NCBI RefSeq assembly: GCF_006716115.1
Contig: NZ_VFOO01000001.1
Span: forward strand, 868,001 to 932,000
From: Subtercola boreus
Lineage (GTDB): Bacteria > Actinomycetota > Actinomycetes > Actinomycetales > Microbacteriaceae
Direction: 5' to 3'
DNA: 64,000 nt
In this document: positions 1 to 64,000 of the stretch, piece after piece
Position numbering within the stretch: position 1 is the first letter of the stretch
Layout: every line of letters begins with the position of its first letter
Notes under the pieces: generated by a model
Database searches by the model: none
Told to the model about the DNA's origin: nothing
The model's input: the letters and a program-made list of their open reading frames with translations, nothing else
Program-made: the position numbers and the translations under genes

Positions 1-272
1 TGAAGTTCGTCATCTTCCTCGTGGTGGCGCTTCTGCTCCGCGGGCAGCCCTGGGTGAACCCCGCAGTGCTCTTCCTCTGCCTGATCGTCGGGATCATCGT
101 CACTCTCGTTGTCGACATGGTGGTGGTCGTGCGGAGCCGCCTCCCGTACGCCAGCGACGTCGCACTGCCGGGTCCGGCGCGAGTTCTACCGAATGTCGAA
201 AAAGAGGGCTCAAACGGCCACATTGGCGCAGAATCAGGCGCTGAGGATTCGTCCCCCAGCCCCAAAGCTTGA
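1..272 (+). CDS. AtpI-like membrane protein, C-terminal part (5' end outside window)
   Basis: The reading frame is open from the first base (codons from position 3) and ends at TGA 270-272. Only the C-terminal part is visible. It has two hydrophobic segments joined by RGQPWVNP, then a hydrophilic tail of about 45 residues beginning RLPYASDVALP. In actinomycetes the gene just before atpB usually encodes a small four-helix protein of the AtpI/ATP synthase protein I type, thought to help c-ring assembly. Position and helix pattern fit that, but the family call rests mainly on context. The missing base before position 1 could complete an ATG, but a start upstream of the window is more likely given usual family length. 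Confidence 0.6.
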   Translation, partial: KFVIFLVVALLLRGQPWVNPAVLFLCLIVGIIVTLVVDMVVVVRSRLPYASDVALPGPARVLPNVEKEGSNGHIGAESGAEDSSPSPKA

Positions 273-390
273 TAGAGTGGGCTCTGTTCGTTCCGCTACC
301 GGGCGCTGATCTTCAAAGGCCCCATCCGTAGCAATCCCCCCATTCGTCGACGCGAGAGCCGAGCTCCACGCCCCGATTCAGGAGAAAGCG

Positions 391-1200
391 CTGCTATCTA
401 ACGCTGTAAACCTGCTAGTCCCGACAGCAACCGATGAAGGTGGCTTTACGGGTCCCTCCATCAATGAATTTTTCCCTGATGTCCTCTTCTTCGCGAACAC
501 GCCGTTCGAGATCAACCGGATCATGCTCATCAGGTTCATTGCGGTACTGGCCATTGTCCTGATCTTCTGGATCGGCACCCGGAAGATGAAGATCGTCCCG
601 GGCCGATTCCAGTCCCTCGTTGAGATGGGCCTCGACCTCGTTCGAGTCTCCATCGCTGAAGACCTGCTCGGCAAGAAAGACGGTCGGCGCTTCCTGCCGA
701 TCCTGACCACCATGTTCTTCATGGTGCTGTTCATGAACCTCACGGGTATCATCCCGTTCCTGAACATCGCCGGCACCTCGGTCATCGGTGTGCCGCTCGT
801 GCTGGCTGTGGTGTCGTATGTGATGTTCATCTACGCCGGTGTACGGAAGCACCCGGGGGCCTTCTTCAAGAACGCGCTGTTCCCGCCAGGGGTGCCGAAG
901 GTGCTCTACATCATCGTGGCCCCGATCGAGCTCGTGTCGACGTTCATCCTCCGTCCCATCACGCTGACACTCCGACTGCTGATGAACATGATCGTCGGGC
1001 ATCTCCTGCTCGTGCTGTTCTTCACGGCCACCTCGTTCTTCCTCCTGATCGGCAACGGTTTCGCGCTGTTCAGCATCGGAACACTGGCGTTCGGTTTCGC
1101 CTTCACCCTTTTCGAAATCCTGGTCGCAGTGCTGCAGGCATACGTCTTCACTCTGCTCACGACCGTCTACATCCAGCTCGCACTTGCAGACGAGCACTAG
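391..1200 (+). CDS. atpB: ATP synthase F0 subunit a
   Basis: Proton-channel subunit of the membrane F0 sector. It holds the conserved helix with the essential arginine in LTLRLLMNM (Arg about 195, codon 973-975), which faces the c-ring glutamate. The frame is open from 310 but has no ATG, GTG or TTG before the internal ATG at 523. Starting at 523 would drop family-like N-terminal sequence (LLSNAVNLLV, then GPSINEFFP, then TPFEINRIM). A CTG at 391 lies 6 nt after the Shine-Dalgarno-like AGGAG at 380-384, so I place the start there, giving 269 residues, a normal length. It opens the atpBEFHAGDC operon; the CTG start may limit its translation relative to atpE. Function is certain; the start is inferred. 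Confidence 0.93.
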   Translation: MLSNAVNLLVPTATDEGGFTGPSINEFFPDVLFFANTPFEINRIMLIRFIAVLAIVLIFWIGTRKMKIVPGRFQSLVEMGLDLVRVSIAEDLLGKKDGRRFLPILTTMFFMVLFMNLTGIIPFLNIAGTSVIGVPLVLAVVSYVMFIYAGVRKHPGAFFKNALFPPGVPKVLYIIVAPIELVSTFILRPITLTLRLLMNMIVGHLLLVLFFTATSFFLLIGNGFALFSIGTLAFGFAFTLFEILVAVLQAYVFTLLTTVYIQLALADEH

Positions 1201-1213
1201 CACCCGCTGGTGA

Positions 1214-1540
<327 letters not shown>

Positions 1541-1577
1541 GCCGTCTTTCTCGTTCTACATCTAGAAAGGAGAGAGC

Positions 1578-2183
1578 ATGTCTTTTTCACTTGCAGCTTC
1601 AGCTGTCAGCGCCGTCGTGCGTGCAGCTGAAGAAGGTGGCGAGGCCCACAACCCGGTACTGCCCGAAACCCCTGACCTGATCTGGGGCGCGGTCTGTTTC
1701 GTCGTTCTTCTCGTGTTCTTCTGGCGTGGGGTCCTTCCCCGTGTGAAGAAGCTGCTCGACGAGCGCGGCGAGGCCATCGAGGGCAACATCGAGAAGGCCG
1801 ACGTCGCCCAGCGCGAAGCAGAAGCGGTTCTCGAGCAGTACACCGCCCAGCTCGCTGACGCGCGGGTCGAGGCGGGTACCATCCGTGAGCAGGCCCGTGT
1901 CGACGGCCAGCGCATCCTCGCCGAGCTCAAGGAGCAGGCGAACGCCGAGGCCGCGCGCATCGCCGCCAACGCCCAGTCGCAGATCGAAGCGGAGCGCCAG
2001 GCAGCTGTCGTCTCGCTCCGTTCTGAGGTGGGCACGCTCGCCATCGACCTCGCCTCCGGCGTGATCGGTGAGAGCCTCACCGACGACGCGCGCTCTGCGG
2101 CAATCGTCGACCGGTTCCTTGCGGACCTCGAGGCGAGCGAGAACAGCTCGAGTGGCAGCACCTCCGGGGCGGTGTCGTCCTAA
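1578..2183 (+). CDS. atpF: ATP synthase F0 subunit b
   Basis: Peripheral stalk subunit linking F0 to F1. An N-terminal stretch of about 35 residues precedes one membrane helix (around 36-52, AVCFVVLLVFFW), followed by a long charged coiled coil rich in Glu, Ala, Arg and Gln (about 60-165). The C-terminus is Ser/Gly-rich. The 201-residue length is on the long side of the 160-190 usual for the family because of the N-terminal extension. Start is ATG 1578 after AAAGGAGAGAG. Two bases separate its stop from atpH, implying coupled translation. Confidence 0.96.
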   Translation: MSFSLAASAVSAVVRAAEEGGEAHNPVLPETPDLIWGAVCFVVLLVFFWRGVLPRVKKLLDERGEAIEGNIEKADVAQREAEAVLEQYTAQLADARVEAGTIREQARVDGQRILAELKEQANAEAARIAANAQSQIEAERQAAVVSLRSEVGTLAIDLASGVIGESLTDDARSAAIVDRFLADLEASENSSSGSTSGAVSS

Positions 2184-2185
2184 GC

Positions 2186-2986
2186 ATGGGAAGTGCAACC
2201 AGAGAAGCCCTGGCTTCGTCGAAGAAGGCACTCGCCGCACTCCCTACGGGTGCGCTGACTCTGTCCACCGGTGAAGACCTGTTCGCCGCCGGCCGCATCA
2301 TCGGGGAGTCTGCGCAGTTCCGCTCGCTCCTAGGTGACCCGTCGACCGAGCCGGCAGCGAAGAAGGCGCTGATCAACGCTGTCTTCTCCGCAGGGCTGGG
2401 TGCAGACGCACTGTCACTGCTGACGGCGATCACCACCGCGCACTGGTCGACTCCGGATGAACTGCTCGCCGGCATCGAGGAGATCGCGCTTCGCGTGGTC
2501 GCCGCCACGGTGCCTGCCGGTACGTCCATCGAGAGTGAGCTCTTCGCGTTCGGCGAGGCCGTGGCAAGCGATGCGGGCCTCGAGCTCGCCATCGGTTCCA
2601 CCCTCGGGTCGCCGGCAGCGAAAGTGTCCCTCATCGATGCCCTCCTGGAGGGCAAGGCGAGCGAACAGACCGTGGTCATCGTGCGTCACCTGGTGCAGCA
2701 GCCGCGAGGCCGCCGTATCGCCGAACTGCTGGGCCGTGCTGCCGACATCGTCGCCGACGCCGCCAACCAGTCCATCGCGACGGTGACCAGCGCGACCCCG
2801 ATCGCGCCGGAACAGCTCGCTCGTCTGACCACGGCCCTCGGCCGTTCCTACGGTCGCGAGCTGAAGATCAACCAGATCGTCGACCCCACGATCCTCGGGG
2901 GTCTCCGGGTGGAGATCGCCGGCGACGTGATCGACGGCAGTATCGAGGCCCGGCTGAACGACCTGCGACTCCGACTCGCGGGCTGA
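2186..2986 (+). CDS. atpH: ATP synthase F1 subunit delta
   Basis: Caps the F1 hexamer and binds the b stalk (OSCP/delta family). The 266 residues exceed the roughly 180 of E. coli delta because of a longer N-terminal region, as is common in actinomycetes. The C-terminal end carries the family signature around TALGRSYGRELKINQIVDP and GGLRVEIAGDVIDGSI. ATG 2186 follows the atpF stop after two bases. A 109-nt gap with a stem-loop separates it from atpA. Confidence 0.95.
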   Translation: MGSATREALASSKKALAALPTGALTLSTGEDLFAAGRIIGESAQFRSLLGDPSTEPAAKKALINAVFSAGLGADALSLLTAITTAHWSTPDELLAGIEEIALRVVAATVPAGTSIESELFAFGEAVASDAGLELAIGSTLGSPAAKVSLIDALLEGKASEQTVVIVRHLVQQPRGRRIAELLGRAADIVADAANQSIATVTSATPIAPEQLARLTTALGRSYGRELKINQIVDPTILGGLRVEIAGDVIDGSIEARLNDLRLRLAG

Positions 2987-2989
2987 CGA

Positions 2990-3041
2990 CTTTTCCCGGG
3001 GCGCCGGTGTCCACCCACTCGAAGTTCGGCTTCGGGAAAGG
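2990..3041 (+). other. Stem-loop between atpH and atpA
   Basis: CTTTTCCCG (2990-2998) can pair with CGGGAAAGG (3033-3041) through a 9-bp stem with one G-U pair and a 34-nt loop. It occupies the only long gap inside the F1 part of the operon. There is no T-run, so it is not a classical terminator. It may be a processing or pause site; function not shown. Confidence 0.35.
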
Positions 3042-3095
3042 GCGGGCATCCACAGCCCCGAGTATTACGCTTCACCTAAACAATAAGGATTGGCA

Positions 3096-4733
3096 ATGGC
3101 AGAACTAACGATCAGCCCGGACGAGATCCGTAACGCTCTTCAGAATTTCGTCAAGTCTTACGAACCGACTGCAGCGAGTGCTGTCGAGGTCGGTTACGTC
3201 ATCGACGCTGCCGACGGCATCGCCCACGTGCAGGGTCTGCCCGGCGTGATGGCGAACGAGCTCATCCGCTTCGCCGACGGCACCCTGGGCCTCGCCCAGA
3301 ACCTCGAGCAGGACGAGATCGGCGTGATCGTTCTCGGTGAGTTCAGCGGCATCGTCGAGGGCATGCAGGTCGAGCGCACGGGTGAGGTTCTCTCCGTGCC
3401 CGTCGGCGACGGCTACCTCGGCCGCGTCGTCGACCCGCTCGGCAACCCGATCGACGGTCTCGGCGAGATCGCGACCACCGGCCGCCGCGCCCTCGAACTC
3501 CAGGCCCCCGGAGTGATGAGCCGCAAGAGCGTGCACGAGCCGATGCAGACCGGCATCAAGGCGATCGACGCCATGATCCCGATCGGCCGTGGCCAGCGCC
3601 AGCTGATCATCGGTGACCGCCAGACCGGCAAGACGGCCATTGCGATCGACACGATCATCAACCAGAAGGCCAACTGGGAGTCCGGCGACACGAACAAGCA
3701 GGTGCGCTGCATCTACGTCGCCATCGGCCAGAAGGGCTCCACCATCGCCTCGGTGAAGGGTGCCCTCGAAGACGCCGGAGCGATGGAGTACACCACCATC
3801 GTCGCGTCCCCCGCGTCCGACCCCGCCGGCTTCAAGTACCTTGCTCCCTACACCGGCTCGGCCATCGGCCAGCACTGGATGTACGACAGCAAGCACGTCC
3901 TCATCATCTTCGACGACCTGTCCAAGCAGGCCGAGGCCTACCGCGCCGTGTCGCTGCTGCTGCGTCGTCCGCCGGGACGTGAGGCGTACCCCGGTGACGT
4001 GTTCTACCTGCACTCCCGCCTGCTGGAGCGTTGTGCCAAGCTCTCCGACGAGCTCGGTGCCGGCTCGATGACCGGCCTGCCGATCATCGAGACCAAGGCG
4101 AACGACGTGTCGGCCTACATCCCGACCAACGTGATCTCGATCACCGACGGCCAGATCTTCCTGCAGTCCGACCTGTTCAACGCCAACCAGCGTCCCGCTG
4201 TCGACGTCGGCATCTCGGTCTCGCGCGTCGGTGGTGACGCCCAGGTCAAGAGCATCAAGAAGGTCTCCGGAACGCTGAAGCTCGAGCTGGCCCAGTACCG
4301 CTCGCTCGAGGCGTTCGCGATGTTCGCCTCCGACCTCGACGCGGCCTCCCGTCGCCAGCTCGCCCGTGGTGCCCGCCTCACCGAGCTGCTCAAGCAGCCG
4401 CAGTACTCGCCGTACCCCGTCGAGGAGCAGGTCGTCTCGATCTGGGCCGGAACGAACGGCAAGCTCGATGAGGTGCCGGTCGAAGACATCCTCCGCTTCG
4501 AGCGGGAGCTGCTCGACTACTTCGGTCGCAACACCGAGGTGCTGTCGAAGCTCCGCGACACCAACGTGCTCTCCGACGACATCGTCACGGCTCTCGAATC
4601 GGGTGTGGACTCCTTCAAGAAGGAGTTCCAGACCGGTGAGGGCAAGCCGCTCGCCTCCGTCGGTTCCGAGAAGTTCGAGGCTTCCGACAAGGAAGACGTC
4701 AACCAGGCGCAGATCGTGAAAGGCCGCCGCTAG
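3096..4733 (+). CDS. atpA: ATP synthase F1 subunit alpha
   Basis: Non-catalytic nucleotide-binding subunit of the F1 hexamer. It has the beta-barrel N-domain with [19 protein letters not shown], the Walker [10 protein letters not shown] near residue 170 (nt 3610-3640), and the Walker B-like [12 protein letters not shown]. 545 residues is the normal length. I start at ATG 3096 because AAGGA (3085-3089) lies 6 nt upstream; the in-frame TTG at 3090 abuts that site and is too close. The stop (4731-4733) directly touches the atpG start codon. Confidence 0.98.
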
Positions 4734-5633
4734 ATGGCAGCCCAGCTCCGGGTCTACCGGCAGAAGATCAAGTCTGCCCAGACGACCAAGAAGATCACTC
4801 GGGCGATGGAACTCATCTCCGCGTCACGGATCCAGAAGGCCCAGGCCCGGGTGGCAGCATCCGGTCCCTACGCCCGCGCGGTCACGAACGCGGTCTCGGC
4901 CGTGGCGACGTACTCCAACGTCGACCACATCCTGACCACCGAGCCCGAGAAGGTCGAACGTGCCCTTGTCGTGGTCTTCACCTCCGACAGGGGGCTCGCG
5001 GGAGCATTCTCGTCGAACGTCCTGAAGGAGTCGGAGCAGCTTGCGACGCTCCTCAGGAGCGAGGGCAAGGAGGTCGCCTACTTCGTGGTCGGCCGAAAGG
5101 CTGCGGCGTACTTCTCCTTCCGGAAGCGTGTTGCCGAGAAGACCTGGACCGGCGGTACCGACCAGCCCACGTTCGAGGTGGCGAAGGAGATCGGCGACGC
5201 GCTCGTCGAAATCTTCGTCAAAGATGCCTCCGAGGGCGGCGTCGACGAGATCCACGTCGTCTACAACCGTTTTGTCAGCATGGTGTCCCAGGTTCCCGAG
5301 ATCGTGCGGCTGCTTCCCCTCGAAGTCGTCGAGGGTGACGAGGCGCCGGCTGACACCGACGTTCTGCCGCTCTACGAGTTCGAGCCCGAGGTGGGCGATG
5401 TTCTTGATGCCCTGCTCCCGGTCTACATCGAGAGCCGGATCTTCAATGCGATGCTGCAGAGTGCGGCATCCGAGCACGCGGCACGCCAGCGGGCGATGAA
5501 GTCTGCCAGTGACAACGCCGACAAGCTCATCCGTGACTACACCCGACTGGCGAACAATGCCCGCCAGTCGGAGATCACCCAGCAGATCTCCGAGATCGTG
5601 GGCGGCGCTGACGCGCTGACCCCCGCTCGCTGA
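4734..5633 (+). CDS. atpG: ATP synthase F1 subunit gamma
   Basis: Central rotor shaft that turns inside the alpha/beta hexamer. The first helix is [20 protein letters not shown] and the last is a long helix with [12 protein letters not shown] and the family signature [21 protein letters not shown]. 299 residues is typical. ATG 4734 follows the atpA stop with no gap, so translation is coupled. Confidence 0.97.
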
Positions 5634-7157
<1,524 letters not shown>

Positions 7158-7159
7158 GC

Positions 7160-7444
7160 ATGGCGGACGTCTCCGGCGCCTCCGCGCCGCTGCAGGTCAG
7201 CGTGGTGTCGGCCAACCACGAGGTGTGGTCGGGTGACGCGACGCAGGTCATCGCGAAGACCACCGAGGGTGAGATCGGTATCCTGCGCGGGCACGAGCCC
7301 CTGCTGGCGATCCTCTCCGAAGGTGAAGTCCGGGTGACGCTGGCCGATGGCAAGCGCATCATCGCTCGTGCCGACCAGGGTTTCCTGTCGGTCGAGAACG
7401 ATCGGGTCACCATTGTGGCCCGCGCGGCAGAGCTGGTCTCCTGA
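7160..7444 (+). CDS. atpC: ATP synthase F1 subunit epsilon (short form)
   Basis: Rotor-base subunit that connects gamma to the c-ring. The 94 residues cover the N-terminal beta-sandwich (LQVSVVSANHEVWSGDA, GEIGILRGHEPLLAIL, ADQGFLSVENDRVTIVA). The C-terminal two-helix hairpin found in E. coli epsilon (about 139 residues) is absent; short forms are common in actinomycetes. ATG 7160 is preceded by AGAAGGAAG at 7141-7149; an upstream ATG in the same frame at 7127 lies inside atpD and is rejected. Last gene of the operon; yaaA follows after 20 nt. Confidence 0.95.
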   Translation: MADVSGASAPLQVSVVSANHEVWSGDATQVIAKTTEGEIGILRGHEPLLAILSEGEVRVTLADGKRIIARADQGFLSVENDRVTIVARAAELVS

Positions 7445-7464
7445 CCCTTGGCGGTACTGCACAG

Positions 7465-8232
7465 TTGTTGATATTGCTTCCTCCCTCCGAAACGAAGAGG
7501 GACGGCGGCACGGATGATCGGCTCGACCTGTCTTCGCTCAGCTTTCCGAAGCTGAAGACGCGTCGGGCCGATCTCGTTCGTGCGGTGCGTTCACTGGCTC
7601 GTGATGCGGACGCATCGGCCTCTGCGCTTCGACTCTCGCCGTCGCTCGCTGCGGTGGAGGTGGCGCGCAACCGCCGCCTGACGCTGTCGCCGACGATGCC
7701 CGTGCTCGACCGGTACACCGGCGTGGTCTTCGACGGACTCGATGCACCGTCGCTGCCGCCCGCAGCGCGCTCGTTCGCCTACGAGCATGTCGGCGTTCAC
7801 TCAGCGCTGTTCGGGCCGGTGTTGGCAGGCGACCGGATCCCGGCGTACCGTCTGTCGCACGACTCACGGGTGCCGTCACTGGCTGTGCCCGGCGCTGTAC
7901 TGTCGCTGAAGAAGCAGTGGGGAACCGCGGTCTCGGCGTCGCTTGCTGCGCACCCCGGCCTGCTGCTCGACTTCCGGTCGGAGGGGTATGTCGCGCTCGG
8001 GCCGGTGGATGCCCGCCCGAACTCGTACTTCTTGAGGGTGTTCACGGTGGGGCCCGACGGCTCGCGTCGCGCCCTGAACCATTTCAACAAGAAGGCGAAG
8101 GGTGAGCTGACCCGCGCCCTCGTGCTCGCGGGCATCTCCTTCGACTCGGTGGACGACCTCCTCGCCTGGGCGGGCCCAGCGGGCTTCGACCTCCGCCTCT
8201 CGGGCCCCGCAGAGCTTGCGCTCACGGTCTGA
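7465..8232 (+). CDS. yaaA: YaaA-like (UPF0246/DUF328) peroxide-stress protein
   Basis: The N-terminus LILLPPSETKRDGG carries the PPSETK signature of the YaaA/DUF328 family, and GLDAPSLPPAARSFA plus NSYFLRVFT and ALNHFNKKAKGEL match later family blocks. E. coli YaaA lowers free iron under hydrogen peroxide stress; that role is family knowledge, not shown here. Starts are TTG 7465 or 7468. No clear Shine-Dalgarno is present, but GGTACT sits 6 nt before TTG 7465, so a leaderless transcript or read-through from atpC are both possible. 255 residues, normal length. It converges on tag with a palindromic element between them. Confidence 0.88.
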   Translation: MLILLPPSETKRDGGTDDRLDLSSLSFPKLKTRRADLVRAVRSLARDADASASALRLSPSLAAVEVARNRRLTLSPTMPVLDRYTGVVFDGLDAPSLPPAARSFAYEHVGVHSALFGPVLAGDRIPAYRLSHDSRVPSLAVPGAVLSLKKQWGTAVSASLAAHPGLLLDFRSEGYVALGPVDARPNSYFLRVFTVGPDGSRRALNHFNKKAKGELTRALVLAGISFDSVDDLLAWAGPAGFDLRLSGPAELALTV

Positions 8233-8241
8233 CCTCCTCCG

Positions 8242-8302
8242 ATCGAGTGGGCAGTTTGGGCCCCAAAGTGGCGTGTTTTAGGGCCGGAACTACCCACTCG
8301 AT
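8242..8302. repeat. Palindromic intergenic element, copy 1
   Basis: Two 26-nt arms (8242-8267 and 8277-8302) form an imperfect inverted repeat around a 9-nt centre. The left arm starts ATCGAGTGGGCAGTTTGGGC and the reverse complement of the right arm starts ATCGAGTGGGTAGTTCCGGC. It exactly fills the space between the convergent yaaA and tag genes and touches the tag stop codon. Nearly the same arm sequence recurs at 24696-24755, also between convergent genes. It could act as a bidirectional terminator, but conservation of sequence beyond pairing suggests a REP-like family. Confidence 0.8.
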
Positions 8303-8989
8303 TTATGGAGCGGCCCGGAAGCAGCCCTCGACGTGGTCGTCGACGACACCGGCGGACTGCATGAGGGCGTACATCGTGGTCGGTCCGACGAAGCGGAAGC
8401 CGCGGGCGCGGAGCGCTGTGCTGAGGGCGGTGGACTCCGGCGTTGTCGCGATGAAGTCGGCGACGCTGCGGGGCCGGGGCGGTCGGATGGCCGGCGCGAA
8501 GCTCCAGAGCAACGTGTCGAGCGCGCCGTCGCCGCTTTCGGCGATCAGCGCCTGGGTGACACGGGCGTTGTTGATCACGGCGGTGATCTTTCCGCGGTGG
8601 CGGATGATCGTGGCGTCGGTGACGAGGCGTTCGACGTCGGCGTCGTCGAATGCTGCAACTGTGTCGATGTCGAAGTCGTGGAATGCGGCTCGGAAGGCGG
8701 GGCGTCGCCGGAGGATGGTGATCCAGGAGAGACCGGCTTGGAACCCTTCGAGGCTGATCTTCTCGAACACTTTACGGTCGGTGTGCAGGGGAGTGCCCCA
8801 CTCCTCATCGTGGTAGCGGAGGTACTCCGGATCGGAGCCGGCCCAGGCGCACCGCGGCACCCCGTCGGAGCCCACGGTGAGCGCCGGGCGTCCGGCCGAT
8901 GTCGCCGGCGAGGCGGTTGTGACGGTTGCGGCCGCAGGCGCCTCGCCACCTGTGGCCGCAAGTGTCGACGGTGAGGCCTGGTCGCTCAC
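8303..8989 (-). CDS. tag: DNA-3-methyladenine glycosylase I
   Basis: Base-excision enzyme that removes 3-methyladenine from DNA. The family core is clear: GVPRCAWAGSDPEYLRYHDEEWG, VFEKISLEGFQAGLSW, and the C-terminal VDDHVEGCF. The four zinc-snap ligands known for Tag are all present (Cys47, His60, His219, Cys223). A 40-residue Ala/Thr-rich N-terminal extension precedes the conserved part. The GTG start (8989-8987) overlaps the ogt stop by 4 nt, so the two alkylation repair genes are translationally coupled. Confidence 0.95.
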   Translation of the reverse strand: MSDQASPSTLAATGGEAPAAATVTTASPATSAGRPALTVGSDGVPRCAWAGSDPEYLRYHDEEWGTPLHTDRKVFEKISLEGFQAGLSWITILRRRPAFRAAFHDFDIDTVAAFDDADVERLVTDATIIRHRGKITAVINNARVTQALIAESGDGALDTLLWSFAPAIRPPRPRSVADFIATTPESTALSTALRARGFRFVGPTTMYALMQSAGVVDDHVEGCFRAAP

Positions 8990-9555
8990 GCGTGGTGCTC
9001 GATGCGCTCGTGGTCGAGCAGCCAGATCTTCGTGGGCAGGCCGTTCCCGGCGCTGTACCCGGTGAGGCGACGGTTCGACGCGAGGACGCGGTGGCAGCCG
9101 ACGAGGATGGGCACCGGGTTGGCCCCTACGGCTCCTCCCACCGCCCGACCCGATCCGGGTCGCCCTGCGGCCAGCCCGAGCTCACCGTAGGAGAGAGCCT
9201 CGCCCCAGCCGAGCAGCGACAGTTGGTGCCAGATGTCGCGCTGGAAGGGCGTGCCGCTCACGTCGAGGGGCACGGTGAACTCGGTGCGGTCGCCGGCGAA
9301 GTACTCGGCGAGTTGCTGAACGGCGTCGTCGAGCAGGCGATTGCGGTGTTCGGCGAGGTCGTCGTGGGGGAGCATCCCGGCCCGCTCGATCGAGAGCGAC
9401 GCGACGCCGCGATCGGTGGCGGTCAACTCGAGCCTGCCGATGGGGCTGTCGGTGCGGGCGATGAACTGCGGGGTGAAGAGCAGGGCAGCGGGTGGTGTTC
9501 CACGGGGTGGCGTTGCCGCGGTGAGGGGCGGCTCGGTGGGTGGTGTTGCGGTCAT
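8986..9555 (-). CDS. ogt: Methylated-DNA--protein-cysteine methyltransferase
   Basis: Suicide repair of O6-alkylguanine. GTPFQRDIWHQL, ALSYGELGLAAGRPGSGRAVG and NPVPILVGCHRVL are the DNA-binding helix, arginine finger and active site of the Ogt/MGMT family; the acceptor is Cys154. The usual PCHR is GCHR here, a change next to the nucleophile. ATG 9555 is chosen over a longer frame reaching 9696, because the longer form runs across the pdxH start region and has no family similarity there. TACAGT sits 6 nt before this ATG, suggesting a leaderless mRNA. First gene of the ogt-tag pair, divergent from pdxH. Confidence 0.93.
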   Translation of the reverse strand: MTATPPTEPPLTAATPPRGTPPAALLFTPQFIARTDSPIGRLELTATDRGVASLSIERAGMLPHDDLAEHRNRLLDDAVQQLAEYFAGDRTEFTVPLDVSGTPFQRDIWHQLSLLGWGEALSYGELGLAAGRPGSGRAVGGAVGANPVPILVGCHRVLASNRRLTGYSAGNGLPTKIWLLDHERIEHHA

Positions 9556-9561
9556 GGCTCG

Positions 9562-9567
9562 ACTGTA
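9562..9567 (-). promoter_or_regulatory. Predicted -10 box of ogt (leaderless)
   Basis: TACAGT read on the minus strand, with 6 nt (CGAGCC) before the ATG at 9555. The expected transcription start falls on or near the start codon. Confidence 0.5.
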
Positions 9568-9672
9568 GCGCCGGGCAGCGTCGCCGGCGCGGCGCGCACC
9601 ACAAACGGTGGACAACTCGGACGAGGAAGCCGCTGTGGACGACAGGATGCCCGAGGTACCGTTGGACTCACC

Positions 9673-10332
9673 ATGGATTCCCTCGCAGAACACCACGACT
9701 ACGGCGACCTCCCGCTCGACGAACGCGGGCTCGACGCCGATCCGATCGCGCAGTTCAGGACCTGGCTCGCCGAGGCGGAAACAGCGGGAGTCGAAGAGGC
9801 GAATGCCATGGTTCTCGGCACCGTCGACGCCGACGGGGCGCCCGGCAGCAGAACCGTGCTTCTCAGAGGTGTGGATGCCCGGGGTTTTGCCTTCTATTCG
9901 AACTACGAGTCGCAGAAGGGCCGGGCGCTTGCCTCCACATCTGCAGCGTCACTGCTGTTCCCGTGGTACCTGCTGCACCGGCAGGTGATCGTGCAGGGCG
10001 AGGTCGAGCGGCTCAGCGCCGCTGAGAGTGATGCCTACTTCGCGAGTCGTCCGCGCGGGTCGCAGCTCGCGGCGGCAGCGAGTCACCAGTCGCAGCCGAT
10101 CGGTTCGCGCGCCGAGCTCGAACAGCGCGTCGCCGACGTGTCGGCGCGCTTCACGGGACCCGCCGGCGAGGAACTTCCGGTCGAGCGGCCGGCGACCTGG
10201 GGCGGGTACGTGTTGGCCCCCCGACGCATCGAGTTCTGGAAGGGCCGCACCTCGCGCCTGCACGACCGGCTGGTCTACGACCGCAGCGCTGGCTCGCCGT
10301 CGGGGTGGACGGTCACCCGACTGCAGCCCTGA
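9673..10332 (+). CDS. pdxH: Pyridoxamine 5'-phosphate oxidase
   Basis: FMN enzyme that oxidises pyridoxine or pyridoxamine phosphate to PLP. Conserved blocks: NAMVLGTVDADGAPGSRTVL, FYSNYESQKG, LLFPWYLLHRQV, YFASRPRGSQ and the C-terminal EFWKGRTSRLHDRLVY with the PLP/FMN-binding arginines. 219 residues, family-typical. ATG 9673 begins the conserved N-terminus; TACCGT lies 10 nt upstream. PLP supply is relevant to the two aminotransferases nearby, but no operon link exists: the gene converges on the oxidase at 10359. Confidence 0.94.
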   Translation: MDSLAEHHDYGDLPLDERGLDADPIAQFRTWLAEAETAGVEEANAMVLGTVDADGAPGSRTVLLRGVDARGFAFYSNYESQKGRALASTSAASLLFPWYLLHRQVIVQGEVERLSAAESDAYFASRPRGSQLAAAASHQSQPIGSRAELEQRVADVSARFTGPAGEELPVERPATWGGYVLAPRRIEFWKGRTSRLHDRLVYDRSAGSPSGWTVTRLQP

Positions 10333-10358
10333 CCGCATGGCAGGGGACCCGAGCCCGC

Positions 10359-11789
10359 TCAGTGGCCGGTGAGCGGGCCGAGCAGGCGCGCCACGCGGGA
10401 CGGGCGGCCGGTCATCCGCTCCTCCCGGTCGGCGAGGTCGGCCGACGCGAGGCCCAGGTTGGAGCCGGCGAAGCGCAGCGGCTCCGGCTCCCAGCGCGGC
10501 GAGAGGTGGTTCACCCACGGCAGGGTGCGGAGATCGGCGCCGGGCGGCACGACGCTCGGGTCGTGACCGGTCATCAGCGCGCTGAGCGTGCGCCCCGCGA
10601 GGTTCGTCGTGCTGAGGCCGTCGCCGACGTAGCCGCCGGCGTAGGCGATCCCGGTGCGGGGGTTGAACGACGCCGAGGCGTGCCAGTCCCGAGGTACGCC
10701 GATCGGCCCGCCCCAGCGGTGGGTGATCTCCGCGTCGAAAGCGCCGGGGAAGAGATCGACGAGCGTGTCGCGGAGGTGGTCGAACACCCGGTCGACGCTG
10801 TCGAAGGCGGGCCGGATGCTCGAACCCCAGTGGTAGCGCGCGCCGCGGCCGCCGAACGCGAACCGGTTGTCGGCGGTGCGCTGACCGTAGATGAGGAGGT
10901 GGCGGTAGTCGCTGAAGGTGTTTCCGTGGGCGATTCCGGCGGTCTGCCAGAACTCGTCGGGGAGCGGCCGGGTGGCGATCATCAGCGAGTAGAGGGGCAG
11001 GATGCGCCGGCCGACGCCGGGCAGTTGCGCGCCGTAGGCCTCGGTGGCGATGACGATGCGGTCGGCGGCGACAGTGCTGGTGCCCGTGCTGGTTCCGGAT
11101 GTCGCGGCAGCTGCAGCCCGGAAGGTGACGCGGCCCGGTGCCCACGAGACGACCTCGGTGTGTTCGTGGATGTGCACGCCCAGCCGTTCGACGACCGCCG
11201 CCAGCCCGTGCACGAGTTTTCCGGGATGGAGTCGGGCGCAGGCCGGGTCGTGGGTGGCGCCGAGGGCGCCCGCCGGGTGGCCGGTGGTGACGGGGTAGGG
11301 ACCGCGCGCGAAAGCTGTATAGGTCAGCCGGTCGACCCCGAACCGCTCCGCCTCCTCCACCTCGGCCCGGGCGGCCGCCACCTGCACCGGGCTCATCGCG
11401 AACGTCAGGGTGCCACCCTGCTCGAAGTCGCAGTCGATGCTCTCGAGCGACGTGACACGCCCGACCTCCGCGACGGTCGCGACCATCGCCCGGCGCATCG
11501 CCACGGCAGCCTCGAACCCGTGGGTGCGCTCGAGTGACGCAGCCGAGCGTGGGAACAGGGCTGAGCACCAGCCTCCGTTCCGTCCGGAGGCCCCGAACCC
11601 GACAGTCTCCTTCTCGAGCACGACGACCCGGAGCGCGGGGTCGGACTTCGCCAGATAGTACGCGGTCCAGAGCCCGGTGAGTCCCGCCCCGATGATGCAG
11701 ACGTCAGCCGCCAGGTCGGATGTCGCTGCCGAACGGTCGGTCGCGACATCCAGAGCCGCTGCCGGCAGCCCCTCGCTCCACAGGTTCAT
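10359..11789 (-). CDS. FAD-dependent amine oxidase, PuuB/DAO family
   Basis: The FAD-binding fold begins with CIIGAGLTGLWTAYYLA and has VLEKETVGFGASGRNGG, the ASGRNGG signature of gamma-glutamylputrescine oxidase and other DAO-family enzymes. GGPIGVPRDWHAS and GYVGDGLSTTNLAGR are C-terminal family blocks. I start at ATG 11789 (MNLWSEGL) because GAAGGGG lies 6 nt upstream; ATG 11795 abuts that site, and a longer frame to 11855 would overlap the aminotransferase gene. Downstream of an Lrp regulator and aminotransferase and opposite a polyamine importer, it probably oxidises putrescine or a derivative. Exact substrate unknown. Confidence 0.85.
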   Translation of the reverse strand: MNLWSEGLPAAALDVATDRSAATSDLAADVCIIGAGLTGLWTAYYLAKSDPALRVVVLEKETVGFGASGRNGGWCSALFPRSAASLERTHGFEAAVAMRRAMVATVAEVGRVTSLESIDCDFEQGGTLTFAMSPVQVAAARAEVEEAERFGVDRLTYTAFARGPYPVTTGHPAGALGATHDPACARLHPGKLVHGLAAVVERLGVHIHEHTEVVSWAPGRVTFRAAAAATSGTSTGTSTVAADRIVIATEAYGAQLPGVGRRILPLYSLMIATRPLPDEFWQTAGIAHGNTFSDYRHLLIYGQRTADNRFAFGGRGARYHWGSSIRPAFDSVDRVFDHLRDTLVDLFPGAFDAEITHRWGGPIGVPRDWHASASFNPRTGIAYAGGYVGDGLSTTNLAGRTLSALMTGHDPSVVPPGADLRTLPWVNHLSPRWEPEPLRFAGSNLGLASADLADREERMTGRPSRVARLLGPLTGH

Positions 11790-11839
11790 CCGCATCCCCT
11801 TCTCGTGTGGTCCGTGAGCGTTGAGGGCGGCGGGGCGCG

Positions 11840-13279
11840 TCAGAGCCGCGCCCACGCCTCCGTCAGCACGCCGCGGAGGATGCCCTCGATCTCGTCGAAC
11901 TCGGGCTGGCCGACGGTCAGCGGCGGGGCCAGCTGGATGACGGGGTCGCCGCGGTCGTCCGCCCGGCAGTAGAGCCCGGCGTCGAAGAGGGCCTTCGAGA
12001 GGAACCCGCGCAGCAGCCGCTCCGACTCGTCGTCGTCGAACGTCTCCTTCGTCGCCTTGTCCTTCACCAGCTCGATACCGAAGAAGTAGCCGTCGCCGCG
12101 CACGTCGCCCACGATCGGCAGGTCGTTCAACCGTTCGAGCGTCGAACGGAAGGCCGGTGACAGCGTGCGAACACGCTCGTTCAGCTTCTCCTCCTCGAAG
12201 ATGTCCAGGTTCTCGAGCGCGACGGCGGCAGACACCGGATGCCCGCCGAACGTGTAGCCGTGCGAGAACGACGCCGTGCCGTGCTTGAACGGCTCGTACA
12301 CTCGGTCCGAGACGATGGTCGCGCCGATGGGGGAGTATCCGCTCGTCATCCCCTTCGCACAGGTGATCATGTCGGGCACGTACCCGTACTCGTCGCAGGC
12401 GAACATGTGGCCGATCCGGCCGAAGGCGCAGATGACCTCATCGCTGACGAGGAGCACGTCGTACTGGTCGCAGATCTCACGCACCCGCTGGAAGTAGCCG
12501 GGGGGCGGGGGGAAACATCCACCCGAGTTCTGCACCGGCTCGAGGAACACCGCGGCGACCGTCTCGGGACCCTCGAACTGGATCATCTCCTCGATGCGGT
12601 TCGCCGACCACTGCCCGAACGCATCCAGGTCGTCAGCGTGCTCCGGCGCCCGGTAGAAGTTCGTGTTCGGCACGCGGAAGCCGCCCGGGGTCACCGGCTC
12701 GAACATCTCCTTCATGGCGGGGATGCCGGTGATGGCGAGGGCACCCTGCGAGGTGCCGTGGTAGGCGACGGCACGGGAGATGACCTTGTGCTTGGTGGGA
12801 CGGCCCTGAAGCTTCCAGTAGTACTTCGCGAGCTTGAACGCGGTCTCGACCGCTTCGCCGCCGCCGGTGGAGAAGAAGACGCGGTTGAGGTCGCCGGGGG
12901 CGTAGCCGGCGAGCCGGTCGGCGAGTTCGATGGCTGCCGGATGCGCGTACGACCAGAGCGGGAAGAACGAGAGCTCAGCGGCCTGCTTCGCCGCGACCTC
13001 GGCCAGGCGCTGGCGCCCGTGCCCGGCGTTCACCACAAACAGGCCGGACAGGCCGTCGATGTACTTCTTGCCGGTCGAGTCCCAGATGTGGTGGCCCTCG
13101 CCCTTGACGATGATGGGCACCCCGGCGCCGTCTTCCATCACGGACTGGCGGGAGAAGTGCATCCAGAGGTGGTCTTTGGCCTTCTGCTGCAGGTCTGCCT
13201 CGTCGAACTTCGACGACAGTCCCGGGTCGGAGACCGCCGAGGAGGTGTTGGGTGTGACAGGTGTGGGCGTGAGCGTCAT
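11840..13279 (-). CDS. Class III PLP aminotransferase (putrescine/omega-amino acid type)
   Basis: A fold-type I, class III transaminase of 479 residues. The PLP lysine is Lys309 in CAKGMTSGYSPIG, with the pyridine-nitrogen Asp280 in LLVSDEVICAFGR. FFSTGGGEAVETAFKLAKYY binds the phosphate. Overall pattern resembles putrescine--pyruvate (SpuC-like) and beta-alanine--pyruvate enzymes more than GabT, which occurs separately at 20638. Three bases separate it from the upstream Lrp gene, and the oxidase follows after 50 nt, so the three form one minus-strand operon. Substrate assignment is inferred from the polyamine-transport context. Confidence 0.88.
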   Translation of the reverse strand: MTLTPTPVTPNTSSAVSDPGLSSKFDEADLQQKAKDHLWMHFSRQSVMEDGAGVPIIVKGEGHHIWDSTGKKYIDGLSGLFVVNAGHGRQRLAEVAAKQAAELSFFPLWSYAHPAAIELADRLAGYAPGDLNRVFFSTGGGEAVETAFKLAKYYWKLQGRPTKHKVISRAVAYHGTSQGALAITGIPAMKEMFEPVTPGGFRVPNTNFYRAPEHADDLDAFGQWSANRIEEMIQFEGPETVAAVFLEPVQNSGGCFPPPPGYFQRVREICDQYDVLLVSDEVICAFGRIGHMFACDEYGYVPDMITCAKGMTSGYSPIGATIVSDRVYEPFKHGTASFSHGYTFGGHPVSAAVALENLDIFEEEKLNERVRTLSPAFRSTLERLNDLPIVGDVRGDGYFFGIELVKDKATKETFDDDESERLLRGFLSKALFDAGLYCRADDRGDPVIQLAPPLTVGQPEFDEIEGILRGVLTEAWARL

Positions 13280-13282
13280 GGT

Positions 13283-13750
13283 TTACCGTGTTCCCCAGTT
13301 GTAGAGCTGCTTGTGCAGCTTCAGATAGACGAATGTCTCGGTCGAGATGACCCCGGGTAGGGTGCGGATCTCGGAGTTCAGCAGGTCGATCAGGTCGTCG
13401 TCGTTCTCGCAGACGACCTCGATCAGCAGGTCGAACGTGCCGGCGGTGAGCACGACGTAGTCGACGGCCGGAAGGGCGGCCAGGGCATCCGCGATCACCC
13501 GCGTGTCACCACTGACCTTCACGCCGATCATCGCCTGGCGGAAGAAGCCGAGCTGCAGGGGGTCGGTCACCGCGACGATCTGCATGACCCCGGCATCCGT
13601 GAGCTTCTGCACCCGCTGGCGCACCGCGGCTTCACTGAGCCCCACCGCTTTGCCGATCTCGGCGTAGGACCGGCGGCCGTCGCTCTGGAGCTGCTCGATG
13701 ATCGCTTTCGCGGTCGCATCGAGCGGGGCAGGGCGCGGCTTGGGGCTCAT
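13283..13750 (-). CDS. Lrp/AsnC-family transcriptional regulator
   Basis: 155 residues: an N-terminal winged helix-turn-helix (LDATAKAIIEQLQSDGRRSY, then AEIGKAVGLSEAAVRQRVQK) and a C-terminal RAM ligand-binding domain (GVKVSGDTRVIADALAALP, TAGTFDLLIEVVC). Members sense amino acids and often control the adjacent operon. Here it is the first gene of the operon with the aminotransferase and oxidase, so autoregulation and amine/amino-acid sensing are likely but inferred. CACAAT lies 6 nt before the ATG, compatible with a leaderless start. Confidence 0.93.
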   Translation of the reverse strand: MSPKPRPAPLDATAKAIIEQLQSDGRRSYAEIGKAVGLSEAAVRQRVQKLTDAGVMQIVAVTDPLQLGFFRQAMIGVKVSGDTRVIADALAALPAVDYVVLTAGTFDLLIEVVCENDDDLIDLLNSEIRTLPGVISTETFVYLKLHKQLYNWGTR

Positions 13751-13942
13751 GGCCCGATTGTGTCAGTCGGGGTGGTGTTCTGCAAGCGGATCCGAAGGAG
13801 CGGGCGGCGGAAACATCCGAAACCGTCTGAATCAGGCCAAGAACCGAGCCTTCGGGAGTGCCGGGTGCGGAGAACGGATCGTCTAGTCTTGTTGCGTAAG
13901 GCTGATGCCCCGAAACGCAGCCCGTAGAGAAAGACCTCCGGC

Positions 13943-14722
13943 GTGACGCAGATCGGCGACAGTACAGGGCGCATCCGCGTCACCGGGCCCCTGGCAGGCG
14001 ACCGAGCGTTCACCGTCTCGTGGTGTGCGCTGACCGACCTCGGCAAGAAGCGCAAGGTGAACGAGGACAGCGTCGCGGCCGTGCCGCCGATCTTCGCAGT
14101 GGCCGACGGCATGGGGGGCCACGAGGCGGGCGACGTCGCCAGCGCCGCGGTCGTCACGCGGCTCGGCGAGGTGCAGGGCGAGAGCTTCACGACGGCGGAG
14201 GTCATCGACGGGGCGCTCACGCTCGCCCTGGCCGACATCGATGTGGTCGGCGATGCGAACGTGCTCGGCACCGGAACCACCGTGACCGGGGTCGCCCTGG
14301 CCCTCGTCGACGACCTGCCCCGGTGGGCGGTGTTCAACATCGGCGACTCCCGCGTCTACCAGTACCTCGACGGTTCGCTCGAACGGGTGACCGTCGACCA
14401 CTCGGTGGTGCAGGAACTGGTGGATGCCGGACTCATCACCGCCGAACAGGCCGAGACCCACCCCGACAGCAACATCATCACGCGGGCGGTCGGGTTCCAC
14501 GAGAAGCCGGTGCCCGACTACTCCCAGCTCGACGTGGTCGAGGGGCAGCGCATCCTGGTCTGCAGCGACGGGCTGACGAAGGAACTCACCGACCACGGCA
14601 TCCTGCACTACCTCGGGAAGTCGTCGACCGCTGAGCAGGCGGCAGTGGGGCTGGTGGATGCCGCACTCGCGAACGGCGGGCGCGACAACGTGACCGTGCT
14701 GGTCATCGACGTCACCGGCTGA
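13943..14722 (+). CDS. PP2C-family Ser/Thr protein phosphatase
   Basis: Metal-dependent phosphatase of 259 residues with all family motifs: LGKKRKVNEDS, the metal-binding aspartate in FAVADGMGGHEAGDVAS, GTGTTVTGVAL, FNIGDSRVYQY, VCSDGLT and GGRDNVTVLVID. It is soluble, with no membrane segment or extra domain. Start GTG 13943. It sits between the divergent Lrp operon and the potD-like gene; no kinase lies nearby, so its partner is unknown. Its stop codon is triplicated by a 15-nt tandem repeat. Confidence 0.94.
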   Translation: MTQIGDSTGRIRVTGPLAGDRAFTVSWCALTDLGKKRKVNEDSVAAVPPIFAVADGMGGHEAGDVASAAVVTRLGEVQGESFTTAEVIDGALTLALADIDVVGDANVLGTGTTVTGVALALVDDLPRWAVFNIGDSRVYQYLDGSLERVTVDHSVVQELVDAGLITAEQAETHPDSNIITRAVGFHEKPVPDYSQLDVVEGQRILVCSDGLTKELTDHGILHYLGKSSTAEQAAVGLVDAALANGGRDNVTVLVIDVTG

Positions 14723-14755
14723 GACGTCACGGGCTGAGTCGTCACCGGCTGAGTA
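14711..14755 (+). repeat. 15-nt tandem repeat x3 over the phosphatase stop codon
   Basis: Three units (14711-14725, 14726-14740, 14741-14755), each close to GTCACCGGCTGAGTC. The period is a multiple of three, so each unit carries an in-frame TGA; the first is the real stop. Units differ at only a few positions, suggesting recent slippage or duplication. Confidence 0.85.
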
Positions 14756-14797
14756 CAGAACTTCTGCGACAGGAAGGCCTCCACGGAACTTCCCACG

Positions 14798-14846
14798 CGT
14801 GATCTCACGATTCCAGTGCTGATTTCGTGAAGATTGTGTTTCGTGA
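14798..14846 (+). promoter_or_regulatory. Cluster of CGTGA motifs upstream of the potD-like gene
   Basis: CGTGA (14798-14802) and TCACG (14805-14809) form a palindrome; TTTCGTGA then occurs twice at 14823-14830 and 14839-14846, spaced 16 nt. Such repeated sites 85-135 nt before the importer start are what a multimeric regulator such as an Lrp protein could bind. No experimental motif is known to me. Confidence 0.4.
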
Positions 14847-14930
14847 TGGCGGATTCCGTCACTTTTCCCCCACGGCGAGACTGCGCTGTGCAAGTATCGG
14901 ACTCACCGATTTTGAGGGAGAGCAGAACCG

Positions 14931-16163
14931 ATGCCGCTAGAACGCCCGCAGGACCCGATGCTCATCCAGGCCATCCGCCACTCGCAGGCGATGCAGCGTG
15001 CACGGCAGCTGAACCTCACCCGACGGGGATTCCTCGGCGCGATGGGTCTCGGTGCCGGGGCGCTCGCCCTCGCTGCGTGTGCACCAGTGACGGCCACCCA
15101 GAAGGCGCTGGCGCCGGCTGCCGACCTGTCTGCCACCCAGAAGACGCTGATCTGGGACAACTGGCCGGGCTACATGGACGAAGACGATGCAGGTGCCAAT
15201 CCCACGTTGGACGCCTTCCGTACCCAGAGCGGCATCGACGTGACCTACAACGTCGCCGTCGACGACAACAACACGTACTACGCGAAGGTGAAGGACCAGC
15301 TCGCCCTCGGCCAGGACATCGGTGCCGACACCGTGTGCCTCACCGACTGGATGGTATCCCGCCTGGTGCGCCTGGGCTACATCCAGGATCTCGACCACGC
15401 CAACATGCCGAACCTCGCCAACATGAACGCGTCGTTCGCGAACCCCGACTTCGATCCGGGACGTGCGAAGAGCGTGCCCTGGCAGGGCGGTTTCGCGGGA
15501 ATCTGCTGGAACACCGAGAAGGTGCCGAACGGTCTGAAATCGATCGACGACCTGTGGAGCGCCGACCTCAAGGGCCGCGTCGGGGTGCTCAGCGAGATGC
15601 GCGACACCATCGGCCTGATCATGCTGAACCAGGGCACCGACATCACGGGCGACTGGGCCGACGACAAGTTCACGAACGCGATGGATGTCTTCACCAAGCA
15701 GGTCTCGGATGGCCAGATCCGCAACATCAAGGGCAACCAGTACCTGAACGACTTGCAGAGCGAGGACACCTACGCCGCCATCTGCTGGTCGGGCGACATC
15801 ACCTCGCTGAACGCCACCGCCGGCGACAAATGGCAGTTCGCCATCCCGGACTCCGGCGGAACGCTCTGGAACGACACCTTCGTGGTGCCGATGGGGTCGG
15901 CCCACAAGGCGAACGCCGAGTCGATCATGAACTACTACTACGAGCCCGAGGTTGCCGCGACCCTGGCGGCGTGGGTGAACTACATCAGCCCGGTCGACGG
16001 CGCGAAAGAGGCGATGGACGCGATCGATCCCGAACTCGCGACCAACCAGTTGATCTTCCCGGACGCCGACACCCTGTCGACGGTGCACGTCTTCCGCACG
16101 CTGAGCGCGCAGGAGGAGAACGACTTCGGGGCGCAGTTCCAGAAAGTGCTGCTGGGCAGCTGA
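14931..16163 (+). CDS. potD: Polyamine ABC transporter substrate-binding lipoprotein (PotD-like)
   Basis: Extracellular binding protein of a spermidine/putrescine importer. The export signal has a twin-arginine motif (TRRGFLGA, Arg31-Arg32) and a lipobox ending at Cys50 (LALAAC), so a folded, Tat-exported lipoprotein is expected. The mature part starts LIWDNWPGYMDEDD, contains VPWQGGFAGICWNTEKVP and ICWSGDITSLN, typical of PotD/PotF. The N-region before the twin arginines is long (30 residues). 410 residues. First gene of potDABC; its TGA overlaps the potA ATG by one base. Confidence 0.92.
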   Translation: MPLERPQDPMLIQAIRHSQAMQRARQLNLTRRGFLGAMGLGAGALALAACAPVTATQKALAPAADLSATQKTLIWDNWPGYMDEDDAGANPTLDAFRTQSGIDVTYNVAVDDNNTYYAKVKDQLALGQDIGADTVCLTDWMVSRLVRLGYIQDLDHANMPNLANMNASFANPDFDPGRAKSVPWQGGFAGICWNTEKVPNGLKSIDDLWSADLKGRVGVLSEMRDTIGLIMLNQGTDITGDWADDKFTNAMDVFTKQVSDGQIRNIKGNQYLNDLQSEDTYAAICWSGDITSLNATAGDKWQFAIPDSGGTLWNDTFVVPMGSAHKANAESIMNYYYEPEVAATLAAWVNYISPVDGAKEAMDAIDPELATNQLIFPDADTLSTVHVFRTLSAQEENDFGAQFQKVLLGS

Positions 16164-17365
16164 TGGCCGCTGGAACGTTCGCCGAGAAGGGCGCCGACCT
16201 CGAACTCGTCGGTATCACCAAGACATTCCCGGGTTTCACCGCGATCCGGTCGCTGGATCTGTTCATCCCCGCCGGGTCGTTCTTCGCCCTTCTGGGGCCC
16301 TCGGGCTGCGGCAAGACGACGACCCTGCGGCTCGTTGCGGGGCTCGAGGAACCGACCGCCGGCCGCATCGTGATCGGCGGCAAGGATGTGACCTCCACGA
16401 AGTCGTTCCAGCGGCCGGTGAACACGGTGTTCCAGTCGTACGCGCTGTTCCCGCACATGAGTGTGCTCGAGAACGTCGCGTTCGGGCTCCGGCGGCGCGG
16501 CATCGCGTCGCCGCTCGACAAGGCGCACGAGGCCCTGCGGCTGGTCGAGCTCGACCACCTGGCCGCGCGGCGGCCCGCTCAGCTCTCCGGCGGGCAGCAG
16601 CAGCGCGTCGCGCTCGCCCGCGCCGTGGTCAACCGGCCGGCGCTCCTGCTGCTCGACGAGCCGCTCGGCGCGCTCGACCTGAAGCTCCGCCGGCAGATGC
16701 AGCTCGAACTGAAGGACATCCAGACCGAAGTGGGTCTGACCTTCCTGCACGTCACGCACGACCAGGAGGAGGCCATGACCATGGCCGACACGATCGCGGT
16801 GATGAATCGGGGCGAGATCGAGCAGATGGGCGCGCCCGAGGAGCTCTACGAGCTGCCGCGCACGGCGTTCGTCGCGAACTTCCTGGGGCAGTCGAACCTG
16901 TTCACCGGCGAGGTCGTCTCGTCGACTCCGGATGCCCTGACCGTCGCCGTGGCCGGGCAGCAGTTGGTCATCCCTTCGGCCCGCGCACCGCGCCGCACGG
17001 GTGCGGTCACGGTGGGGGTCCGGCCCGAGAAGCTCCTGCTGCTGACGGCTCCGCCTGCTGCACCGTCGTCGGGGCAGAACGTGCTCGGGCCGGGGCGCGT
17101 GATCGACGTCTCGTTCAGCGGGGTGAGCACGCAGTACACGATTGCCGTGCCCGGGATCGGTGACGTGATCGTGTTCGCGCAGAACATGGTCTTCGGGCCC
17201 GTCGTGCACGTCGGCGCGGAGGTGTGGGTGAGCTGGAACGTCGAGCACGGCTTCGGGCTCGAGGACTCGCCGACGGAGGCGGCCGCCGGGGCTGCGGATG
17301 CCGCGGCCGCCGCGGGTGCCGATGGCGACGTCGCCACCTCCGCCCTGACGACGGTGAAGGCCTGA
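16163..17365 (+). CDS. potA: Polyamine ABC transporter ATPase (PotA-like)
   Basis: Cytoplasmic ATPase powering the importer. Walker A GPSGCGKTT, Q-loop VFQSYALFPHM, signature LSGGQQQRVALARA, Walker B LLLLDEPLGALD and the switch HVTHDQEEAM are all intact, followed by a C-terminal TOBE domain (about 290-370) and an Ala/Asp-rich tail. 400 residues from ATG 16163, which overlaps the potD stop. A longer frame upstream to 14834 is only the potD region in another frame. Confidence 0.95.
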   Translation: MAAGTFAEKGADLELVGITKTFPGFTAIRSLDLFIPAGSFFALLGPSGCGKTTTLRLVAGLEEPTAGRIVIGGKDVTSTKSFQRPVNTVFQSYALFPHMSVLENVAFGLRRRGIASPLDKAHEALRLVELDHLAARRPAQLSGGQQQRVALARAVVNRPALLLLDEPLGALDLKLRRQMQLELKDIQTEVGLTFLHVTHDQEEAMTMADTIAVMNRGEIEQMGAPEELYELPRTAFVANFLGQSNLFTGEVVSSTPDALTVAVAGQQLVIPSARAPRRTGAVTVGVRPEKLLLLTAPPAAPSSGQNVLGPGRVIDVSFSGVSTQYTIAVPGIGDVIVFAQNMVFGPVVHVGAEVWVSWNVEHGFGLEDSPTEAAAGAADAAAAAGADGDVATSALTTVKA

Positions 17366-17368
17366 GGC

Positions 17369-18283
17369 GTGGCGTTCAGTGCGTTCGCCTCCGCCCCCGC
17401 TGCGGCAGAGCCGGTCGTTCGCCGCCGCAGCTGGATCGCCCTGGTGCTGCTGCTGCCGGGCATCCTGTACCTCCTGCTCTTCTTCATCACGCCGCTGATC
17501 TCGCTCGTGTTCACGTCGTTCCAGCAGCCGGTGATCGACGGGGACATCGGGCAGTACAGCGCCGGCTTCCAGTGGCAGAACTACACCGACAGTGTGATGC
17601 AGTACCTGCCGCTCATCCTGCGGGCCTTCGGGTATGCGCTGCTGGCGACCGTGCTCGCGCTGGTGATCAGCTATCCGCTCGCGTACTTCATCGGGGTGAA
17701 GGTGCGCGGGTATCCGCTGGTGCAGAGCCTGCTTCTGACGCTCGTGATCGCGCCGTTCTTCATCAGCTTCCTGCTGCGCACGCTCGCGTGGAAGCAGATC
17801 ATGAGCGACGAGGGGCCCATCGTCGTGGCTCTGAAGGCGTTGTCGATCTTCCCCAATGACGGGCACATCACGGGCACGCCGTTCGCCGTGATCTTCGGGT
17901 TGACCTACAACTTCATCCCGTTCATGACGCTGCCGCTGTACGCGACACTCGAACGGTTGGATGTGCGCTACATCGAGGCGGGCAACGATCTGTACGCCTC
18001 GCCGTTCACGACCTTCCGGAAGATCACCGTGCCGCTGTCGCTGCCCGGGATCGTCTCCGGGACACTGCTCACGTTCATCCCGGCGGCGGGCGACTACATC
18101 AACGCGTCCGGCGACTTCCTGGGGTCGTCGCAGACGTCGATGGTGGGAAATGCGATCGAGTCAAACTTCCTGGTGACGCAGAACTATCCGGTGGCGGCGG
18201 CGCTGTCGATCGTGCTGATGGCGGTCATCCTGATCATCGTGGGGTTCTATGTGCGGCGGGCCGGAACGGAGGACCTGATATGA
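17369..18283 (+). CDS. potB: Polyamine ABC transporter permease (PotB-like)
   Basis: Membrane subunit with about six helices. The EAA loop that couples to the ATPase is seen as EAGNDLYASPFTTFRKITVP, and the N-terminal PLISLVFTSFQQP is typical of PotB. 304 residues. GTG 17369 begins three bases after potA. The end overlaps the potC start (ATGA, 18280-18283). Confidence 0.93.
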   Translation: MAFSAFASAPAAAEPVVRRRSWIALVLLLPGILYLLLFFITPLISLVFTSFQQPVIDGDIGQYSAGFQWQNYTDSVMQYLPLILRAFGYALLATVLALVISYPLAYFIGVKVRGYPLVQSLLLTLVIAPFFISFLLRTLAWKQIMSDEGPIVVALKALSIFPNDGHITGTPFAVIFGLTYNFIPFMTLPLYATLERLDVRYIEAGNDLYASPFTTFRKITVPLSLPGIVSGTLLTFIPAAGDYINASGDFLGSSQTSMVGNAIESNFLVTQNYPVAAALSIVLMAVILIIVGFYVRRAGTEDLI

Positions 18284-19314
18284 GTGCGGAGTCGATGTCG
18301 GGCGGGCCGTCGTGGACGAAGCCGCGGGCGCGGGGGATTGCCGTGGGCGCTGACGCCACATGGTCGCTGTCGGCGGAGTCTGCTCAGGGGGGATTGCGGC
18401 TGGGGGCGGCGACGCCGGGCGGGATCGCGCGTGAACTCGAGGCGCCGGTGGGCGAGTCGGGTTCGGGCGGTGCGGGTGGTTCGCGCGGTTCGGGCGCGTC
18501 GGGGCGCCGCCGCGGCATCCGGGTCCGCGGGCTCGGGTTGCCCATCTACACGGCGCTGGCGCTTCTCTTCCTGCTGATCCCGATCGCGTACACGTTCGTC
18601 TTCTCGTTCAACAACTCGGGCAAACTCAACATCGCCTGGCAGGGATTCACGCTCGACAAGTGGACGAACGTCTGCGCGGCCCAGGGGGTCTGCGAGGCAT
18701 TCGCGAACAGCATCCTCGTCGGTGTCGTTGCGACGGTCCTGGCGACGGCGCTCGGCACGGCCATCGCGATCGCGTTGGTGAGGTACCGGTTCCGGGCGCG
18801 GTCGGCGATCTCGTTGCTGCTGTTCCTGCCGATGGCGACGCCCGAAGTCGTGCTGGGGGCGGGGCTTGCGGCACAGTTCCTGTCGCTCGGGGTCAACAAG
18901 GGGCTCGTGACGATCATCATCGCGCACACGATGTTCTGCATCAGCTTCGTCGTGGTGACGGTGAAGGCGCGTGTCGCGTCGCTCGACCCGGCGCTCGAAG
19001 AGGCCGGGCGTGACCTCTACGGGTCGGCGGTCGCGGTGTTCTGGCGGATCACGTTCCCCCTGCTGCTGCCCGGGATCGCGGCGGCCGCGCTGCTGTCGTT
19101 CGCGTTGAGCTTCGATGACTTCATCATCACGAACTTCAACTCGGGTGCCGTCGACACGTTCCCGAAGTTCATCTACATCGCCGCTGCGCGGGGGATCCCG
19201 GCGGAGGCGAACGTGGTGGCGTCAGCCGTGTTCATCCTGGCCATCGTGATCGTGGTGGTCGCGCAGGTGACGCGCGCTGCGCGCGCGGCACGCCTCGCGC
19301 GCCTCCGCGGCTGA
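18280..19314 (+). CDS. potC: Polyamine ABC transporter permease (PotC-like) with N-terminal extension
   Basis: Second permease of the importer; EEAGRDLYGSAVAVFWRITF is the EAA loop and ALSFDDFIITNFNSG a PotC block. The conserved membrane part starts near residue 85 (GLPIYTALALLFLLIP). The first 80 residues are an unusual Gly/Ser/Ala/Arg-rich, probably disordered cytoplasmic region absent from typical PotC (about 260-280 residues). The ATG overlaps the potB stop, which supports this start despite the low-complexity leader. Confidence 0.9.
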   Translation: MSAESMSGGPSWTKPRARGIAVGADATWSLSAESAQGGLRLGAATPGGIARELEAPVGESGSGGAGGSRGSGASGRRRGIRVRGLGLPIYTALALLFLLIPIAYTFVFSFNNSGKLNIAWQGFTLDKWTNVCAAQGVCEAFANSILVGVVATVLATALGTAIAIALVRYRFRARSAISLLLFLPMATPEVVLGAGLAAQFLSLGVNKGLVTIIIAHTMFCISFVVVTVKARVASLDPALEEAGRDLYGSAVAVFWRITFPLLLPGIAAAALLSFALSFDDFIITNFNSGAVDTFPKFIYIAAARGIPAEANVVASAVFILAIVIVVVAQVTRAARAARLARLRG

Positions 19315-19328
19315 CGCGACTCCCCGCC

Positions 19329-19348
19329 CCGCTCCGCCCCGGGAGCGG
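19329..19348. terminator. Hairpin between convergent potC and asparaginase genes
   Basis: A 7-bp GC stem (CCGCTCC 19329-19335 with GGAGCGG 19342-19348) with a 6-nt loop in the 40-nt convergent gap. There is no T-run on either side, so terminator function is only suggested by position. Confidence 0.4.
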
Positions 19349-19354
19349 CGCAGG

Positions 19355-20641
19355 TCAGATGAGGGTGTCAGCGAGGCGGATGGCGCCGACGGGGGCGGTT
19401 CCGCCGTAGACGGTGAGGTCGAGACGGGGGAGGATGCCGTCGACGGAGGACTGCGTGAGGGCGCCGGCGCGCACGAGGAGGGTGAGGCCGACGAGGGTGG
19501 CGGCCCGCAGGTTGCCGTCGAGCATCTTGAGCGCGACTGTGGTGCCCGCGGTGTCACGGTGGTGAATCGGCTCGTCGTCGCCCGTGGGGCGGGGCGCGGA
19601 CTGGCCGGCGGCGTCAGCCGCACCGGGGGCGGGGGAGGCCGCCGTGGTCGACATCACCATGACGCCCTCGGCTCCGAGCTTCGAGAAGACCGCGAGCTCG
19701 TCGATGCAGAGGGTGTTGGCGCGGCCCGGGCCGTCGATGGCCCAGCCGTTCGCGAGCACGGAGGCCGTGAGCGTGGCAGCCTCGGCCGAGACGAGGCGGT
19801 CGAGACCGAGGGCGACGGTGTGTTCCACCGCGTCGCCGTCGGCCGCGCCGGGTTGCGACGCGGCCGACACGAAGACGTCGACAGGGGCGTCGGCGGCGTC
19901 GACCGGACTGAGCAGCGGAGCGAGGGGGAGCGCCGAGGTGATGCGGCCGATGCCGCGGGCGAGACCCACGAGCGAGACCGCGTACACGGGGGCTCCGCAG
20001 CCGTCGACGGCGGAGGCTGCGACGGTCTCGCCGGTCAACTCCTCGATGGTGGCGAGGATGCGCTGCTGCAGAGGATGCGACGGTTCGAGATACGTGTCCA
20101 GGGGCCAGTCGTTGACGACGCACGCGAGCAGCATCGCGGCGTGCTTGCCCGAGCAGTTCATGTAGAGCGGCGACCGGTCGAGACCGGCGCGCACGAGCGC
20201 GTCACGCGCCGCTGAGGAACCGGGCCAGTCGCGCGGGCACTGCAGGGCATCCGGAGCAAGACCCGCGAGGTCGAGGATGCTCTGCACGACGGCCACGTGT
20301 TCCGTGGTCGCCGCATGGCTGGCCGTGGCCAGCACGGTCTGCACGGCATCGAGCGACACCCCCGAGCCCTCCAACGAGCGGAGGACCGCCAGCGCCTGGA
20401 ACGGTTTCAGGCAGGAGCGCGGGATGATCGGGGCCGAGGGGTCTCCGAGGGTGCTGAGCACGTCACCGCCGGGGGAGAGCACGACGGCCGATCCGATGTG
20501 GCGCGACTCGACGAAGCCGCTGCGCTCGACGACGGCGAGTTCGACGGCATCGGAGGCAGCGAAGGTGCCGATGGCGGATGCCGCGGCCGGGGTGCCGAGG
20601 GCAGGGGTGCCGCCGGCAGCAGCGCCCGCGGCTCCGCTCAC
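19355..20641 (-). CDS. L-asparaginase II family protein (PF06089 type)
   Basis: Hydrolyses L-asparagine to aspartate and ammonia. It matches the thermolabile asparaginase II family: AVVERSGFVESRHIGSAVV, PRSCLKPFQALAVL, SHAATTEHVAVVQ, LYMNCSGKHAAMLLACV and SAVDGCGAPVYAVSL. This family is unrelated to E. coli AnsA/AnsB. 428 residues, with a 30-residue Ala/Gly-rich N-terminus. The GTG start overlaps the gabT stop by 4 nt, so both are one transcription unit and both feed amino nitrogen into central metabolism. Confidence 0.9.
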   Translation of the reverse strand: MSGAAGAAAGGTPALGTPAAASAIGTFAASDAVELAVVERSGFVESRHIGSAVVLSPGGDVLSTLGDPSAPIIPRSCLKPFQALAVLRSLEGSGVSLDAVQTVLATASHAATTEHVAVVQSILDLAGLAPDALQCPRDWPGSSAARDALVRAGLDRSPLYMNCSGKHAAMLLACVVNDWPLDTYLEPSHPLQQRILATIEELTGETVAASAVDGCGAPVYAVSLVGLARGIGRITSALPLAPLLSPVDAADAPVDVFVSAASQPGAADGDAVEHTVALGLDRLVSAEAATLTASVLANGWAIDGPGRANTLCIDELAVFSKLGAEGVMVMSTTAASPAPGAADAAGQSAPRPTGDDEPIHHRDTAGTTVALKMLDGNLRAATLVGLTLLVRAGALTQSSVDGILPRLDLTVYGGTAPVGAIRLADTLI

Positions 20642-22011
20642 GCCAGCTCTCCCGCAGCCAGCGCGGCGAAACCGTCGTCGAGCACGCTGAGCGCGTCTTC
20701 GAGCAGGGCATCGCTGATCGTCAGGCTGGGGAGGAAGCGCAGCACGTTGCCGTAGGTACCGGCGGTGAGGATGAGCACGCCGTGCGCTGCAGCGTATGCG
20801 GCCAGGGCGGTGACCGCGGCACCGTTCGGCTCCTTGGTCGTCGCTCCGGTGCCGGGCTGCACGAGTTCGATCGCGATCATCGCACCGACTCCGCGCACGT
20901 CGCCGATGATGTCGTACTTCTTCTGCAGGTCGAGCAGGCCGTTGGAGAGGGTCTGCTCCACGCGGGTCGCTTCGGCGAGGAGTCCGAGGCGTTCGATCTC
21001 ACTGAACACCGCGACCGCTGCGGCGGCGGCGACGGGGTTGCCCCCGAAGGTGCCGCCGAGACCGCCCGGCAGGGCGGCATCCATGATCTCGGACCGCCCG
21101 GTGACGGCCGCGAGCGGCAGGCCGCCGGCGATGCCCTTGGCCGACGTGACCAGGTCGGGAGTGAGGCCGAAGTGCTCGCTCGCGAAGTACTTGCCTGTGC
21201 GGGCCATGCCGCTCTGGATCTCGTCCGCGACGAAGACGATGCCGTTGTCGGTGCACCACTGCTGGAGGGCGGGCAGGAAGCCATCGGCCGGCAGCACGAA
21301 GCCGCCCTCGCCCTGGATCGGCTCGACGACGAGGCAGGCGAGGTCGTACGCGCCGACCGTCTTCTCGAGGTAGGAGATGGTGCGGGCCGCGGCCTCGGCA
21401 CCCGTGAGGCCGTCGTGGTACGGGTACGAGTTCGGGGCGCGGTACACGTCGCCGGCGAACGGGCCGAAGCCGGTCGAGTACGGCGCCGCCTTGAAGTTCA
21501 TCGCCATGGTGAGGTTGGTGCGGCCGTGGTAGGCGTGCTCGAGCACGGCGACGCCCACGCGGCGGGTGTACTTGCGCGCGATCTTGACCGCGTTCTCGAC
21601 GGCCTCGGCGCCCGAGTTCGCGAGCATCGTCTTCTTCGGGAAGTCGCCCGGTGTGTGCTCTGCGAGCAGTTCGGCGACCCGCACGTACTCCTCGTAGGGC
21701 GTGACGGTGAAGAGGGTGTGGGTGACATCGTTCAGCTGCTCGGTCGCTGCTGCGACGACGCCGCCCTGGGTGTGGCCGACCGTGGTGACGCCGATGCCGG
21801 CGCCGAGGTCGATGAACTGGTTGCCGTCGACATCCACCAGGATCGCGCCGTTCGCCTTCGCGATGTACACGGGCAGAACGGATGACACGCCCACCGGCAC
21901 CACGGCGAGGCGTCGCTCGTGCAGGGCGTTCGATTTGGGGCCGGGGATCGCGGTGACGATCTTCCGCTCCTGGGGGATGGTGAACGCGGAGGTGCCGAGG
22001 GTGTCAGTCAT
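20638..22011 (-). CDS. gabT: 4-aminobutyrate aminotransferase
   Basis: Converts GABA plus 2-oxoglutarate to succinate semialdehyde and glutamate. The PLP lysine is Lys292 in TSAKGIAGGLPLAAV; VFVADEIQSGMARTGK, NSGAEAVENAVKIAR and VEPIQGEGGF are GabT blocks. I use ATG 22011 (457 residues) instead of the TTG at 22020, which lies inside a TATTCT box placed 8 nt before the ATG. GABA is the end product of putrescine breakdown, fitting the neighbouring import and oxidase genes. No succinate-semialdehyde dehydrogenase is next to it. Confidence 0.94.
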   Translation of the reverse strand: MTDTLGTSAFTIPQERKIVTAIPGPKSNALHERRLAVVPVGVSSVLPVYIAKANGAILVDVDGNQFIDLGAGIGVTTVGHTQGGVVAAATEQLNDVTHTLFTVTPYEEYVRVAELLAEHTPGDFPKKTMLANSGAEAVENAVKIARKYTRRVGVAVLEHAYHGRTNLTMAMNFKAAPYSTGFGPFAGDVYRAPNSYPYHDGLTGAEAAARTISYLEKTVGAYDLACLVVEPIQGEGGFVLPADGFLPALQQWCTDNGIVFVADEIQSGMARTGKYFASEHFGLTPDLVTSAKGIAGGLPLAAVTGRSEIMDAALPGGLGGTFGGNPVAAAAAVAVFSEIERLGLLAEATRVEQTLSNGLLDLQKKYDIIGDVRGVGAMIAIELVQPGTGATTKEPNGAAVTALAAYAAAHGVLILTAGTYGNVLRFLPSLTISDALLEDALSVLDDGFAALAAGELA

Positions 22012-22019
22012 AGTCCTCA

Positions 22020-22025
22020 AGAATA
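22020..22025 (-). promoter_or_regulatory. Predicted -10 box of gabT (near-leaderless)
   Basis: TATTCT on the minus strand, 8 nt before ATG 22011. Transcription should start at or within a few bases of the start codon. Confidence 0.5.
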
Positions 22026-22105
22026 CCGGGCCCCGCTCCCAGGCGCTGGTGCGTCTGTGCAGGGTGTCTTAATGGTGGATGCATCGCAGATTGCCGGTTC
22101 CCATC

Positions 22106-22792
22106 TCACAAGCTCCATCCGTCGCCGTAGGCAATCGTGGGGCGACCCTTCTCGACGATGAGCCCGCGGCTGTCGACGCGGAGCAGGACCGGACGCTCGA
22201 CCATCACGGCGAACTCCTCGAACGCCCAGAACCAGTGTGCCGTCCTCCCGAGCTCGGCGAGACCCCGCCACTCTCCGGGCGCCTCCACGCCGAGCACCTC
22301 GATCGACTCGACCCAGGCGGTCCAGAACTGCGTGTAGTAGCCGCTGTAGGCCAGATCCATGAAAGCTGTCGCGCTGGGTGGATGCTTGCCTTCCACCACC
22401 TCGGATCCGATCCGTTCCCCGACTCGCTGTACTGTTCCGAAGTTGATGATTTCTTCAAGAGAGTCCGTCACGGTGCACAGAGCGAGATCGAGGGTCGTCT
22501 CACTCGGGCCGGCATCACGAATGGCGGCACGAGTTCGGTTCTGCAGGTCGCCGATGAGATCGACATCGGAATGCCCACTTTCGGGCCCACGCCGGTCCAG
22601 CAACCGGAGGCCCTCAGGCGGTGAGGCGACCCAGTACACCTTGGCGGGAACACTCTTGCCGGCGCAGCAGTACGCGAGGCGGAGTGCGTCTTCGGCTCTT
22701 GCGCGATCGATGGGCTCCGTCGATAGCGACCAGGCCCTCCAATGACCTTCGACCTCGTGTAGGCGATCCTTGAGAGCAGCATTCGGATCTGT
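22106..22792 (-). pseudogene. DUF6745-like gene remnant, lacking both ends
   Basis: The frame runs from just after a TAG (22795-22793) to TGA at 22106. The stretch SLSTEPIDRARAEDALRLAY and, near the end, FAVMVERPVLL plus IAYGDGWSL resemble the start and middle of DUF6745 proteins, as I remember the family. Those usually have 300-400 residues and continue beyond the GW motif; here translation ends at once. No ATG, GTG or TTG occurs before GTG 22639, which lies after conserved sequence. So both the start and the C-terminal part seem lost. GC content is lower than its neighbours just upstream. The alternative is a short functional protein from GTG 22639 (177 residues). Confidence 0.55.
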
Positions 22793-22841
22793 CTATGACA
22801 TATCCTCATAATACATCGACTCATCGTTTCTGGCGGAGGCA

Positions 22842-22847
22842 TAGGGT
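22842..22847 (+). promoter_or_regulatory. Predicted -10 box of the OsmC gene (leaderless)
   Basis: TAGGGT with 6 nt (TGAGCG) before GTG 22854, in an AT-richer stretch between divergent genes. Confidence 0.5.
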
Positions 22848-22853
22848 TGAGCG

Positions 22854-23312
22854 GTGACTGAGCATCGCTACACAGTGAGTGTCGAATGGCTGGGCAATCG
22901 CGGAACCGGCACGAGCGGGTACCGCGACTACTCCCGGCAGGGCGTCATCCGCGCCGCCGGGAAGGTCGAGCTGCCATCGTCGGCCGACCACCCGTTCCGT
23001 GGTGACCGCGACCGCTGGAACCCGGAGGAACTGCTGCTCGCCGCCCTCGCCGAGTGCCACATGCTCTCCTATCTGCATGTGGCCGTGATGCACGGCGTGG
23101 TCGTCACCGGGTACGAAGACGAAGCGACGGCGACGATGGTGCAGGAAGGCCAGGGCGGCCACTTCACGTCGGCCACGCTGCATCCGGTGGTCACCCTCGC
23201 CGACCCGTCCCAGGCGGAGCTTGCGAACAGCATCCACGCCGAGGCCAGCGGCTATTGCTTCATCGCGCAGTCGGTGAACTTCCCGGTACTGCACGAGCCG
23301 CGGGCCCAGTGA
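22854..23312 (+). CDS. OsmC-family protein (peroxide/organic hydroperoxide protection)
   Basis: 152 residues with the OsmC fold. The two redox cysteines of the family are present: the first in LLAALAECHMLSYL, the second in ASGYCFIAQSVNFPV. NPEELLLAAL is a typical OsmC/Ohr block. Family members reduce organic hydroperoxides using dihydrolipoamide or similar thiols. The stop overlaps the GTG start of the MFS gene by two bases, so both are probably one transcript. Confidence 0.9.
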   Translation: MTEHRYTVSVEWLGNRGTGTSGYRDYSRQGVIRAAGKVELPSSADHPFRGDRDRWNPEELLLAALAECHMLSYLHVAVMHGVVVTGYEDEATATMVQEGQGGHFTSATLHPVVTLADPSQAELANSIHAEASGYCFIAQSVNFPVLHEPRAQ

Positions 23313-24679
23313 CGCGGTACCAGCGCGTCGTTCTCGTGGTGGCGATCCTCGCCTCCTTCATCTCGTTCCTCGACGGAACCGTCATCAACGTCGCGCTCCC
23401 GGCGATCACGAGAGAACTCGGCGGGGGGCTCGCCGGGCAGCAGTGGGTGGTCGACGCCTACCTCATCTCGCTCACAGCCGTCATTCTGCTCGCCGGTTCA
23501 CTCAGTGATGCGTTCGGGCGCCGCCGGGTCATCTTCTGGGGGCTGATCGGGTTCGGGGCGGCATCCGTTCTCTGTGCGGTGTCGCCGACGGACGAGTTCC
23601 TGATCGTGAGCCGCGGCATCCAGGGCATCGCCGGTGCGCTGCTCGTGCCGAGTTCGTTGGCCATCATCATCTCGAACTTCGACGGGCCGAAGCGGGCGAA
23701 GGCGATCGGCCAGTGGACGGCGTGGACGAGCACCGCCTTCCTCGCCGGCCCGCTGCTCGGCGGAGTGCTCGTCGATCTGCTCTCCTGGCGGCTGGTGTTC
23801 GCGATCAACGTGATCCCGATCGCGGTGACGCTGCTGATGCTGCGGAAGATCCAGGTCGAACCGCCTCGCCCCGTCAAACCGGTCATCGACTACCGCGGGG
23901 CGGTGCTCGGGATCCTCGGCATCGGGCTGCCGGTGTTCGCGCTGATCGAGCAGGGGCGGCTCGGTTGGTCGAACCCGGTCGTCTGGGGTGCGCTGGTGGT
24001 GGGGGTGCTGGCGTTCGCGCTCTTCATCGTGAACGAGCGGCGGGTGCCGCAGCCGATGCTGCCGCTCAGCCTGTTCCGGGTGCGGAACTTCTGGGTCGGC
24101 AACGTGGCGACCACCTTCGTCTACGCGGCGATCTCGTTGGGGTCGTTCCTGCTGACGCTCTTTCTGCAGCAGGTCGCGGGGTATTCGGCGACCCAGGCGG
24201 GGCTCGCGTCGCTGCCGTCGACGATCATCAGCATCGCTCTGTCCTCGCTGTTCGGAACCCTGGCCGGCAAGTACGGGTCGCGCCTGTTCATGGCGGTCGG
24301 GCCGCTGATCGCGGCGGTGGGCTGGGTGCTGCTGTCGCAGGTCACGGCGTCGGCCGACTACGTCACGCAGGTGTTCCCCGGCACGGTGGTCTTCGCCCTC
24401 GGGATGACCGTGACCGTCGCGCCTCTCACCGCCGCCATCCTCGGGGCGATCGACCCCGAGCGCGCCGGTATCGCCTCGGCCGTGAACAACGCGGTCTCGC
24501 GGGTCGCGGGGCTGGTCGCGACCGCGGCAGCGGCACTCATCGTGGGGGAGGCTCTCACGGTCGACGGATTCTCGCGCGGTGTGCTCACGACGGCGGCGCT
24601 GCTCGTCGTCGGCGGCCTCGTGTCGGCCGTCGGCATCCAGAATGCTCGCCGCCCCGCCCCGGCGGCTGCCGCCCCCTGA
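23309..24679 (+). CDS. MFS drug-type exporter (DHA2, EmrB/QacA family)
   Basis: 456 residues, about 14 predicted helices. The N-terminus ASFISFLDGTVINVALPAI is the DHA2 motif D1 with the membrane aspartate, and LSDAFGRRRVIFWGL is motif A; SRGIQGIAGALLVPSSLAII is motif B/C-like. These are proton antiporters exporting lipophilic compounds. GTG 23309 overlaps the OsmC stop and starts the conserved first helix; the frame is open further upstream to 23054 only as a shadow of the OsmC gene. Substrate cannot be predicted. Confidence 0.92.
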   Translation: MTRYQRVVLVVAILASFISFLDGTVINVALPAITRELGGGLAGQQWVVDAYLISLTAVILLAGSLSDAFGRRRVIFWGLIGFGAASVLCAVSPTDEFLIVSRGIQGIAGALLVPSSLAIIISNFDGPKRAKAIGQWTAWTSTAFLAGPLLGGVLVDLLSWRLVFAINVIPIAVTLLMLRKIQVEPPRPVKPVIDYRGAVLGILGIGLPVFALIEQGRLGWSNPVVWGALVVGVLAFALFIVNERRVPQPMLPLSLFRVRNFWVGNVATTFVYAAISLGSFLLTLFLQQVAGYSATQAGLASLPSTIISIALSSLFGTLAGKYGSRLFMAVGPLIAAVGWVLLSQVTASADYVTQVFPGTVVFALGMTVTVAPLTAAILGAIDPERAGIASAVNNAVSRVAGLVATAAAALIVGEALTVDGFSRGVLTTAALLVVGGLVSAVGIQNARRPAPAAAAP

Positions 24680-24695
24680 CCTCCCCCCAAACCTC

Positions 24696-24755
24696 ATCGA
24701 GTGGGCGTTTTGGGCCCCAAAACGGAAGTTTTGGGGCCCAAACTGCTCACTCGAT
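24696..24755. repeat. Palindromic intergenic element, copy 2
   Basis: Two 27-nt arms (24696-24722 and 24729-24755) with a 6-nt centre. The left arm begins ATCGAGTGGGCGTTTTGGGC and the reverse complement of the right arm begins ATCGAGTGAGCAGTTTGGGC; both end in CCCCAAAA. Like copy 1 (8242-8302), it lies between convergent genes. All four arms of the two copies share the ATCGAGTG start and the GGCCC block. Confidence 0.82.
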
Positions 24756-24790
24756 GTGAGGGAGGGGGGGGAAGGGGGGAAGGAGGGGGG

Positions 24791-26143
24791 TCAGCGGGGG
24801 GCGCGGCGGGGGAGCTTCGGGAGGGTGTGCTGGTCGAGCCAGGCGGCGAAGAGGGCGCCGACGGGGGACGGCGAGTGCGATTGCACGAGGGCGACGAACT
24901 CGGGCGTCGACACGGTGCCGTGCCGGTGCGTCGCCACCCACTCACGGAGCACGCGGAAGAAGATGTCGTCGCCGAGCGTGCGACGGAGCGCGTGCAGCGT
25001 CAGCGCGCCCCGTTTGTAGAGCCGGTCGTCGAACATGCGCGCGGCGCCGGGGTCGCCGATCATCAGGTCCTTCGGCAGCCGGTTGAGCCGCGCCCAGGTC
25101 GAGGTGGCGCACTCGTCGGCGCTCATCCCGCCGGACTCCTCCGACCAGAGCCACTCGGCGTAGCAGGCGAAACCCTCGTGCAGCCAGATGTCCTTCCAGC
25201 GCCCGACCGTCAGGGAGTTGCCGAACCACTGGTGCGAGAGTTCGTGGGCGATGAGCCGCTCCGAGCCGCCGACTCCGTCGATGTGGTTGCGTCCGAAGAT
25301 GGCGAGGCCCTGCGCCTCCAGCGGGATCTCGAGGTCGTCGTCGGTGACCACGACGGTGTAGTCGTCGAACGGGTACTCCCCGAACATCCGCTCGAAGAGG
25401 GCCATCATGCGGCCCTGCGCCTCGAAGTCGGCCAGCGCGTTCGGCCGCAGGTCTTCGGGCAGCAGCACGTACTGCGGCACGCCGTCCTGCGACACGTGCA
25501 TGGTCTCGTAGAGCCCGATCTGCACGGTCGCCAGGTAGGTGGCGAGAGGTTCTGCCGAATGGAACTCCCAGCGTGTGCGCGACGCCCGCTGCGTCTTCTT
25601 GACCAGCTCGCCGTTGCAGAGCACGCGGTACCCCGATTCGACGGAGAACGCGATCGTGTAGGTCGCCTTGTTCGACGGATGATCGTTGCAGGGGAACCAC
25701 GACGGGGCCCCGCTCGGCTGGCCGGCCACGATCACGCCGTCGGTGAGCTCCTCCCAGCCGACGTCGCCCCACTGGCTCCGCACCGGTTTCGGCAGGCCGC
25801 TGTATTTGACGACGACAGTGAACTCCGCGCCCTTGTTCAGAGCCGTGACGGGGGTGACGACGAGTTTCCGCGCGGTCTGCGTGAGGTGCGCGGAGCGGTG
25901 CCCGTCGACGCTGACCTTGCTCGCGACGAGACCCGCGAAGTCGAGGCTGAAGCTCGACAGGCGCTGGGTCGCGACGGCGGTGATCGTGGTGGTGGCGCTC
26001 AGCCGGTTCGACGCGACGCGGTAGTCGCCGTCGATGTCGTAGTGCAGCACGGTGTAGCCGCCGTTGCCGCTGGTCGGCAGGTACGGATCGCCGAGCGAGC
26101 GGGCGCCCGCCGCTGCGAGTGCCGTCGAGGTGGGCCGCGCCAT
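24791..26143 (-). CDS. M1-family zinc metallopeptidase
   Basis: 450-residue gluzincin. The zinc site is HELSHQWFGNSL (His300, His304, catalytic Glu301) with the third ligand Glu323 in WLHEGFACYAEW. The exopeptidase GAMEN motif is changed to EAQGLAIF (276-283). There is an N-terminal beta-domain but no C-terminal helical domain, so it is much shorter than PepN (about 870). No signal peptide is evident. The ATG overlaps the stop of the Pls-type NRPS gene by one base, so the two are translated together. In epsilon-poly-lysine producers a zinc aminopeptidase that degrades the polymer is known; this gene is a candidate for an equivalent role, by context only. Confidence 0.9.
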   Translation of the reverse strand: MARPTSTALAAAGARSLGDPYLPTSGNGGYTVLHYDIDGDYRVASNRLSATTTITAVATQRLSSFSLDFAGLVASKVSVDGHRSAHLTQTARKLVVTPVTALNKGAEFTVVVKYSGLPKPVRSQWGDVGWEELTDGVIVAGQPSGAPSWFPCNDHPSNKATYTIAFSVESGYRVLCNGELVKKTQRASRTRWEFHSAEPLATYLATVQIGLYETMHVSQDGVPQYVLLPEDLRPNALADFEAQGRMMALFERMFGEYPFDDYTVVVTDDDLEIPLEAQGLAIFGRNHIDGVGGSERLIAHELSHQWFGNSLTVGRWKDIWLHEGFACYAEWLWSEESGGMSADECATSTWARLNRLPKDLMIGDPGAARMFDDRLYKRGALTLHALRRTLGDDIFFRVLREWVATHRHGTVSTPEFVALVQSHSPSPVGALFAAWLDQHTLPKLPRRAPR

Positions 26144-29100
26144 CAGCCACCCACCGGCAGCACCGGCAGGCCGGCTTCGGCCGCGGTCTCGAGGCGGAGC
26201 CCGGAGGAGTCCATGCCGGAGGAACCCTGGCTCGCGGCATCCGCAACCGCCGCATCCGCCCACGGCGCGATCGGGTTGCCTGCCCAGCGCGACCCCGACG
26301 GCACATGCTCGCCCCGCATGACGAGCGACGCCGGCCCGACGGTCGCGTCGCTGCCGATGGACGCGGCGGGCAGGATGACGCCGTGCGGCCCGATCGTCGC
26401 GCCGTCGTCGAGCGAGACGCTGTCGAGGCTCATCACCCGGTCGTGGAAGAGATGCGTCTGCACGACGACGCCCCGGTTGACCGTGGAGCCCGCCCCCAGG
26501 GATATCAGGTCGGCCTCGGGCAGCCAGTACGTCTCGATCCAGGCGCCCCGGCCGATGCGCGCGCCGATCGACCGCAGCCACCACGCCAGAGCGGGCGTAC
26601 CGGAGGCGGCGTTCGCGAACCAGGGAGCGGCAACCATCTCCACAAAGGTATCCGACACTTCGTTGCGCCAGACGAACGACGACCAGAGTGGATGCTCCCC
26701 TTGACGGATTCGTCCGATGAGGGCCCACTTCGCAGCCGTCGTCACGATGGCAGCGACTGCACCGCCCGCAAGCATCACAGCCCCGGAGAGCAGGATCGCT
26801 CCGCCGAGCCCGAGCGTGCCGAGCAGCAGTTCGAGCAGCACGACGATTCCGAGGCCTATCGCGACACTGATCATCACCGGGACGATGCGGCCCAGCTCCC
26901 AGAGCGCGCGGGCCAGTTTCAGCCAGCCGGAGGGGTGGAAGGTGCGGCCCTCATCGAACTCGGCGACCTGCCGGCGGAGGCGCACGGGCGGGTTGCCGAG
27001 CCACGAGGAGCCGCTCTTCGCCTTGCGGGGGGTGGCGCTGAGAACGGCCACGAGACCGTTGCGGGGCACGGTGCGGCCGGGGCCGGTCATCCCGCTGTTG
27101 CCGAGGAACGCGCGCTTGCCGACCTTCGCTTCGTCGATGCGGAGCCAGCCACCGCCGAGTTCGTAGGAGGCGACCATGGTGTCGTCGGCGAGGAAGGCCT
27201 GGTCGGCGATCGTGGTCATCTTCGGCAGGAGGAGAACCGTCGAGGCTTCGACGTTCTTGCCGACAGTGGCCCCGAGCATCCGGAGCCAGACCGGCGTGAA
27301 GAGGCTCGCGTAGAAGGGGAAGAGGATGGTGCGCGCGGCATCCAGCAGGCGTTCGGTGGCCCAGACCTGGAAGCCGATGCGGCTCCGCACGGGGTAGCTG
27401 CCGGGGCGGATGCCGATTCCGAGCAGCCTGGCCGCGATCACGGTGAGACCTGCGTAGACGATGCCGGCCGCGATCGTGGCGAGCGGGATGGCGGCGAGCA
27501 CGCGGAGGGCGGCGTCGCCGAGGGTCGGGAGGGCGGTGAAGCCCGATCCCACGGCAACTCCCGCGGTGCTCGCCACGGACGTGCTGACCGAGACGAAGGC
27601 CGGAGTCTGGGCCGTGCCGCCGCCTGTGCTTCCGAGACCGCCGAGTGCCGACGGGTCAAGGCTCAGCCCGAGGAACCAGCCCGCCACGAGGGCGCCGGCC
27701 AGCACGGCGACCACCGGCAGCAGCGAGAGCGCCACGGAGCCCGCGGCGAAGGCGACCAGCCAGCGGGCGTTCCGCGGCGGACGCTCGTTCGGCCAGTCAG
27801 GGCGCGCCTTGCCGCGGCGTTCGGCGGGGGATCCGGCCCAGAGCTGGCCCGCAGGTACCCGCCCCGAGACGGCGGAACCCGGGGCGATCTCCGCGCGTCG
27901 CCCGATGCGCGTGCCGGGCAGGATCGTGCTCCGTGCCCCGATCGCCGCGTCGGCCCCGATCTGGATCGAGCCGAGGCGGAGCGTGTCGCCGTCGATCCAA
28001 TACCCCGAGAGGTCGACCTCCGGTTCGACGGATGCCCGCGTGCCGATCTTCAGCATGCCCGTGATGGGCGGCAGGGTGTGGAGGTCGACGCCGGGGGCGA
28101 TCTTCGCGCCGAGCGCCCGGGCGTAGGTGATGATCCACGGGGCGCCGGCGAGGTTCGTCGCCCCCACGAGCTGCGCGATCTGTTCGGCGAGCCAGAGCCG
28201 CACGTGCACCGTGCCGCCGCGCGGGTAGTCGCCGGGTTCGACGCCGGCCAGCAGGGCGCGGGCGGAGAGTACCGAGATCGCCATCCGCCCGAACGGGGTG
28301 ATCAGCACGAGGAACCCGACGAGGATGTACCACCACGAGATCGTCGGCGCCCACGGGAACACCCCGAACAGCGCCAGCACGTTGTTGGCCGCGAGTACAT
28401 AGACGAGCCAGCGCAGCCCGACGAGCACGTACAGCGGGATTCCGAGCAGTGTCTGGGCGAGCTGGGTGCCGGGCGGGGTCGGCCGCACGGGCGCGCGCTT
28501 CACCGCTTCGACGGGGGAGCGGGCATCCAGTTCCGTGGCCAGCGCGCCGATCCGCGGGTGGTCGTAGATGTCGGCGACCGTCGTCTCCGGGAAGCGGGTG
28601 CGGATGACGGACACGAGTTGCGCGGCCGAGAGGCTCCCGCCGCCGAACGCGAAGAAGTCGTCGTCTGGGCCGGTGATCGGGGCGCCGAGGATGGCGGTGA
28701 AGTGTTCAGCGATCCAGAGGGCCGTCTCGCTGAGGGCGGTGTCCGGACCTGCGCCCTTCTTCGAGCCGTCGCCGGGGCGTGTCCCGGCTCCGGATGCGGC
28801 GCCGGCACCGGCGTCGGCATCGGACCCTGACCCCGAGCCTCCGCCCCGGAAGCTCGGCAGCGGCCACGGCAGCGCCGCCTTGTCGACCTTGCCCGAGGTG
28901 CGGGTGGGCAGGCTGTCGACGACGGACAGCAGGGGGATCAGGGCGGCCGGCAGCGACTCCCGGAGGAGCGTCGTGGCTCCGGCGGTGTCGAAGGGGCTGC
29001 CGGGATCGGTCGCCGCGAGGTACCCGACGAGGATCTGGTTGCCCGCCGCAGTGCGCTGCACGACCGCCGCCGCGCCGGCCACCCCGGGCAGCGCCTGGAT

Positions 29101-30522
29101 CGCCGCTTCGACCTCACCCAGTTCGATCCGTCGCCCGCCGAGCTTCACCTGGTCGTCGGCGCGACCCTGGAAGAGCAGCCCCCGGCGGTCGAAGACCACG
29201 AGGTCACCGCTCCGGTAGGCGCGATCCCAGCCGAGGGTCGGCATGGGCGCGTACTTCTCGGCGTCCTTCGCCGGGTCGAGGTAGCGCGCCAGTCCGACCC
29301 CGCCGATGATGAGTTCGCCCGTCTCGCCCTCGGCGACCGGATGCCCGTCACCGTCGACCACGGCGAGCAGCCAGCCGTCGAGCGGCAGCCCGATCCGCAC
29401 GGGAGAGACCCCGTCGAGCAGGGCGCCGCATGCGACCACGGTCGCCTCGGTGGGGCCGTAGGTGTTCCAGACCTCGCGTCCGTCGACGGCGAGTCGCGCG
29501 ACGAGTTCGGGCGGGCAGGCCTCGCCGCCGAAGATGAGCAGCCGCACCAGCTCGAGCGATTCGAGCGGCCAGAGCGCCGCCAGGGTGGGCACGGTCGAGA
29601 CAACGGTGATGCCGTGCGCGATCAGCCAGGGCCCGAGGTCGACGCCCGACCGCACCAGTGACCGCGGGGCAGGCACGAGGCACGCGCCGTGCCGCCACGC
29701 CAGCCACATCTCCTCGCAGGAGGCGTCGAACGCCACGGAGAGCCCCGCGAGCACCCGGTCGCCGGGCCCGATCGGTTCCCCCTGCAGGAACATCCGCGCC
29801 TCGGCGTCGACGAAGGCTGCGGCCGAGCGGTGACTGACGGCGACACCCTTCGGCGTGCCGGTCGAACCCGACGTGAAGATGATCCAGGCGTCGAGGTCGG
29901 GGGTGGGGCCGCCGACCACAGGCAGGGTGCCGGTGGGGGAGCCGAGGGTCGGGATGCTCGCGGTGTCGGCCCCGGCGTCGGCTCCGGCCGAGGCGGTGTG
30001 CGCGGCGCCGACGTGCTCAGCACCGGTGCGCGCGGCGTCTTCGCCGCCGTCCGGCCCGGTCCGGGCATCCGGAACCGCACTCGGCACGAGCACGCCATCG
30101 GCCCCGATCACGCCGACCACCTCGGCCTCGCCGAACACGAGCGTGGCGCGCTCCTCGGGGTCGTCCGCATCGACCGGAACGTAGGCCGCGCCGGCAACCA
30201 GCACGCCGAGGATCGAGATGTAGAGAGTGCGGGTGCCGGACGGGATCCGGATGCCCACCCGATCGCCGCGCCGCACGCCGGCCTCCGCCAACCGTGCCGC
30301 CGTGCGGTTGACCTCGCGGAGCAGTTCGCGGTAGCTGAGAGTGCCGGCCGCGTCCGCCAGGGCCGAGGCCTGCGGGTTGGCGACGGCACTCTCCCGGAGG
30401 ATGTCCACCAGCGTCCGCGGTTCGGGTGTGGGCCCTGCCCCCAGGATGCCCGCACCCTCCCGCAGCGCGCCCGGGCTGCTCGACGGGCCGGGGGTGTGCG
30501 AAGCGGAGGTCATGCCGGGCAT
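26143..30522 (-). CDS. Pls/PosA-family membrane NRPS (homo-poly amino acid synthetase)
   Basis: 1459 residues in the order adenylation domain (about 35-555), carrier domain (about 595-670, Ser630 in FAFGGGSLSAAQL), then six predicted membrane helices in three pairs (about 690-748, 920-1033, 1210-1262) separating three left-handed-beta-helix-like domains. The last has hexapeptide-type repeats (ATIGPHGVILPAASIGSDA). No condensation or thioesterase domain is present. This is the architecture of epsilon-poly-lysine synthetase Pls and relatives. A-domain motifs: IIFTSGSTGTPKGVAVSH, NTYGPTE, YRSGDLV and LPTRTSGKVDK. Manual alignment to GrsA gives pocket residues D266 A267 E270 S309 I330 G332 T354 V362 V363 K545. 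The code DAESIGTVVK is close to the lysine code DAESIGSVCK as I recall it. Residues 141-205 form an Ala/Gly-rich insert. Confidence 0.88.
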   Translation of the reverse strand: MPGMTSASHTPGPSSSPGALREGAGILGAGPTPEPRTLVDILRESAVANPQASALADAAGTLSYRELLREVNRTAARLAEAGVRRGDRVGIRIPSGTRTLYISILGVLVAGAAYVPVDADDPEERATLVFGEAEVVGVIGADGVLVPSAVPDARTGPDGGEDAARTGAEHVGAAHTASAGADAGADTASIPTLGSPTGTLPVVGGPTPDLDAWIIFTSGSTGTPKGVAVSHRSAAAFVDAEARMFLQGEPIGPGDRVLAGLSVAFDASCEEMWLAWRHGACLVPAPRSLVRSGVDLGPWLIAHGITVVSTVPTLAALWPLESLELVRLLIFGGEACPPELVARLAVDGREVWNTYGPTEATVVACGALLDGVSPVRIGLPLDGWLLAVVDGDGHPVAEGETGELIIGGVGLARYLDPAKDAEKYAPMPTLGWDRAYRSGDLVVFDRRGLLFQGRADDQVKLGGRRIELGEVEAAIQALPGVAGAAAVVQRTAAGNQILVGYLAATDPGSPFDTAGATTLLRESLPAALIPLLSVVDSLPTRTSGKVDKAALPWPLPSFRGGGSGSGSDADAGAGAASGAGTRPGDGSKKGAGPDTALSETALWIAEHFTAILGAPITGPDDDFFAFGGGSLSAAQLVSVIRTRFPETTVADIYDHPRIGALATELDARSPVEAVKRAPVRPTPPGTQLAQTLLGIPLYVLVGLRWLVYVLAANNVLALFGVFPWAPTISWWYILVGFLVLITPFGRMAISVLSARALLAGVEPGDYPRGGTVHVRLWLAEQIAQLVGATNLAGAPWIITYARALGAKIAPGVDLHTLPPITGMLKIGTRASVEPEVDLSGYWIDGDTLRLGSIQIGADAAIGARSTILPGTRIGRRAEIAPGSAVSGRVPAGQLWAGSPAERRGKARPDWPNERPPRNARWLVAFAAGSVALSLLPVVAVLAGALVAGWFLGLSLDPSALGGLGSTGGGTAQTPAFVSVSTSVASTAGVAVGSGFTALPTLGDAALRVLAAIPLATIAAGIVYAGLTVIAARLLGIGIRPGSYPVRSRIGFQVWATERLLDAARTILFPFYASLFTPVWLRMLGATVGKNVEASTVLLLPKMTTIADQAFLADDTMVASYELGGGWLRIDEAKVGKRAFLGNSGMTGPGRTVPRNGLVAVLSATPRKAKSGSSWLGNPPVRLRRQVAEFDEGRTFHPSGWLKLARALWELGRIVPVMISVAIGLGIVVLLELLLGTLGLGGAILLSGAVMLAGGAVAAIVTTAAKWALIGRIRQGEHPLWSSFVWRNEVSDTFVEMVAAPWFANAASGTPALAWWLRSIGARIGRGAWIETYWLPEADLISLGAGSTVNRGVVVQTHLFHDRVMSLDSVSLDDGATIGPHGVILPAASIGSDATVGPASLVMRGEHVPSGSRWAGNPIAPWADAAVADAASQGSSGMDSSGLRLETAAEAGLPVLPVGG

Positions 30523-30632
30523 CCTGCTCTGTGGATCGGTGGGTGCGGGCCCAGGATCTGGCCTCGACCTCAGTGGGGGGAGCCCAGTTTAGGGGCCGCG
30601 GGTTAACCGGAGGTGAACCGCCACGGCACGCA

Positions 30633-30649
30633 CCCACCTGTCAGGTGGG
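30633..30649. promoter_or_regulatory. Perfect 17-bp palindrome between divergent Pls-type NRPS and FKBP genes
   Basis: CCCACCTG (30633-30640), one centre base, CAGGTGGG (30642-30649). It lies 27 nt before the FKBP ATG and 110 nt from the NRPS start, a good place for a repressor operator acting on either gene. A weak second inverted repeat lies around 30600-30620. Confidence 0.4.
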
Positions 30650-30676
30650 CGGGGGTCGTTCGTGCAAAACTGGGGC

Positions 30677-31258
30677 ATGCGCACTCCCGCCCTCCTGACC
30701 GCTGCAACCGCGGCCGCTCTCGCGCTGGTGCTTGCGCTCGCCGGATGCTCGGGCGATGCCGCGCCCACTCCGAGCGCCAGCCCCGACTGCATGTTCACCG
30801 CCCCGGGCCCGGCCTCCGACGCGGTCTCGGTCAGCGGCGACTTCGACAAGGCACCGACGACGACCTTCATTCCGCCGGTCGCGAGTGACATCACCGAGCG
30901 CTCGGTGGTCATCAGCGGAACGGGTGCCGTGGCGACATCCGGATCGCAGGCGACCGTCGACTTCACGCTCTACAACGCGAACACGGGCGCCCAGCTGTTC
31001 AGCACCCTCGATGCGGGCGGCCAGCCGCTGCCGATCATCGTCGACGAGTCGCAGTTCCTGCCGGGGCTCGTGAAGGCCGTGGCCTGTGCGGCCGTCGGCT
31101 CGCGCGTCGTCGTCGTCGTGCCGCCCGGCGACGCATATGGTTCCGACGGCAACCCCGCGCTCGGCGTGGCCCCGGCCGACGTGCTGGTGTTCGTGGTCGA
31201 CGTGACCGAGGTGGGTCCGGCGCCCGAGTCGACGGCTGTGCCGACACCGGCGGAGTAG
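30677..31258 (+). CDS. FKBP-like peptidyl-prolyl isomerase lipoprotein
   Basis: 193 residues with a lipoprotein signal (AALALVLALAGCSGD, lipidated Cys about 24). TVDFTLYNANTGAQLFSTLD, PGLVKAVACAAVGSRVVVVV and the final VFVVDVTEV are consistent with an FKBP-type fold; PPGDAYGSDGNPALGVAPAD matches the flap region. FKBPs assist folding of secreted proteins. ATG 30677 is chosen over GTG 30662 since it starts the signal peptide proper. Active-site residues are only partly conserved, so catalysis is uncertain. Confidence 0.75.
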   Translation: MRTPALLTAATAAALALVLALAGCSGDAAPTPSASPDCMFTAPGPASDAVSVSGDFDKAPTTTFIPPVASDITERSVVISGTGAVATSGSQATVDFTLYNANTGAQLFSTLDAGGQPLPIIVDESQFLPGLVKAVACAAVGSRVVVVVPPGDAYGSDGNPALGVAPADVLVFVVDVTEVGPAPESTAVPTPAE

Positions 31259-31287
31259 TACTTCGGGCGGTCGTCTGCCGCACCTGC

Positions 31288-31293
31288 GATGAT
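31288..31293 (+). promoter_or_regulatory. Predicted -10 box of dxr (leaderless)
   Basis: GATGAT with 7 nt before ATG 31301. It deviates from TATGAT at the first base. Confidence 0.4.
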
Positions 31294-31300
31294 GGCAGGC

Positions 31301-32386
31301 ATGCGACGCGTCATCCTTCTCGGTTCCACCGGTTCCATCGGCATCCAGGCCCTCGACGTCATCCGGGCGAACCCGGAGCGGTTCGAGGTGGTCGGTCTCG
31401 CCGCCGGCACGAACAGGGCGGCGATGGATGCCCAGGCCGACGAATTCGGCGTCAGCGACACCGCCCTCGGGGCCGATGAAGCAGAGCAGCTCGTGCGGAG
31501 CGTCGACGCCGATGTGGTGCTGAACGGCATCACCGGGTCTGTCGGGCTCGGCCCCACCCTCGCCGCACTCGAAGAGGGGCGCACTCTGGCGCTCGCGAAC
31601 AAGGAGAGCCTGATCGCCGGCGGCGAGCTCGTCAAGGGCATCGCCCGGCCCGGCCAGCTGGTGCCCGTCGACTCCGAGCATTCGGCCATCGCGCAGGCGC
31701 TCCGGTCGGGAACCGCCGATGAGGTCGACCGGCTGGTGCTCACCGCGTCGGGTGGGCCGTTCCGCGGGCGGTCGCGGGCGTCTCTCGAGAACGTCACACC
31801 GCGCGAAGCACTCGCGCATCCGACCTGGGACATGGGGCTTGTCGTCACCACGAACTCGGCGACTCTCGTGAACAAGGGGCTCGAGGTGATCGAGGCGCAC
31901 CTGCTGTTCGACGTGCCGTACTCCAAAATCGACGTGACGGTGCACCCGCAGTCGGTCATCCACTCGATGGTGGAGTTCATCGACGGGTCGACCCTCGCCC
32001 AGGCCTCGCCTCCCGACATGCGCCTGCCGATCTCGCTCGGGCTCGACTGGCCGCACCGCGTCGCCGGTGTCGGTGCGCCGCTCGACTGGTCGACGGCCCA
32101 CTCGTGGACGTTCGAGCCGCTCGACACCGACGCCTTCCCGGCCGTCGAACTCGCCAAGCAGGTCGGACGCGCGGGCGGCACGGCCCCCGCGGTGTTCAAT
32201 GCGGCGAACGAGCAGGCCGTGGCCGCCTTCCACGCCGGACGGATCGGTTTCCTGCGGATCGTCGAGACGATCGAGCGGGTTCTCCAGGAGCACGAACCAG
32301 CCGACGGAGCGCTCACGCGCGAGGCGCTGTTCGACGCGGAGCTCTGGGCCAGGCGCGAGGCGGACCGGCTGATCGCGAAGGGCTGA
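31301..32386 (+). CDS. dxr: 1-deoxy-D-xylulose 5-phosphate reductoisomerase
   Basis: Second step of the MEP isoprenoid pathway: NADPH-dependent conversion of DXP to MEP. Motifs: the nucleotide-binding [46 protein letters not shown] (metal ligands Asp and Glu) and [11 protein letters not shown]. 361 residues from ATG 31301; two ATGs at 31289 and 31292 fall in the probable -10 box. Grouped with the site-2 protease and ispG, as in many actinomycetes. Confidence 0.95.
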
Positions 32387-32465
32387 GCCCCGGGCATCCG
32401 GAGCCCGCGGGCATGTTCTTGGCGGGCGCTCAGCCGCCATCCAGCGCGGCACCCACGCGGGCGGC

Positions 32466-32471
32466 TATCGT
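32466..32471 (+). promoter_or_regulatory. Predicted -10 box of the site-2 protease gene (leaderless)
   Basis: TATCGT with 6 nt before GTG 32478, which favours that GTG over the one at 32472. Confidence 0.4.
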
Positions 32472-32477
32472 GTGCTG

Positions 32478-33812
32478 GTGGATACAGTGCTCCTCTATGT
32501 CGTCGGTGTGGTCATCGTCGCGCTCGGCCTCGCGATCTCGATCGCCCTGCACGAAGTCGGGCACCTCGTTCCCGCAAAGCTCTTCGGCGTCAAAGTCACC
32601 CAGTACATGGTCGGTTTCGGCCCCACGGTGTTCTCCCGTCGGCGCGGCGAGACGGAGTACGGTCTCAAGCTGATCCCGTTCGGCGGCTACATCTCGATGA
32701 TCGGCATGTTCCCGCCCCAGAAGGAGGGCGGCAAGGCCCGCCGGGCGACGACAGGGTTCTTCCAGACGCTGATCCAGGATGCCCGGAAGGCCAGTGCCGA
32801 GACGATCGGCGATGACGACGAGCGTTCGTTCTACCGCCTGCCGGTCTACAAGCGGGTCATCATCATGATCTCGGGCCCCGCCATGAATCTGGTGCTCGGC
32901 ATCCTGTTCTTCGGCATCGTGCTCTGCGGTTTCGGCATCGCCGCACCCAGCACCACCATCGGCAGCGTCAGCTCGTGTGTGCAGCCCGCCGGCAGCACCA
33001 GCACCGAGTGCGCGGCGAGCGACCCCGTGTCCCCTGGCGCGACCGCGGGCATCCTGCCGGGCGACCGGATCGTGTCGATCGACGGCACCAGCATCGACAC
33101 CTGGGACCAGGCCACCACGATCATCCGGCAGTCGCCCGGAACGACGCTCTCGGTCGTCGTCTCGCGGAACGGCGCCGACCAGACGCTCAGCGTCACCCCC
33201 CTGCTGACCGAGCGCTCCGTCACCGAGGTCGTCAACGGGCAGGCGGTCGTGAAGACCGACGCGAGCGGGGCGGCCGTCACCGAAGAGGTCGGCTTCGTCG
33301 GGATCGGCTACGCCACCCAACTGCAACCGCAGCCTGTCACCGCCGTGCTGCCCTTCGTCGGCGAGAACGTGGCGGGGGTCGCCAACACGATCATCAACCT
33401 CCCCGCTCGCATCGTCGGCGTCGCGAACGCGGCGTTCGGCGGCGGCACCCGCGACGTGAACGGGCCCATCAGCGTGGTCGGCGTCGGCCGGGTCGCCGGG
33501 GAGATCGCGACCATCGACATCCCGCTCGCGAGCAAGGTCGCGACCCTGGTCGGACTGCTCGGTTCGGTGAACATCGGCCTGTTCGTGATCAACCTCGTGC
33601 CGCTGCTTCCGCTCGACGGCGGTCACATCATCGGCGCCCTGTGGGAGGGCCTCCGGCGCCAGCTCGCGAAACTGTTCCGGCGGCCGAACCCGGGGCCCGT
33701 CGACACGGCGAAGCTGATGCCGCTGACCTTCGTGGTCGTGATCTTCTTCGGGGCGCTCAGCGCACTGCTCGTCTACGCCGACATCGTGAACCCGGTGAAC
33801 CTCTTTGGCTAG
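32478..33812 (+). CDS. Site-2 intramembrane zinc protease (RseP/Rip1 family)
   Basis: Cuts membrane anchors of regulatory proteins such as anti-sigma factors. The zinc site HEVGH is in the first membrane helix and the third ligand is in NLVPLLPLDGGHI near the C-terminal helices. A PDZ domain lies in the middle (SPGATAGILPGDRIVSIDGT). LIPFGGYISMIGM is another family block. About 444 residues. I prefer GTG 32478 by the -10 spacing; GTG 32472 adds two residues. It lies between dxr and a two-component pair, whereas ispG would usually follow. Confidence 0.93.
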   Translation: MDTVLLYVVGVVIVALGLAISIALHEVGHLVPAKLFGVKVTQYMVGFGPTVFSRRRGETEYGLKLIPFGGYISMIGMFPPQKEGGKARRATTGFFQTLIQDARKASAETIGDDDERSFYRLPVYKRVIIMISGPAMNLVLGILFFGIVLCGFGIAAPSTTIGSVSSCVQPAGSTSTECAASDPVSPGATAGILPGDRIVSIDGTSIDTWDQATTIIRQSPGTTLSVVVSRNGADQTLSVTPLLTERSVTEVVNGQAVVKTDASGAAVTEEVGFVGIGYATQLQPQPVTAVLPFVGENVAGVANTIINLPARIVGVANAAFGGGTRDVNGPISVVGVGRVAGEIATIDIPLASKVATLVGLLGSVNIGLFVINLVPLLPLDGGHIIGALWEGLRRQLAKLFRRPNPGPVDTAKLMPLTFVVVIFFGALSALLVYADIVNPVNLFG

Positions 33813-33882
33813 GGTCGCCCGTACTCCGGTGGGAGTACAGGGCTGCTGCCGACTGCAGGATGCCCGGGGCGCCCGGGCTCGC

Positions 33883-33888
33883 TACGAT
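33883..33888 (+). promoter_or_regulatory. Predicted -10 box of the histidine kinase gene (leaderless)
   Basis: TACGAT with 7 nt before ATG 33896. Confidence 0.5.
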
Positions 33889-33895
33889 CGGTGTC

Positions 33896-35479
33896 ATGTC
33901 CTTCCCTGACCGCCCACCAGGCCGGCGGTTCACGCCGGCAGGGTGGAACGGGCGACGCGCCGCACGCCGGGCCGGGACCGACTATCGCTGGCCCTTCGCC
34001 CCTCCGCCCGAGCCCGACCCCCGCGCCGGCTCCGGCCCCGCCTGGCAGGCCGGTTCGGCGCCGTGGGTGCGCAGCATCCGTCCCCTCGACAACGAGCAGC
34101 CCCGCCGCTGGGGCCCGCCGCGGGCCGTGACGCTCTGGGTGCCGGTGGTGCTCTCGTTCCTGGTGCAGGTCGTTCCCGCCGTGGTGGCGCTGAACCGCGG
34201 AGGCCGCACCGGGCCCGCATTCGTCGTCGTGCTTCTCGCTCTCGTGGGCCCGCTCGCCCTCATCGCCGCCCGGCGGTTCCCCGGCCCCGTGGTCGCCATC
34301 GCGACGGCGGCCGCTGTCGCCGACCTGCTGTTCACCCCCGGATCCGGCGCACCCTATCTCGCCCTGGCCTTCGCGATCGTCTCGGCGATGGTGCGGAGCG
34401 CCCGCACGTGGGCGCTCGCCTCCGTCGCCACCGGCTGGCTGCTGACGCTCGTCGGAGCGATCCTGCTCGGCATCGAGTGGCATCCGTTCCGCATCATCGC
34501 GACCTCCCTCGGCATCCTCATCGTGGTGCTGATCGGTGAGGCCATCCGCACGCGCACGCAGCGGGTCGCCCAGTTCCAGGCCGCTCTGCGCCGCCGCCGC
34601 GAGGAGGCCGCCCAGGCGGAGCGCGAACGCATCGCGCGGGAACTGCACGACGTGCTGGCGCACTCGCTCTCGCAGATCAACGTTCAGGCCGCCATGGGCC
34701 TCCACCTGATCGACGCCCACCCCGAGAAGGCGCGCGAGGCGCTCGGCAACATCAAGGCCACGAGCAAGACCGCGCTCGACGAGGTGCGCGGGGTGCTCGG
34801 CTTCCTCCGCGCGGAGGGTTCCGCGGCCGGCACGACGGTTCTGGATGACGCACCCACCCTCTTCGACTACTCGACCATCCCGGGCGAGGCGGGGTACGGG
34901 GGAGACGTGGTCGGGGTGGTCGGTGTTGCTGGTGCGGCTGGGGCCGGCGCGGCTAGCGCCGGCGGGCGTGGCGGCGCGGTCGGCTCCCTCGGTTCGGCCC
35001 TCGCCTCGGCGTCCCAGGTTCTCGGCGGCGGGCTCACCTCCGGCGCACCCCTGGCCCCGCAGGCGGACCTCTCCCGCTTGCCCGCCCTCGTCTCCTCCCT
35101 CTCGACGAGCGAGTTCCGTGTCGAGCTGCACAACAGGCTCGACGTCGCGCCGCCGCCGGGCATCCAACTCGCCCTGTTCCGCATCGCGCAGGAGAGCCTC
35201 ACGAACGTGACCCGCCACGCCGGGGCCACCGAGGCCCGCGTGGTGCTCGAGCAGCGCGGCGACGACTACGTGCTGCGGGTCAGCGACAACGGCCGGGGCG
35301 GAACCGCGCCGCGCGCGACGTCCGGCCGGAACCCCGGCGGACGGGGCCTTCTCGGCATGAAGGAACGCGCCGAACTGCTCGGCGGACACCTCGAGGCCGG
35401 GCCGATCAGCACCGGCGGTTTCGCGGTCGTCGCGACCGTACCGCGGGTGCCGCGGGCTCCGCGCCGGTCGCGGCCGTGA
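33896..35479 (+). CDS. NarL/DesK-type sensor histidine kinase
   Basis: 527 residues. After a Pro/Arg-rich N-terminal tail of about 75 residues there are about four to five membrane helices (80-215), then the HisKA_3 dimerisation domain with the phospho-acceptor His251 in ERIARELHDVLAHSLSQ, and a HATPase domain with the N-box FRIAQESLTNVTRHAGA and the G-boxes DNGRGG and GGRGLLGMKERAELLGG. A Gly/Ala/Val-rich insert of about 80 residues (near 310-390) separates the two catalytic domains and is unusual. No periplasmic sensor domain, so it probably senses membrane state. Its end overlaps the response regulator start (GTGA). Confidence 0.93.
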   Translation: MSFPDRPPGRRFTPAGWNGRRAARRAGTDYRWPFAPPPEPDPRAGSGPAWQAGSAPWVRSIRPLDNEQPRRWGPPRAVTLWVPVVLSFLVQVVPAVVALNRGGRTGPAFVVVLLALVGPLALIAARRFPGPVVAIATAAAVADLLFTPGSGAPYLALAFAIVSAMVRSARTWALASVATGWLLTLVGAILLGIEWHPFRIIATSLGILIVVLIGEAIRTRTQRVAQFQAALRRRREEAAQAERERIARELHDVLAHSLSQINVQAAMGLHLIDAHPEKAREALGNIKATSKTALDEVRGVLGFLRAEGSAAGTTVLDDAPTLFDYSTIPGEAGYGGDVVGVVGVAGAAGAGAASAGGRGGAVGSLGSALASASQVLGGGLTSGAPLAPQADLSRLPALVSSLSTSEFRVELHNRLDVAPPPGIQLALFRIAQESLTNVTRHAGATEARVVLEQRGDDYVLRVSDNGRGGTAPRATSGRNPGGRGLLGMKERAELLGGHLEAGPISTGGFAVVATVPRVPRAPRRSRP

Positions 35480-36210
35480 GCGGCGCGGGGGAGCCGGGGC
35501 CCTCGGGTGCCGAGCTCGCCGCCGCGCCTCCGGTGGCCGCCTCCCCGCGCATCCGTGTCGTCGTCGCGGACGACCAGCAGCTCATCCGCGCCGGCTTCGG
35601 CGCGCTGCTCGCCAACGAGCCCGACATCGACGTCGTGGGCGAGGCCGGCACAGGCACCGAGGTCGTCGGTGTCGTGAAGCGGTTGCGTCCCGATGTGGTG
35701 CTGATGGACATCCGGATGCCCGACGGCGACGGCCTCTGGGCCACGGAGCAGCTCGTGGCCGACCCGAGCCTGTCGGGCGTGCACATCGTCATCGTCACGA
35801 CCTTCGAGCTCGACGAGTACGTCGGGCGCGCCATCCGGGCCGGCGCCAGCGGATTCCTCGTGAAGGACACCGAGCCCGTCGAACTCATCCGGGCGGTGCG
35901 GGTGGTCGCGGCCGGCGAGGCCCTGCTCTCGCCGAGCGTTACCAAGCGCCTGCTCGAACGGGTGGCCGCGGGCCTGGCCGACGGCGCGCAGGCGCCCGTG
36001 CTCGACGCCCTCACCGACCGCGAACGGGAGGTGCTGGCGCTTGTCGGCGCGGGGCTCACGAACGGCGAGATCGCGCTGCGGCTGTTCCTCAGCCCGCTGA
36101 CCGTGAAGACGCACGTCTCGCGCACCATGACGAAACTCGCGGCCCGCGACCGCGCCCAACTCGTGGTCATCGCGTACGAGGCCGGTCTCGTGCGCGCTGG
36201 CTGGCGCTGA
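35476..36210 (+). CDS. NarL-family response regulator
   Basis: Receiver domain with phospho-acceptor Asp78 in PDVVLMDIRMPDGDG, acidic pocket VVVADDQQ, and the later Thr/Lys region VTTFELDEY and GFLVKDTEP; then a LuxR-type helix-turn-helix (LTDREREVLALVGAGLTNGE and LTVKTHVSRTMTKLA). 244 residues with a 25-residue Ala/Pro-rich start. The GTG overlaps the kinase stop, so they are a cognate pair. The SHOCT membrane protein downstream may be a target. Confidence 0.94.
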   Translation: MSGAGEPGPSGAELAAAPPVAASPRIRVVVADDQQLIRAGFGALLANEPDIDVVGEAGTGTEVVGVVKRLRPDVVLMDIRMPDGDGLWATEQLVADPSLSGVHIVIVTTFELDEYVGRAIRAGASGFLVKDTEPVELIRAVRVVAAGEALLSPSVTKRLLERVAAGLADGAQAPVLDALTDREREVLALVGAGLTNGEIALRLFLSPLTVKTHVSRTMTKLAARDRAQLVVIAYEAGLVRAGWR

Positions 36211-36264
36211 CGCGCCCGCGCGCCCCGGCCTCGCGCGCCCGCGCGCGCTGGCTGCCGCTGACGC
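36191..36264 (+). repeat. Duplicated end of the response regulator gene (51-nt spacing)
   Basis: The 23 nt over the stop codon (36191-36213) recur at 36242-36264 with two mismatches; both contain CGCTGGCTG and CGCTGACGC. The spacing is a multiple of three, so the second copy repeats the TGA in frame. Confidence 0.65.
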
Positions 36265-36588
36265 CGTCTGCAGCCCCGCCCCCCGCGCGCCCTGCTCGAC
36301 CTCCGCCCGCTCCGGCCGCCCGCCCTGGCCGCCGCGCGCCCTGCTGGGCCGGCCGCCCGCTCCGGCCTCGTGCGACCCGCGCCCACTACCTGCCCCACCC
36401 GCGGGGCTCGCGTGCGCAGCGCGGGTGGTTCGCAGGCACGGCGCAGTCGGCAGCGGGACGCCCGGGACCCCTGCGGCGTGCTACCGGGGGAGTAGGGGGG
36501 CCACATCCCGAGGGCGATGCGCCCCCGACCGTTCGGCGGGAGCCTTGGAACACGGCCCGAAGAGGCCTCTACGTCGAAAGGACACTCC
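36211..36588 (+). other. 378-nt GC-rich gap with degenerate repeats, no gene seen
   Basis: Between the response regulator and the SHOCT gene. It is very rich in CCGCCCGC/GCGCGCCC words, with partly repeated blocks (CCCGCTCCGGCC near 36305 and 36357). Open frames here (such as 36425-36757) have no family-like sequence and overlap the SHOCT gene in a different frame. GAAAGGA at 36575-36581 is the ribosome site for the next gene. I see no RNA gene. Confidence 0.6.
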
Positions 36589-37050
36589 GTGCTCACCTCA
36601 CTCCTCGCAACACTCCCGGCCGCGACATCCGCGGCCGCCGCACCGGCCAGCGCCGCCCTCGCCCACTGGGGTCGGTGGGGCGGCCCCGGCTTCGGCGGCG
36701 GCTTCGGTTGGCTGTTCCTGCTGGTTCCGCTGCTCTGGATCGGCGTCTTCGCCCTGATCTTCTCGCTCGTCGCACGCCGCCGTCGGCGCTTCTGGGCCGC
36801 GAACGGGGGCCGGCCGGGCGCGTGGGGCGCGCCCTGGGCCGGCCCCGGCGGCGCCGGGGGATGGGCCGGAGCCGCCGGCTGGACGGGCGCGGGCAGCCCG
36901 ACGTCCGACGCCGAGAAGACGCTCGCGGAACGCTTCGCCCGCGGCGACATCGACGAGGTCGAGTACCGCGCCCGCCTCGAAGTCCTCCAGGCGAGCCGCC
37001 CCGCGGGCCCCGCGGGCCCCGCCGCCCCGGTTCCCCCCGCCAAGCCCTGA
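36589..37050 (+). CDS. Small membrane protein with SHOCT domain
   Basis: 153 residues: an Ala-rich N-terminus, a Gly-rich stretch (GRWGGPGFGGGFG), one membrane helix (LFLLVPLLWIGVFALIFSLV), a basic RRRRR cluster, a second Gly/Trp-rich linker, and a C-terminal SHOCT motif (AEKTLAERFARGDIDEVEYR). SHOCT is a short oligomerisation module often at protein ends. GTG 36589 follows GAAAGGA by 7 nt; a longer frame from 36517 lacks a ribosome site. Its place after a two-component pair suggests envelope-stress function, inferred only. Confidence 0.78.
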   Translation: MLTSLLATLPAATSAAAAPASAALAHWGRWGGPGFGGGFGWLFLLVPLLWIGVFALIFSLVARRRRRFWAANGGRPGAWGAPWAGPGGAGGWAGAAGWTGAGSPTSDAEKTLAERFARGDIDEVEYRARLEVLQASRPAGPAGPAAPVPPAKP

Positions 37051-37254
37051 CCCCCCCCCGCCACCTCCCGCCCGCCCCCACCCCGGACCCGCAAGCGTGA
37101 ATGCGACGCGCGCGGCTGAGTGCGACATCCTGTGCAGCCGCGCTCAGCCGCATCGGCCGCACTCATCGCCGGGCGGGGCGGCGGGGGCGCGCCCGCTCGC
37201 TGAACGGCAGCCGACCGTTCGGGGGCGTACGGGGGCGGCCCCGGCGGCCGGGGG

Positions 37255-37260
37255 TAAGCT
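37255..37260 (+). promoter_or_regulatory. Predicted -10 box of ispG (leaderless)
   Basis: TAAGCT with 6 nt (GAGCAC) before GTG 37267. Confidence 0.55.
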
Positions 37261-37266
37261 GAGCAC

Positions 37267-38415
37267 GTGGCAGCAATCAACTTGGGTATGCCCAAAGTCG
37301 TCGAGACTCTGGCCCCCCGTCGCAAGTCCCGTCAGATCAAGGTCGGCAAGGTGCTCGTCGGTGGTGACGCCCCCGTCAGCGTGCAGTCGATGTGCACGAC
37401 GCCGACGACGAACATCAACGCGACCCTCCAGCAGATCGCCGAACTCACGGCCAGCGGGTGCGACATCGTGCGCGTCGCCGTGCCGAGCCGTGACGATGCA
37501 GAAGTTCTGCCGATCATCGCGAAGAAGAGCCAGATCCCTGTGATCGCGGACATCCACTTCCAGCCGGCGTACGTCTTCCAGGCGATCGATGCCGGGTGCG
37601 CCGCCGTGCGCGTGAACCCGGGCAACATCCGCAAGTTCGACGACCAGGTGGGCAAGATCGCCGCCGCCGCCAAGGCTGCAGACGTGAGCATCCGCATCGG
37701 CGTGAACGCCGGTTCGCTCGAGCCCAGCATCATGCAGAAGTACGGCAAGGCCACGGCTGAAGCCCTCGTCGAGAGTGCTGTCTGGGAGGCGAGCCTCTTC
37801 GAGGAGCACGACTTCCACGACTTCAAGATCTCCGTGAAGCACAACGACCCGATCGTCATGGTGAAGGCCTACCGGCTGCTCGCCGAGCGGGGCGACTGGC
37901 CCCTGCACCTCGGCGTGACCGAGGCCGGCCCCGAGTTCCAGGGCACGATCAAGTCGGCGACGGCCTTCGGGATCCTCCTGGGTGAGGGCATCGGCGACAC
38001 CATCCGCGTGTCCCTCTCGGCCCCGCCTGCGCAGGAGGTCAAGGTCGGGCTCCAGATCCTGCAGTCGCTGAACCTCCGGGAGCGCAAGCTCGAGATCGTC
38101 TCGTGCCCCTCCTGCGGCCGCGCCCAGGTCGACGTGTACAAGCTCGCGAACGACGTCACCGACGGACTCGAGGGGATGACCGTCCCCCTCCGCGTCGCTG
38201 TGATGGGGTGTGTCGTGAACGGCCCCGGCGAAGCTCGCGAGGCCGACCTCGGTGTCGCCTCTGGTAACGGCAAGGGCCAGATCTTCGTGCGTGGAGAGGT
38301 CATCAAGACCGTCCCCGAGTCCGAGATCGTGGCCACGCTCATCCAGGAGGCCAACCGCCTCGCCGCCGAGATGCCGGACGGCGAGACCGGTTCACCGCAG
38401 GTCGTCACGGTCTGA
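37267..38415 (+). CDS. ispG: (E)-4-hydroxy-3-methylbut-2-enyl-diphosphate synthase
   Basis: Penultimate step of the MEP pathway, a [4Fe-4S] enzyme. The TIM-barrel half has [20 protein letters not shown] and [19 protein letters not shown]; the cluster half has [11 protein letters not shown] and [18 protein letters not shown] with the three cysteines and glutamate ligand. 382 residues, standard bacterial short form. Usually next to the site-2 protease; here a two-component system and SHOCT gene intervene, and ispG has its own predicted promoter. The stop lies in a 16-nt tandem repeat. Confidence 0.97.
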
Positions 38416-38451
38416 GCGGGTCGCGGTCTGAGCTCGTCACAGTCTGGTCCC
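38404..38451 (+). repeat. 16-nt tandem repeat x3 over the ispG stop codon
   Basis: Units 38404-38419, 38420-38435 and 38436-38451, each close to GTCACGGTCTGAGCGG. The first two contain TGA; the third has TGG. Period 16 puts later copies out of frame. It resembles the stop-codon repeat at 14711-14755. Confidence 0.82.
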
Positions 38452-39045
38452 CTGCTGCAGCCCGCCTTCGAGCTCCGGATCCCGTCTCCCGCCGACGCCG
38501 GGGCCTGGCACCGACTGTTCGACGACGCCGAGGTGATGCGCTTCATCGGTGACGGCCGCGTGCGGTCACCCGAGTGGTACCAGGAGTTCGCCGCACGGCA
38601 GCGCCTGCTCGCGGCCGACACGGGTCTCTGCCTCTTCGCGCTGGTGCGGGTGGATGACCGTGGGGACGGTGAGGCGAGGGCTGACACTCCGGCATCCGGT
38701 GCCGGTCACGCGGCGGCCGCGGGCCTCGGCACGGTCGCCGGCTTCGTCGGCATCCAACCGTGGACGCAGCCGTGGGGCCCCACGGGCCGCCCCGAGATCG
38801 GTTGGCGGCTCGGCGTGGAACACCAGGGCCTCGGCCTTGCGACAGCAGCAGCGCGGGAGTGTCTCGCGCGGGCGGCTGCCACGGGCATCCAGAACCCGGT
38901 TGCGATGATCGACGTGCGGAACATCGCTTCGATCGCGGTCGCGCGGAAGCTCGGCATGCAGTCCTTGGACGAGATCGATGCCCCGACCGGCGCGCGCGTC
39001 GCTGTCTACGGCTTCGGCGGACCGGATCGAACGGTGTCGGGCTGA
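38452..39045 (+). CDS. GNAT-family N-acetyltransferase, probably CTG start
   Basis: An acetyl-CoA-dependent acyltransferase of RimJ-like type: FELRIPSPADAGAWHRLFDD, VMRFIGDG, RPEIGWRLGVEHQGLGLATA (pyrophosphate-binding loop QGLGLATA) and NIASIAVARKLGM. The family-like N-terminus begins well before the first ordinary start (GTG 38533), which would delete the first strand and helix. In the open frame from 38416 there is no ATG, GTG or TTG before that, but two CTGs at 38452 and 38455, with CAGTCT 6 nt before the first. I place the start at CTG 38452; a start-damaged gene is the alternative. Substrate unknown. Confidence 0.75.
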   Translation: MLQPAFELRIPSPADAGAWHRLFDDAEVMRFIGDGRVRSPEWYQEFAARQRLLAADTGLCLFALVRVDDRGDGEARADTPASGAGHAAAAGLGTVAGFVGIQPWTQPWGPTGRPEIGWRLGVEHQGLGLATAAARECLARAAATGIQNPVAMIDVRNIASIAVARKLGMQSLDEIDAPTGARVAVYGFGGPDRTVSG

Positions 39046-39066
39046 TCCGAGAGCCTCTGGGGATCA

Positions 39067-39081
39067 ATTAGCTGCGCTAAT
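39067..39081. promoter_or_regulatory. Palindromic operator candidate for the MarR gene
   Basis: ATTAGC (39067-39072), TGC, GCTAAT (39076-39081): a perfect 6-bp inverted repeat. A further AGCTAAT half-site is at 39088-39094, overlapping the -10 box. The palindrome lies between where the -35 and -10 of this gene are expected, a typical autorepression site for MarR proteins. Confidence 0.6.
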
Positions 39082-39085
39082 GACC

Positions 39086-39091
39086 TAAGCT
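39086..39091 (+). promoter_or_regulatory. Predicted -10 box of the MarR gene (leaderless)
   Basis: TAAGCT with 6 nt (AATGAG) before ATG 39098. Confidence 0.55.
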
Positions 39092-39097
39092 AATGAG

Positions 39098-39553
39098 ATG
39101 CCAGCAACCATCTCAGCAGAAGTCGATCCCGGCGTCGCAGCCGACGATCTCGCGGCGCACCTGCGCCCCGCGCTCCTCCGCGTCTCGCGCCGGCTGCGCG
39201 CGGAGAAGGCCGACAACGAGCTGAGCGACTCGCAGTCCGCGATCCTCGGGTACCTGCTGCAACGGGGCCCCAGCACACCCGGCGCCCTCGCTGCGTTCGA
39301 GCGAGTCACGCCGCCCTCGATGAATCGCACCATCAATGCCGTCGTCAGTGCGGGCTACGTCGTGCGTACTCCGTCGGCTGACGACGGGCGGAAGGTGCTC
39401 GTCTCGCTCACCGATTCCGGCGCCGCACTTGTGGCCGAGACCCGCCGCCGGCGGAATGCCTGGCTGAACCTGCGGCTGGCCGAGCTGTCAGCGGATGACC
39501 GTGCCACGCTCCAGCGGGCGGCGACGGTGCTCCGGGAACTCGCCGACAGTTGA
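39098..39553 (+). CDS. MarR-family transcriptional regulator
   Basis: 151 residues with the MarR winged helix: LSDSQSAILGYLLQRG, STPGALAAFERVTPPSMNRT (recognition helix) and the wing SADDGRKVLVSLTDSG. Dimer helices flank both sides. Such proteins usually repress their own gene and a neighbouring exporter until a ligand is bound. The stop overlaps the TTG start of the MFS gene, and a palindrome sits in its promoter. Confidence 0.94.
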   Translation: MPATISAEVDPGVAADDLAAHLRPALLRVSRRLRAEKADNELSDSQSAILGYLLQRGPSTPGALAAFERVTPPSMNRTINAVVSAGYVVRTPSADDGRKVLVSLTDSGAALVAETRRRRNAWLNLRLAELSADDRATLQRAATVLRELADS

Positions 39554-40911
39554 GCGCGATGTTCCGGTCGCTCAGCGACTACAACTACCGGGTCTGGTTC
39601 GGCGGGGCGATCGTCTCGAATGTCGGCACGTGGATGCAGCGCACCGCCCAGGACTGGATCGTGCTCACCCAGCTGACCCGCAACGACGCCGTCGCGGTCG
39701 GAGTGGTGATGGCGCTCCAACTCGGGCCACAACTGCTGCTCGTTCCGTGGACGGGGCTCGTTGCCGACCGCGTCGACCGCCGCAAGCTCCTCATGGTGAC
39801 GCAGGGGGTGATGGGTATCCTCGGGCTGGCGCTCGGACTGATCGTGCTCTCGGGCAGAGCGCAACTCTGGCAGGTGTACATCTTCGCGCTGCTGCTCGGC
39901 ATCACCAGTGCCTTCGATGCGCCTGCCCGGCAGTCGTTCGTGTCGAACCTGGTGTCCGACTCGAACCTCTCGAACGCCGTCGCGTTGAACTCGGCGTCCT
40001 TCAATGCGGCACGGATGATCGGACCTGCCCTGGCGGGCGTGCTGATCGCTGTCGTCGGATCCGGCTGGGTGTTCCTGATCAACGCAATCAGTTTCGGTGC
40101 CGTCCTCTTCTCGCTCACACGCATGCGCCAGGAGAACCTGCGCGTTCCCAAGCGTTCGAAGGGCGGGCCGGGCCAGCTGCTCGACGGCTTCCGGTACGTG
40201 TCGAAACGTCCGGACATCGTCATCGTGCTCGTCGTGATCGCGATCATCGGAACCTTCGGTCTGAACTTCCAGATCTTCACGTCGACGATGACCACGGGAA
40301 CGTTCCATCTGGATTCGACGGCGTTCGGGTTGCTGTCGTCTGTGCTGGCCGTCGGGTCGGTCGCGGGTGCCCTGCTCTCGGCGAGGCGCGAGAGACCGCG
40401 GCTCCGGCTCGTCTTCGCCTCGTCGGCGCTCTTCGGGCTGAGCTGTCTGCTGGCCGCCTTCTCGCCGACCTACCTGACCTTCGCGCTCTGCCTCGTTCTG
40501 CTCGGGTTCGCCGCGCAGACGCTGATGACGACAGCGAACGGTGCCGTGCAGATGACGACGGCACCCGAGTTCCGGGGCCGCGTGATGGCGCTCTACATGG
40601 CCATCTTCATGGGCGGCACCCCCATCGGAGCCCCGATCGTCGGTCTCGTCGCCAACACCCTGGGCCCGCGCTGGGCGATCGGTGTCGCGGCCGTGGCGGG
40701 ATTCGCGGCGGCGCTGATCGGCCTGCTCTGGATGATTCGGCACCAGCATCTGCGTCTCAACGTGCAGGTGCACGGCTCGCCTCATTTCATCGTGACGCAC
40801 GACGGCGACACGCGTTCGCTGGATGTGCTCGAGACGCCGCGGCCCGCCTCGGCTGAACGCGAGAAGCTCGTCGACGATGTGCTGGAGGACGAGGTCACCG
40901 AAAAGCGGTGA
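39550..40911 (+). CDS. MFS exporter (MFS_3/EntS-like)
   Basis: 453 residues, about 12 helices. RNYR-like start (SDYNYRVWFGGAIVSNVGTW) with MQRTAQDWIVL, VADRVDRRKLL and FDAPARQSFVSNLV are typical of the MFS_3 group that includes the enterobactin exporter EntS. A hydrophilic C-terminal tail of about 50 residues follows the last helix. TTG 39550 overlaps the MarR stop and is supported by coupling; ATG 39559 is an alternative three codons later. Expected to be induced through the MarR protein; substrate unknown. Confidence 0.9.
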   Translation: MSAMFRSLSDYNYRVWFGGAIVSNVGTWMQRTAQDWIVLTQLTRNDAVAVGVVMALQLGPQLLLVPWTGLVADRVDRRKLLMVTQGVMGILGLALGLIVLSGRAQLWQVYIFALLLGITSAFDAPARQSFVSNLVSDSNLSNAVALNSASFNAARMIGPALAGVLIAVVGSGWVFLINAISFGAVLFSLTRMRQENLRVPKRSKGGPGQLLDGFRYVSKRPDIVIVLVVIAIIGTFGLNFQIFTSTMTTGTFHLDSTAFGLLSSVLAVGSVAGALLSARRERPRLRLVFASSALFGLSCLLAAFSPTYLTFALCLVLLGFAAQTLMTTANGAVQMTTAPEFRGRVMALYMAIFMGGTPIGAPIVGLVANTLGPRWAIGVAAVAGFAAALIGLLWMIRHQHLRLNVQVHGSPHFIVTHDGDTRSLDVLETPRPASAEREKLVDDVLEDEVTEKR

Positions 40912-40960
40912 AACACCGGGTGACGATTACTCATAGATGAGCATTTCTTGATATTGTGCT

Positions 40961-40980
40961 GTTCGGAGCGAAATCCGAAC
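40961..40980 (+). other. Leader hairpin before the membrane protease gene
   Basis: GTTCGGA (40961-40967) pairs with TCCGAAC (40974-40980) around a GCGAAA loop. A TATTGT box at 40952-40957 would start transcription near the hairpin, putting it at the 5' end of the mRNA, where it may protect the transcript. Confidence 0.4.
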
Positions 40981-40996
40981 GAGAGGCCGATGCAGA

Positions 40997-42868
40997 GTGA
41001 ATGCACAGAACCGTCCCACCCACGAACGTCTGAAGCAGGGCGGGCTGGGTGCGCTGCTGGTCTGCGGCGCCCTCGTCGCCGGTGTTGCGCTGACGGCTGC
41101 TGCGCTGCCGGGTGCCCCTGCATCCGCGACGAAGGGGCTTTCCCGTTCGTCCGTCGCGATGGCCGAACCCGTCGACGACCTGTCGCAGGAGCACCTGGCG
41201 GCGATCGGTGAGGCCGGCACGGTCTACCTGAGCGGCACGTGGTCGGGCTTCGTGAACTTCCCGTTGCCCGACGGCACGACGGCCTGGTCGGACCAGATCG
41301 ACGCGTCGTTCAGCTGCAGCGGATTCGTGGCGAGCTCCGACGGCTACATCGTCACCGCGGGGCACTGCGCCGACGTCGCCGAGGGCAAGACGGCCCTGGT
41401 CGACCAGTTCCTCTCCGACGAGGTCGCGAACGGTGACATCACCGAGGCCGATGCGCAGGGCTACATCGCAGCCGGCGCAGAGGGCGCCTGGCCTGTGGAG
41501 GGCCAGAAGACCGGGGAGGCGCCCGTGCTGGCCATGAAGGTCTATCCGGCCATCTCGATCTCCGCCGACAACGCCTCAGGGTTCACGGCTGTCCTCCAGG
41601 ACGACCGCCCGCTCAGTCAGGGCGACGTCGCCCTGTTCAAGATCGACGCGCCCGCGCCCCTCCCCGTGCTCCTCGTCTCGGGTGAACAGCCGGCCACCGG
41701 CCAGAAGGTCGACGCGATCGGTTATCCGGGCAATGTGACAGACCTGGTGAGCGGCAATCCGCAGCCCACTTTTGCCCAGGGCCAGGTCAGCGGCCGGCAG
41801 CAGACCGACGGCGGCCCGTTCACCCAGATCGGGGTCACCATGAGCCCCGGCATGAGCGGGGGCCCCGTGATCAACGGCACGGGCGACGTCGTCGGCGCCA
41901 TCAGCTTCGGCCCCTCGGGCGACACCCAGCAGCTGAACTTCGCGGCTGCACCCGAGACGATCTCGGCCCTCCTCGCCCGCAACGGCGTCAAGAACACCCT
42001 CAGCGATGCCGACACCTTCTTCCGCGCGGGCCTCTCGGAATACTTCGACGGCAGGTTCCACGCTGCTGCCGAAGACCTCGCCAAGGTCGTCGCCGCGAAC
42101 CCGCAGAACGCGATCGCCCAGCAGTACCAGGCGAAAGCCACGGAGGCCTTCCCCCGCGAGAACACCACCGGCTGGATCCTCTGGGCCGGCATCGGGGGAG
42201 GCGTCTTCCTCCTGCTCGTGATCGGGCTGGTCGTCCTCCTCGTCCTCCGCGGGGGGCGCAAGCGTCGTGCGACAGCAGCGGCCAGCGCTGGCGCGCCATT
42301 CTCGACGCTGCCCGCCGCCGCAGGAACGCCCGCACCGCTGGCTCCGTCCGCGGCAATGCCCGCCCCGGTGACGGCACTCTCGGAGCCCGCCGCCCCCGTC
42401 TCGGCCGCGTCCTCAGCGGCCCCGCCTGCTCCGGTGCCAGCACAGGCCCCACCGGCCGCGCCGTCAGCTTCCGCATACCTGCCAGCCGCGGCGTCCGTCC
42501 CAGTCGCGGCGTCCGCCCCAGCCGCAGCAGCCGTGCCCCCGGCCTCGCCACCCACCCCGGCCTCGCCACCCGTCCCGGCCGAGTCGCTCTCCACCGCCGG
42601 GCCGCACCCGGCGGCTGCGCCGCTCACCCACGAGCCGCACCCGGCGGCCGCGCCGCTCGGCACCGAGCCGCACCCGGCGCCCGCGCCGCCCGCCACCGAT
42701 GAGCCGCACGCGGCGGACGCACCACTCGCCGCCGCCGAAGGGCCCGCCGCCGCGAACACGCACTGCGGTGCGTGCGGACGAGTGGTCTCGGAGGGGCAAC
42801 GGTTCTGCACCGCCTGTGGGCACCCCCTGTCCGCGGCAGCCGCCATCAGCCCCGACGCGGCGTCGTAG
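40997..42868 (+). CDS. Membrane-anchored trypsin-like serine protease with C-terminal zinc ribbon
   Basis: 623 residues. A signal or anchor helix (15-38) precedes a trypsin-like domain with the triad His123 (VTAGHCAD), Asp210 (QGDVALFKI) and Ser287 (GMSGGPVI). A short TPR-like helical pair (about 335-383) follows, then a membrane helix (392-418) and basic RKRR stop-transfer. The remaining about 200 residues are Ala/Pro-rich with EPHPAAAPL-type repeats and end in a zinc ribbon with Cys590, Cys593, Cys604 and Cys607. The predicted topology has the protease outside and the ribbon inside, an unusual combination. GTG 40997 start. No close partner gene. Confidence 0.88.
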   Translation: MNAQNRPTHERLKQGGLGALLVCGALVAGVALTAAALPGAPASATKGLSRSSVAMAEPVDDLSQEHLAAIGEAGTVYLSGTWSGFVNFPLPDGTTAWSDQIDASFSCSGFVASSDGYIVTAGHCADVAEGKTALVDQFLSDEVANGDITEADAQGYIAAGAEGAWPVEGQKTGEAPVLAMKVYPAISISADNASGFTAVLQDDRPLSQGDVALFKIDAPAPLPVLLVSGEQPATGQKVDAIGYPGNVTDLVSGNPQPTFAQGQVSGRQQTDGGPFTQIGVTMSPGMSGGPVINGTGDVVGAISFGPSGDTQQLNFAAAPETISALLARNGVKNTLSDADTFFRAGLSEYFDGRFHAAAEDLAKVVAANPQNAIAQQYQAKATEAFPRENTTGWILWAGIGGGVFLLLVIGLVVLLVLRGGRKRRATAAASAGAPFSTLPAAAGTPAPLAPSAAMPAPVTALSEPAAPVSAASSAAPPAPVPAQAPPAAPSASAYLPAAASVPVAASAPAAAAVPPASPPTPASPPVPAESLSTAGPHPAAAPLTHEPHPAAAPLGTEPHPAPAPPATDEPHAADAPLAAAEGPAAANTHCGACGRVVSEGQRFCTACGHPLSAAAAISPDAAS

Positions 42869-42878
42869 CGCGCCGCAA

Positions 42879-42884
42879 TAGACT
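42879..42884 (+). promoter_or_regulatory. Predicted -10 box of proS (leaderless)
   Basis: TAGACT with 6 nt (GTTCCG) before GTG 42891. Confidence 0.55.
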
Positions 42885-42890
42885 GTTCCG

Positions 42891-44654
42891 GTGCCTACAC
42901 GCCTCACCAATTACTTTCTGAAGACCCTCCGCGAAGACCCCTCCGATGCGGAGGTGACCAGCCACCGCCTCCTGGTGCGGGCCGGGTACATCCGTCGCCA
43001 GGCACCGGGGATCTTCGCGTGGCTCCCGCTCGGTCTCCGCGTGAAGGCGAAGATCGAGAAGGTCGTCCGTGAGGAGATGTCGAACGCCGGCGCCCACGAG
43101 GTGCACTTCCCGGCCCTGCTGCCGAAGGAGCCCTACGAGGCCACCGGCCGTTACGTCGACTACGGCGACGGTATGTTCCGCCTCGAAGACCGCCGCGGTG
43201 TGGGCTACGTGCTGGCGCCCACCCATGAGGAGGTCTTCACCCTCCTGGTGAAAGACCTGTACAGCAGCTACAAAGACCTCCCCCTCTCGATCTACCAGAT
43301 CCAGGACAAGTACCGCGACGAGGCCCGCCCGCGTGCGGGGCTCCTCCGCGGTCGTGAGTTCACCATGAAGGACGCGTACTCGTTCGACTACACCGATGCG
43401 GGTCTGGATGTCTCGTACCAGGCCCAGCGCGACGCCTACGAGCGCATCTTCACCCGGCTCGGCCTCGAATACGTGATCGTCAAGGCCGACGCCGGCGCGA
43501 TGGGCGGCTCGAAGAGCGAGGAGTTCCTGCACCCGACTCCCGTGGGTGAAGACACCTTCGTGCGCTCCGCGGGAGGCTACGCCGCCAACGTCGAAGCCTT
43601 CACCACGCTGGTGCCGGGCGCCCTCCCGGTCGATGGCCTGCCCGCACCGACGGTGTTCGACTCACCGAATACCCCGACCATCCAGAGTCTGGTCGCACTG
43701 GCGAACGCCGAGCAGCCCCGTGCCGACGGCCGCGAGTGGACCGCCGCAGACACCCTGAAGAACGTCGTTCTGGCCGTCACGCAGCTCGACGGCAGCCGCG
43801 AGATCGTCGTGGTCGGCATTCCCGGCGACCGCGACGCGGACCTGAAGCGGGCCGAGGTCGCGTTCCAGCCCGCGGAGGTCGAAGCCGCGAACGAAGACGA
43901 CTTCGCGAAACACCCCGGCCTGGTGAAGGGCTACATCGGTCCGTGGGCCGCGGCCGGCACGGCCGTGCTCGGCGAGACGTCGAGCACGAGCATCCGGTAC
44001 CTGCTCGACCCCCGTGTCGTCACGGGCACGCAGTGGATCACCGGCGCGAACGAACACGAGAAGCACGTCTTCGGTCTTGTGGCGGGTCGCGACTTCGTGG
44101 GCGACGGCTTCGTCGAGGTCGCCGATGTACGGGATGGCGACCCCGCCCCCGACGGCTCGGGCCCCATCGAGACCGCGCGCGGCATGGAGATCGGGCATGT
44201 CTTCCAGCTCGGCCGGAAGTACGCCGAAGCGCTCGGCCTCAAGGTGCTCGATGAGAACGGCAAGCTCGTCACCGTGACCATGGGCTCGTACGGTATCGGT
44301 GTGACGCGGATCCTGGCGATCATCGCCGAGCTGAACAACGACGACAAGGGCCTCATCTGGCCGCCCGCGGTCGCGCCCTTCGACGTCTACGTCGTCGCCA
44401 CCGGGCGCGACGCGGCCGTCTACGAGGCCGCCGAGGGCATCGTCGCCGAGATCGAGGCGTCGGGCCGCGAGGTGCTGTTCGACGATCGGCCCAAGGTCTC
44501 GCCGGGCGTGAAGTTCGGCGATGCGGAGCTGATCGGCGTACCGAAGATCGTCATCGTCGGTCGCGGCGTCGTCGATGGAACGGTCGAAGTGTGGAACCGG
44601 GCCACCGGCGAACGCACTGAGGTCGCTCTCGGCGAGGTCGTCGCGGCACTCTGA
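42891..44654 (+). CDS. proS: Prolyl-tRNA synthetase
   Basis: Class II synthetase, bacterial type with the editing insertion. Motif 1 region [19 protein letters not shown], motif 2 [20 protein letters not shown], editing (INS) domain about residues 225-405, motif 3 [12 protein letters not shown], and C-terminal anticodon-binding domain ([13 protein letters not shown]). 587 residues, complete. In related genomes proS is near ispG and nusA; here the MarR, exporter and protease genes precede it and the ole cluster follows. Confidence 0.97.
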
Positions 44655-44746
44655 GCCGACCGCGGCCAAGCCCCCCCGCCCTAGCACTGAACGGCCGCCG
44701 AAACGAGGCGGTGCGGCAGGTGGGCGAACTCACACCAAGCTCAAAT

Positions 44747-44752
44747 TAGACT
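44747..44752 (+). promoter_or_regulatory. Predicted -10 box of the ole operon
   Basis: TAGACT with 6 nt before ATG 44759, so the transcript would begin at that ATG, 60 nt before the Shine-Dalgarno-linked TTG at 44819. Both codons are in the oleA frame. Confidence 0.5.
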
Positions 44753-44818
44753 TGACCGATGCGCAGTCATGGATTGGCTGCATTCGGGCGTAACTGCATC
44801 AGGCGTAGAAGGACTCCA

Positions 44819-45844
44819 TTGACTAACTCCAATGCCACTTTCCGGCATCAGAACTCGGCGCTGCTCGCGGTGAAAGCGCGCCTCGCTCCGCTCGTGGTGA
44901 CGTCAGAGGAGATCGACGTGCGGCTCGCCGACGCTCTGACCCGCCTGCGCCTCCCCACCGGTCTCCTGCAGCGCGTCGCCGGCGTGATCTCCCGCCGCAA
45001 CTGGGACGACAACGGCACCTTCGACGAGGCAGCGGCCGGTGCGGCAGGCGATGCGCTCAAGGAGGCGAACGTCGACCCGAAAGACGTCGGGCTGCTGATC
45101 AACACGTCGGTCACCCGCAAGCACCTCGAACCGAGTGTGGCGGTGGGCATCCACCACGCCCTCGGGCTGCCCTCCTCGGCCATGAACTTCGACATCACGA
45201 ACGCCTGCCTCGGTTTCGTCAACGGAATGACGCTCGCCTCGCAGATGATCGACTCGGGCCAGATCAAGTACGCCGTGATCGTCGACGGCGAGGATTCGAA
45301 CGAGATCCAGGCCAACACGATCCACCGTCTCTCGCAGCCCGGCATCTCCCGCAAGGACTTCGTGAACGAGTTCGCCTCGCTCACCCTCGGTTCGGGTGCC
45401 GCCGCCGCAGTGCTCGGCCCAGCCGACCAGCACCCGGAGGGCCACCGCATCATGGGCGGCATCTCGCGGGCCGGAACCGAGCACCACCTGCTCTGCGTCG
45501 GCGACAAAGACGGCATGTTCACGCACACCAAGGAGTTGCTCGCGGGCGGCATGGCGCTGGTCGTCGAGGCGTGGAAAGAGGCGAAGGGCTCCTGGGACTG
45601 GCAGAAGATGGACCGCTACATCCTGCACCAGGTCAGTGATGTGCACACCGATTCGATCGTCAAGGCGGCGAAACTCGACCGCAAGAAGATTCCGCTCACC
45701 TACCCGCAGCTCGGCAACGTCGGCCCCGCGTCCCTGCCGATGACGCTTGCGCTCGAGGCCTCGAAGCTCGTCAAGGGCAACCGCGTGCTCTGCATGGGGG
45801 TCGGTTCGGGCATCAACACCGCCATGACCGAGATCGTCTGGTAG
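44819..45844 (+). CDS. oleA: OleA-type thiolase (acyl-CoA head-to-head condensing enzyme)
   Basis: Joins two fatty acyl-CoAs by a non-decarboxylating Claisen condensation to a beta-keto acid, first step of long-chain alkene synthesis. FabH-like fold with Cys130 (FDITNACLGFVNG), His270 (YILHQVSD) and Asn300 (LGNVGPASL). Glu104 in KHLEPSVAV is 26 residues before the cysteine, the same spacing as the OleA-specific Glu117/Cys143 pair in Xanthomonas, which separates OleA from FabH. NATFRHQNSALLAV is the typical OleA N-terminus. TTG 44819 has GAAGGA 5 nt upstream (341 residues); a leaderless ATG at 44759 would add 20 residues. It overlaps the oleBC start by one base. Confidence 0.9.
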   Translation: MTNSNATFRHQNSALLAVKARLAPLVVTSEEIDVRLADALTRLRLPTGLLQRVAGVISRRNWDDNGTFDEAAAGAAGDALKEANVDPKDVGLLINTSVTRKHLEPSVAVGIHHALGLPSSAMNFDITNACLGFVNGMTLASQMIDSGQIKYAVIVDGEDSNEIQANTIHRLSQPGISRKDFVNEFASLTLGSGAAAAVLGPADQHPEGHRIMGGISRAGTEHHLLCVGDKDGMFTHTKELLAGGMALVVEAWKEAKGSWDWQKMDRYILHQVSDVHTDSIVKAAKLDRKKIPLTYPQLGNVGPASLPMTLALEASKLVKGNRVLCMGVGSGINTAMTEIVW

Positions 45845-48720
45845 TGGGCGGCCAGCGCTGGCGCGAGCCGGCGTCGCTGCCCGGCGGGTTCCCGGGTCTG
45901 GATGCCCGCTGGTCCCGTCTCGTCACGGCACCCGATTCGCACGGCACTCCGCGCACCTGGCACCTGCTCGACAACCTCGCGCTGCTGACCGAGGCGGGCC
46001 TCGAACCCTCCGGCACCATTCTCTGCGTGCACGGCAATCCGACGTGGTCGTACCTCTGGCGCACGGTGGTCGCGGCGGCGACGGATGCTGCGCTGGCCGA
46101 TGCTGCGCTGAACCAGGCCTCTGCTGCCCCCGTCTGGCGGGTCGTCGCGGTCGACCAGCTCGAGATGGGCTTCTCGGAGCGTTCCGGGCACGACCGGGGC
46201 CTGCCGGAGCGCATCGCCGACCTCGGCGCCCTGACCGACACCCTCGGCCTCGCCGGCCCGGTCGTCACCCTCGGCCATGACTGGGGCGGCGTCGTCTCGC
46301 TCGGCTGGGCCGTCGACCACCCCGATCTTCTCGCCGGCGTGATGATGCTGAACACGGCCGTGCACCAGCCCGAGAACGCTCCGCTCCCGGCGGCGCTGCG
46401 GCTCGTGCTGAAGCGTTCGCTCCTGGTGGCGAGCACCGTGCGCACGACAGCCTTTCTCGACACGACCCTGGCGATCGCGCACCCCGCGCTGGAGTCGTCC
46501 GTGCGGAGCGCCTTCCGCGCGCCCTACCGCTCTGCGCGCCGCCGCGAGGGCATCGGAGCCTTCGTCGCCGACATCCCCGTCGACGCCTCGCACCCGAGCT
46601 TCGCCGAACTCACCCGCGTCTCGTCGGCCGTCGCCCGCCTCGACGTTCCGGCGCTCATGCTCTGGGGCCCCCGTGATCCCGTCTTCAGCGACCGCTACCT
46701 CGGCGACCTCCTCACGCGGTTGCCGCATGCTGACGTCACCCGTTTCGAGGGTGCCGGCCACCTGGTGGGCGAGGACGTCGCAGTCGCCCCGATGATCCTG
46801 TCCTGGCTCACCGACCGCTTCCGGGGGCTGGATGTCGCCACCGACGCGTCTGCGGACTCCGACGCCAATGACGTCGCCGGGCTTGCCGTGGCCGCGCACG
46901 AAGGGCCTGGCGCCGCCGCCGCGCCGTCCGCCGACAGGTCGAGCGAGCCCCCGGCGGCGCCCTTCCGGCCGCTCTGGGCCACCCTCGACGAACACGCGAC
47001 CGATCCGCGACCCGCTGTCGTCGAGATCGCACCGCGGGGCGCGAAGCGGGGGAGCGGCATCCGTTCCGTGAGCTGGGCGCTGCTGAAACGCCGGGTGGAT
47101 GAGCTCGCCGCCGGCCTCACCGCCGTGGGCGTCGAGCGGGGTGACCGGGTGTCCCTGCTCGTGCCCCCGGGTGCCGACCTGACGGGTGTGCTCTACGCCT
47201 GCCTCCGGATCGGCGCGGTCGTCGTCGTCGCCGACGCGGGCCTCGGGATCCCGGGTCTCAGCCGCGCCGTCCGTGGCGCGCGCCCCGATCATGTCATCGG
47301 CATCGAGACCGCTCTGGCTGCGGCCCGCGTGCTCGGCTGGCCCGGACAGCGCATCTCGGCCCGCACCCTCTCGGCGCCGCTCGCCGCGGCCCTCGGGGTC
47401 AGCCATTCGCTCGCCAACGTCGCCCGGCTGGGCAGAGAGGCGATCGCCGCCGGTGGCGCAGCCCTCCGCCCTGCTGCCCCCGCCGCCACCGACCCCGATG
47501 CCACCGCCGCCATCCTCTTCACCTCGGGTTCGACCGGCCCCGCCAAGGGCGTCGTGTACACCCACCGCCAGCTCGCCGCCCTGGTCGGTCTGCTCGGCGA
47601 CCGGTTCGGCATCAGCCCGGGCACCGGCCTCGTCGCAGGCTTCGCGCCGTTCGCTCTGCTCGGCCCCGCGCTCGGCGCGACGTCCGTCACGCCCGACATG
47701 GACGTCACCTCCCCCAAGACCCTGTCCGCCCGCGCCATTGCGCAGGCCGCGCGGGCCGTCGATGCCACGGTCGTCTTCGCGTCCCCGGCCGCCCTGATGA
47801 ACGTGACGGCGACCTCGGATGCCCTGACCGCCCCCGAGCGGAGCGCCCTCAGCCGCGTGCGGACGCTGCTCTCCGCGGGCGCACCGTTGCCGGTGCCGCT
47901 GCTGCAGGAGGTCGCCGCGCTGCTGCCGGAGGCGAGCATCCACACCCCCTACGGGATGACGGAGGGCCTGCTGATGACCGACATCACGCTCGACGGGATC
48001 GTCGAGGCGCAGGCCGATGCGCAGGCCGGTATTCACGCGGCGGCCCAGGCCGAGGCGCGCGCGGGCGCGCAGGCCGGGACGCCCGCGCCGACCCCCGGCG
48101 GCGTCTGCGTCGGCGCGCCCGTCGAGGGTGTGCGCGTGCTGCTGAGCGCCCTCGACGACCACGGCGACGCGACTGGCGAGCCGAGTGCCGCTCCCGGCGT
48201 CACCGGGGAGATCGTCGTCTCCGCACCCCACCTCAAAGACCACTACGACCAGCTCTGGCTCACCGACCGGGCCGCCACCCGGGAGACGCCGGCCGGGCGC
48301 TGGCACCGCACCGGCGACGTCGGGCACTTCGACGCGCAGGGCCGGCTCTGGGTCGAGGGGCGACTGCCGCACGTCATCACGACGGCCATGGGCATCCTGA
48401 CCCCGGTCGGCCCGGAGCAGGCGGTCGAGGCCCTGACCGGCGTGCGACGAGCCGCTTTCGTCGGGATCGGTCCGCGCGGCACACAGCAGGTCGTCGCCGT
48501 CATCGAGTCGAGCGCCCCGCGGGCACGGCGCACTCCGGTCGGCCTCGCCGAACCGTCGCTCGCCACGGCGGTGCGGCGGGCATCCGGGGTGGATGTCGCA
48601 GCTGTGCTCGTCGTCTCCGAACTGCCCACGGACATCCGCCACAACTCGAAGATCGACCGCACCGCGCTCGGCACCTGGGCGGCGGGCGTGCTGGCCGGCG
48701 GGCGGCGAGTGGCGCCGTGA
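45844..48720 (+). CDS. oleBC: OleB-OleC fusion: beta-lactone decarboxylase plus beta-lactone synthetase
   Basis: 958 residues. The N-terminal half (about 1-330) is an alpha/beta hydrolase of the haloalkane dehalogenase type: CVHGNPTWSYLWRTV, nucleophile Asp146 in TLGHDWGGVVSLG, acid Asp278 in WGPRDPVFSD and His306 in EGAGHLVGED. An Ala/Asp-rich linker (331-375) leads to an AMP-forming ligase-like domain with LFTSGSTGPAKGVVYTH (558-574), HTPYGMTEG and SKIDRT near the end. In the known pathway OleC turns the beta-hydroxy acid into a beta-lactone and OleB removes CO2 to give the cis-alkene; fusions are reported in actinomycetes such as Micrococcus. GTG overlaps the oleA stop; oleD overlaps its end by 4 nt. 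Confidence 0.9.
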   Translation: MGGQRWREPASLPGGFPGLDARWSRLVTAPDSHGTPRTWHLLDNLALLTEAGLEPSGTILCVHGNPTWSYLWRTVVAAATDAALADAALNQASAAPVWRVVAVDQLEMGFSERSGHDRGLPERIADLGALTDTLGLAGPVVTLGHDWGGVVSLGWAVDHPDLLAGVMMLNTAVHQPENAPLPAALRLVLKRSLLVASTVRTTAFLDTTLAIAHPALESSVRSAFRAPYRSARRREGIGAFVADIPVDASHPSFAELTRVSSAVARLDVPALMLWGPRDPVFSDRYLGDLLTRLPHADVTRFEGAGHLVGEDVAVAPMILSWLTDRFRGLDVATDASADSDANDVAGLAVAAHEGPGAAAAPSADRSSEPPAAPFRPLWATLDEHATDPRPAVVEIAPRGAKRGSGIRSVSWALLKRRVDELAAGLTAVGVERGDRVSLLVPPGADLTGVLYACLRIGAVVVVADAGLGIPGLSRAVRGARPDHVIGIETALAAARVLGWPGQRISARTLSAPLAAALGVSHSLANVARLGREAIAAGGAALRPAAPAATDPDATAAILFTSGSTGPAKGVVYTHRQLAALVGLLGDRFGISPGTGLVAGFAPFALLGPALGATSVTPDMDVTSPKTLSARAIAQAARAVDATVVFASPAALMNVTATSDALTAPERSALSRVRTLLSAGAPLPVPLLQEVAALLPEASIHTPYGMTEGLLMTDITLDGIVEAQADAQAGIHAAAQAEARAGAQAGTPAPTPGGVCVGAPVEGVRVLLSALDDHGDATGEPSAAPGVTGEIVVSAPHLKDHYDQLWLTDRAATRETPAGRWHRTGDVGHFDAQGRLWVEGRLPHVITTAMGILTPVGPEQAVEALTGVRRAAFVGIGPRGTQQVVAVIESSAPRARRTPVGLAEPSLATAVRRASGVDVAAVLVVSELPTDIRHNSKIDRTALGTWAAGVLAGGRRVAP

Positions 48721-49706
48721 GGGTCCTCGTCACGGGCGCGAGCGGGATGCTCGGCCGGGCCGTCGCGCGGGGGGTGCTCGCTGCGGGGCACAAGGTGCGG
48801 ACGTTCCAGCGCGGTGTCTCCGGCGTCGACGGTGCTCTGGATGCCCGGGGGAGCATCACCGACCCCGAGGCCGTGCGTGCTGCCGCCGAGGGCGTCGACG
48901 CGGTCATCCATCTTGCGGCGAAGGTCTCGTTCGCGGGAGCGCCCGAGGATTTCCGGGCCGTGAACGTCGAGGGGACCCGGTCTCTCGTGGCCGCCGCCCG
49001 GAGCGCCGGGGCCACCCGCTTCGTGATGGTCTCCTCGCCGTCCGTCGCACACGCGGGGCTCTCGATCGTCGGGGACGATGCCCTGCCGGCCGATCCGGAG
49101 CGCGCCCGCGGCGAATACGCCCGCACGAAGGCTGCGGCCGAACTGCTCGCGCTCGAAGCGGACGAACCGGGCTTCGCCGTTGTCGTCGTGCGGCCGCACA
49201 TCGTGTGGGGGCCGGGGGACACCCAGCTCATCGAACGGGTCGTCGACCGGGCGAGCAGGGGGCGGCTGCCCCTGCTCAGCGGTGGACTCGCCCTGATCGA
49301 CACGACCTACGTCGACAATGCCGCCTCGGCGATGGTCGCAGCGCTCGAACGCGCTGAAGCCGTACACGGCCAGTCGTTCGTCGTGTCGAACGGTGAGCCC
49401 CGCACCGTCTCGGAGCTTCTCGCGGGCATCTGCGGGGCGGCGGGGGTTCCCCGGCCGGGCTGGAGCGTTCCCGCCGCGGTGGCGCGCGAGGCCGGGGGCC
49501 TGATCGAGCGGGTCTGGGCCGTGCGCCCGGGGCGTGACGAGCCGCCGATGACCCGGTTCCTCGCCGAACAGCTCTCCACGTCGCACTGGTACGACCAGCG
49601 CCGCACCCGGGCTTCGCTGGACTGGCAGCCCGCGGTGACCCTCGACGAGGGCTTCGAACGCCTCCGCCGGTGGTACGCCATGGACCCGGGCGATCGGGTA
49701 TCCTAG
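48717..49706 (+). CDS. oleD: OleD-type NADPH-dependent 2-alkyl-3-ketoalkanoate reductase
   Basis: Short-chain dehydrogenase/3-beta-HSD family, 329 residues. Rossmann motif LVTGASGMLGRAVARGVLAA, active-site serine in MVSSPSVAHAG and YARTK catalytic Tyr/Lys pair; VRPHIVWGPGD and DTTYVDNAASAM are family blocks. In olefin synthesis it reduces the OleA product to the beta-hydroxy acid used by OleC. The GTG overlaps the oleBC stop, so oleA-oleBC-oleD form a tightly overlapping operon. Its end contains a TATCCT box likely serving nusA. Confidence 0.9.
   Translation: MRVLVTGASGMLGRAVARGVLAAGHKVRTFQRGVSGVDGALDARGSITDPEAVRAAAEGVDAVIHLAAKVSFAGAPEDFRAVNVEGTRSLVAAARSAGATRFVMVSSPSVAHAGLSIVGDDALPADPERARGEYARTKAAAELLALEADEPGFAVVVVRPHIVWGPGDTQLIERVVDRASRGRLPLLSGGLALIDTTYVDNAASAMVAALERAEAVHGQSFVVSNGEPRTVSELLAGICGAAGVPRPGWSVPAAVAREAGGLIERVWAVRPGRDEPPMTRFLAEQLSTSHWYDQRRTRASLDWQPAVTLDEGFERLRRWYAMDPGDRVS
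49699..49704 (+). promoter_or_regulatory. Predicted -10 box before nusA, inside the end of oleD
   Basis: TATCCT lies 71 nt before the nusA GTG. A leader of about 65 nt with AGAAGGAGG at 49752-49760 follows. It would let nusA be expressed independently of the ole genes. Confidence 0.35.
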
Positions 49707-49775
49707 AAAGCTGGACCGGGCCATCGCCCCGTCTGAGACTGAAGAAACTGAATACGTAAGAGAAGGAGGCCGGCC

Positions 49776-50777
49776 GTGGATATCGACCTCAGCGTGCTCA
49801 AGCTCATGGAACGCGAACGCGAAATTCCCTTCGACGAGCTTGTGCAGATCATCGAACAGGCGATTCTGACCGCCTACCTGAAGCACACCGACCAGGCTGA
49901 CCATGCGCCGGCCGGGGAAGCCCCGAAGGCCCGTGTGCACCTCGACCGGAAGACCGGTCACGTCAGCATCTTCGTGCCCGAACTCGACGACTCGGGGCTC
50001 GTCATCGGCGAGAGCATCGACGAGCCGAGCGACTTCGGCCGCATCGCCGCATTCGCTGCCAAGCAGGTCATCAACCAGCGCCTCCGCGACATCGCCGACG
50101 ACGCCGTGCTCGGCGAGTTCAAGGGGCGCGAGGGCGACATCGTCGCGGGCGTCATCCAGCAGGGGCCGAACCCGCGCATGATCCATGTCGACCTCGGTAC
50201 GGTCGAGGCGATCATGCCGCCCGAGGAGCAGGTCGCCGGCGAGACGTACACCCACGGCAACCGGATCCGGGTCTACGTGACCGCTGTGGGTCGTGGGCTG
50301 AAGGGTCCGCAGATCACGGTGTCCCGCACGCACCCGTCTCTCGTGCGGAAGCTCTTCGCACTCGAGGTCCCCGAGATCGCGAGCGGTGTCGTCGAGATCG
50401 TCTCGCTGGCTCGCGAAGCCGGCCACCGCACCAAGATCGCGGTTCGCGCCACCGAGCCCGGCATCAACGCCAAGGGTGCCTGCATCGGTGAACTCGGTCA
50501 GCGCGTGCGCGCCGTGACGAACGAGCTCGGCAACGAGAAGATCGACATCGTCGACTACTCCGAAGACCTGCCGACGTTCGTGGCGAACGCGCTCTCCCCG
50601 GCGAAGGTGACGAGTTCGTTCGTCATCGATGCGTCGCTGAAGGCCGTGCGCGCCCTCGTTCCCGACTACCAGCTCAGCCTGGCGATCGGCAAGGAAGGGC
50701 AGAACGCCCGCCTCGCGGCCAAACTCACGGGCGCGAAGATCGACATCCAGCCCGACTCGATCCTCGAAGACGACTAG
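49776..50777 (+). CDS. nusA: Transcription termination/antitermination factor NusA
   Basis: Binds RNA polymerase and nascent RNA. N-domain ([20 protein letters not shown]), S1 domain ([19 protein letters not shown], ending near [15 protein letters not shown]), then KH domains ([60 protein letters not shown]). 333 residues with no acidic C-terminal repeats, as usual in actinomycetes. GTG 49776 after AGAAGGAGG. rimP, which normally precedes nusA, is not here. Confidence 0.97.
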
Positions 50778-50843
50778 CCCGGGCATCCATTCGACAGCCG
50801 GAGCGGTGTCGAAACCGTCCGGGCGAATCAGGGCGGTGCTAGA

Positions 50844-51101
50844 ATGAAACCTGTAAGAACGTGCGTCGGTTGCCGAGCGCGTGCCGAGAAATCCTCCCTT
50901 CTCAGGGTCGTGGCCCAGAATTCACTGCTTGTCGTCGATGACGGCGCTGTGATGCCGGGGCGAGGCGCGTATCTCCACGCAACCATCCACTGCTTCCAGA
51001 ACGCCGTGAAGCGTCGGGCCTTCGGCCGGGCGTTGCGTACTGACAGGCAGCTCGACATTTCCGAACTAGAGACAAGGCTGAACGCCACTGTGAACAACTA
51101 A
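50844..51101 (+). CDS. ylxR: YlxR family (DUF448) RNA-binding protein
   Basis: 85 residues with the family start VRTCVGCRARAEKSSLLRVV and GRGAYLHATIHCFQNAVKRR. The conserved position between nusA and infB makes the call firm. YlxR proteins bind RNA and have been linked to RNase P and to transcription control. A TAGAAT box at 50840-50845 overlaps the ATG, so a promoter there could not serve this start. The stop overlaps an ATGAGT/ACTCAT inverted repeat. Confidence 0.93.
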   Translation: MKPVRTCVGCRARAEKSSLLRVVAQNSLLVVDDGAVMPGRGAYLHATIHCFQNAVKRRAFGRALRTDRQLDISELETRLNATVNN

Positions 51102-51159
51102 TGAGTAATCACTCATGAGCGCCTCAAAATGAGTAGCGCACACAACTGAGGCCGTCCCT

Positions 51160-51180
51160 GTTCGGGGTCACGGCCCGAAC
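51160..51180 (+). other. Hairpin just before the infB ribosome site
   Basis: GTTCGGG (51160-51166) pairs with CCCGAAC (51174-51180), 7-nt loop. AAGGAG follows immediately, then GTG 51191. It could mask or present the ribosome site, or be an attenuator. Same GTTCGG/CCGAAC arms as the hairpin at 40961-40980. Confidence 0.4.
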
Positions 51181-51190
51181 AAGGAGAATT

Positions 51191-54100
51191 GTGGCAAAAC
51201 CACGCGTACACGAGATCGCAAGCGAACTCGGCGTCGACAGCAAGGTCGCCATGGCGAAGCTCAAAGAAATGGGCCAATTCGTCAAGGGACCCTCATCGAG
51301 CATTGAACCACCGGTCGCCCGGCGCCTGAAAGAGGCGCTGCAGGCCGAGAGCGCCAAGGCATCCGCCGGCGGCGCCACCACCGCATCCAGCGGGGGATCG
51401 TCGACCACGTCGACGGCCACTGCTGTGCGCCCGGGCGGCGGTCGTCCCGGCCCCGCCGCGCCCAAGGCACCGGCCCCCGCGGCACCGTCCGCCCCGGCGA
51501 CGGCACCCTCGTCGACGGCCCCGTCGACTCCGGGAACCCCCGCCTCGAGCACCCCGACCTCCGCCGCGCCCGGTTCCACGGCACCTCGTACCCCGGCAAG
51601 CCCGGGTCGTTCGGGTGCCATGGTTCCGCCGACGAGCCAGTCGTCGCGCACGGCGATCCCGTCGCCGGCCGCCCCGGCCTCACCGGCTCCGGCCGACGCT
51701 CCCTCGAGCGCTGCCCCGGCAGCTCCGTCGGCCAGCACGGCACCCGCGTCGGCTCCTGCTGACGGAAGTGCCGCTCCTGCCGCAGCAGCCGGTGACGGTT
51801 CGGCACCTCGTCCCGGCAGCAGCGCCCGCCCCGGCGGACCGCGCCCGGGCAACAACCCGTTCGCGTCCTCGCAGGGTATGCAGCGCCCCGGTACCCCGCG
51901 GCCCGGCAACAACCCGTTCGCCAGCTCGCAGGGCATGGGTTCCGCTCCGGCCGCAGGTGCCCGTCCCGGCGCTCCCGCCGGTGGCAGTGCCACGCCCAAC
52001 AACATCCCCCGTCCCGTCGCCCCGCGCCCGGGTGCACCCCGTCCCGGCGCGCCGCGCCCGGGTGGAGCAGGCCAGGGCAACCGCCCCGGCGGCTTCGGAG
52101 CACGTCCGGCCGGTGCCGGCGGTTTCCGTCCCGGTGGTGCGGGTGGCGCTCGTCCGGCTGGTGCCGGCGGGTTCCGTCCCGGTGGCGCTCCCGGTGGAGC
52201 CCCCGGCAACACGTTCGGTCCTCCTCGCCCCGCAGCGGGTGCCGGTGGCCGTGGCCGTGGTCCCGGCGGCGGTACCGCTGGAGCCTTCGGTCGTGGTGGC
52301 GGGCGTGCCAAGGCGCGCAAGTCCAAGCGTACGAAGAGAGCAGAGTTCGAACTGAGGGAAGCCCCCTCGCTCGGTGGCGTCAGTGTGCCCCGTGGCGACG
52401 GGTCGACCGTGGTGCGCCTGCGCCGCGGTGCATCCATCACCGACTTCGCCGACAAGATCGACGCCAGCCCGGGCAACCTGGTCACCGTGCTGTTCCACCT
52501 CGGTGAGATGGCGACGGCGACCGAGTCGCTCGACGAGGCCACCTTCGGTGTGCTCGGCGAGGAGCTCGGCTACAAGATCCAGATGGTCTCGCCCGAAGAC
52601 GAGGACCGCGAGCTCCTGCTCGGCTTCGACATCGACCTCGACGAGGAACTCGCCGAGGAGACCGACGAAGACCTCGAGATCCGCCCGCCGGTCGTCACCG
52701 TCATGGGTCACGTCGACCACGGTAAGACCCGTCTGCTCGACGCCATCCGTAACGCGAACGTCGTCGCCGGTGAGGCGGGTGGCATCACCCAGCACATCGG
52801 TGCCTACCAGGTCGTCGCCGAGCACGAGGGCATCGAACGCGCCATCACCTTCATCGACACACCCGGTCACGAGGCGTTCACCGCCATGCGTGCCCGTGGT
52901 GCGCAGGTCACCGACATCGCGGTTCTCGTGGTGGCGGCAGACGACGGCATCATGCCGCAGACGATCGAGGCGCTGAACCACGCGCAGGCCGCCAACGTGC
53001 CTATCGTGGTCGCGGTGAACAAGATCGACGTTCCCGGTGCCAACCCGGCCAAGGTGCGCCAGCAGCTCACCGAATTCGGCCTGGTCGCCGAAGAGTATGG
53101 CGGAGACGTCATGTTCGTGGATGTCTCGGCGCGCAACAACGTCAACATCGACAAGCTGCTCGACGCCGTGCTGCTCACCGCAGACGCGGGCCTCGACCTG
53201 CGGGCCAACCCGAACAAGGATGCCCGCGGTGTCGCCATCGAGGCGAAGCTCGACAAGGGTCGCGGTGCGGTTGCGACCGTGCTCATCCAGTCGGGAACGC
53301 TCGAGGTCGGAGACGCGATCGTCGCCGGTACCGCCTACGGCCGTGTGCGCGCCATGCACGACGAGAACGGTGTCGCGGTTCTCGCCGCAACGCCCTCCCG
53401 TCCGGTGCAGGTGCAGGGTCTGTCGTCGGTGCCCCGCGCCGGTGACACCTTCCTCGTCATCGAAGAAGACCGCACCGCCCGCCAGATCGCAGAGAAGCGC
53501 GAAGCCGTGGAGCGGAACGCCCTGCTGGCCCGTGCCCGCAAGCGCATCTCCCTCGAGGACTTCACCAAGGCTCTCGAAGAGGGCAAGGTCGAGTCTCTCA
53601 ACCTCATCATCAAGGGTGACGTCTCCGGTGCCGTCGAGGCACTCGAGGAGTCGCTGCTCAAGATCGAGGTCGACGACTCGGTGCAGCTGCGCATCATCCA
53701 CCGCGGTGTCGGTGCCGTCACGGCGTCCGACGTCGACCTGGCGACGATCGACAACGCGATCATCATCGGGTTCAACGTGCGCCCCGACCCGAAGGCCCGC
53801 GAACGTGCGGCCCGCGAGGGTGTGGACGTGCGGTTCTACTCGGTCATCTACAACGCGCTCGAAGACATCGAGAACTCGCTCAAGGGCATGCTCAAGCCCG
53901 AGTTCGAAGAGGTGCAGTCGGGTGTGGCCGAGATCCGCGAGATCTTCCGTTCCTCCAAGTTCGGGAACATCGCGGGTGTCATCGTTCGCTCCGGAACGAT
54001 CACGAGGAACGCCAAGGCGCGGGTCATCCGCGACGGCGTCGTGGTCGGCGACAGCCTCGCCATCGAATCGCTCCGCCGGTTCAAGGATGACGTCACCGAG

Positions 54101-54205
54101 GTGCGTACGGACTTCGAGGCCGGTATCGGTCTCGGCAAGTTCAACGACATCCAGATCGGCGACGAGATCGAGACCATCGAGATGAAAGAGAAGCCGCGTA
54201 CCTAG
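51191..54205 (+). CDS. infB: Translation initiation factor IF-2
   Basis: GTPase that places fMet-tRNA on the ribosome. N-terminal IF2_N motif ([20 protein letters not shown]), then about 330 residues of Ala/Pro/Ser and then Gly/Arg-rich repeats ([13 protein letters not shown] twice, [10 protein letters not shown]-like units), a basic [12 protein letters not shown], and the conserved G-domain with G1 GHVDHGKT (506-513), DTPGHEAFT, and NKIDVPG. Domains II-IV follow, ending [13 protein letters not shown]. 1004 residues, typical for actinomycetes. GTG 51191 after AAGGAG. Confidence 0.98.
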
Positions 54206-54286
54206 CGGTTCGGCAGTACCCCGGCGGGGCATCCTGGTTCCATCTGGTTCCGGATGCCCCGCCATCCCTTAACGAAAGGACGCGTC

Positions 54287-54754
54287 ATGGTTGACGAAGC
54301 CAGAGCACGCAAATTGGCCGACCGCATCAAGGTCATCGTGGCCAAGAAGCTCGAACGCGGTGTCAAAGACCCGCGGATGGGTTTCGTGACGATCACCGAC
54401 GTACGCGTCACGGGCGACCTGCAGCACGCCTCGATCTTCTACACGGTGTACGGCACCGACGAGGAGCGCGCCGACAGTGCCGCCGCACTGAAGTCGGCGA
54501 CCGGGATGCTCCGCACGGAGGTCGGCAAGAACATCACCTCGCGGCTCACGCCGTCACTCGAGTTCATCGCTGACGGAATCCCCGAGAACGCGAAGCTCAT
54601 CGACTCGCTGCTCACCGAGGCGCGCACCCGCGACGCCGAGGTGGAGACCCTGGCGCGCCAGGGCCAGTACGCCGGCGACGCCGACCCATACGTCAAGCCC
54701 CGCGTCATCGCGGACGACGACGACGACTTCGACGACGCCCCGCCCGCAGCCTGA
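54287..54754 (+). CDS. rbfA: Ribosome-binding factor A
   Basis: Late 30S maturation factor. KH-like fold with ARKLADRIKVIVAKKLERGV, RMGFVTITDVRVTGDLQHAS and LTPSLEFIADGIPENAKLID. 155 residues with an acidic tail (DDDDDFDD). ATG 54287 has GAAAGGA 6 nt upstream; an ATG at 54254 in the same frame lacks one. Last of the nusA-infB group; truB, its usual neighbour, lies 2.7 kb further after two minus-strand genes. Confidence 0.95.
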   Translation: MVDEARARKLADRIKVIVAKKLERGVKDPRMGFVTITDVRVTGDLQHASIFYTVYGTDEERADSAAALKSATGMLRTEVGKNITSRLTPSLEFIADGIPENAKLIDSLLTEARTRDAEVETLARQGQYAGDADPYVKPRVIADDDDDFDDAPPAA

Positions 54755-54781
54755 CCCCGCACCCCACATCGGGTCGTTCAG

Positions 54782-54838
54782 CGAAACCCCGGAAATAGTC
54801 GCTCTGACTGTGTGAAAGCGACAATTTTCGGGGTTTCG
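54782..54838. repeat. Inverted repeat between convergent rbfA and reductase genes
   Basis: 22-nt arms (54782-54803 and 54817-54838) matching at about 20 positions, 13-nt centre; left arm starts CGAAACCCCGGAAATAGTCG. It fills the convergent gap and ends next to the reductase stop. Different in sequence from the elements at 8242 and 24696 but the same in position and size. May act as a two-way terminator. Confidence 0.7.
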
Positions 54839-54843
54839 ACAGG

Positions 54844-55836
54844 TCAGGGGACGGCGCGGGCGACGGCCGCGGGCGTGAGGAAGTGGCCCGTGCGCTCGAC
54901 CTCGTGCACGAGGTCGACGAGGGCCGCGTTCACGGGCGCCTCGCGTCCGGCGGAGGCCGCCTCGGCGACGACGGCACCGTTCAGGTAGTCGATCTCCGTC
55001 GGCTGCCCGCGGCGGATGCTCTGCAGCGTCGAACCCGGGTTCGGCGTCGAACCCATCCGCGCCCTCATCCGGAGCGGAAGCCGTTCGGCGAGCCCCGCCG
55101 GTGCGAGCGCGAAGGCGCGGAGCAGCACCTGGCTGAGCCCCTGCACCCTGCCGAAGCGGGTGCCGACCGCGAACCCGGTGCGCACCGCCTCCTGCATGCT
55201 GCGGGTGATGATGCGCCGGAGCTCCGGATGCTCGATGGTCTGCTGCACGCTGAGCCCGGTGATGGCGGGCATCGCATTCACCTGGTTCACGATGAGCTTC
55301 GACCACTGCGCACCGGTGAAGTTCGCGATCGCCTCGGCCGGCATGACGGTGGCCAGCGTCGCGGTGGCCGAACGTGTGGCGGGGGAGGGCTCTCCGTCTC
55401 CCGAGCCGAGATAGGTGACGCCCGTCGTCGTGACCGAGATCTCGCCGGCCGCGAGGTAGCTCGCCGCGTAGAGCGCGAGGCCGCCGATCCAGTCCGCCTC
55501 GGGCAGGGCCTCCCGCGCGGTGCGGAGCGCTTCGAGGCCGTTCTGCACGATGACCACGGGCCTTCCGCCGAGGAGTTCGGCATTCGCGAGGATGGCCGGC
55601 CGGGCATCCTGCGCCTTCGTGCAGACGAACGCGAGCTCGGCGCTCGTCGTGAGCACCTCGTTCGCCTGCACGTGAGCGACGTGCGCGCCCCAGCCGCCGG
55701 TGAGGCGGATGCCCGACTGCCGGATGACCGCCAGGTGTTCCCCGCGTGCGGTCAGCTCGACGCTGTGGCCGGCCCGGTCGAGGAGGGCTGCGATGGTGCC
55801 GCCGATGGCGCCACCTCCGACGACGGCGATCTGCAT
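54844..55836 (-). CDS. 2-dehydropantoate 2-reductase family protein
   Basis: NADPH-dependent reductase of the PanE/ApbA family. Rossmann start MQIAVVGGGAIGGTIAALLD, FVCTKAQDARPAI, VVIVQNGLEALR and the catalytic-domain block WSKLIVNQVNAMPAITG with the conserved lysine and asparagine; TEIDYLNGAVV near the end. 330 residues. PanE makes pantoate for coenzyme A, but no other pantothenate gene is nearby and the family includes other ketoacid reductases. ATG 55836 begins the conserved region; the frame is open upstream without family sequence. Confidence 0.88.
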   Translation of the reverse strand: MQIAVVGGGAIGGTIAALLDRAGHSVELTARGEHLAVIRQSGIRLTGGWGAHVAHVQANEVLTTSAELAFVCTKAQDARPAILANAELLGGRPVVIVQNGLEALRTAREALPEADWIGGLALYAASYLAAGEISVTTTGVTYLGSGDGEPSPATRSATATLATVMPAEAIANFTGAQWSKLIVNQVNAMPAITGLSVQQTIEHPELRRIITRSMQEAVRTGFAVGTRFGRVQGLSQVLLRAFALAPAGLAERLPLRMRARMGSTPNPGSTLQSIRRGQPTEIDYLNGAVVAEAASAGREAPVNAALVDLVHEVERTGHFLTPAAVARAVP

Positions 55837-55871
55837 GCGGTGGGGCCTTTCGGGGTTCAGGGCAGCGGGGA

Positions 55872-56747
55872 TCAGGGAAGCGTGTAGCCGGCCGGTGTGT
55901 CGACGAGCAGTCCGTCTTTCAGCAAGCCTGCCACAGCCCGGTCGAGCTGTTCGACGTCGGGCCAGAGCGCGGCGATCGCCTGGGCCGGCACGGCGTCGTC
56001 GTGCGCGCGGAGGGCGCCGAGTACCAGGCCGCGCACCTGCCGGTCCGATCCCTCGTACTTCTTCTGCACGGCCTTCCGCCTGCCCTCGAAACCGGGGTAG
56101 CCGGCGGTGCGCCAGAGGCAGGCGTGTGCGATCGGGCAGGCATCGCAACGGGGTGCCCGGGCGGTGCAGACGACGGCGCCGAGCTCCATGATCGCGCCGT
56201 TGAAGGCTCGGGCGGCCACGTCGTCGTGGGGGAGGAGCGCCTCCATCGCGACCAGGTCGACGCGCGCGCTCGGCGGTCCGGGTTCGGCCTGGCCGGCGAC
56301 GGCGCGGGCGATCACGCGCCGGATGTTCGTGTCCACCACCGGGTGCCGGTCGCCGTACGCGAAGGCTGCGACAGCGCGAGCGGTGTAGTCGCCGACGCCG
56401 GGCAGGGCGAGCAGATCATCCACCGCCCGCGGTACGACGCCGCCGTGCCGTTCGACGATCGCGACGGCCGAGGCGTGCAGCCAGAGGGCGCGCCGGGGGT
56501 AGCCGAGCGACTGCCAGGCCCGTACTGCCTCGCCCGCGGGTTCCGCCGCGAGGGCCGCAGGGGTGGGCCAGCGTGAAAGCCACTCCTCGAGCCGTGGAAT
56601 GACGCGCACCACGGGCGTCTGCTGCAGCATGAACTCGCTGACGAGTGTGCCCCAGGCGCTGAACCCGGGCCGTCGCCACGGCAGGTCGCGGGCGTTCTCG
56701 GCGAACCACGCCACAAGCGTCTCGGAGATCACGGTGGCCTGGGACAT
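55872..56747 (-). CDS. mutY: A/G-specific adenine glycosylase, short form
   Basis: Removes adenine mispaired with 8-oxoguanine. Catalytic Glu38 (LVSEFMLQQTPV), helix-hairpin-helix LPGVGDYTARAVAAFA, Asp139 in VVDTNIRRV, and four [4Fe-4S] cysteines 194, 201, 204, 210 in the C-x6-C-x2-C-x5-C pattern. 291 residues: the C-terminal NUDIX-like domain that helps recognise 8-oxoguanine in E. coli (350 residues) is missing or very reduced; actinomycete forms are often short. ATG 56747 has TAGATT 7 nt upstream. Upstream frame to 56981 is rejected because it crosses the divergent promoter. Confidence 0.93.
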   Translation of the reverse strand: MSQATVISETLVAWFAENARDLPWRRPGFSAWGTLVSEFMLQQTPVVRVIPRLEEWLSRWPTPAALAAEPAGEAVRAWQSLGYPRRALWLHASAVAIVERHGGVVPRAVDDLLALPGVGDYTARAVAAFAYGDRHPVVDTNIRRVIARAVAGQAEPGPPSARVDLVAMEALLPHDDVAARAFNGAIMELGAVVCTARAPRCDACPIAHACLWRTAGYPGFEGRRKAVQKKYEGSDRQVRGLVLGALRAHDDAVPAQAIAALWPDVEQLDRAVAGLLKDGLLVDTPAGYTLP

Positions 56748-56754
56748 CCTGCCC

Positions 56755-56773
56755 AATCTACCGAACGTAGACT
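56755..56773. promoter_or_regulatory. Back-to-back -10 boxes in the 32-bp mutY/kinase-like gap
   Basis: TAGATT (56760-56755, minus) is 7 nt before the mutY ATG, and TAGACT (56768-56773, plus) is 6 nt before ATG 56780. The two are joined by CTACCGAACGTAG, so each promoter's -35 region would lie within the other gene. Both transcripts would be leaderless. Confidence 0.55.
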
Positions 56774-56779
56774 GGATCC

Positions 56780-57394
56780 ATGGCCTTTCCTCCCACCCCT
56801 CGCGAAGTGCTCTCGGATGCCCTGGCCGCCGAGATCGTGCACAACTATGGCCGCGGGCGCCGCCTGGTCGCGGTCGATGGAGCCGCCGGCACGAAGCTGT
56901 TCGCCGATGCTCTCGGTGTGGCGTTCCGGGAGGCCGGGCACGCGATCGTGAGGGCGTCGCTCGACGACTTCCTGCAGCCACGGGCTGTTCGCGAGCAGCA
57001 GGGCGCGGCGTCTGCCGCGGGCTACTACAGCGACCGGTACGACTACCCGACGTTCCTGCGCGTGCTCGTACAGCCGTTCAAGCTCGGCGGGAGTGCGGGA
57101 TTCGTCGGGGCGAGTTTCGACGCCTCGCGGGACAGAGCGCTCGAACCGCGCTGGCTCACCGCCCCCGCAGATGCGATCCTGCTGGTCGACGGGCCCTTCC
57201 TGCAGCGGCCGGAGCTCCGCGGCATCTTCAACTTCGTCGTCTACCTCGAACCTGACACCTCGAAGCTCGACCCGCGCATCGACGGCGCGGACGAGCTCTA
57301 CATCGGTGCCGTGCAGCCGCGCTCCGCCAGTGATGCGATCGTCTCGGCCTTCGACGAGGACGAGCCGCGGAGAGTGTTCGCCGACCGCTGCTGA
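56780..57394 (+). CDS. Uridine kinase-like P-loop protein with degenerate Walker A
   Basis: 204 residues similar to actinomycete uridine kinase-like proteins: VAVDGAAGTKLFADAL, ASLDDFLQPRAVR, YYSDRYDYPTFLRVLV, LLVDGPFLQRPELRG. In such kinases the first motif should read GxxGxGK[ST]; here it is GAAGTKL (34-40), apparently two residues short and with the Gly-Lys-Ser/Thr lost. The substrate-like aspartates of SLDDF remain. ATP binding may be lost or changed. It starts from its own leaderless promoter and is followed by truB. Confidence 0.72.
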   Translation: MAFPPTPREVLSDALAAEIVHNYGRGRRLVAVDGAAGTKLFADALGVAFREAGHAIVRASLDDFLQPRAVREQQGAASAAGYYSDRYDYPTFLRVLVQPFKLGGSAGFVGASFDASRDRALEPRWLTAPADAILLVDGPFLQRPELRGIFNFVVYLEPDTSKLDPRIDGADELYIGAVQPRSASDAIVSAFDEDEPRRVFADRC

Positions 57395-57420
57395 AGTGAT
57401 CCTCGAGGCCCTCGAGCTTG

Positions 57421-57426
57421 TACCCT
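57421..57426 (+). promoter_or_regulatory. Predicted -10 box of truB (leaderless)
   Basis: TACCCT with 7 nt (TGGCAGA) before GTG 57434. Confidence 0.5.
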
Positions 57427-57433
57427 TGGCAGA

Positions 57434-58402
57434 GTGAATCCCGGAAGCAACCGCAGCGGCATCCTCCTCGTCGACAAACCGCAGGGGAACACCAGCCACG
57501 ATGTCGTGGCCCGCACCCGTCGCCTCGCCGGAACCCGCAAGGTCGGCCACGCCGGGACGCTCGATCCCCTCGCCACAGGGCTGCTGGTGCTGGGCGTCAA
57601 CAGTTCGACCCGACTGCTGACCTATGTGGTCGGCCTCGACAAGGAGTACGAGGCGGTCATCCGGCTCGGCGCCTCCACCACGACCGACGACTCCGAGGGC
57701 GACGTGCTCGAAACCGCCGCGCCGGACGCCGTGGCCGCCCTCACCGATGACCGTATCGCCGAGGGTCTCTCGGCCCAGACCGGCGACGTGCTGCAGCGGC
57801 CGAGTTCAGTGAGTGCGATCAAGGTCGACGGCAAGCGCGCGTACGCCCGGGTGCGGGGCGGCGAGACGGTGGTTCTGGATGCCCGTGCCGTGACGATCTC
57901 GACGATCGAGGTACGGGGTGGTGGGCCGGTCACGGGCACCGGCTTCTGGGACGTGAGTGTGCGCGTGGTCTGCTCGTCGGGCACGTACATCCGTGCCATC
58001 GCCCGGGATCTCGGTGACGCCCTGGGGGTCGGCGGGCATCTGACGGCGCTCCGGCGCACGAGGATCGGGCCGTTCGGTGTCGCCGAGGCGCACACCCTCG
58101 AGACGATCGATGCCGACCGGGACCTGCTGGCGCCCGCGGATGTCGCGGGCCGGCTTTTCGAGACGGCACGGTTCGACGCCGCGCAGGCGGCCGACCTCCG
58201 GAACGGCAAGCGGGTCGAGCTCAGCGACGGCCAGGCTCCGGCTCCGGGCACCGCCACGCCGGGCCCTCTTGCCGCCATCGACCCCGATGGTGCGCTGATC
58301 GGACTGTTCGAGATCCGCGGCGGCACGGCCCGCGTGCTGGTGAACTTCCCGACGGACGCGCCCGCGATCCCGACCGCAGCCACCGAAGGGCCCGCAGCAT
58401 GA
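57434..58402 (+). CDS. truB: tRNA pseudouridine(55) synthase
   Basis: Makes pseudouridine-55 in the T-loop of tRNAs. GILLVDKPQGNTSHDVV and KVGHAGTLDPLATGLLVLG, with catalytic Asp44; later VRVVCSSGTYIRAIARDLG and TALRRTRIGPF. 322 residues, including a C-terminal extension beyond the E. coli core as in other actinomycetes. GTG 57434. The stop overlaps the start of the next small membrane gene by 4 nt. Confidence 0.96.
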   Translation: MNPGSNRSGILLVDKPQGNTSHDVVARTRRLAGTRKVGHAGTLDPLATGLLVLGVNSSTRLLTYVVGLDKEYEAVIRLGASTTTDDSEGDVLETAAPDAVAALTDDRIAEGLSAQTGDVLQRPSSVSAIKVDGKRAYARVRGGETVVLDARAVTISTIEVRGGGPVTGTGFWDVSVRVVCSSGTYIRAIARDLGDALGVGGHLTALRRTRIGPFGVAEAHTLETIDADRDLLAPADVAGRLFETARFDAAQAADLRNGKRVELSDGQAPAPGTATPGPLAAIDPDGALIGLFEIRGGTARVLVNFPTDAPAIPTAATEGPAA

Positions 58403-58767
58403 TCGAGTGGTTCTCCTACGTCCAGATCGCCGTCGCGGTTCTGGCCGGTGTGTTCTGCCTCATCGTGGGGTTCAGTGGGCGGGTGCCGAACGACTACACG
58501 CTCGGCGCGACAGCTCTGGTCGAACTGCTGCTGGTCATCCAGTTCGTCGTCGCCCTGCTCGCGCCCGCCTTCGGCAACGACGCGAACGGCGATGTGCTGG
58601 AGTTCTACGTCTACGCGGTCTCCGCGCTGCTGCTGCCCGCGGCGGCCGTGTTCTGGGCGCTGATCGACCGCACCAGGTGGAGCACGGTCATCCTCGGGGT
58701 CGCCTGCCTCGCGATTGCCGTGATGGTGTTCCGGATGAACGAAATCTGGCTCTTCCAGAACGTCTAA
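58399..58767 (+). CDS. Small four-helix membrane protein, unknown function
   Basis: 122 residues with four predicted helices (about 5-25, 35-57, 67-88, 95-112) and short loops; the N-terminus MIEWFSYVQIAVAVLAG and the FSGRVPNDYTLG loop look conserved in actinomycetes between truB and ribF, but I cannot name a family with confidence. It overlaps the truB stop (ATGA) and so is translated with it. Confidence 0.8.
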   Translation: MIEWFSYVQIAVAVLAGVFCLIVGFSGRVPNDYTLGATALVELLLVIQFVVALLAPAFGNDANGDVLEFYVYAVSALLLPAAAVFWALIDRTRWSTVILGVACLAIAVMVFRMNEIWLFQNV

Positions 58768-58780
58768 ACTCGAGAGCGAT

Positions 58781-59239
58781 ATGCCAACAGAATCCGCGCC
58801 CGTGCCCGCCACCACACCGGCCCGCCGCCCCCGCATCGCCGGCATCGGCCGGGTGCTCGTCGTGATCTACGCCATCCTCGCCCTCGGTGCCTTCGGCCGC
58901 TCGCTCGTTCAGATCATCCAGCAGTTCGACCAGGCGCCCCTGGCCTACACGCTCTCCGCGGTCTCGGCTGCCGTGTACATCGTCGCCACAGTCGCCCTGG
59001 TGGCGCGGGGCGCCGTCTGGTACCGCGTCGCCTGGGTCACCATCTCGTTCGAGATGCTGGGCGTCCTCGTGGTCGGCACGTTGAGCATCGTCGCGCCCGA
59101 ACTGTTCGCGCACGCCTCGGTGTGGTCGTACTACGGGGTCGGGTACCTCTTCATCCCGCTCGTGCTCCCGGTGCTCGGGATGCTCTGGCTGTCGAAGAAC
59201 CGGCCCGTCGCCGCGCAGCCTGTCGCCGAGGCGGCATGA
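58781..59239 (+). CDS. Small membrane protein, unknown function
   Basis: 152 residues, Pro/Ala-rich start, then four hydrophobic segments (about 24-45, 55-77, 84-108, 118-140). No catalytic motif seen. TAAACT at 58765-58770, which includes the stop of the previous gene, lies 10 nt before ATG 58781. The stop overlaps the ribF start by 4 nt, so a coupled truB-membrane-membrane-ribF unit is likely. Confidence 0.78.
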   Translation: MPTESAPVPATTPARRPRIAGIGRVLVVIYAILALGAFGRSLVQIIQQFDQAPLAYTLSAVSAAVYIVATVALVARGAVWYRVAWVTISFEMLGVLVVGTLSIVAPELFAHASVWSYYGVGYLFIPLVLPVLGMLWLSKNRPVAAQPVAEAA

Positions 59240-60165
59240 AGGTCTTCACCTCGGTCGACGAGATCCCGGCCGACTTCGGCCCGTCCGCGATCACGGTCGG
59301 CAAGTTCGACGGAGTGCACGAGGGCCACCGCGCGGTCATCCGGGAGCTGCTGGCTGTGGCCCGGAGCGAGGACCTCGTCGCGACCGCCGTCACGTTCGAC
59401 CGGCATCCTTCCGCCTTCCTCGCGCCGGAGCGCGCTCCGGTCGCCCTGGTCGGCAACGAACAGAAGATCGACCTGCTGGAGAAGACCGGTCTCGACGCGA
59501 CCCTCATCCTGACGTTCGACTCCGCCCTCGCCACCCTCACGCCGACGGAGTTCGTCGAGCGCATCCTCGTGAACGGCCTGCATGCCCGCGCCGTGCTCGT
59601 CGGGCGCGACTTCCGTTTCGGGCTCCGTGGTGCGGGAGACGTCGCGTTCCTGGCCAAGCTGGGCATCACGCACGGCTACACCGTGAGGATCATCGACGAC
59701 GTCTCGCCGTCGGGCGGCCGGCGGGTCTCCTCGACCTGGATCCGCGAACTGCTGGCCGTCGGCGACGTGAAGACCGCGACCACCCTGCTCGGCCACGCCC
59801 CTGCGGTGCAGGGCGAGGTCGTGCACGGCGCGAAGCGGGGCCGCGAACTGGGCTTCCCCACCGCCAATCTCTCGCCGAGTTCCGAGGGGCTGATCCCGGC
59901 CGACGGCGTCTACGCGGGATGGCTGACCGACGGCGATGTGCGCTATCCCGCAGCGATCTCTGTCGGCAGCAATCCGACGTTCGACGGGGTCCCGCCGAAG
60001 CAGGTCGAGGCCTACGTGCTCGATGAGACCATCGACCTCTACGGGCACGTCGTTCTGATCGCCTTTGCCGACCGCATTCGCGGGCAGGTGAAGTTCACCG
60101 GAATCGAGCCGCTGATCGAGCAGATGAACGACGACGTCGAGCGGGTCAGAGAGCGCCTGGCGTGA
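59236..60165 (+). CDS. ribF: Bifunctional riboflavin kinase/FAD synthetase
   Basis: Makes FMN and then FAD. The N-terminal nucleotidyltransferase half has ITVGKFDGVHEGHRAVI, VTFDRHPSAFLAP, VGRDFRFGLRGAGD and SSTWIRELLAVGD; the C-terminal kinase half has GAKRGRELGFPTANLSP and AAISVGSNPTFDG plus VEAYVLDETIDLYG. 309 residues. ATG 59236 overlaps the preceding stop; a longer frame upstream is the previous gene in another frame. The stop overlaps the MFS gene by 4 nt. Confidence 0.96.
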   Translation: MKVFTSVDEIPADFGPSAITVGKFDGVHEGHRAVIRELLAVARSEDLVATAVTFDRHPSAFLAPERAPVALVGNEQKIDLLEKTGLDATLILTFDSALATLTPTEFVERILVNGLHARAVLVGRDFRFGLRGAGDVAFLAKLGITHGYTVRIIDDVSPSGGRRVSSTWIRELLAVGDVKTATTLLGHAPAVQGEVVHGAKRGRELGFPTANLSPSSEGLIPADGVYAGWLTDGDVRYPAAISVGSNPTFDGVPPKQVEAYVLDETIDLYGHVVLIAFADRIRGQVKFTGIEPLIEQMNDDVERVRERLA

Positions 60166-61406
60166 CAGCCGCCCTGCCGCCGTCCCAGCGCGGCGGGCGG
60201 GTGCTGGCGCTTGTCGGCATCGTGCTGGTCGCTTCGAACCTCCGCACGGCCGTCGCCGCGCTCTCGCCGATCTTCACCGACATCGGTGTCGACATCCCAC
60301 TGACGAGCCTCGACGTGGGCATCATCGGTACACTGCCCCCGCTCTGTTTCGCTCTGTTCGGGCTGCTGGCTCCGGTCTTCCAGCGGTCACTCCGCGTGGA
60401 GTCCCTGCTGATCATCGCTCTGGCGGCGATGATCGTCGGGGACGTGCTCCGGGCGCTCTCGGCCTCGTACCCGATGCTCGTGCTGGCCAGCGCGCTGACG
60501 TTCGCCGGGATGGGCATCGGGAACGTGCTGCTCCCGCCGCTCGTGAAGAAGTACTTCCCCGACCGGATCGGTCCGCTCACCGCCCTCTATGCGACCGTCA
60601 TGGCCCTGTTCGCCCTGCTGCCTCCGCTTGTCGCCGTGCAGGTGAGTGAAGGCGCGGGGTGGCGGTTCTCGGTCGGGATGTGGGGCATCCTCGGAGTGTT
60701 GGCAATCGTGCCGTGGGTGCGGCTGCTCGGGGCGGATCGGCGTCGCACGCCGGATCCGTCGATCGTCGAAGGAGTCGTGCCCGAACCCGACGCCGCGATG
60801 CTCGGCCGCGCCCGGCACTCGGCCCTCGCGTGGTCGCTCGGCCTGATGTTCGGCGTCACCGCGCTGAACACCTACGCCTGCTTCGCCTGGCTGCCCGAGA
60901 TCCTGACCGACATCGCCGGACTCGACCAGGGCGGAGCCGGCGCGATGCTGTCGCTCTACACCAGCATGGGCATCCCGGCGTCGCTGCTCATTCCCGTCAT
61001 CGCCACCCGCGTGAAGAGCGTGAGCGGGATCATCCTGTTCGGAATCGCCGCCTTCATCGCCGGGTACCTCGGGTTGCTGCTGGCGCCGACTGCAGCACTC
61101 GGTGTGTGGGTGGCCCTGGCGGGAATCGGGCCGCTGCTCTTCCCCCTGGCGCTGCTGCTGATCAACCGCCGGAGCCGCACCCAGCGCGGCGCCGTGGCCC
61201 TCAGCGGCTTCGCACAGGGCTTCGGCTACCTGCTCGGGGCTCTCGGTCCGCTGGTCGTCGGAGTGCTCCACCAGCTCAGCGGCGGCTGGACCGCTCCGCT
61301 CCTCTTCCTGCTGGTGAGCGTGGCCAGTGTGCTGCTCGTCGTGCGTGTCGTGTCGCGGCCCCGCTTCATCGAAGACGACTGGCACCGAGCCCCGCGAACG
61401 GTCTGA
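60162..61406 (+). CDS. MFS transporter, CynX/NimT family
   Basis: 414 residues, about 12 helices. The first helix LVASNLRTAVAALSPIF and the LLPPLVKKYFPDRIGPLTAL and LNTYACFAWLPEILTD blocks are typical of the CynX/NimT (cyanate/nitroimidazole) group of the major facilitator superfamily. Actual substrate unknown. GTG 60162 overlaps the ribF stop, which extends the ribF operon. Confidence 0.88.
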   Translation: MTAALPPSQRGGRVLALVGIVLVASNLRTAVAALSPIFTDIGVDIPLTSLDVGIIGTLPPLCFALFGLLAPVFQRSLRVESLLIIALAAMIVGDVLRALSASYPMLVLASALTFAGMGIGNVLLPPLVKKYFPDRIGPLTALYATVMALFALLPPLVAVQVSEGAGWRFSVGMWGILGVLAIVPWVRLLGADRRRTPDPSIVEGVVPEPDAAMLGRARHSALAWSLGLMFGVTALNTYACFAWLPEILTDIAGLDQGGAGAMLSLYTSMGIPASLLIPVIATRVKSVSGIILFGIAAFIAGYLGLLLAPTAALGVWVALAGIGPLLFPLALLLINRRSRTQRGAVALSGFAQGFGYLLGALGPLVVGVLHQLSGGWTAPLLFLLVSVASVLLVVRVVSRPRFIEDDWHRAPRTV

Positions 61407-61484
61407 CGTCTACACTTGATGGTGCTTCCTCCGATCCCCCCGGGTCGGTTCCGCGGGAGACGAACTTCGAAGACAGGTGTGCTT

Positions 61485-62495
61485 GTGACGTTAGACAGAC
61501 TGGTGAGTCCGGCTTCCCGGGCGACCGAGGTGCTCGGAGGCGAACTCACCGAGTCGAGCCTCAAGCGCTACCTGAACGGCATCTCGGGTGTCGACGCGGT
61601 CGGTCTCGAGGCACGTGCGGCCGATCTCGGCAGCCGCTCGATCAAGACCACCTCGAAGGCCTGGGCGCTCGACCGCATCATCTCCCTGATCGACCTCACC
61701 ACGCTCGAGGGCGCGGACACCACCGGCAAGGTGCGCTCGCTCGTGGCGAAGGGCCTGGTTCCGGATGCATCGGACCCCGGTTGCCCGCGGGTCGCCGCCG
61801 TCTGCGTGTACGGCGACATGGTGCCCGCCGCCGTCGAGGCGCTCGGTGCAGCCCATGGGCTCGACGACGTTCCCGGCGGCATCAACGTCGCCGCCGTGGC
61901 CACCGCGTTCCCGAGCGGCCGGGCCTCACTCGCGGTGAAGCTGGCCGACACGGCCGACGCGGTCGCCGCCGGTGCGGACGAGATCGACATGGTCATCGAC
62001 CGCGGGGCGTTCCTCTCCGGCCGCTACGGCCAGGTCTTCGACGAGATCGTCGCGGTGAAGGAGGCGTGCCGCCGCGCCGACGGCAGCTTCGCCCACCTCA
62101 AGGTGATCCTCGAGACGGGGGAACTGAACACCTACGACAACGTGCGCCGGGCATCCTGGCTGTCGATCCTCGCCGGCGGAGACTTCATCAAGACGTCGAC
62201 CGGAAAGGTCGCGCCCGCTGCGACTCTGCCGGTCACCCTGCTCATGCTCGAGGTGGTGCGGGACTGGCACCGTCTGACGGGCGAGAAGATCGGCGTGAAG
62301 CCGGCCGGCGGCATCCGAACGTCGAAAGACGCGATCAAATACCTGGTCGCCGTCGCCGAGACCGCGGGGGAGGAGTGGCTGCAGCCGCACCTGTTCCGGT
62401 TCGGCGCGTCGAGCCTGCTGAACGACGTGCTGCTGCAGCGCCAGAAGCTCGCCACAGGCCACTACTCCGGCGCCGACTACGTCACCATCGACTGA
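61485..62495 (+). CDS. deoC: Deoxyribose-phosphate aldolase
   Basis: Splits 2-deoxyribose 5-phosphate into glyceraldehyde 3-phosphate and acetaldehyde. Class I aldolase TIM barrel: DLTTLEGADT, AVCVYGDMVP, DEIDMVIDRGAFLSGRY, Schiff-base lysine region FIKTSTGKV and the proton-relay GVKPAGGIRTSKDA. 336 residues from GTG 61485; GTG 61479 is possible too, and a frame upstream to 61416 is not family-like. TACACT at 61411-61416 may be its promoter. The aldehyde dehydrogenase next door would oxidise the acetaldehyde. Confidence 0.94.
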   Translation: MTLDRLVSPASRATEVLGGELTESSLKRYLNGISGVDAVGLEARAADLGSRSIKTTSKAWALDRIISLIDLTTLEGADTTGKVRSLVAKGLVPDASDPGCPRVAAVCVYGDMVPAAVEALGAAHGLDDVPGGINVAAVATAFPSGRASLAVKLADTADAVAAGADEIDMVIDRGAFLSGRYGQVFDEIVAVKEACRRADGSFAHLKVILETGELNTYDNVRRASWLSILAGGDFIKTSTGKVAPAATLPVTLLMLEVVRDWHRLTGEKIGVKPAGGIRTSKDAIKYLVAVAETAGEEWLQPHLFRFGASSLLNDVLLQRQKLATGHYSGADYVTID

Positions 62496-62507
62496 GAGAA
62501 CCGTCAC

Positions 62508-64000
62508 ATGTCATTTCTGGAATATGCCCCGGCACCCGAGTCGACCGCCTTGCTGAACCTGCAGTCGGAGTACGGCCTCTTCATCGACGGTTCGTTCAGG
62601 GCTGGGTCCGCGCCCTCGTTCTCGACCATCTCGCCCGCAACCGAGAAGCACATCGCGACCATTGCGTCGGCGTCCTCCGCCGATGTGGATGCCGCGGTCA
62701 GCGCCGCGCGCCGCGCCTACGATACGACGTGGTCACGTCTCTCCGGTCGCGACCGGGGCAAGTACCTGTTCCGCATCGCGCGCCTGGTGCAGGAGCGGGC
62801 CCGCGAGCTCGCGGTCGCCGAAAGCCTCGACAACGGCAAGCCGATCAAGGAGAGTCGCGACGTCGACGTTCCGCTCGTCGCTGCCTGGTTCTTCTACTAC
62901 GCGGGCTGGGCCGACAAACTCGACCACGCGGGCCTCGGAGCCGACCCCCGCGCCCTGGGTGTGGCCGCGCAGGTCATCCCGTGGAACTTCCCCCTGCTGA
63001 TGCTGGCGTGGAAGATCGCGCCCGCCCTGGCCGCCGGCAACACCGTGGTGCTGAAGCCGGCCGAGACGACGCCGCTCACCGCGCTGCTGTTCGCGGAGAT
63101 CGTGCAGCAGGCCGGGCTGCCCGCCGGAGTGGTCAACATCATCACGGGAGCGGGTTCCACCGGGCGAGACCTGGTGAATCATCCGGACGTCAACAAGGTC
63201 GCCTTCACCGGCTCGACTTCGGTGGGCCGCGAGATCGCCCGGTCTCTGGCCGGGACCTCGAAGAAGCTCACCCTCGAACTCGGCGGCAAGGGCGCGAACA
63301 TCGTCTTCGACGACGCCCCCATCGACGAGGCCGTCGAAGGCATCGTGCGCGGCATCTTCTTCAACCAGGGTCACGTCTGCTGCGCCGGATCGCGGCTGCT
63401 CGTGCAGGAGAGCATCCACGACGAGGTCGTCGACCGCCTCAAGGAGCGGCTCTCGACGTTGCGCGTGGGGGACCCGCTCGACAAGAACACCGACGTCGGG
63501 GCGATCAATTCGGCTGAACAGCTCGCCCGCATCCGGGAGCTGTCGGACATCGGCGAGGCGGAAGGTGCTTCGCGCTGGAGCCCGGCGTGCGACCTCCCCG
63601 CGGACGGATTCTGGTTCGCGCCGACGATCTTCACGAACGTGTCGACGGCATCGCGCATCGCGCGCGACGAGATCTTCGGGCCGGTGCTCTCGATCCTGTC
63701 GTTCAGAACGCCCGCCGAGGCAGTCGCCAAGGCGAACAACACGCCCTACGGTCTGTCGGCTGGCATCTGGAGCAGCAACGGGTCGCGGGTGCTGGCGGTT
63801 GCCGACAAGCTGCGTGCCGGCGTCGTCTGGGCGAACACGTTCAACCAGTTCGACCCGTCCTCGCCGTTCGGCGGATACAAGGAGTCGGGCTACGGCCGCG
63901 AAGGCGGCAAGCAGGGGCTCGCGGCGTACCTCGCCCCGGCCGCTTCATCGCGCGGAGCGGAGGAACGGGCATCCGTTGCCGCCGAGATCGACAGCGGGAA
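62508..64000 (+). CDS. Aldehyde dehydrogenase, cut by window end
   Basis: At least 497 residues, open to the last base. NAD(P)-dependent family with Asn160 (VIPWNFPLLM), Lys183 (VVLKPAETTPL), FTGSTSVGREIA, general base Glu257 (LTLELGGKG) and nucleophile Cys291 (NQGHVCCAGSR); the C-terminal FGGYKESGYGREGG is present, so little is missing. ATG 62508 lies 12 nt after the deoC stop. It probably converts acetaldehyde from DeoC to acetate. A run of Ala/Ser/Glu after the conserved end suggests a C-terminal extension. Confidence 0.93.
   Translation, partial: MSFLEYAPAPESTALLNLQSEYGLFIDGSFRAGSAPSFSTISPATEKHIATIASASSADVDAAVSAARRAYDTTWSRLSGRDRGKYLFRIARLVQERARELAVAESLDNGKPIKESRDVDVPLVAAWFFYYAGWADKLDHAGLGADPRALGVAAQVIPWNFPLLMLAWKIAPALAAGNTVVLKPAETTPLTALLFAEIVQQAGLPAGVVNIITGAGSTGRDLVNHPDVNKVAFTGSTSVGREIARSLAGTSKKLTLELGGKGANIVFDDAPIDEAVEGIVRGIFFNQGHVCCAGSRLLVQESIHDEVVDRLKERLSTLRVGDPLDKNTDVGAINSAEQLARIRELSDIGEAEGASRWSPACDLPADGFWFAPTIFTNVSTASRIARDEIFGPVLSILSFRTPAEAVAKANNTPYGLSAGIWSSNGSRVLAVADKLRAGVVWANTFNQFDPSSPFGGYKESGYGREGGKQGLAAYLAPAASSRGAEERASVAAEIDSG

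Follow-up and report, generated by a model that had tools for sequence, protein, structure and literature searches.

A probable pls-pldII type operon for epsilon-poly-L-lysine in Subtercola boreus

The gene pair

We analyzed a 64,000-nucleotide stretch of the Subtercola boreus genome (contig NZ_VFOO01000001.1, positions 868,001 to 932,000), hereafter the window. Two adjoining genes on its reverse strand make up the locus under study. The upstream gene (window positions 26143..30522, (-) strand) encodes a Pls-type single-module nonribosomal peptide synthetase (NRPS) of 1459 aa, which matches the family TIGR02353 at 712.9 bits against a cut-off of 423.1. The downstream gene (24791..26143, (-) strand) encodes a two-domain, PldII-like M1 zinc peptidase of 450 aa. 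At their junction, which reads GGC TGATG GCG, the stop codon of the synthetase (TGA, 26145-26143) and the start codon of the peptidase (ATG, 26143-26141) have one base in common. This bears out the original prediction, made from the sequence before our analysis, that the two codons overlap by a single base (26143).

Within the genus, both genes have evolved under purifying selection, with dN/dS values of 0.15-0.21 (three pairwise comparisons per gene). Among the matches listed, the closest named relatives of the synthetase were those of S. lobariae (L139, 83%) and Subtercola sp. Z020 (L140, 87%), with identities calculated for the best segment of the membrane part. Genome G090 and the genome of the window are congeneric. 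These kinships agree with the Microbacteriaceae-like organism of the original prediction.

Genes around the pair encode an MFS transporter, OsmC, FKBP, DXR, and M50 proteins, an aminotransferase, and an asparaginase. A larger biosynthetic cluster was considered and rejected. Outside Subtercola, no locus retained this gene order in full and a few (L041/L141, L045, and L145) retained it in part; even within the genus, one locus (L046) yielded no MFS gene. The conserved unit is therefore the two genes alone.

Architecture of the synthetase

The synthetase opens with an adenylation (A) domain (approximately aa 35-556; 28855..30420, (-) strand) that carries the pocket code DAESIGTVVK and contains the Pfam AMP-binding domain at aa 43-413. 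A carrier (PCP) domain follows (PF00550, aa 603-663; 28534..28716, (-) strand) and includes the motif GGGSL, which we take to be the phosphopantetheine site. The membrane part (aa 689-1418; 26269..28458, (-) strand) coincides with the match to TIGR02353 ('Pls/PosA family') and was further delineated by hydropathy and by a structural model, the third unit of which is of low confidence. No condensation (C) or thioesterase (TE) domain was found in the synthetase among its four Pfam hits and the best 25 of 106 NCBIfam families.

Hydropathy analysis revealed six hydrophobic regions within the membrane part (aa 691-724, 727-754, 919-956, 1003-1039, 1206-1264, and 1251-1269), the last two of which merge. 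Two further weak hydrophobic regions lie in the soluble A domain. In an AlphaFold model of the carrier domain and membrane part (mean pLDDT 74.4), groups of helices are interspersed with runs of short strands, and confidence is low for the third of these runs. Foldseek analysis of this model returned hexapeptide (beta-helix) acyltransferases and carrier domains as best matches. These matches were weak (two at E <= 0.001, the best at 7.6e-4), as only parts of the model align. Only one of the three beta-helix domains scored over Pfam's own cut-off (aa 853-886). With moderate confidence, and poor confidence for the third, the membrane part would comprise three units, each of two helices and one beta-helix (tandem C1-C3) domain.

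The predicted protein is a complete member of the Pls/PosA family. A and PCP domains are present, C and TE domains are absent from the hits, and TIGR02353 forms the terminal domain. Six helices alternate with three acyltransferase-like domains, as judged by hydropathy, the moderate-confidence model, and the weak fold matches. The same arrangement had been proposed in the original prediction and is confirmed here.

Substrate pocket

The positions of the substrate pocket were placed by means of motif landmarks. The resulting code, DAESIGTVVK, is formed by aa 266, 267, 270, 309, 330, 332, 354, 362, 363, and 545, with position 10 corresponding to motif lysine 545. The solved structure closest to the A domain is the epsilon-poly-lysine synthase 7wew, presumably that of S. 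albulus. The two A domains are approximately 70% identical over the best aligned piece, and their pockets are identical at 10 of 10 positions. The window's synthetase thus has the lysine-type pocket of a Pls proper. The original prediction had arrived at the same code with a match to lysine at 8 of 10 positions; the code stands, and the figure becomes 10 of 10 against 7wew. The clearly non-cationic code that it had named as evidence against itself was not found, the pocket being the lysine one. Spacing between pocket positions also agrees with the residue numbers of PosA, except for a one-residue shift (PMC10522769).

Enzymes of the same architecture make polymers of ornithine, diaminobutyrate, diaminopropionate, and beta-lysine, and Glu at pocket position 3 is common to these diamino-acid enzymes (PMC10522769). 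By these features, the window's synthetase might polymerize one of those diamino acids and not lysine. However, the codes of the non-lysine enzymes differ: the ornithine enzyme PosA has DMEHNGTVSK, the PDAP and PDAB enzymes have Phe at position 2, and the beta-lysine enzyme has DGESISVVNK (PMC10522769). Ala at position 2 accompanies lysine, and the M218A substitution in PosA raised kcat/KM for lysine nearly tenfold (PMC10522769). The window's synthetase combines Ala at position 2 with full identity to the 7wew pocket, while a Phe-type paralogue from the same family of bacteria (L065) is just 28% identical to it. A non-lysine polymer is very improbable, and we rejected it given that the pocket is exact for lysine.

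Conservation of the pair

We surveyed 120 genomes from the family, among them that of the window. Some match to TIGR02353 occurred in 109 of these, but the analysis was confined to the 47 genomes in which a protein exceeded the curated cut-off; matches in the others were short and partial. From these 47 genomes, 48 loci were fetched (two in G071), with the pocket DAESIGTVVK in 46 and DAESVGTVVK in one (L063). In every lysine-type locus (47 of 47, own included), the peptidase gene lies directly downstream on the same strand. Its start overlaps the synthetase stop by one or four bases in 39 of the 47, with any ATG, GTG, or TTG accepted as a start. The remaining locus, the second copy in G071 (L065), has DFECLSVVTK, a pocket of the Phe type, and lacks a peptidase match. 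Within the family, the pair is common, occurring in 47 of the 120 genomes sampled, and it accompanies the lysine pocket.

In a phylum sample of 396 genomes, 24 (own included) matched at E <= 1e-100. Twenty-six loci were fetched beyond the window's own, and 21 of them carried DAESIGTVVK. A peptidase adjoins the synthetase in 20 of these 21, with an overlapping start in 12. At the exception (L126, genome G415), no peptidase lies beside the synthetase in the fetched DNA, and a 50% identical homologue is found on another contig. The other five pockets were DFEYNGTVTK (once) and DIWQSTADDK (four times), and no peptidase was found at threshold beside these five loci. L137 has a weakly similar ORF approximately 2.6 kb downstream (27% identity, 53.5 bits), and its genome gave no peptidase match at E <= 1e-20.

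Taking the family and phylum samples together, the peptidase accompanied 67 of 68 lysine pockets versus 0 of 6 pockets of other types. The latter count has two soft spots, namely the weakly similar ORF of L137 and the location of L138 on a 7.7 kb contig with less than 2 kb left downstream. A Fisher test of this difference, ignoring kinship, gave p ~4e-8. A chance neighbor was rejected, as the pairing is conserved across the phylum sample.

From a named collection, the best 80 of 580 confirmed loci were examined. DAESIGTVVK was present in 79 of these 80, and the remaining pocket was cut by a contig end. The peptidase lies downstream on the same strand in 79 of the 80, with an overlapping start in 57 and a gap of approximately 0.6-2.1 kb in four; none was found in the approximately 6 kb fetched for Arthrobacter sp. 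Y81 (L209). Because the surveys overlap in part, their counts are reported apart. Loss of the pairing in relatives would have spoken against the original prediction. Instead, the pairing was kept in all three surveys (47/47 in the family, 20/21 in the phylum, and 79/80 for the best 80 of 580 named loci).

The characterized pls-pldII operon was approached through 7wew. Its A domain was searched against 295 genomes from a single genus (probably Streptomyces); 126 of them matched at E <= 1e-120, and ten regions were fetched from the thirteen best matches. In nine of these regions, the synthetase gene is followed immediately, on the same strand, by a gene for an M1 homologue that contains HEXXH-X18-E and is 41-43% identical to the window's peptidase. 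For eight of these nine, the start overlaps the stop by four bases. No peptidase was found in the fetched DNA of the tenth (L235). The three nearest regions (L227-L229), with A domains 89-93% identical to 7wew, have their M1 peptidase (41-43% identical) at the same place as the window, each time with a 4-base overlap of start and stop. By homology and position, these regions tie the predicted peptidase of the window to the gene beside pls.

The peptidase

The peptidase consists of the Pfam domains M1_N and Peptidase_M1. Its zinc motif HEXXH-X18-E (H300, E301, H304, and E323) is invariant among 38 aligned sequences, and its model (mean pLDDT 87.9) fits an M1 enzyme of Deinococcus radiodurans with a TM score of approximately 0.85. 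As would be expected for a PldII, the gene is directly downstream of pls and coupled to it (1-base overlap), a position kept in relatives. A published homology model of PldII places two zinc ions at D44, T45, D173, and K174 (PMC9223678). The sites modeled there are not an M1 HEXXH site. In view of that model, we regard the window's peptidase as a putative counterpart of PldII, by its position and by homology in relatives.

By simple hydropathy, an N-terminal hydrophobic segment is absent from the window's peptidase. The same holds for 142 of 146 peptidases (47 + 20 + 79 from three partly overlapping surveys), for which the start was assigned mechanically to the start codon first encountered near the end of the synthetase gene. 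In the four that passed the threshold, the segment apparently corresponds to a strand of the N-terminal domain. The Deinococcus enzyme, which has the closest fold, is not known to be linked to polylysine. Together with the missing segment, this fold would suit a general cytosolic aminopeptidase of the Deinococcus two-domain M1 type that adjoins the synthetase but does not act on the polymer. Against this, the pairing follows the lysine pocket (67/68 vs 0/6 in two genome samples, without correction for kinship), and degradation of epsilon-PL by PldII has been published (PMC8117764, PMC9223678). We consider such a bystander unlikely and favor a peptidase that acts on the polymer.

Where a polymer-degrading peptidase would act is the question raised by the missing segment, and this is the one feature of the locus that merits specialist attention. 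PldII is described as located on the cell surface (PMC9205021) and outside the membrane (PMC9223678, PMC9205021). Either PldII-like enzymes arrive at the surface in some other way, or their site of action is inside. Tentatively, and with considerable doubt, we suggest that the coupled M1 peptidase might be produced in a fixed ratio to the synthetase, stay in the cytosol without a leader, and edit or clear polymer at the inner membrane face. If true, the system would have its length control built in and would guard against misdelivered polymer, in contrast to the external self-resistance enzyme usually described.

Function

TIGR02353 is matched well over its cut-off, C and TE domains were not found, the pocket is identical to that of a lysine enzyme, the pairing is conserved, and dN/dS is 0.15-0.21. 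For these reasons, we conclude that the pair is very probably an operon of the pls-pldII type, responsible for synthesis and degradation of epsilon-poly-L-lysine, an antimicrobial polymer. The make-and-trim system for a cationic homopolymer put forward in the original prediction is supported by the lysine pocket, by the conserved pairing, and by the published coupling of pls and pldII in S. albulus (PMC9223678).

By analogy with the described systems, lysine would be adenylated and then loaded onto the carrier domain. The membrane part would join lysine repeatedly to side-chain amines, forming isopeptide bonds iteratively, and the polymer would exit the cell. The peptidase, translated by coupling from the same message, would cut the polymer, which would protect the producer and possibly shape chain length. 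Published accounts disagree on whether the peptidase sets chain length. Repression of pldII in S. albulus led to some polymer of >40 units (PMC9223678), and chain length has been attributed to the synthetase and not to the degrading enzyme (PMC9205021). This dispute, together with the conflicting zinc-site model of PldII, reduces our confidence very slightly.

Patchy presence in the family (47 of 120 genomes) and a synthetase split over two frames in one genome (G076, L066) could indicate that the cassette is a remnant, either in decay or silenced for good. However, the motifs are intact, the frames are open, and dN/dS is that of constrained sequence (0.15-0.21) for both genes, which makes a remnant extremely improbable. 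A working operon may nevertheless be quiet. The Pls homologue of Corynebacterium variabile makes epsilon-PL in the heterologous host S. coelicolor, and C. variabile, with its functional gene, gave no detectable polymer of its own in culture (PMC8117764). By this precedent, the window's cassette may be silent. Acid pH matters in Streptomyces (PMC9205021).

Comparison with known systems

Pls homologues with identical or highly similar pockets are described from Microbacterium and other coryneform genera (PMC8117764). For several Subtercola genomes, antiSMASH reported a non-alpha poly-amino-acid cluster that is conserved among those compared (PMC9287328, PMC10303725). The original view that such products are little described in Microbacteriaceae therefore holds in part: homologues and clusters are in print. 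In the open-licence literature, we found no polylysine product or enzyme activity for any Subtercola strain, the reports being predictions (PMC9287328, PMC10303725).

PosA of Acinetobacter baumannii, a delta-poly-L-ornithine synthetase, shares the family and architecture of the window's synthetase and differs in its pocket, DMEHNGTVSK (PMC10522769). The D. radiodurans M1 metallopeptidase (6a8z, 6ifg) resembles the window's peptidase in its two-domain form and in fold over approximately 440 residues, but is only 30% identical to it. The Pls and operon peptidase of C. variabile belong to another genus and are likened to the window's pair by published description. Genomes with 7wew-like synthetases have a membrane part approximately 45-55% identical to that of the window. 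In addition, synthetases of the window's genus carry an insert of approximately 45 aa, located between helices three and four. The closest parallel is pls-pldII of S. albulus, which is alike in architecture, gene order, and translational coupling (PMC9223678). The pocket, compared through 7wew, is likewise the same at 10 of 10 positions. The window's pair is a clear but ordinary further member of this described two-gene system. It adds a well-supported epsilon-poly-lysine cassette for Subtercola and leaves the known picture unchanged; for genome mining, it is of help in predicting both the product and its partner enzyme from sequence.

The synthetase and peptidase genes are more loosely spaced in some relatives, with 0.6-2.1 kb separating them in the Tsukamurella and Williamsia loci L177, L215, L202, and L199, all among the best 80 of 580 named loci. 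Beside the peptidase gene, and convergent with it, the window encodes an MFS transporter (23309-24679). S. lobariae retains this gene, as do a few relatives, but it was not found in the same-genus locus L046 and lies outside the conserved unit.

Within the membrane part of the synthetase, an insert of ~45 residues occupies the interval between the third and fourth helices (window about 27520-27665). In alignment A1, the insert was seen in the window and L046 and was missing from the other 9 sequences. Longer matches in S. lobariae (L139) and Subtercola sp. Z020 (L140) suggest that both also carry it. The region was of low confidence in the predicted structure of the carrier domain plus membrane part. 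Separately, the synthetase at L066 (genome G076) is split between two reading frames, while the adjoining peptidase frame is open.

Genome G071, from the same family as the window's organism, has a lysine-type synthetase-peptidase pair in addition to a second synthetase matching TIGR02353, the profile of the Pls/PosA-family membrane part (L065:4355-9418). This second enzyme is 28% identical to the window synthetase, and its pocket, DFECLSVVTK, is Phe-type.

At four loci from the phylum sample (L118, L119, L125, and L138), a separate adenylation-domain protein adjoins a TIGR02353 membrane protein. The adenylation pocket in all four was read as DIWQSTADDK, without Glu at position 3, and no M1 peptidase match adjoined the two proteins at any of them (L138 being close to a contig end). 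At L118, the two proteins comprise a carrier-membrane part and an adenylation-carrier-thioesterase protein. These four loci represent a split arrangement that differs from Pls.
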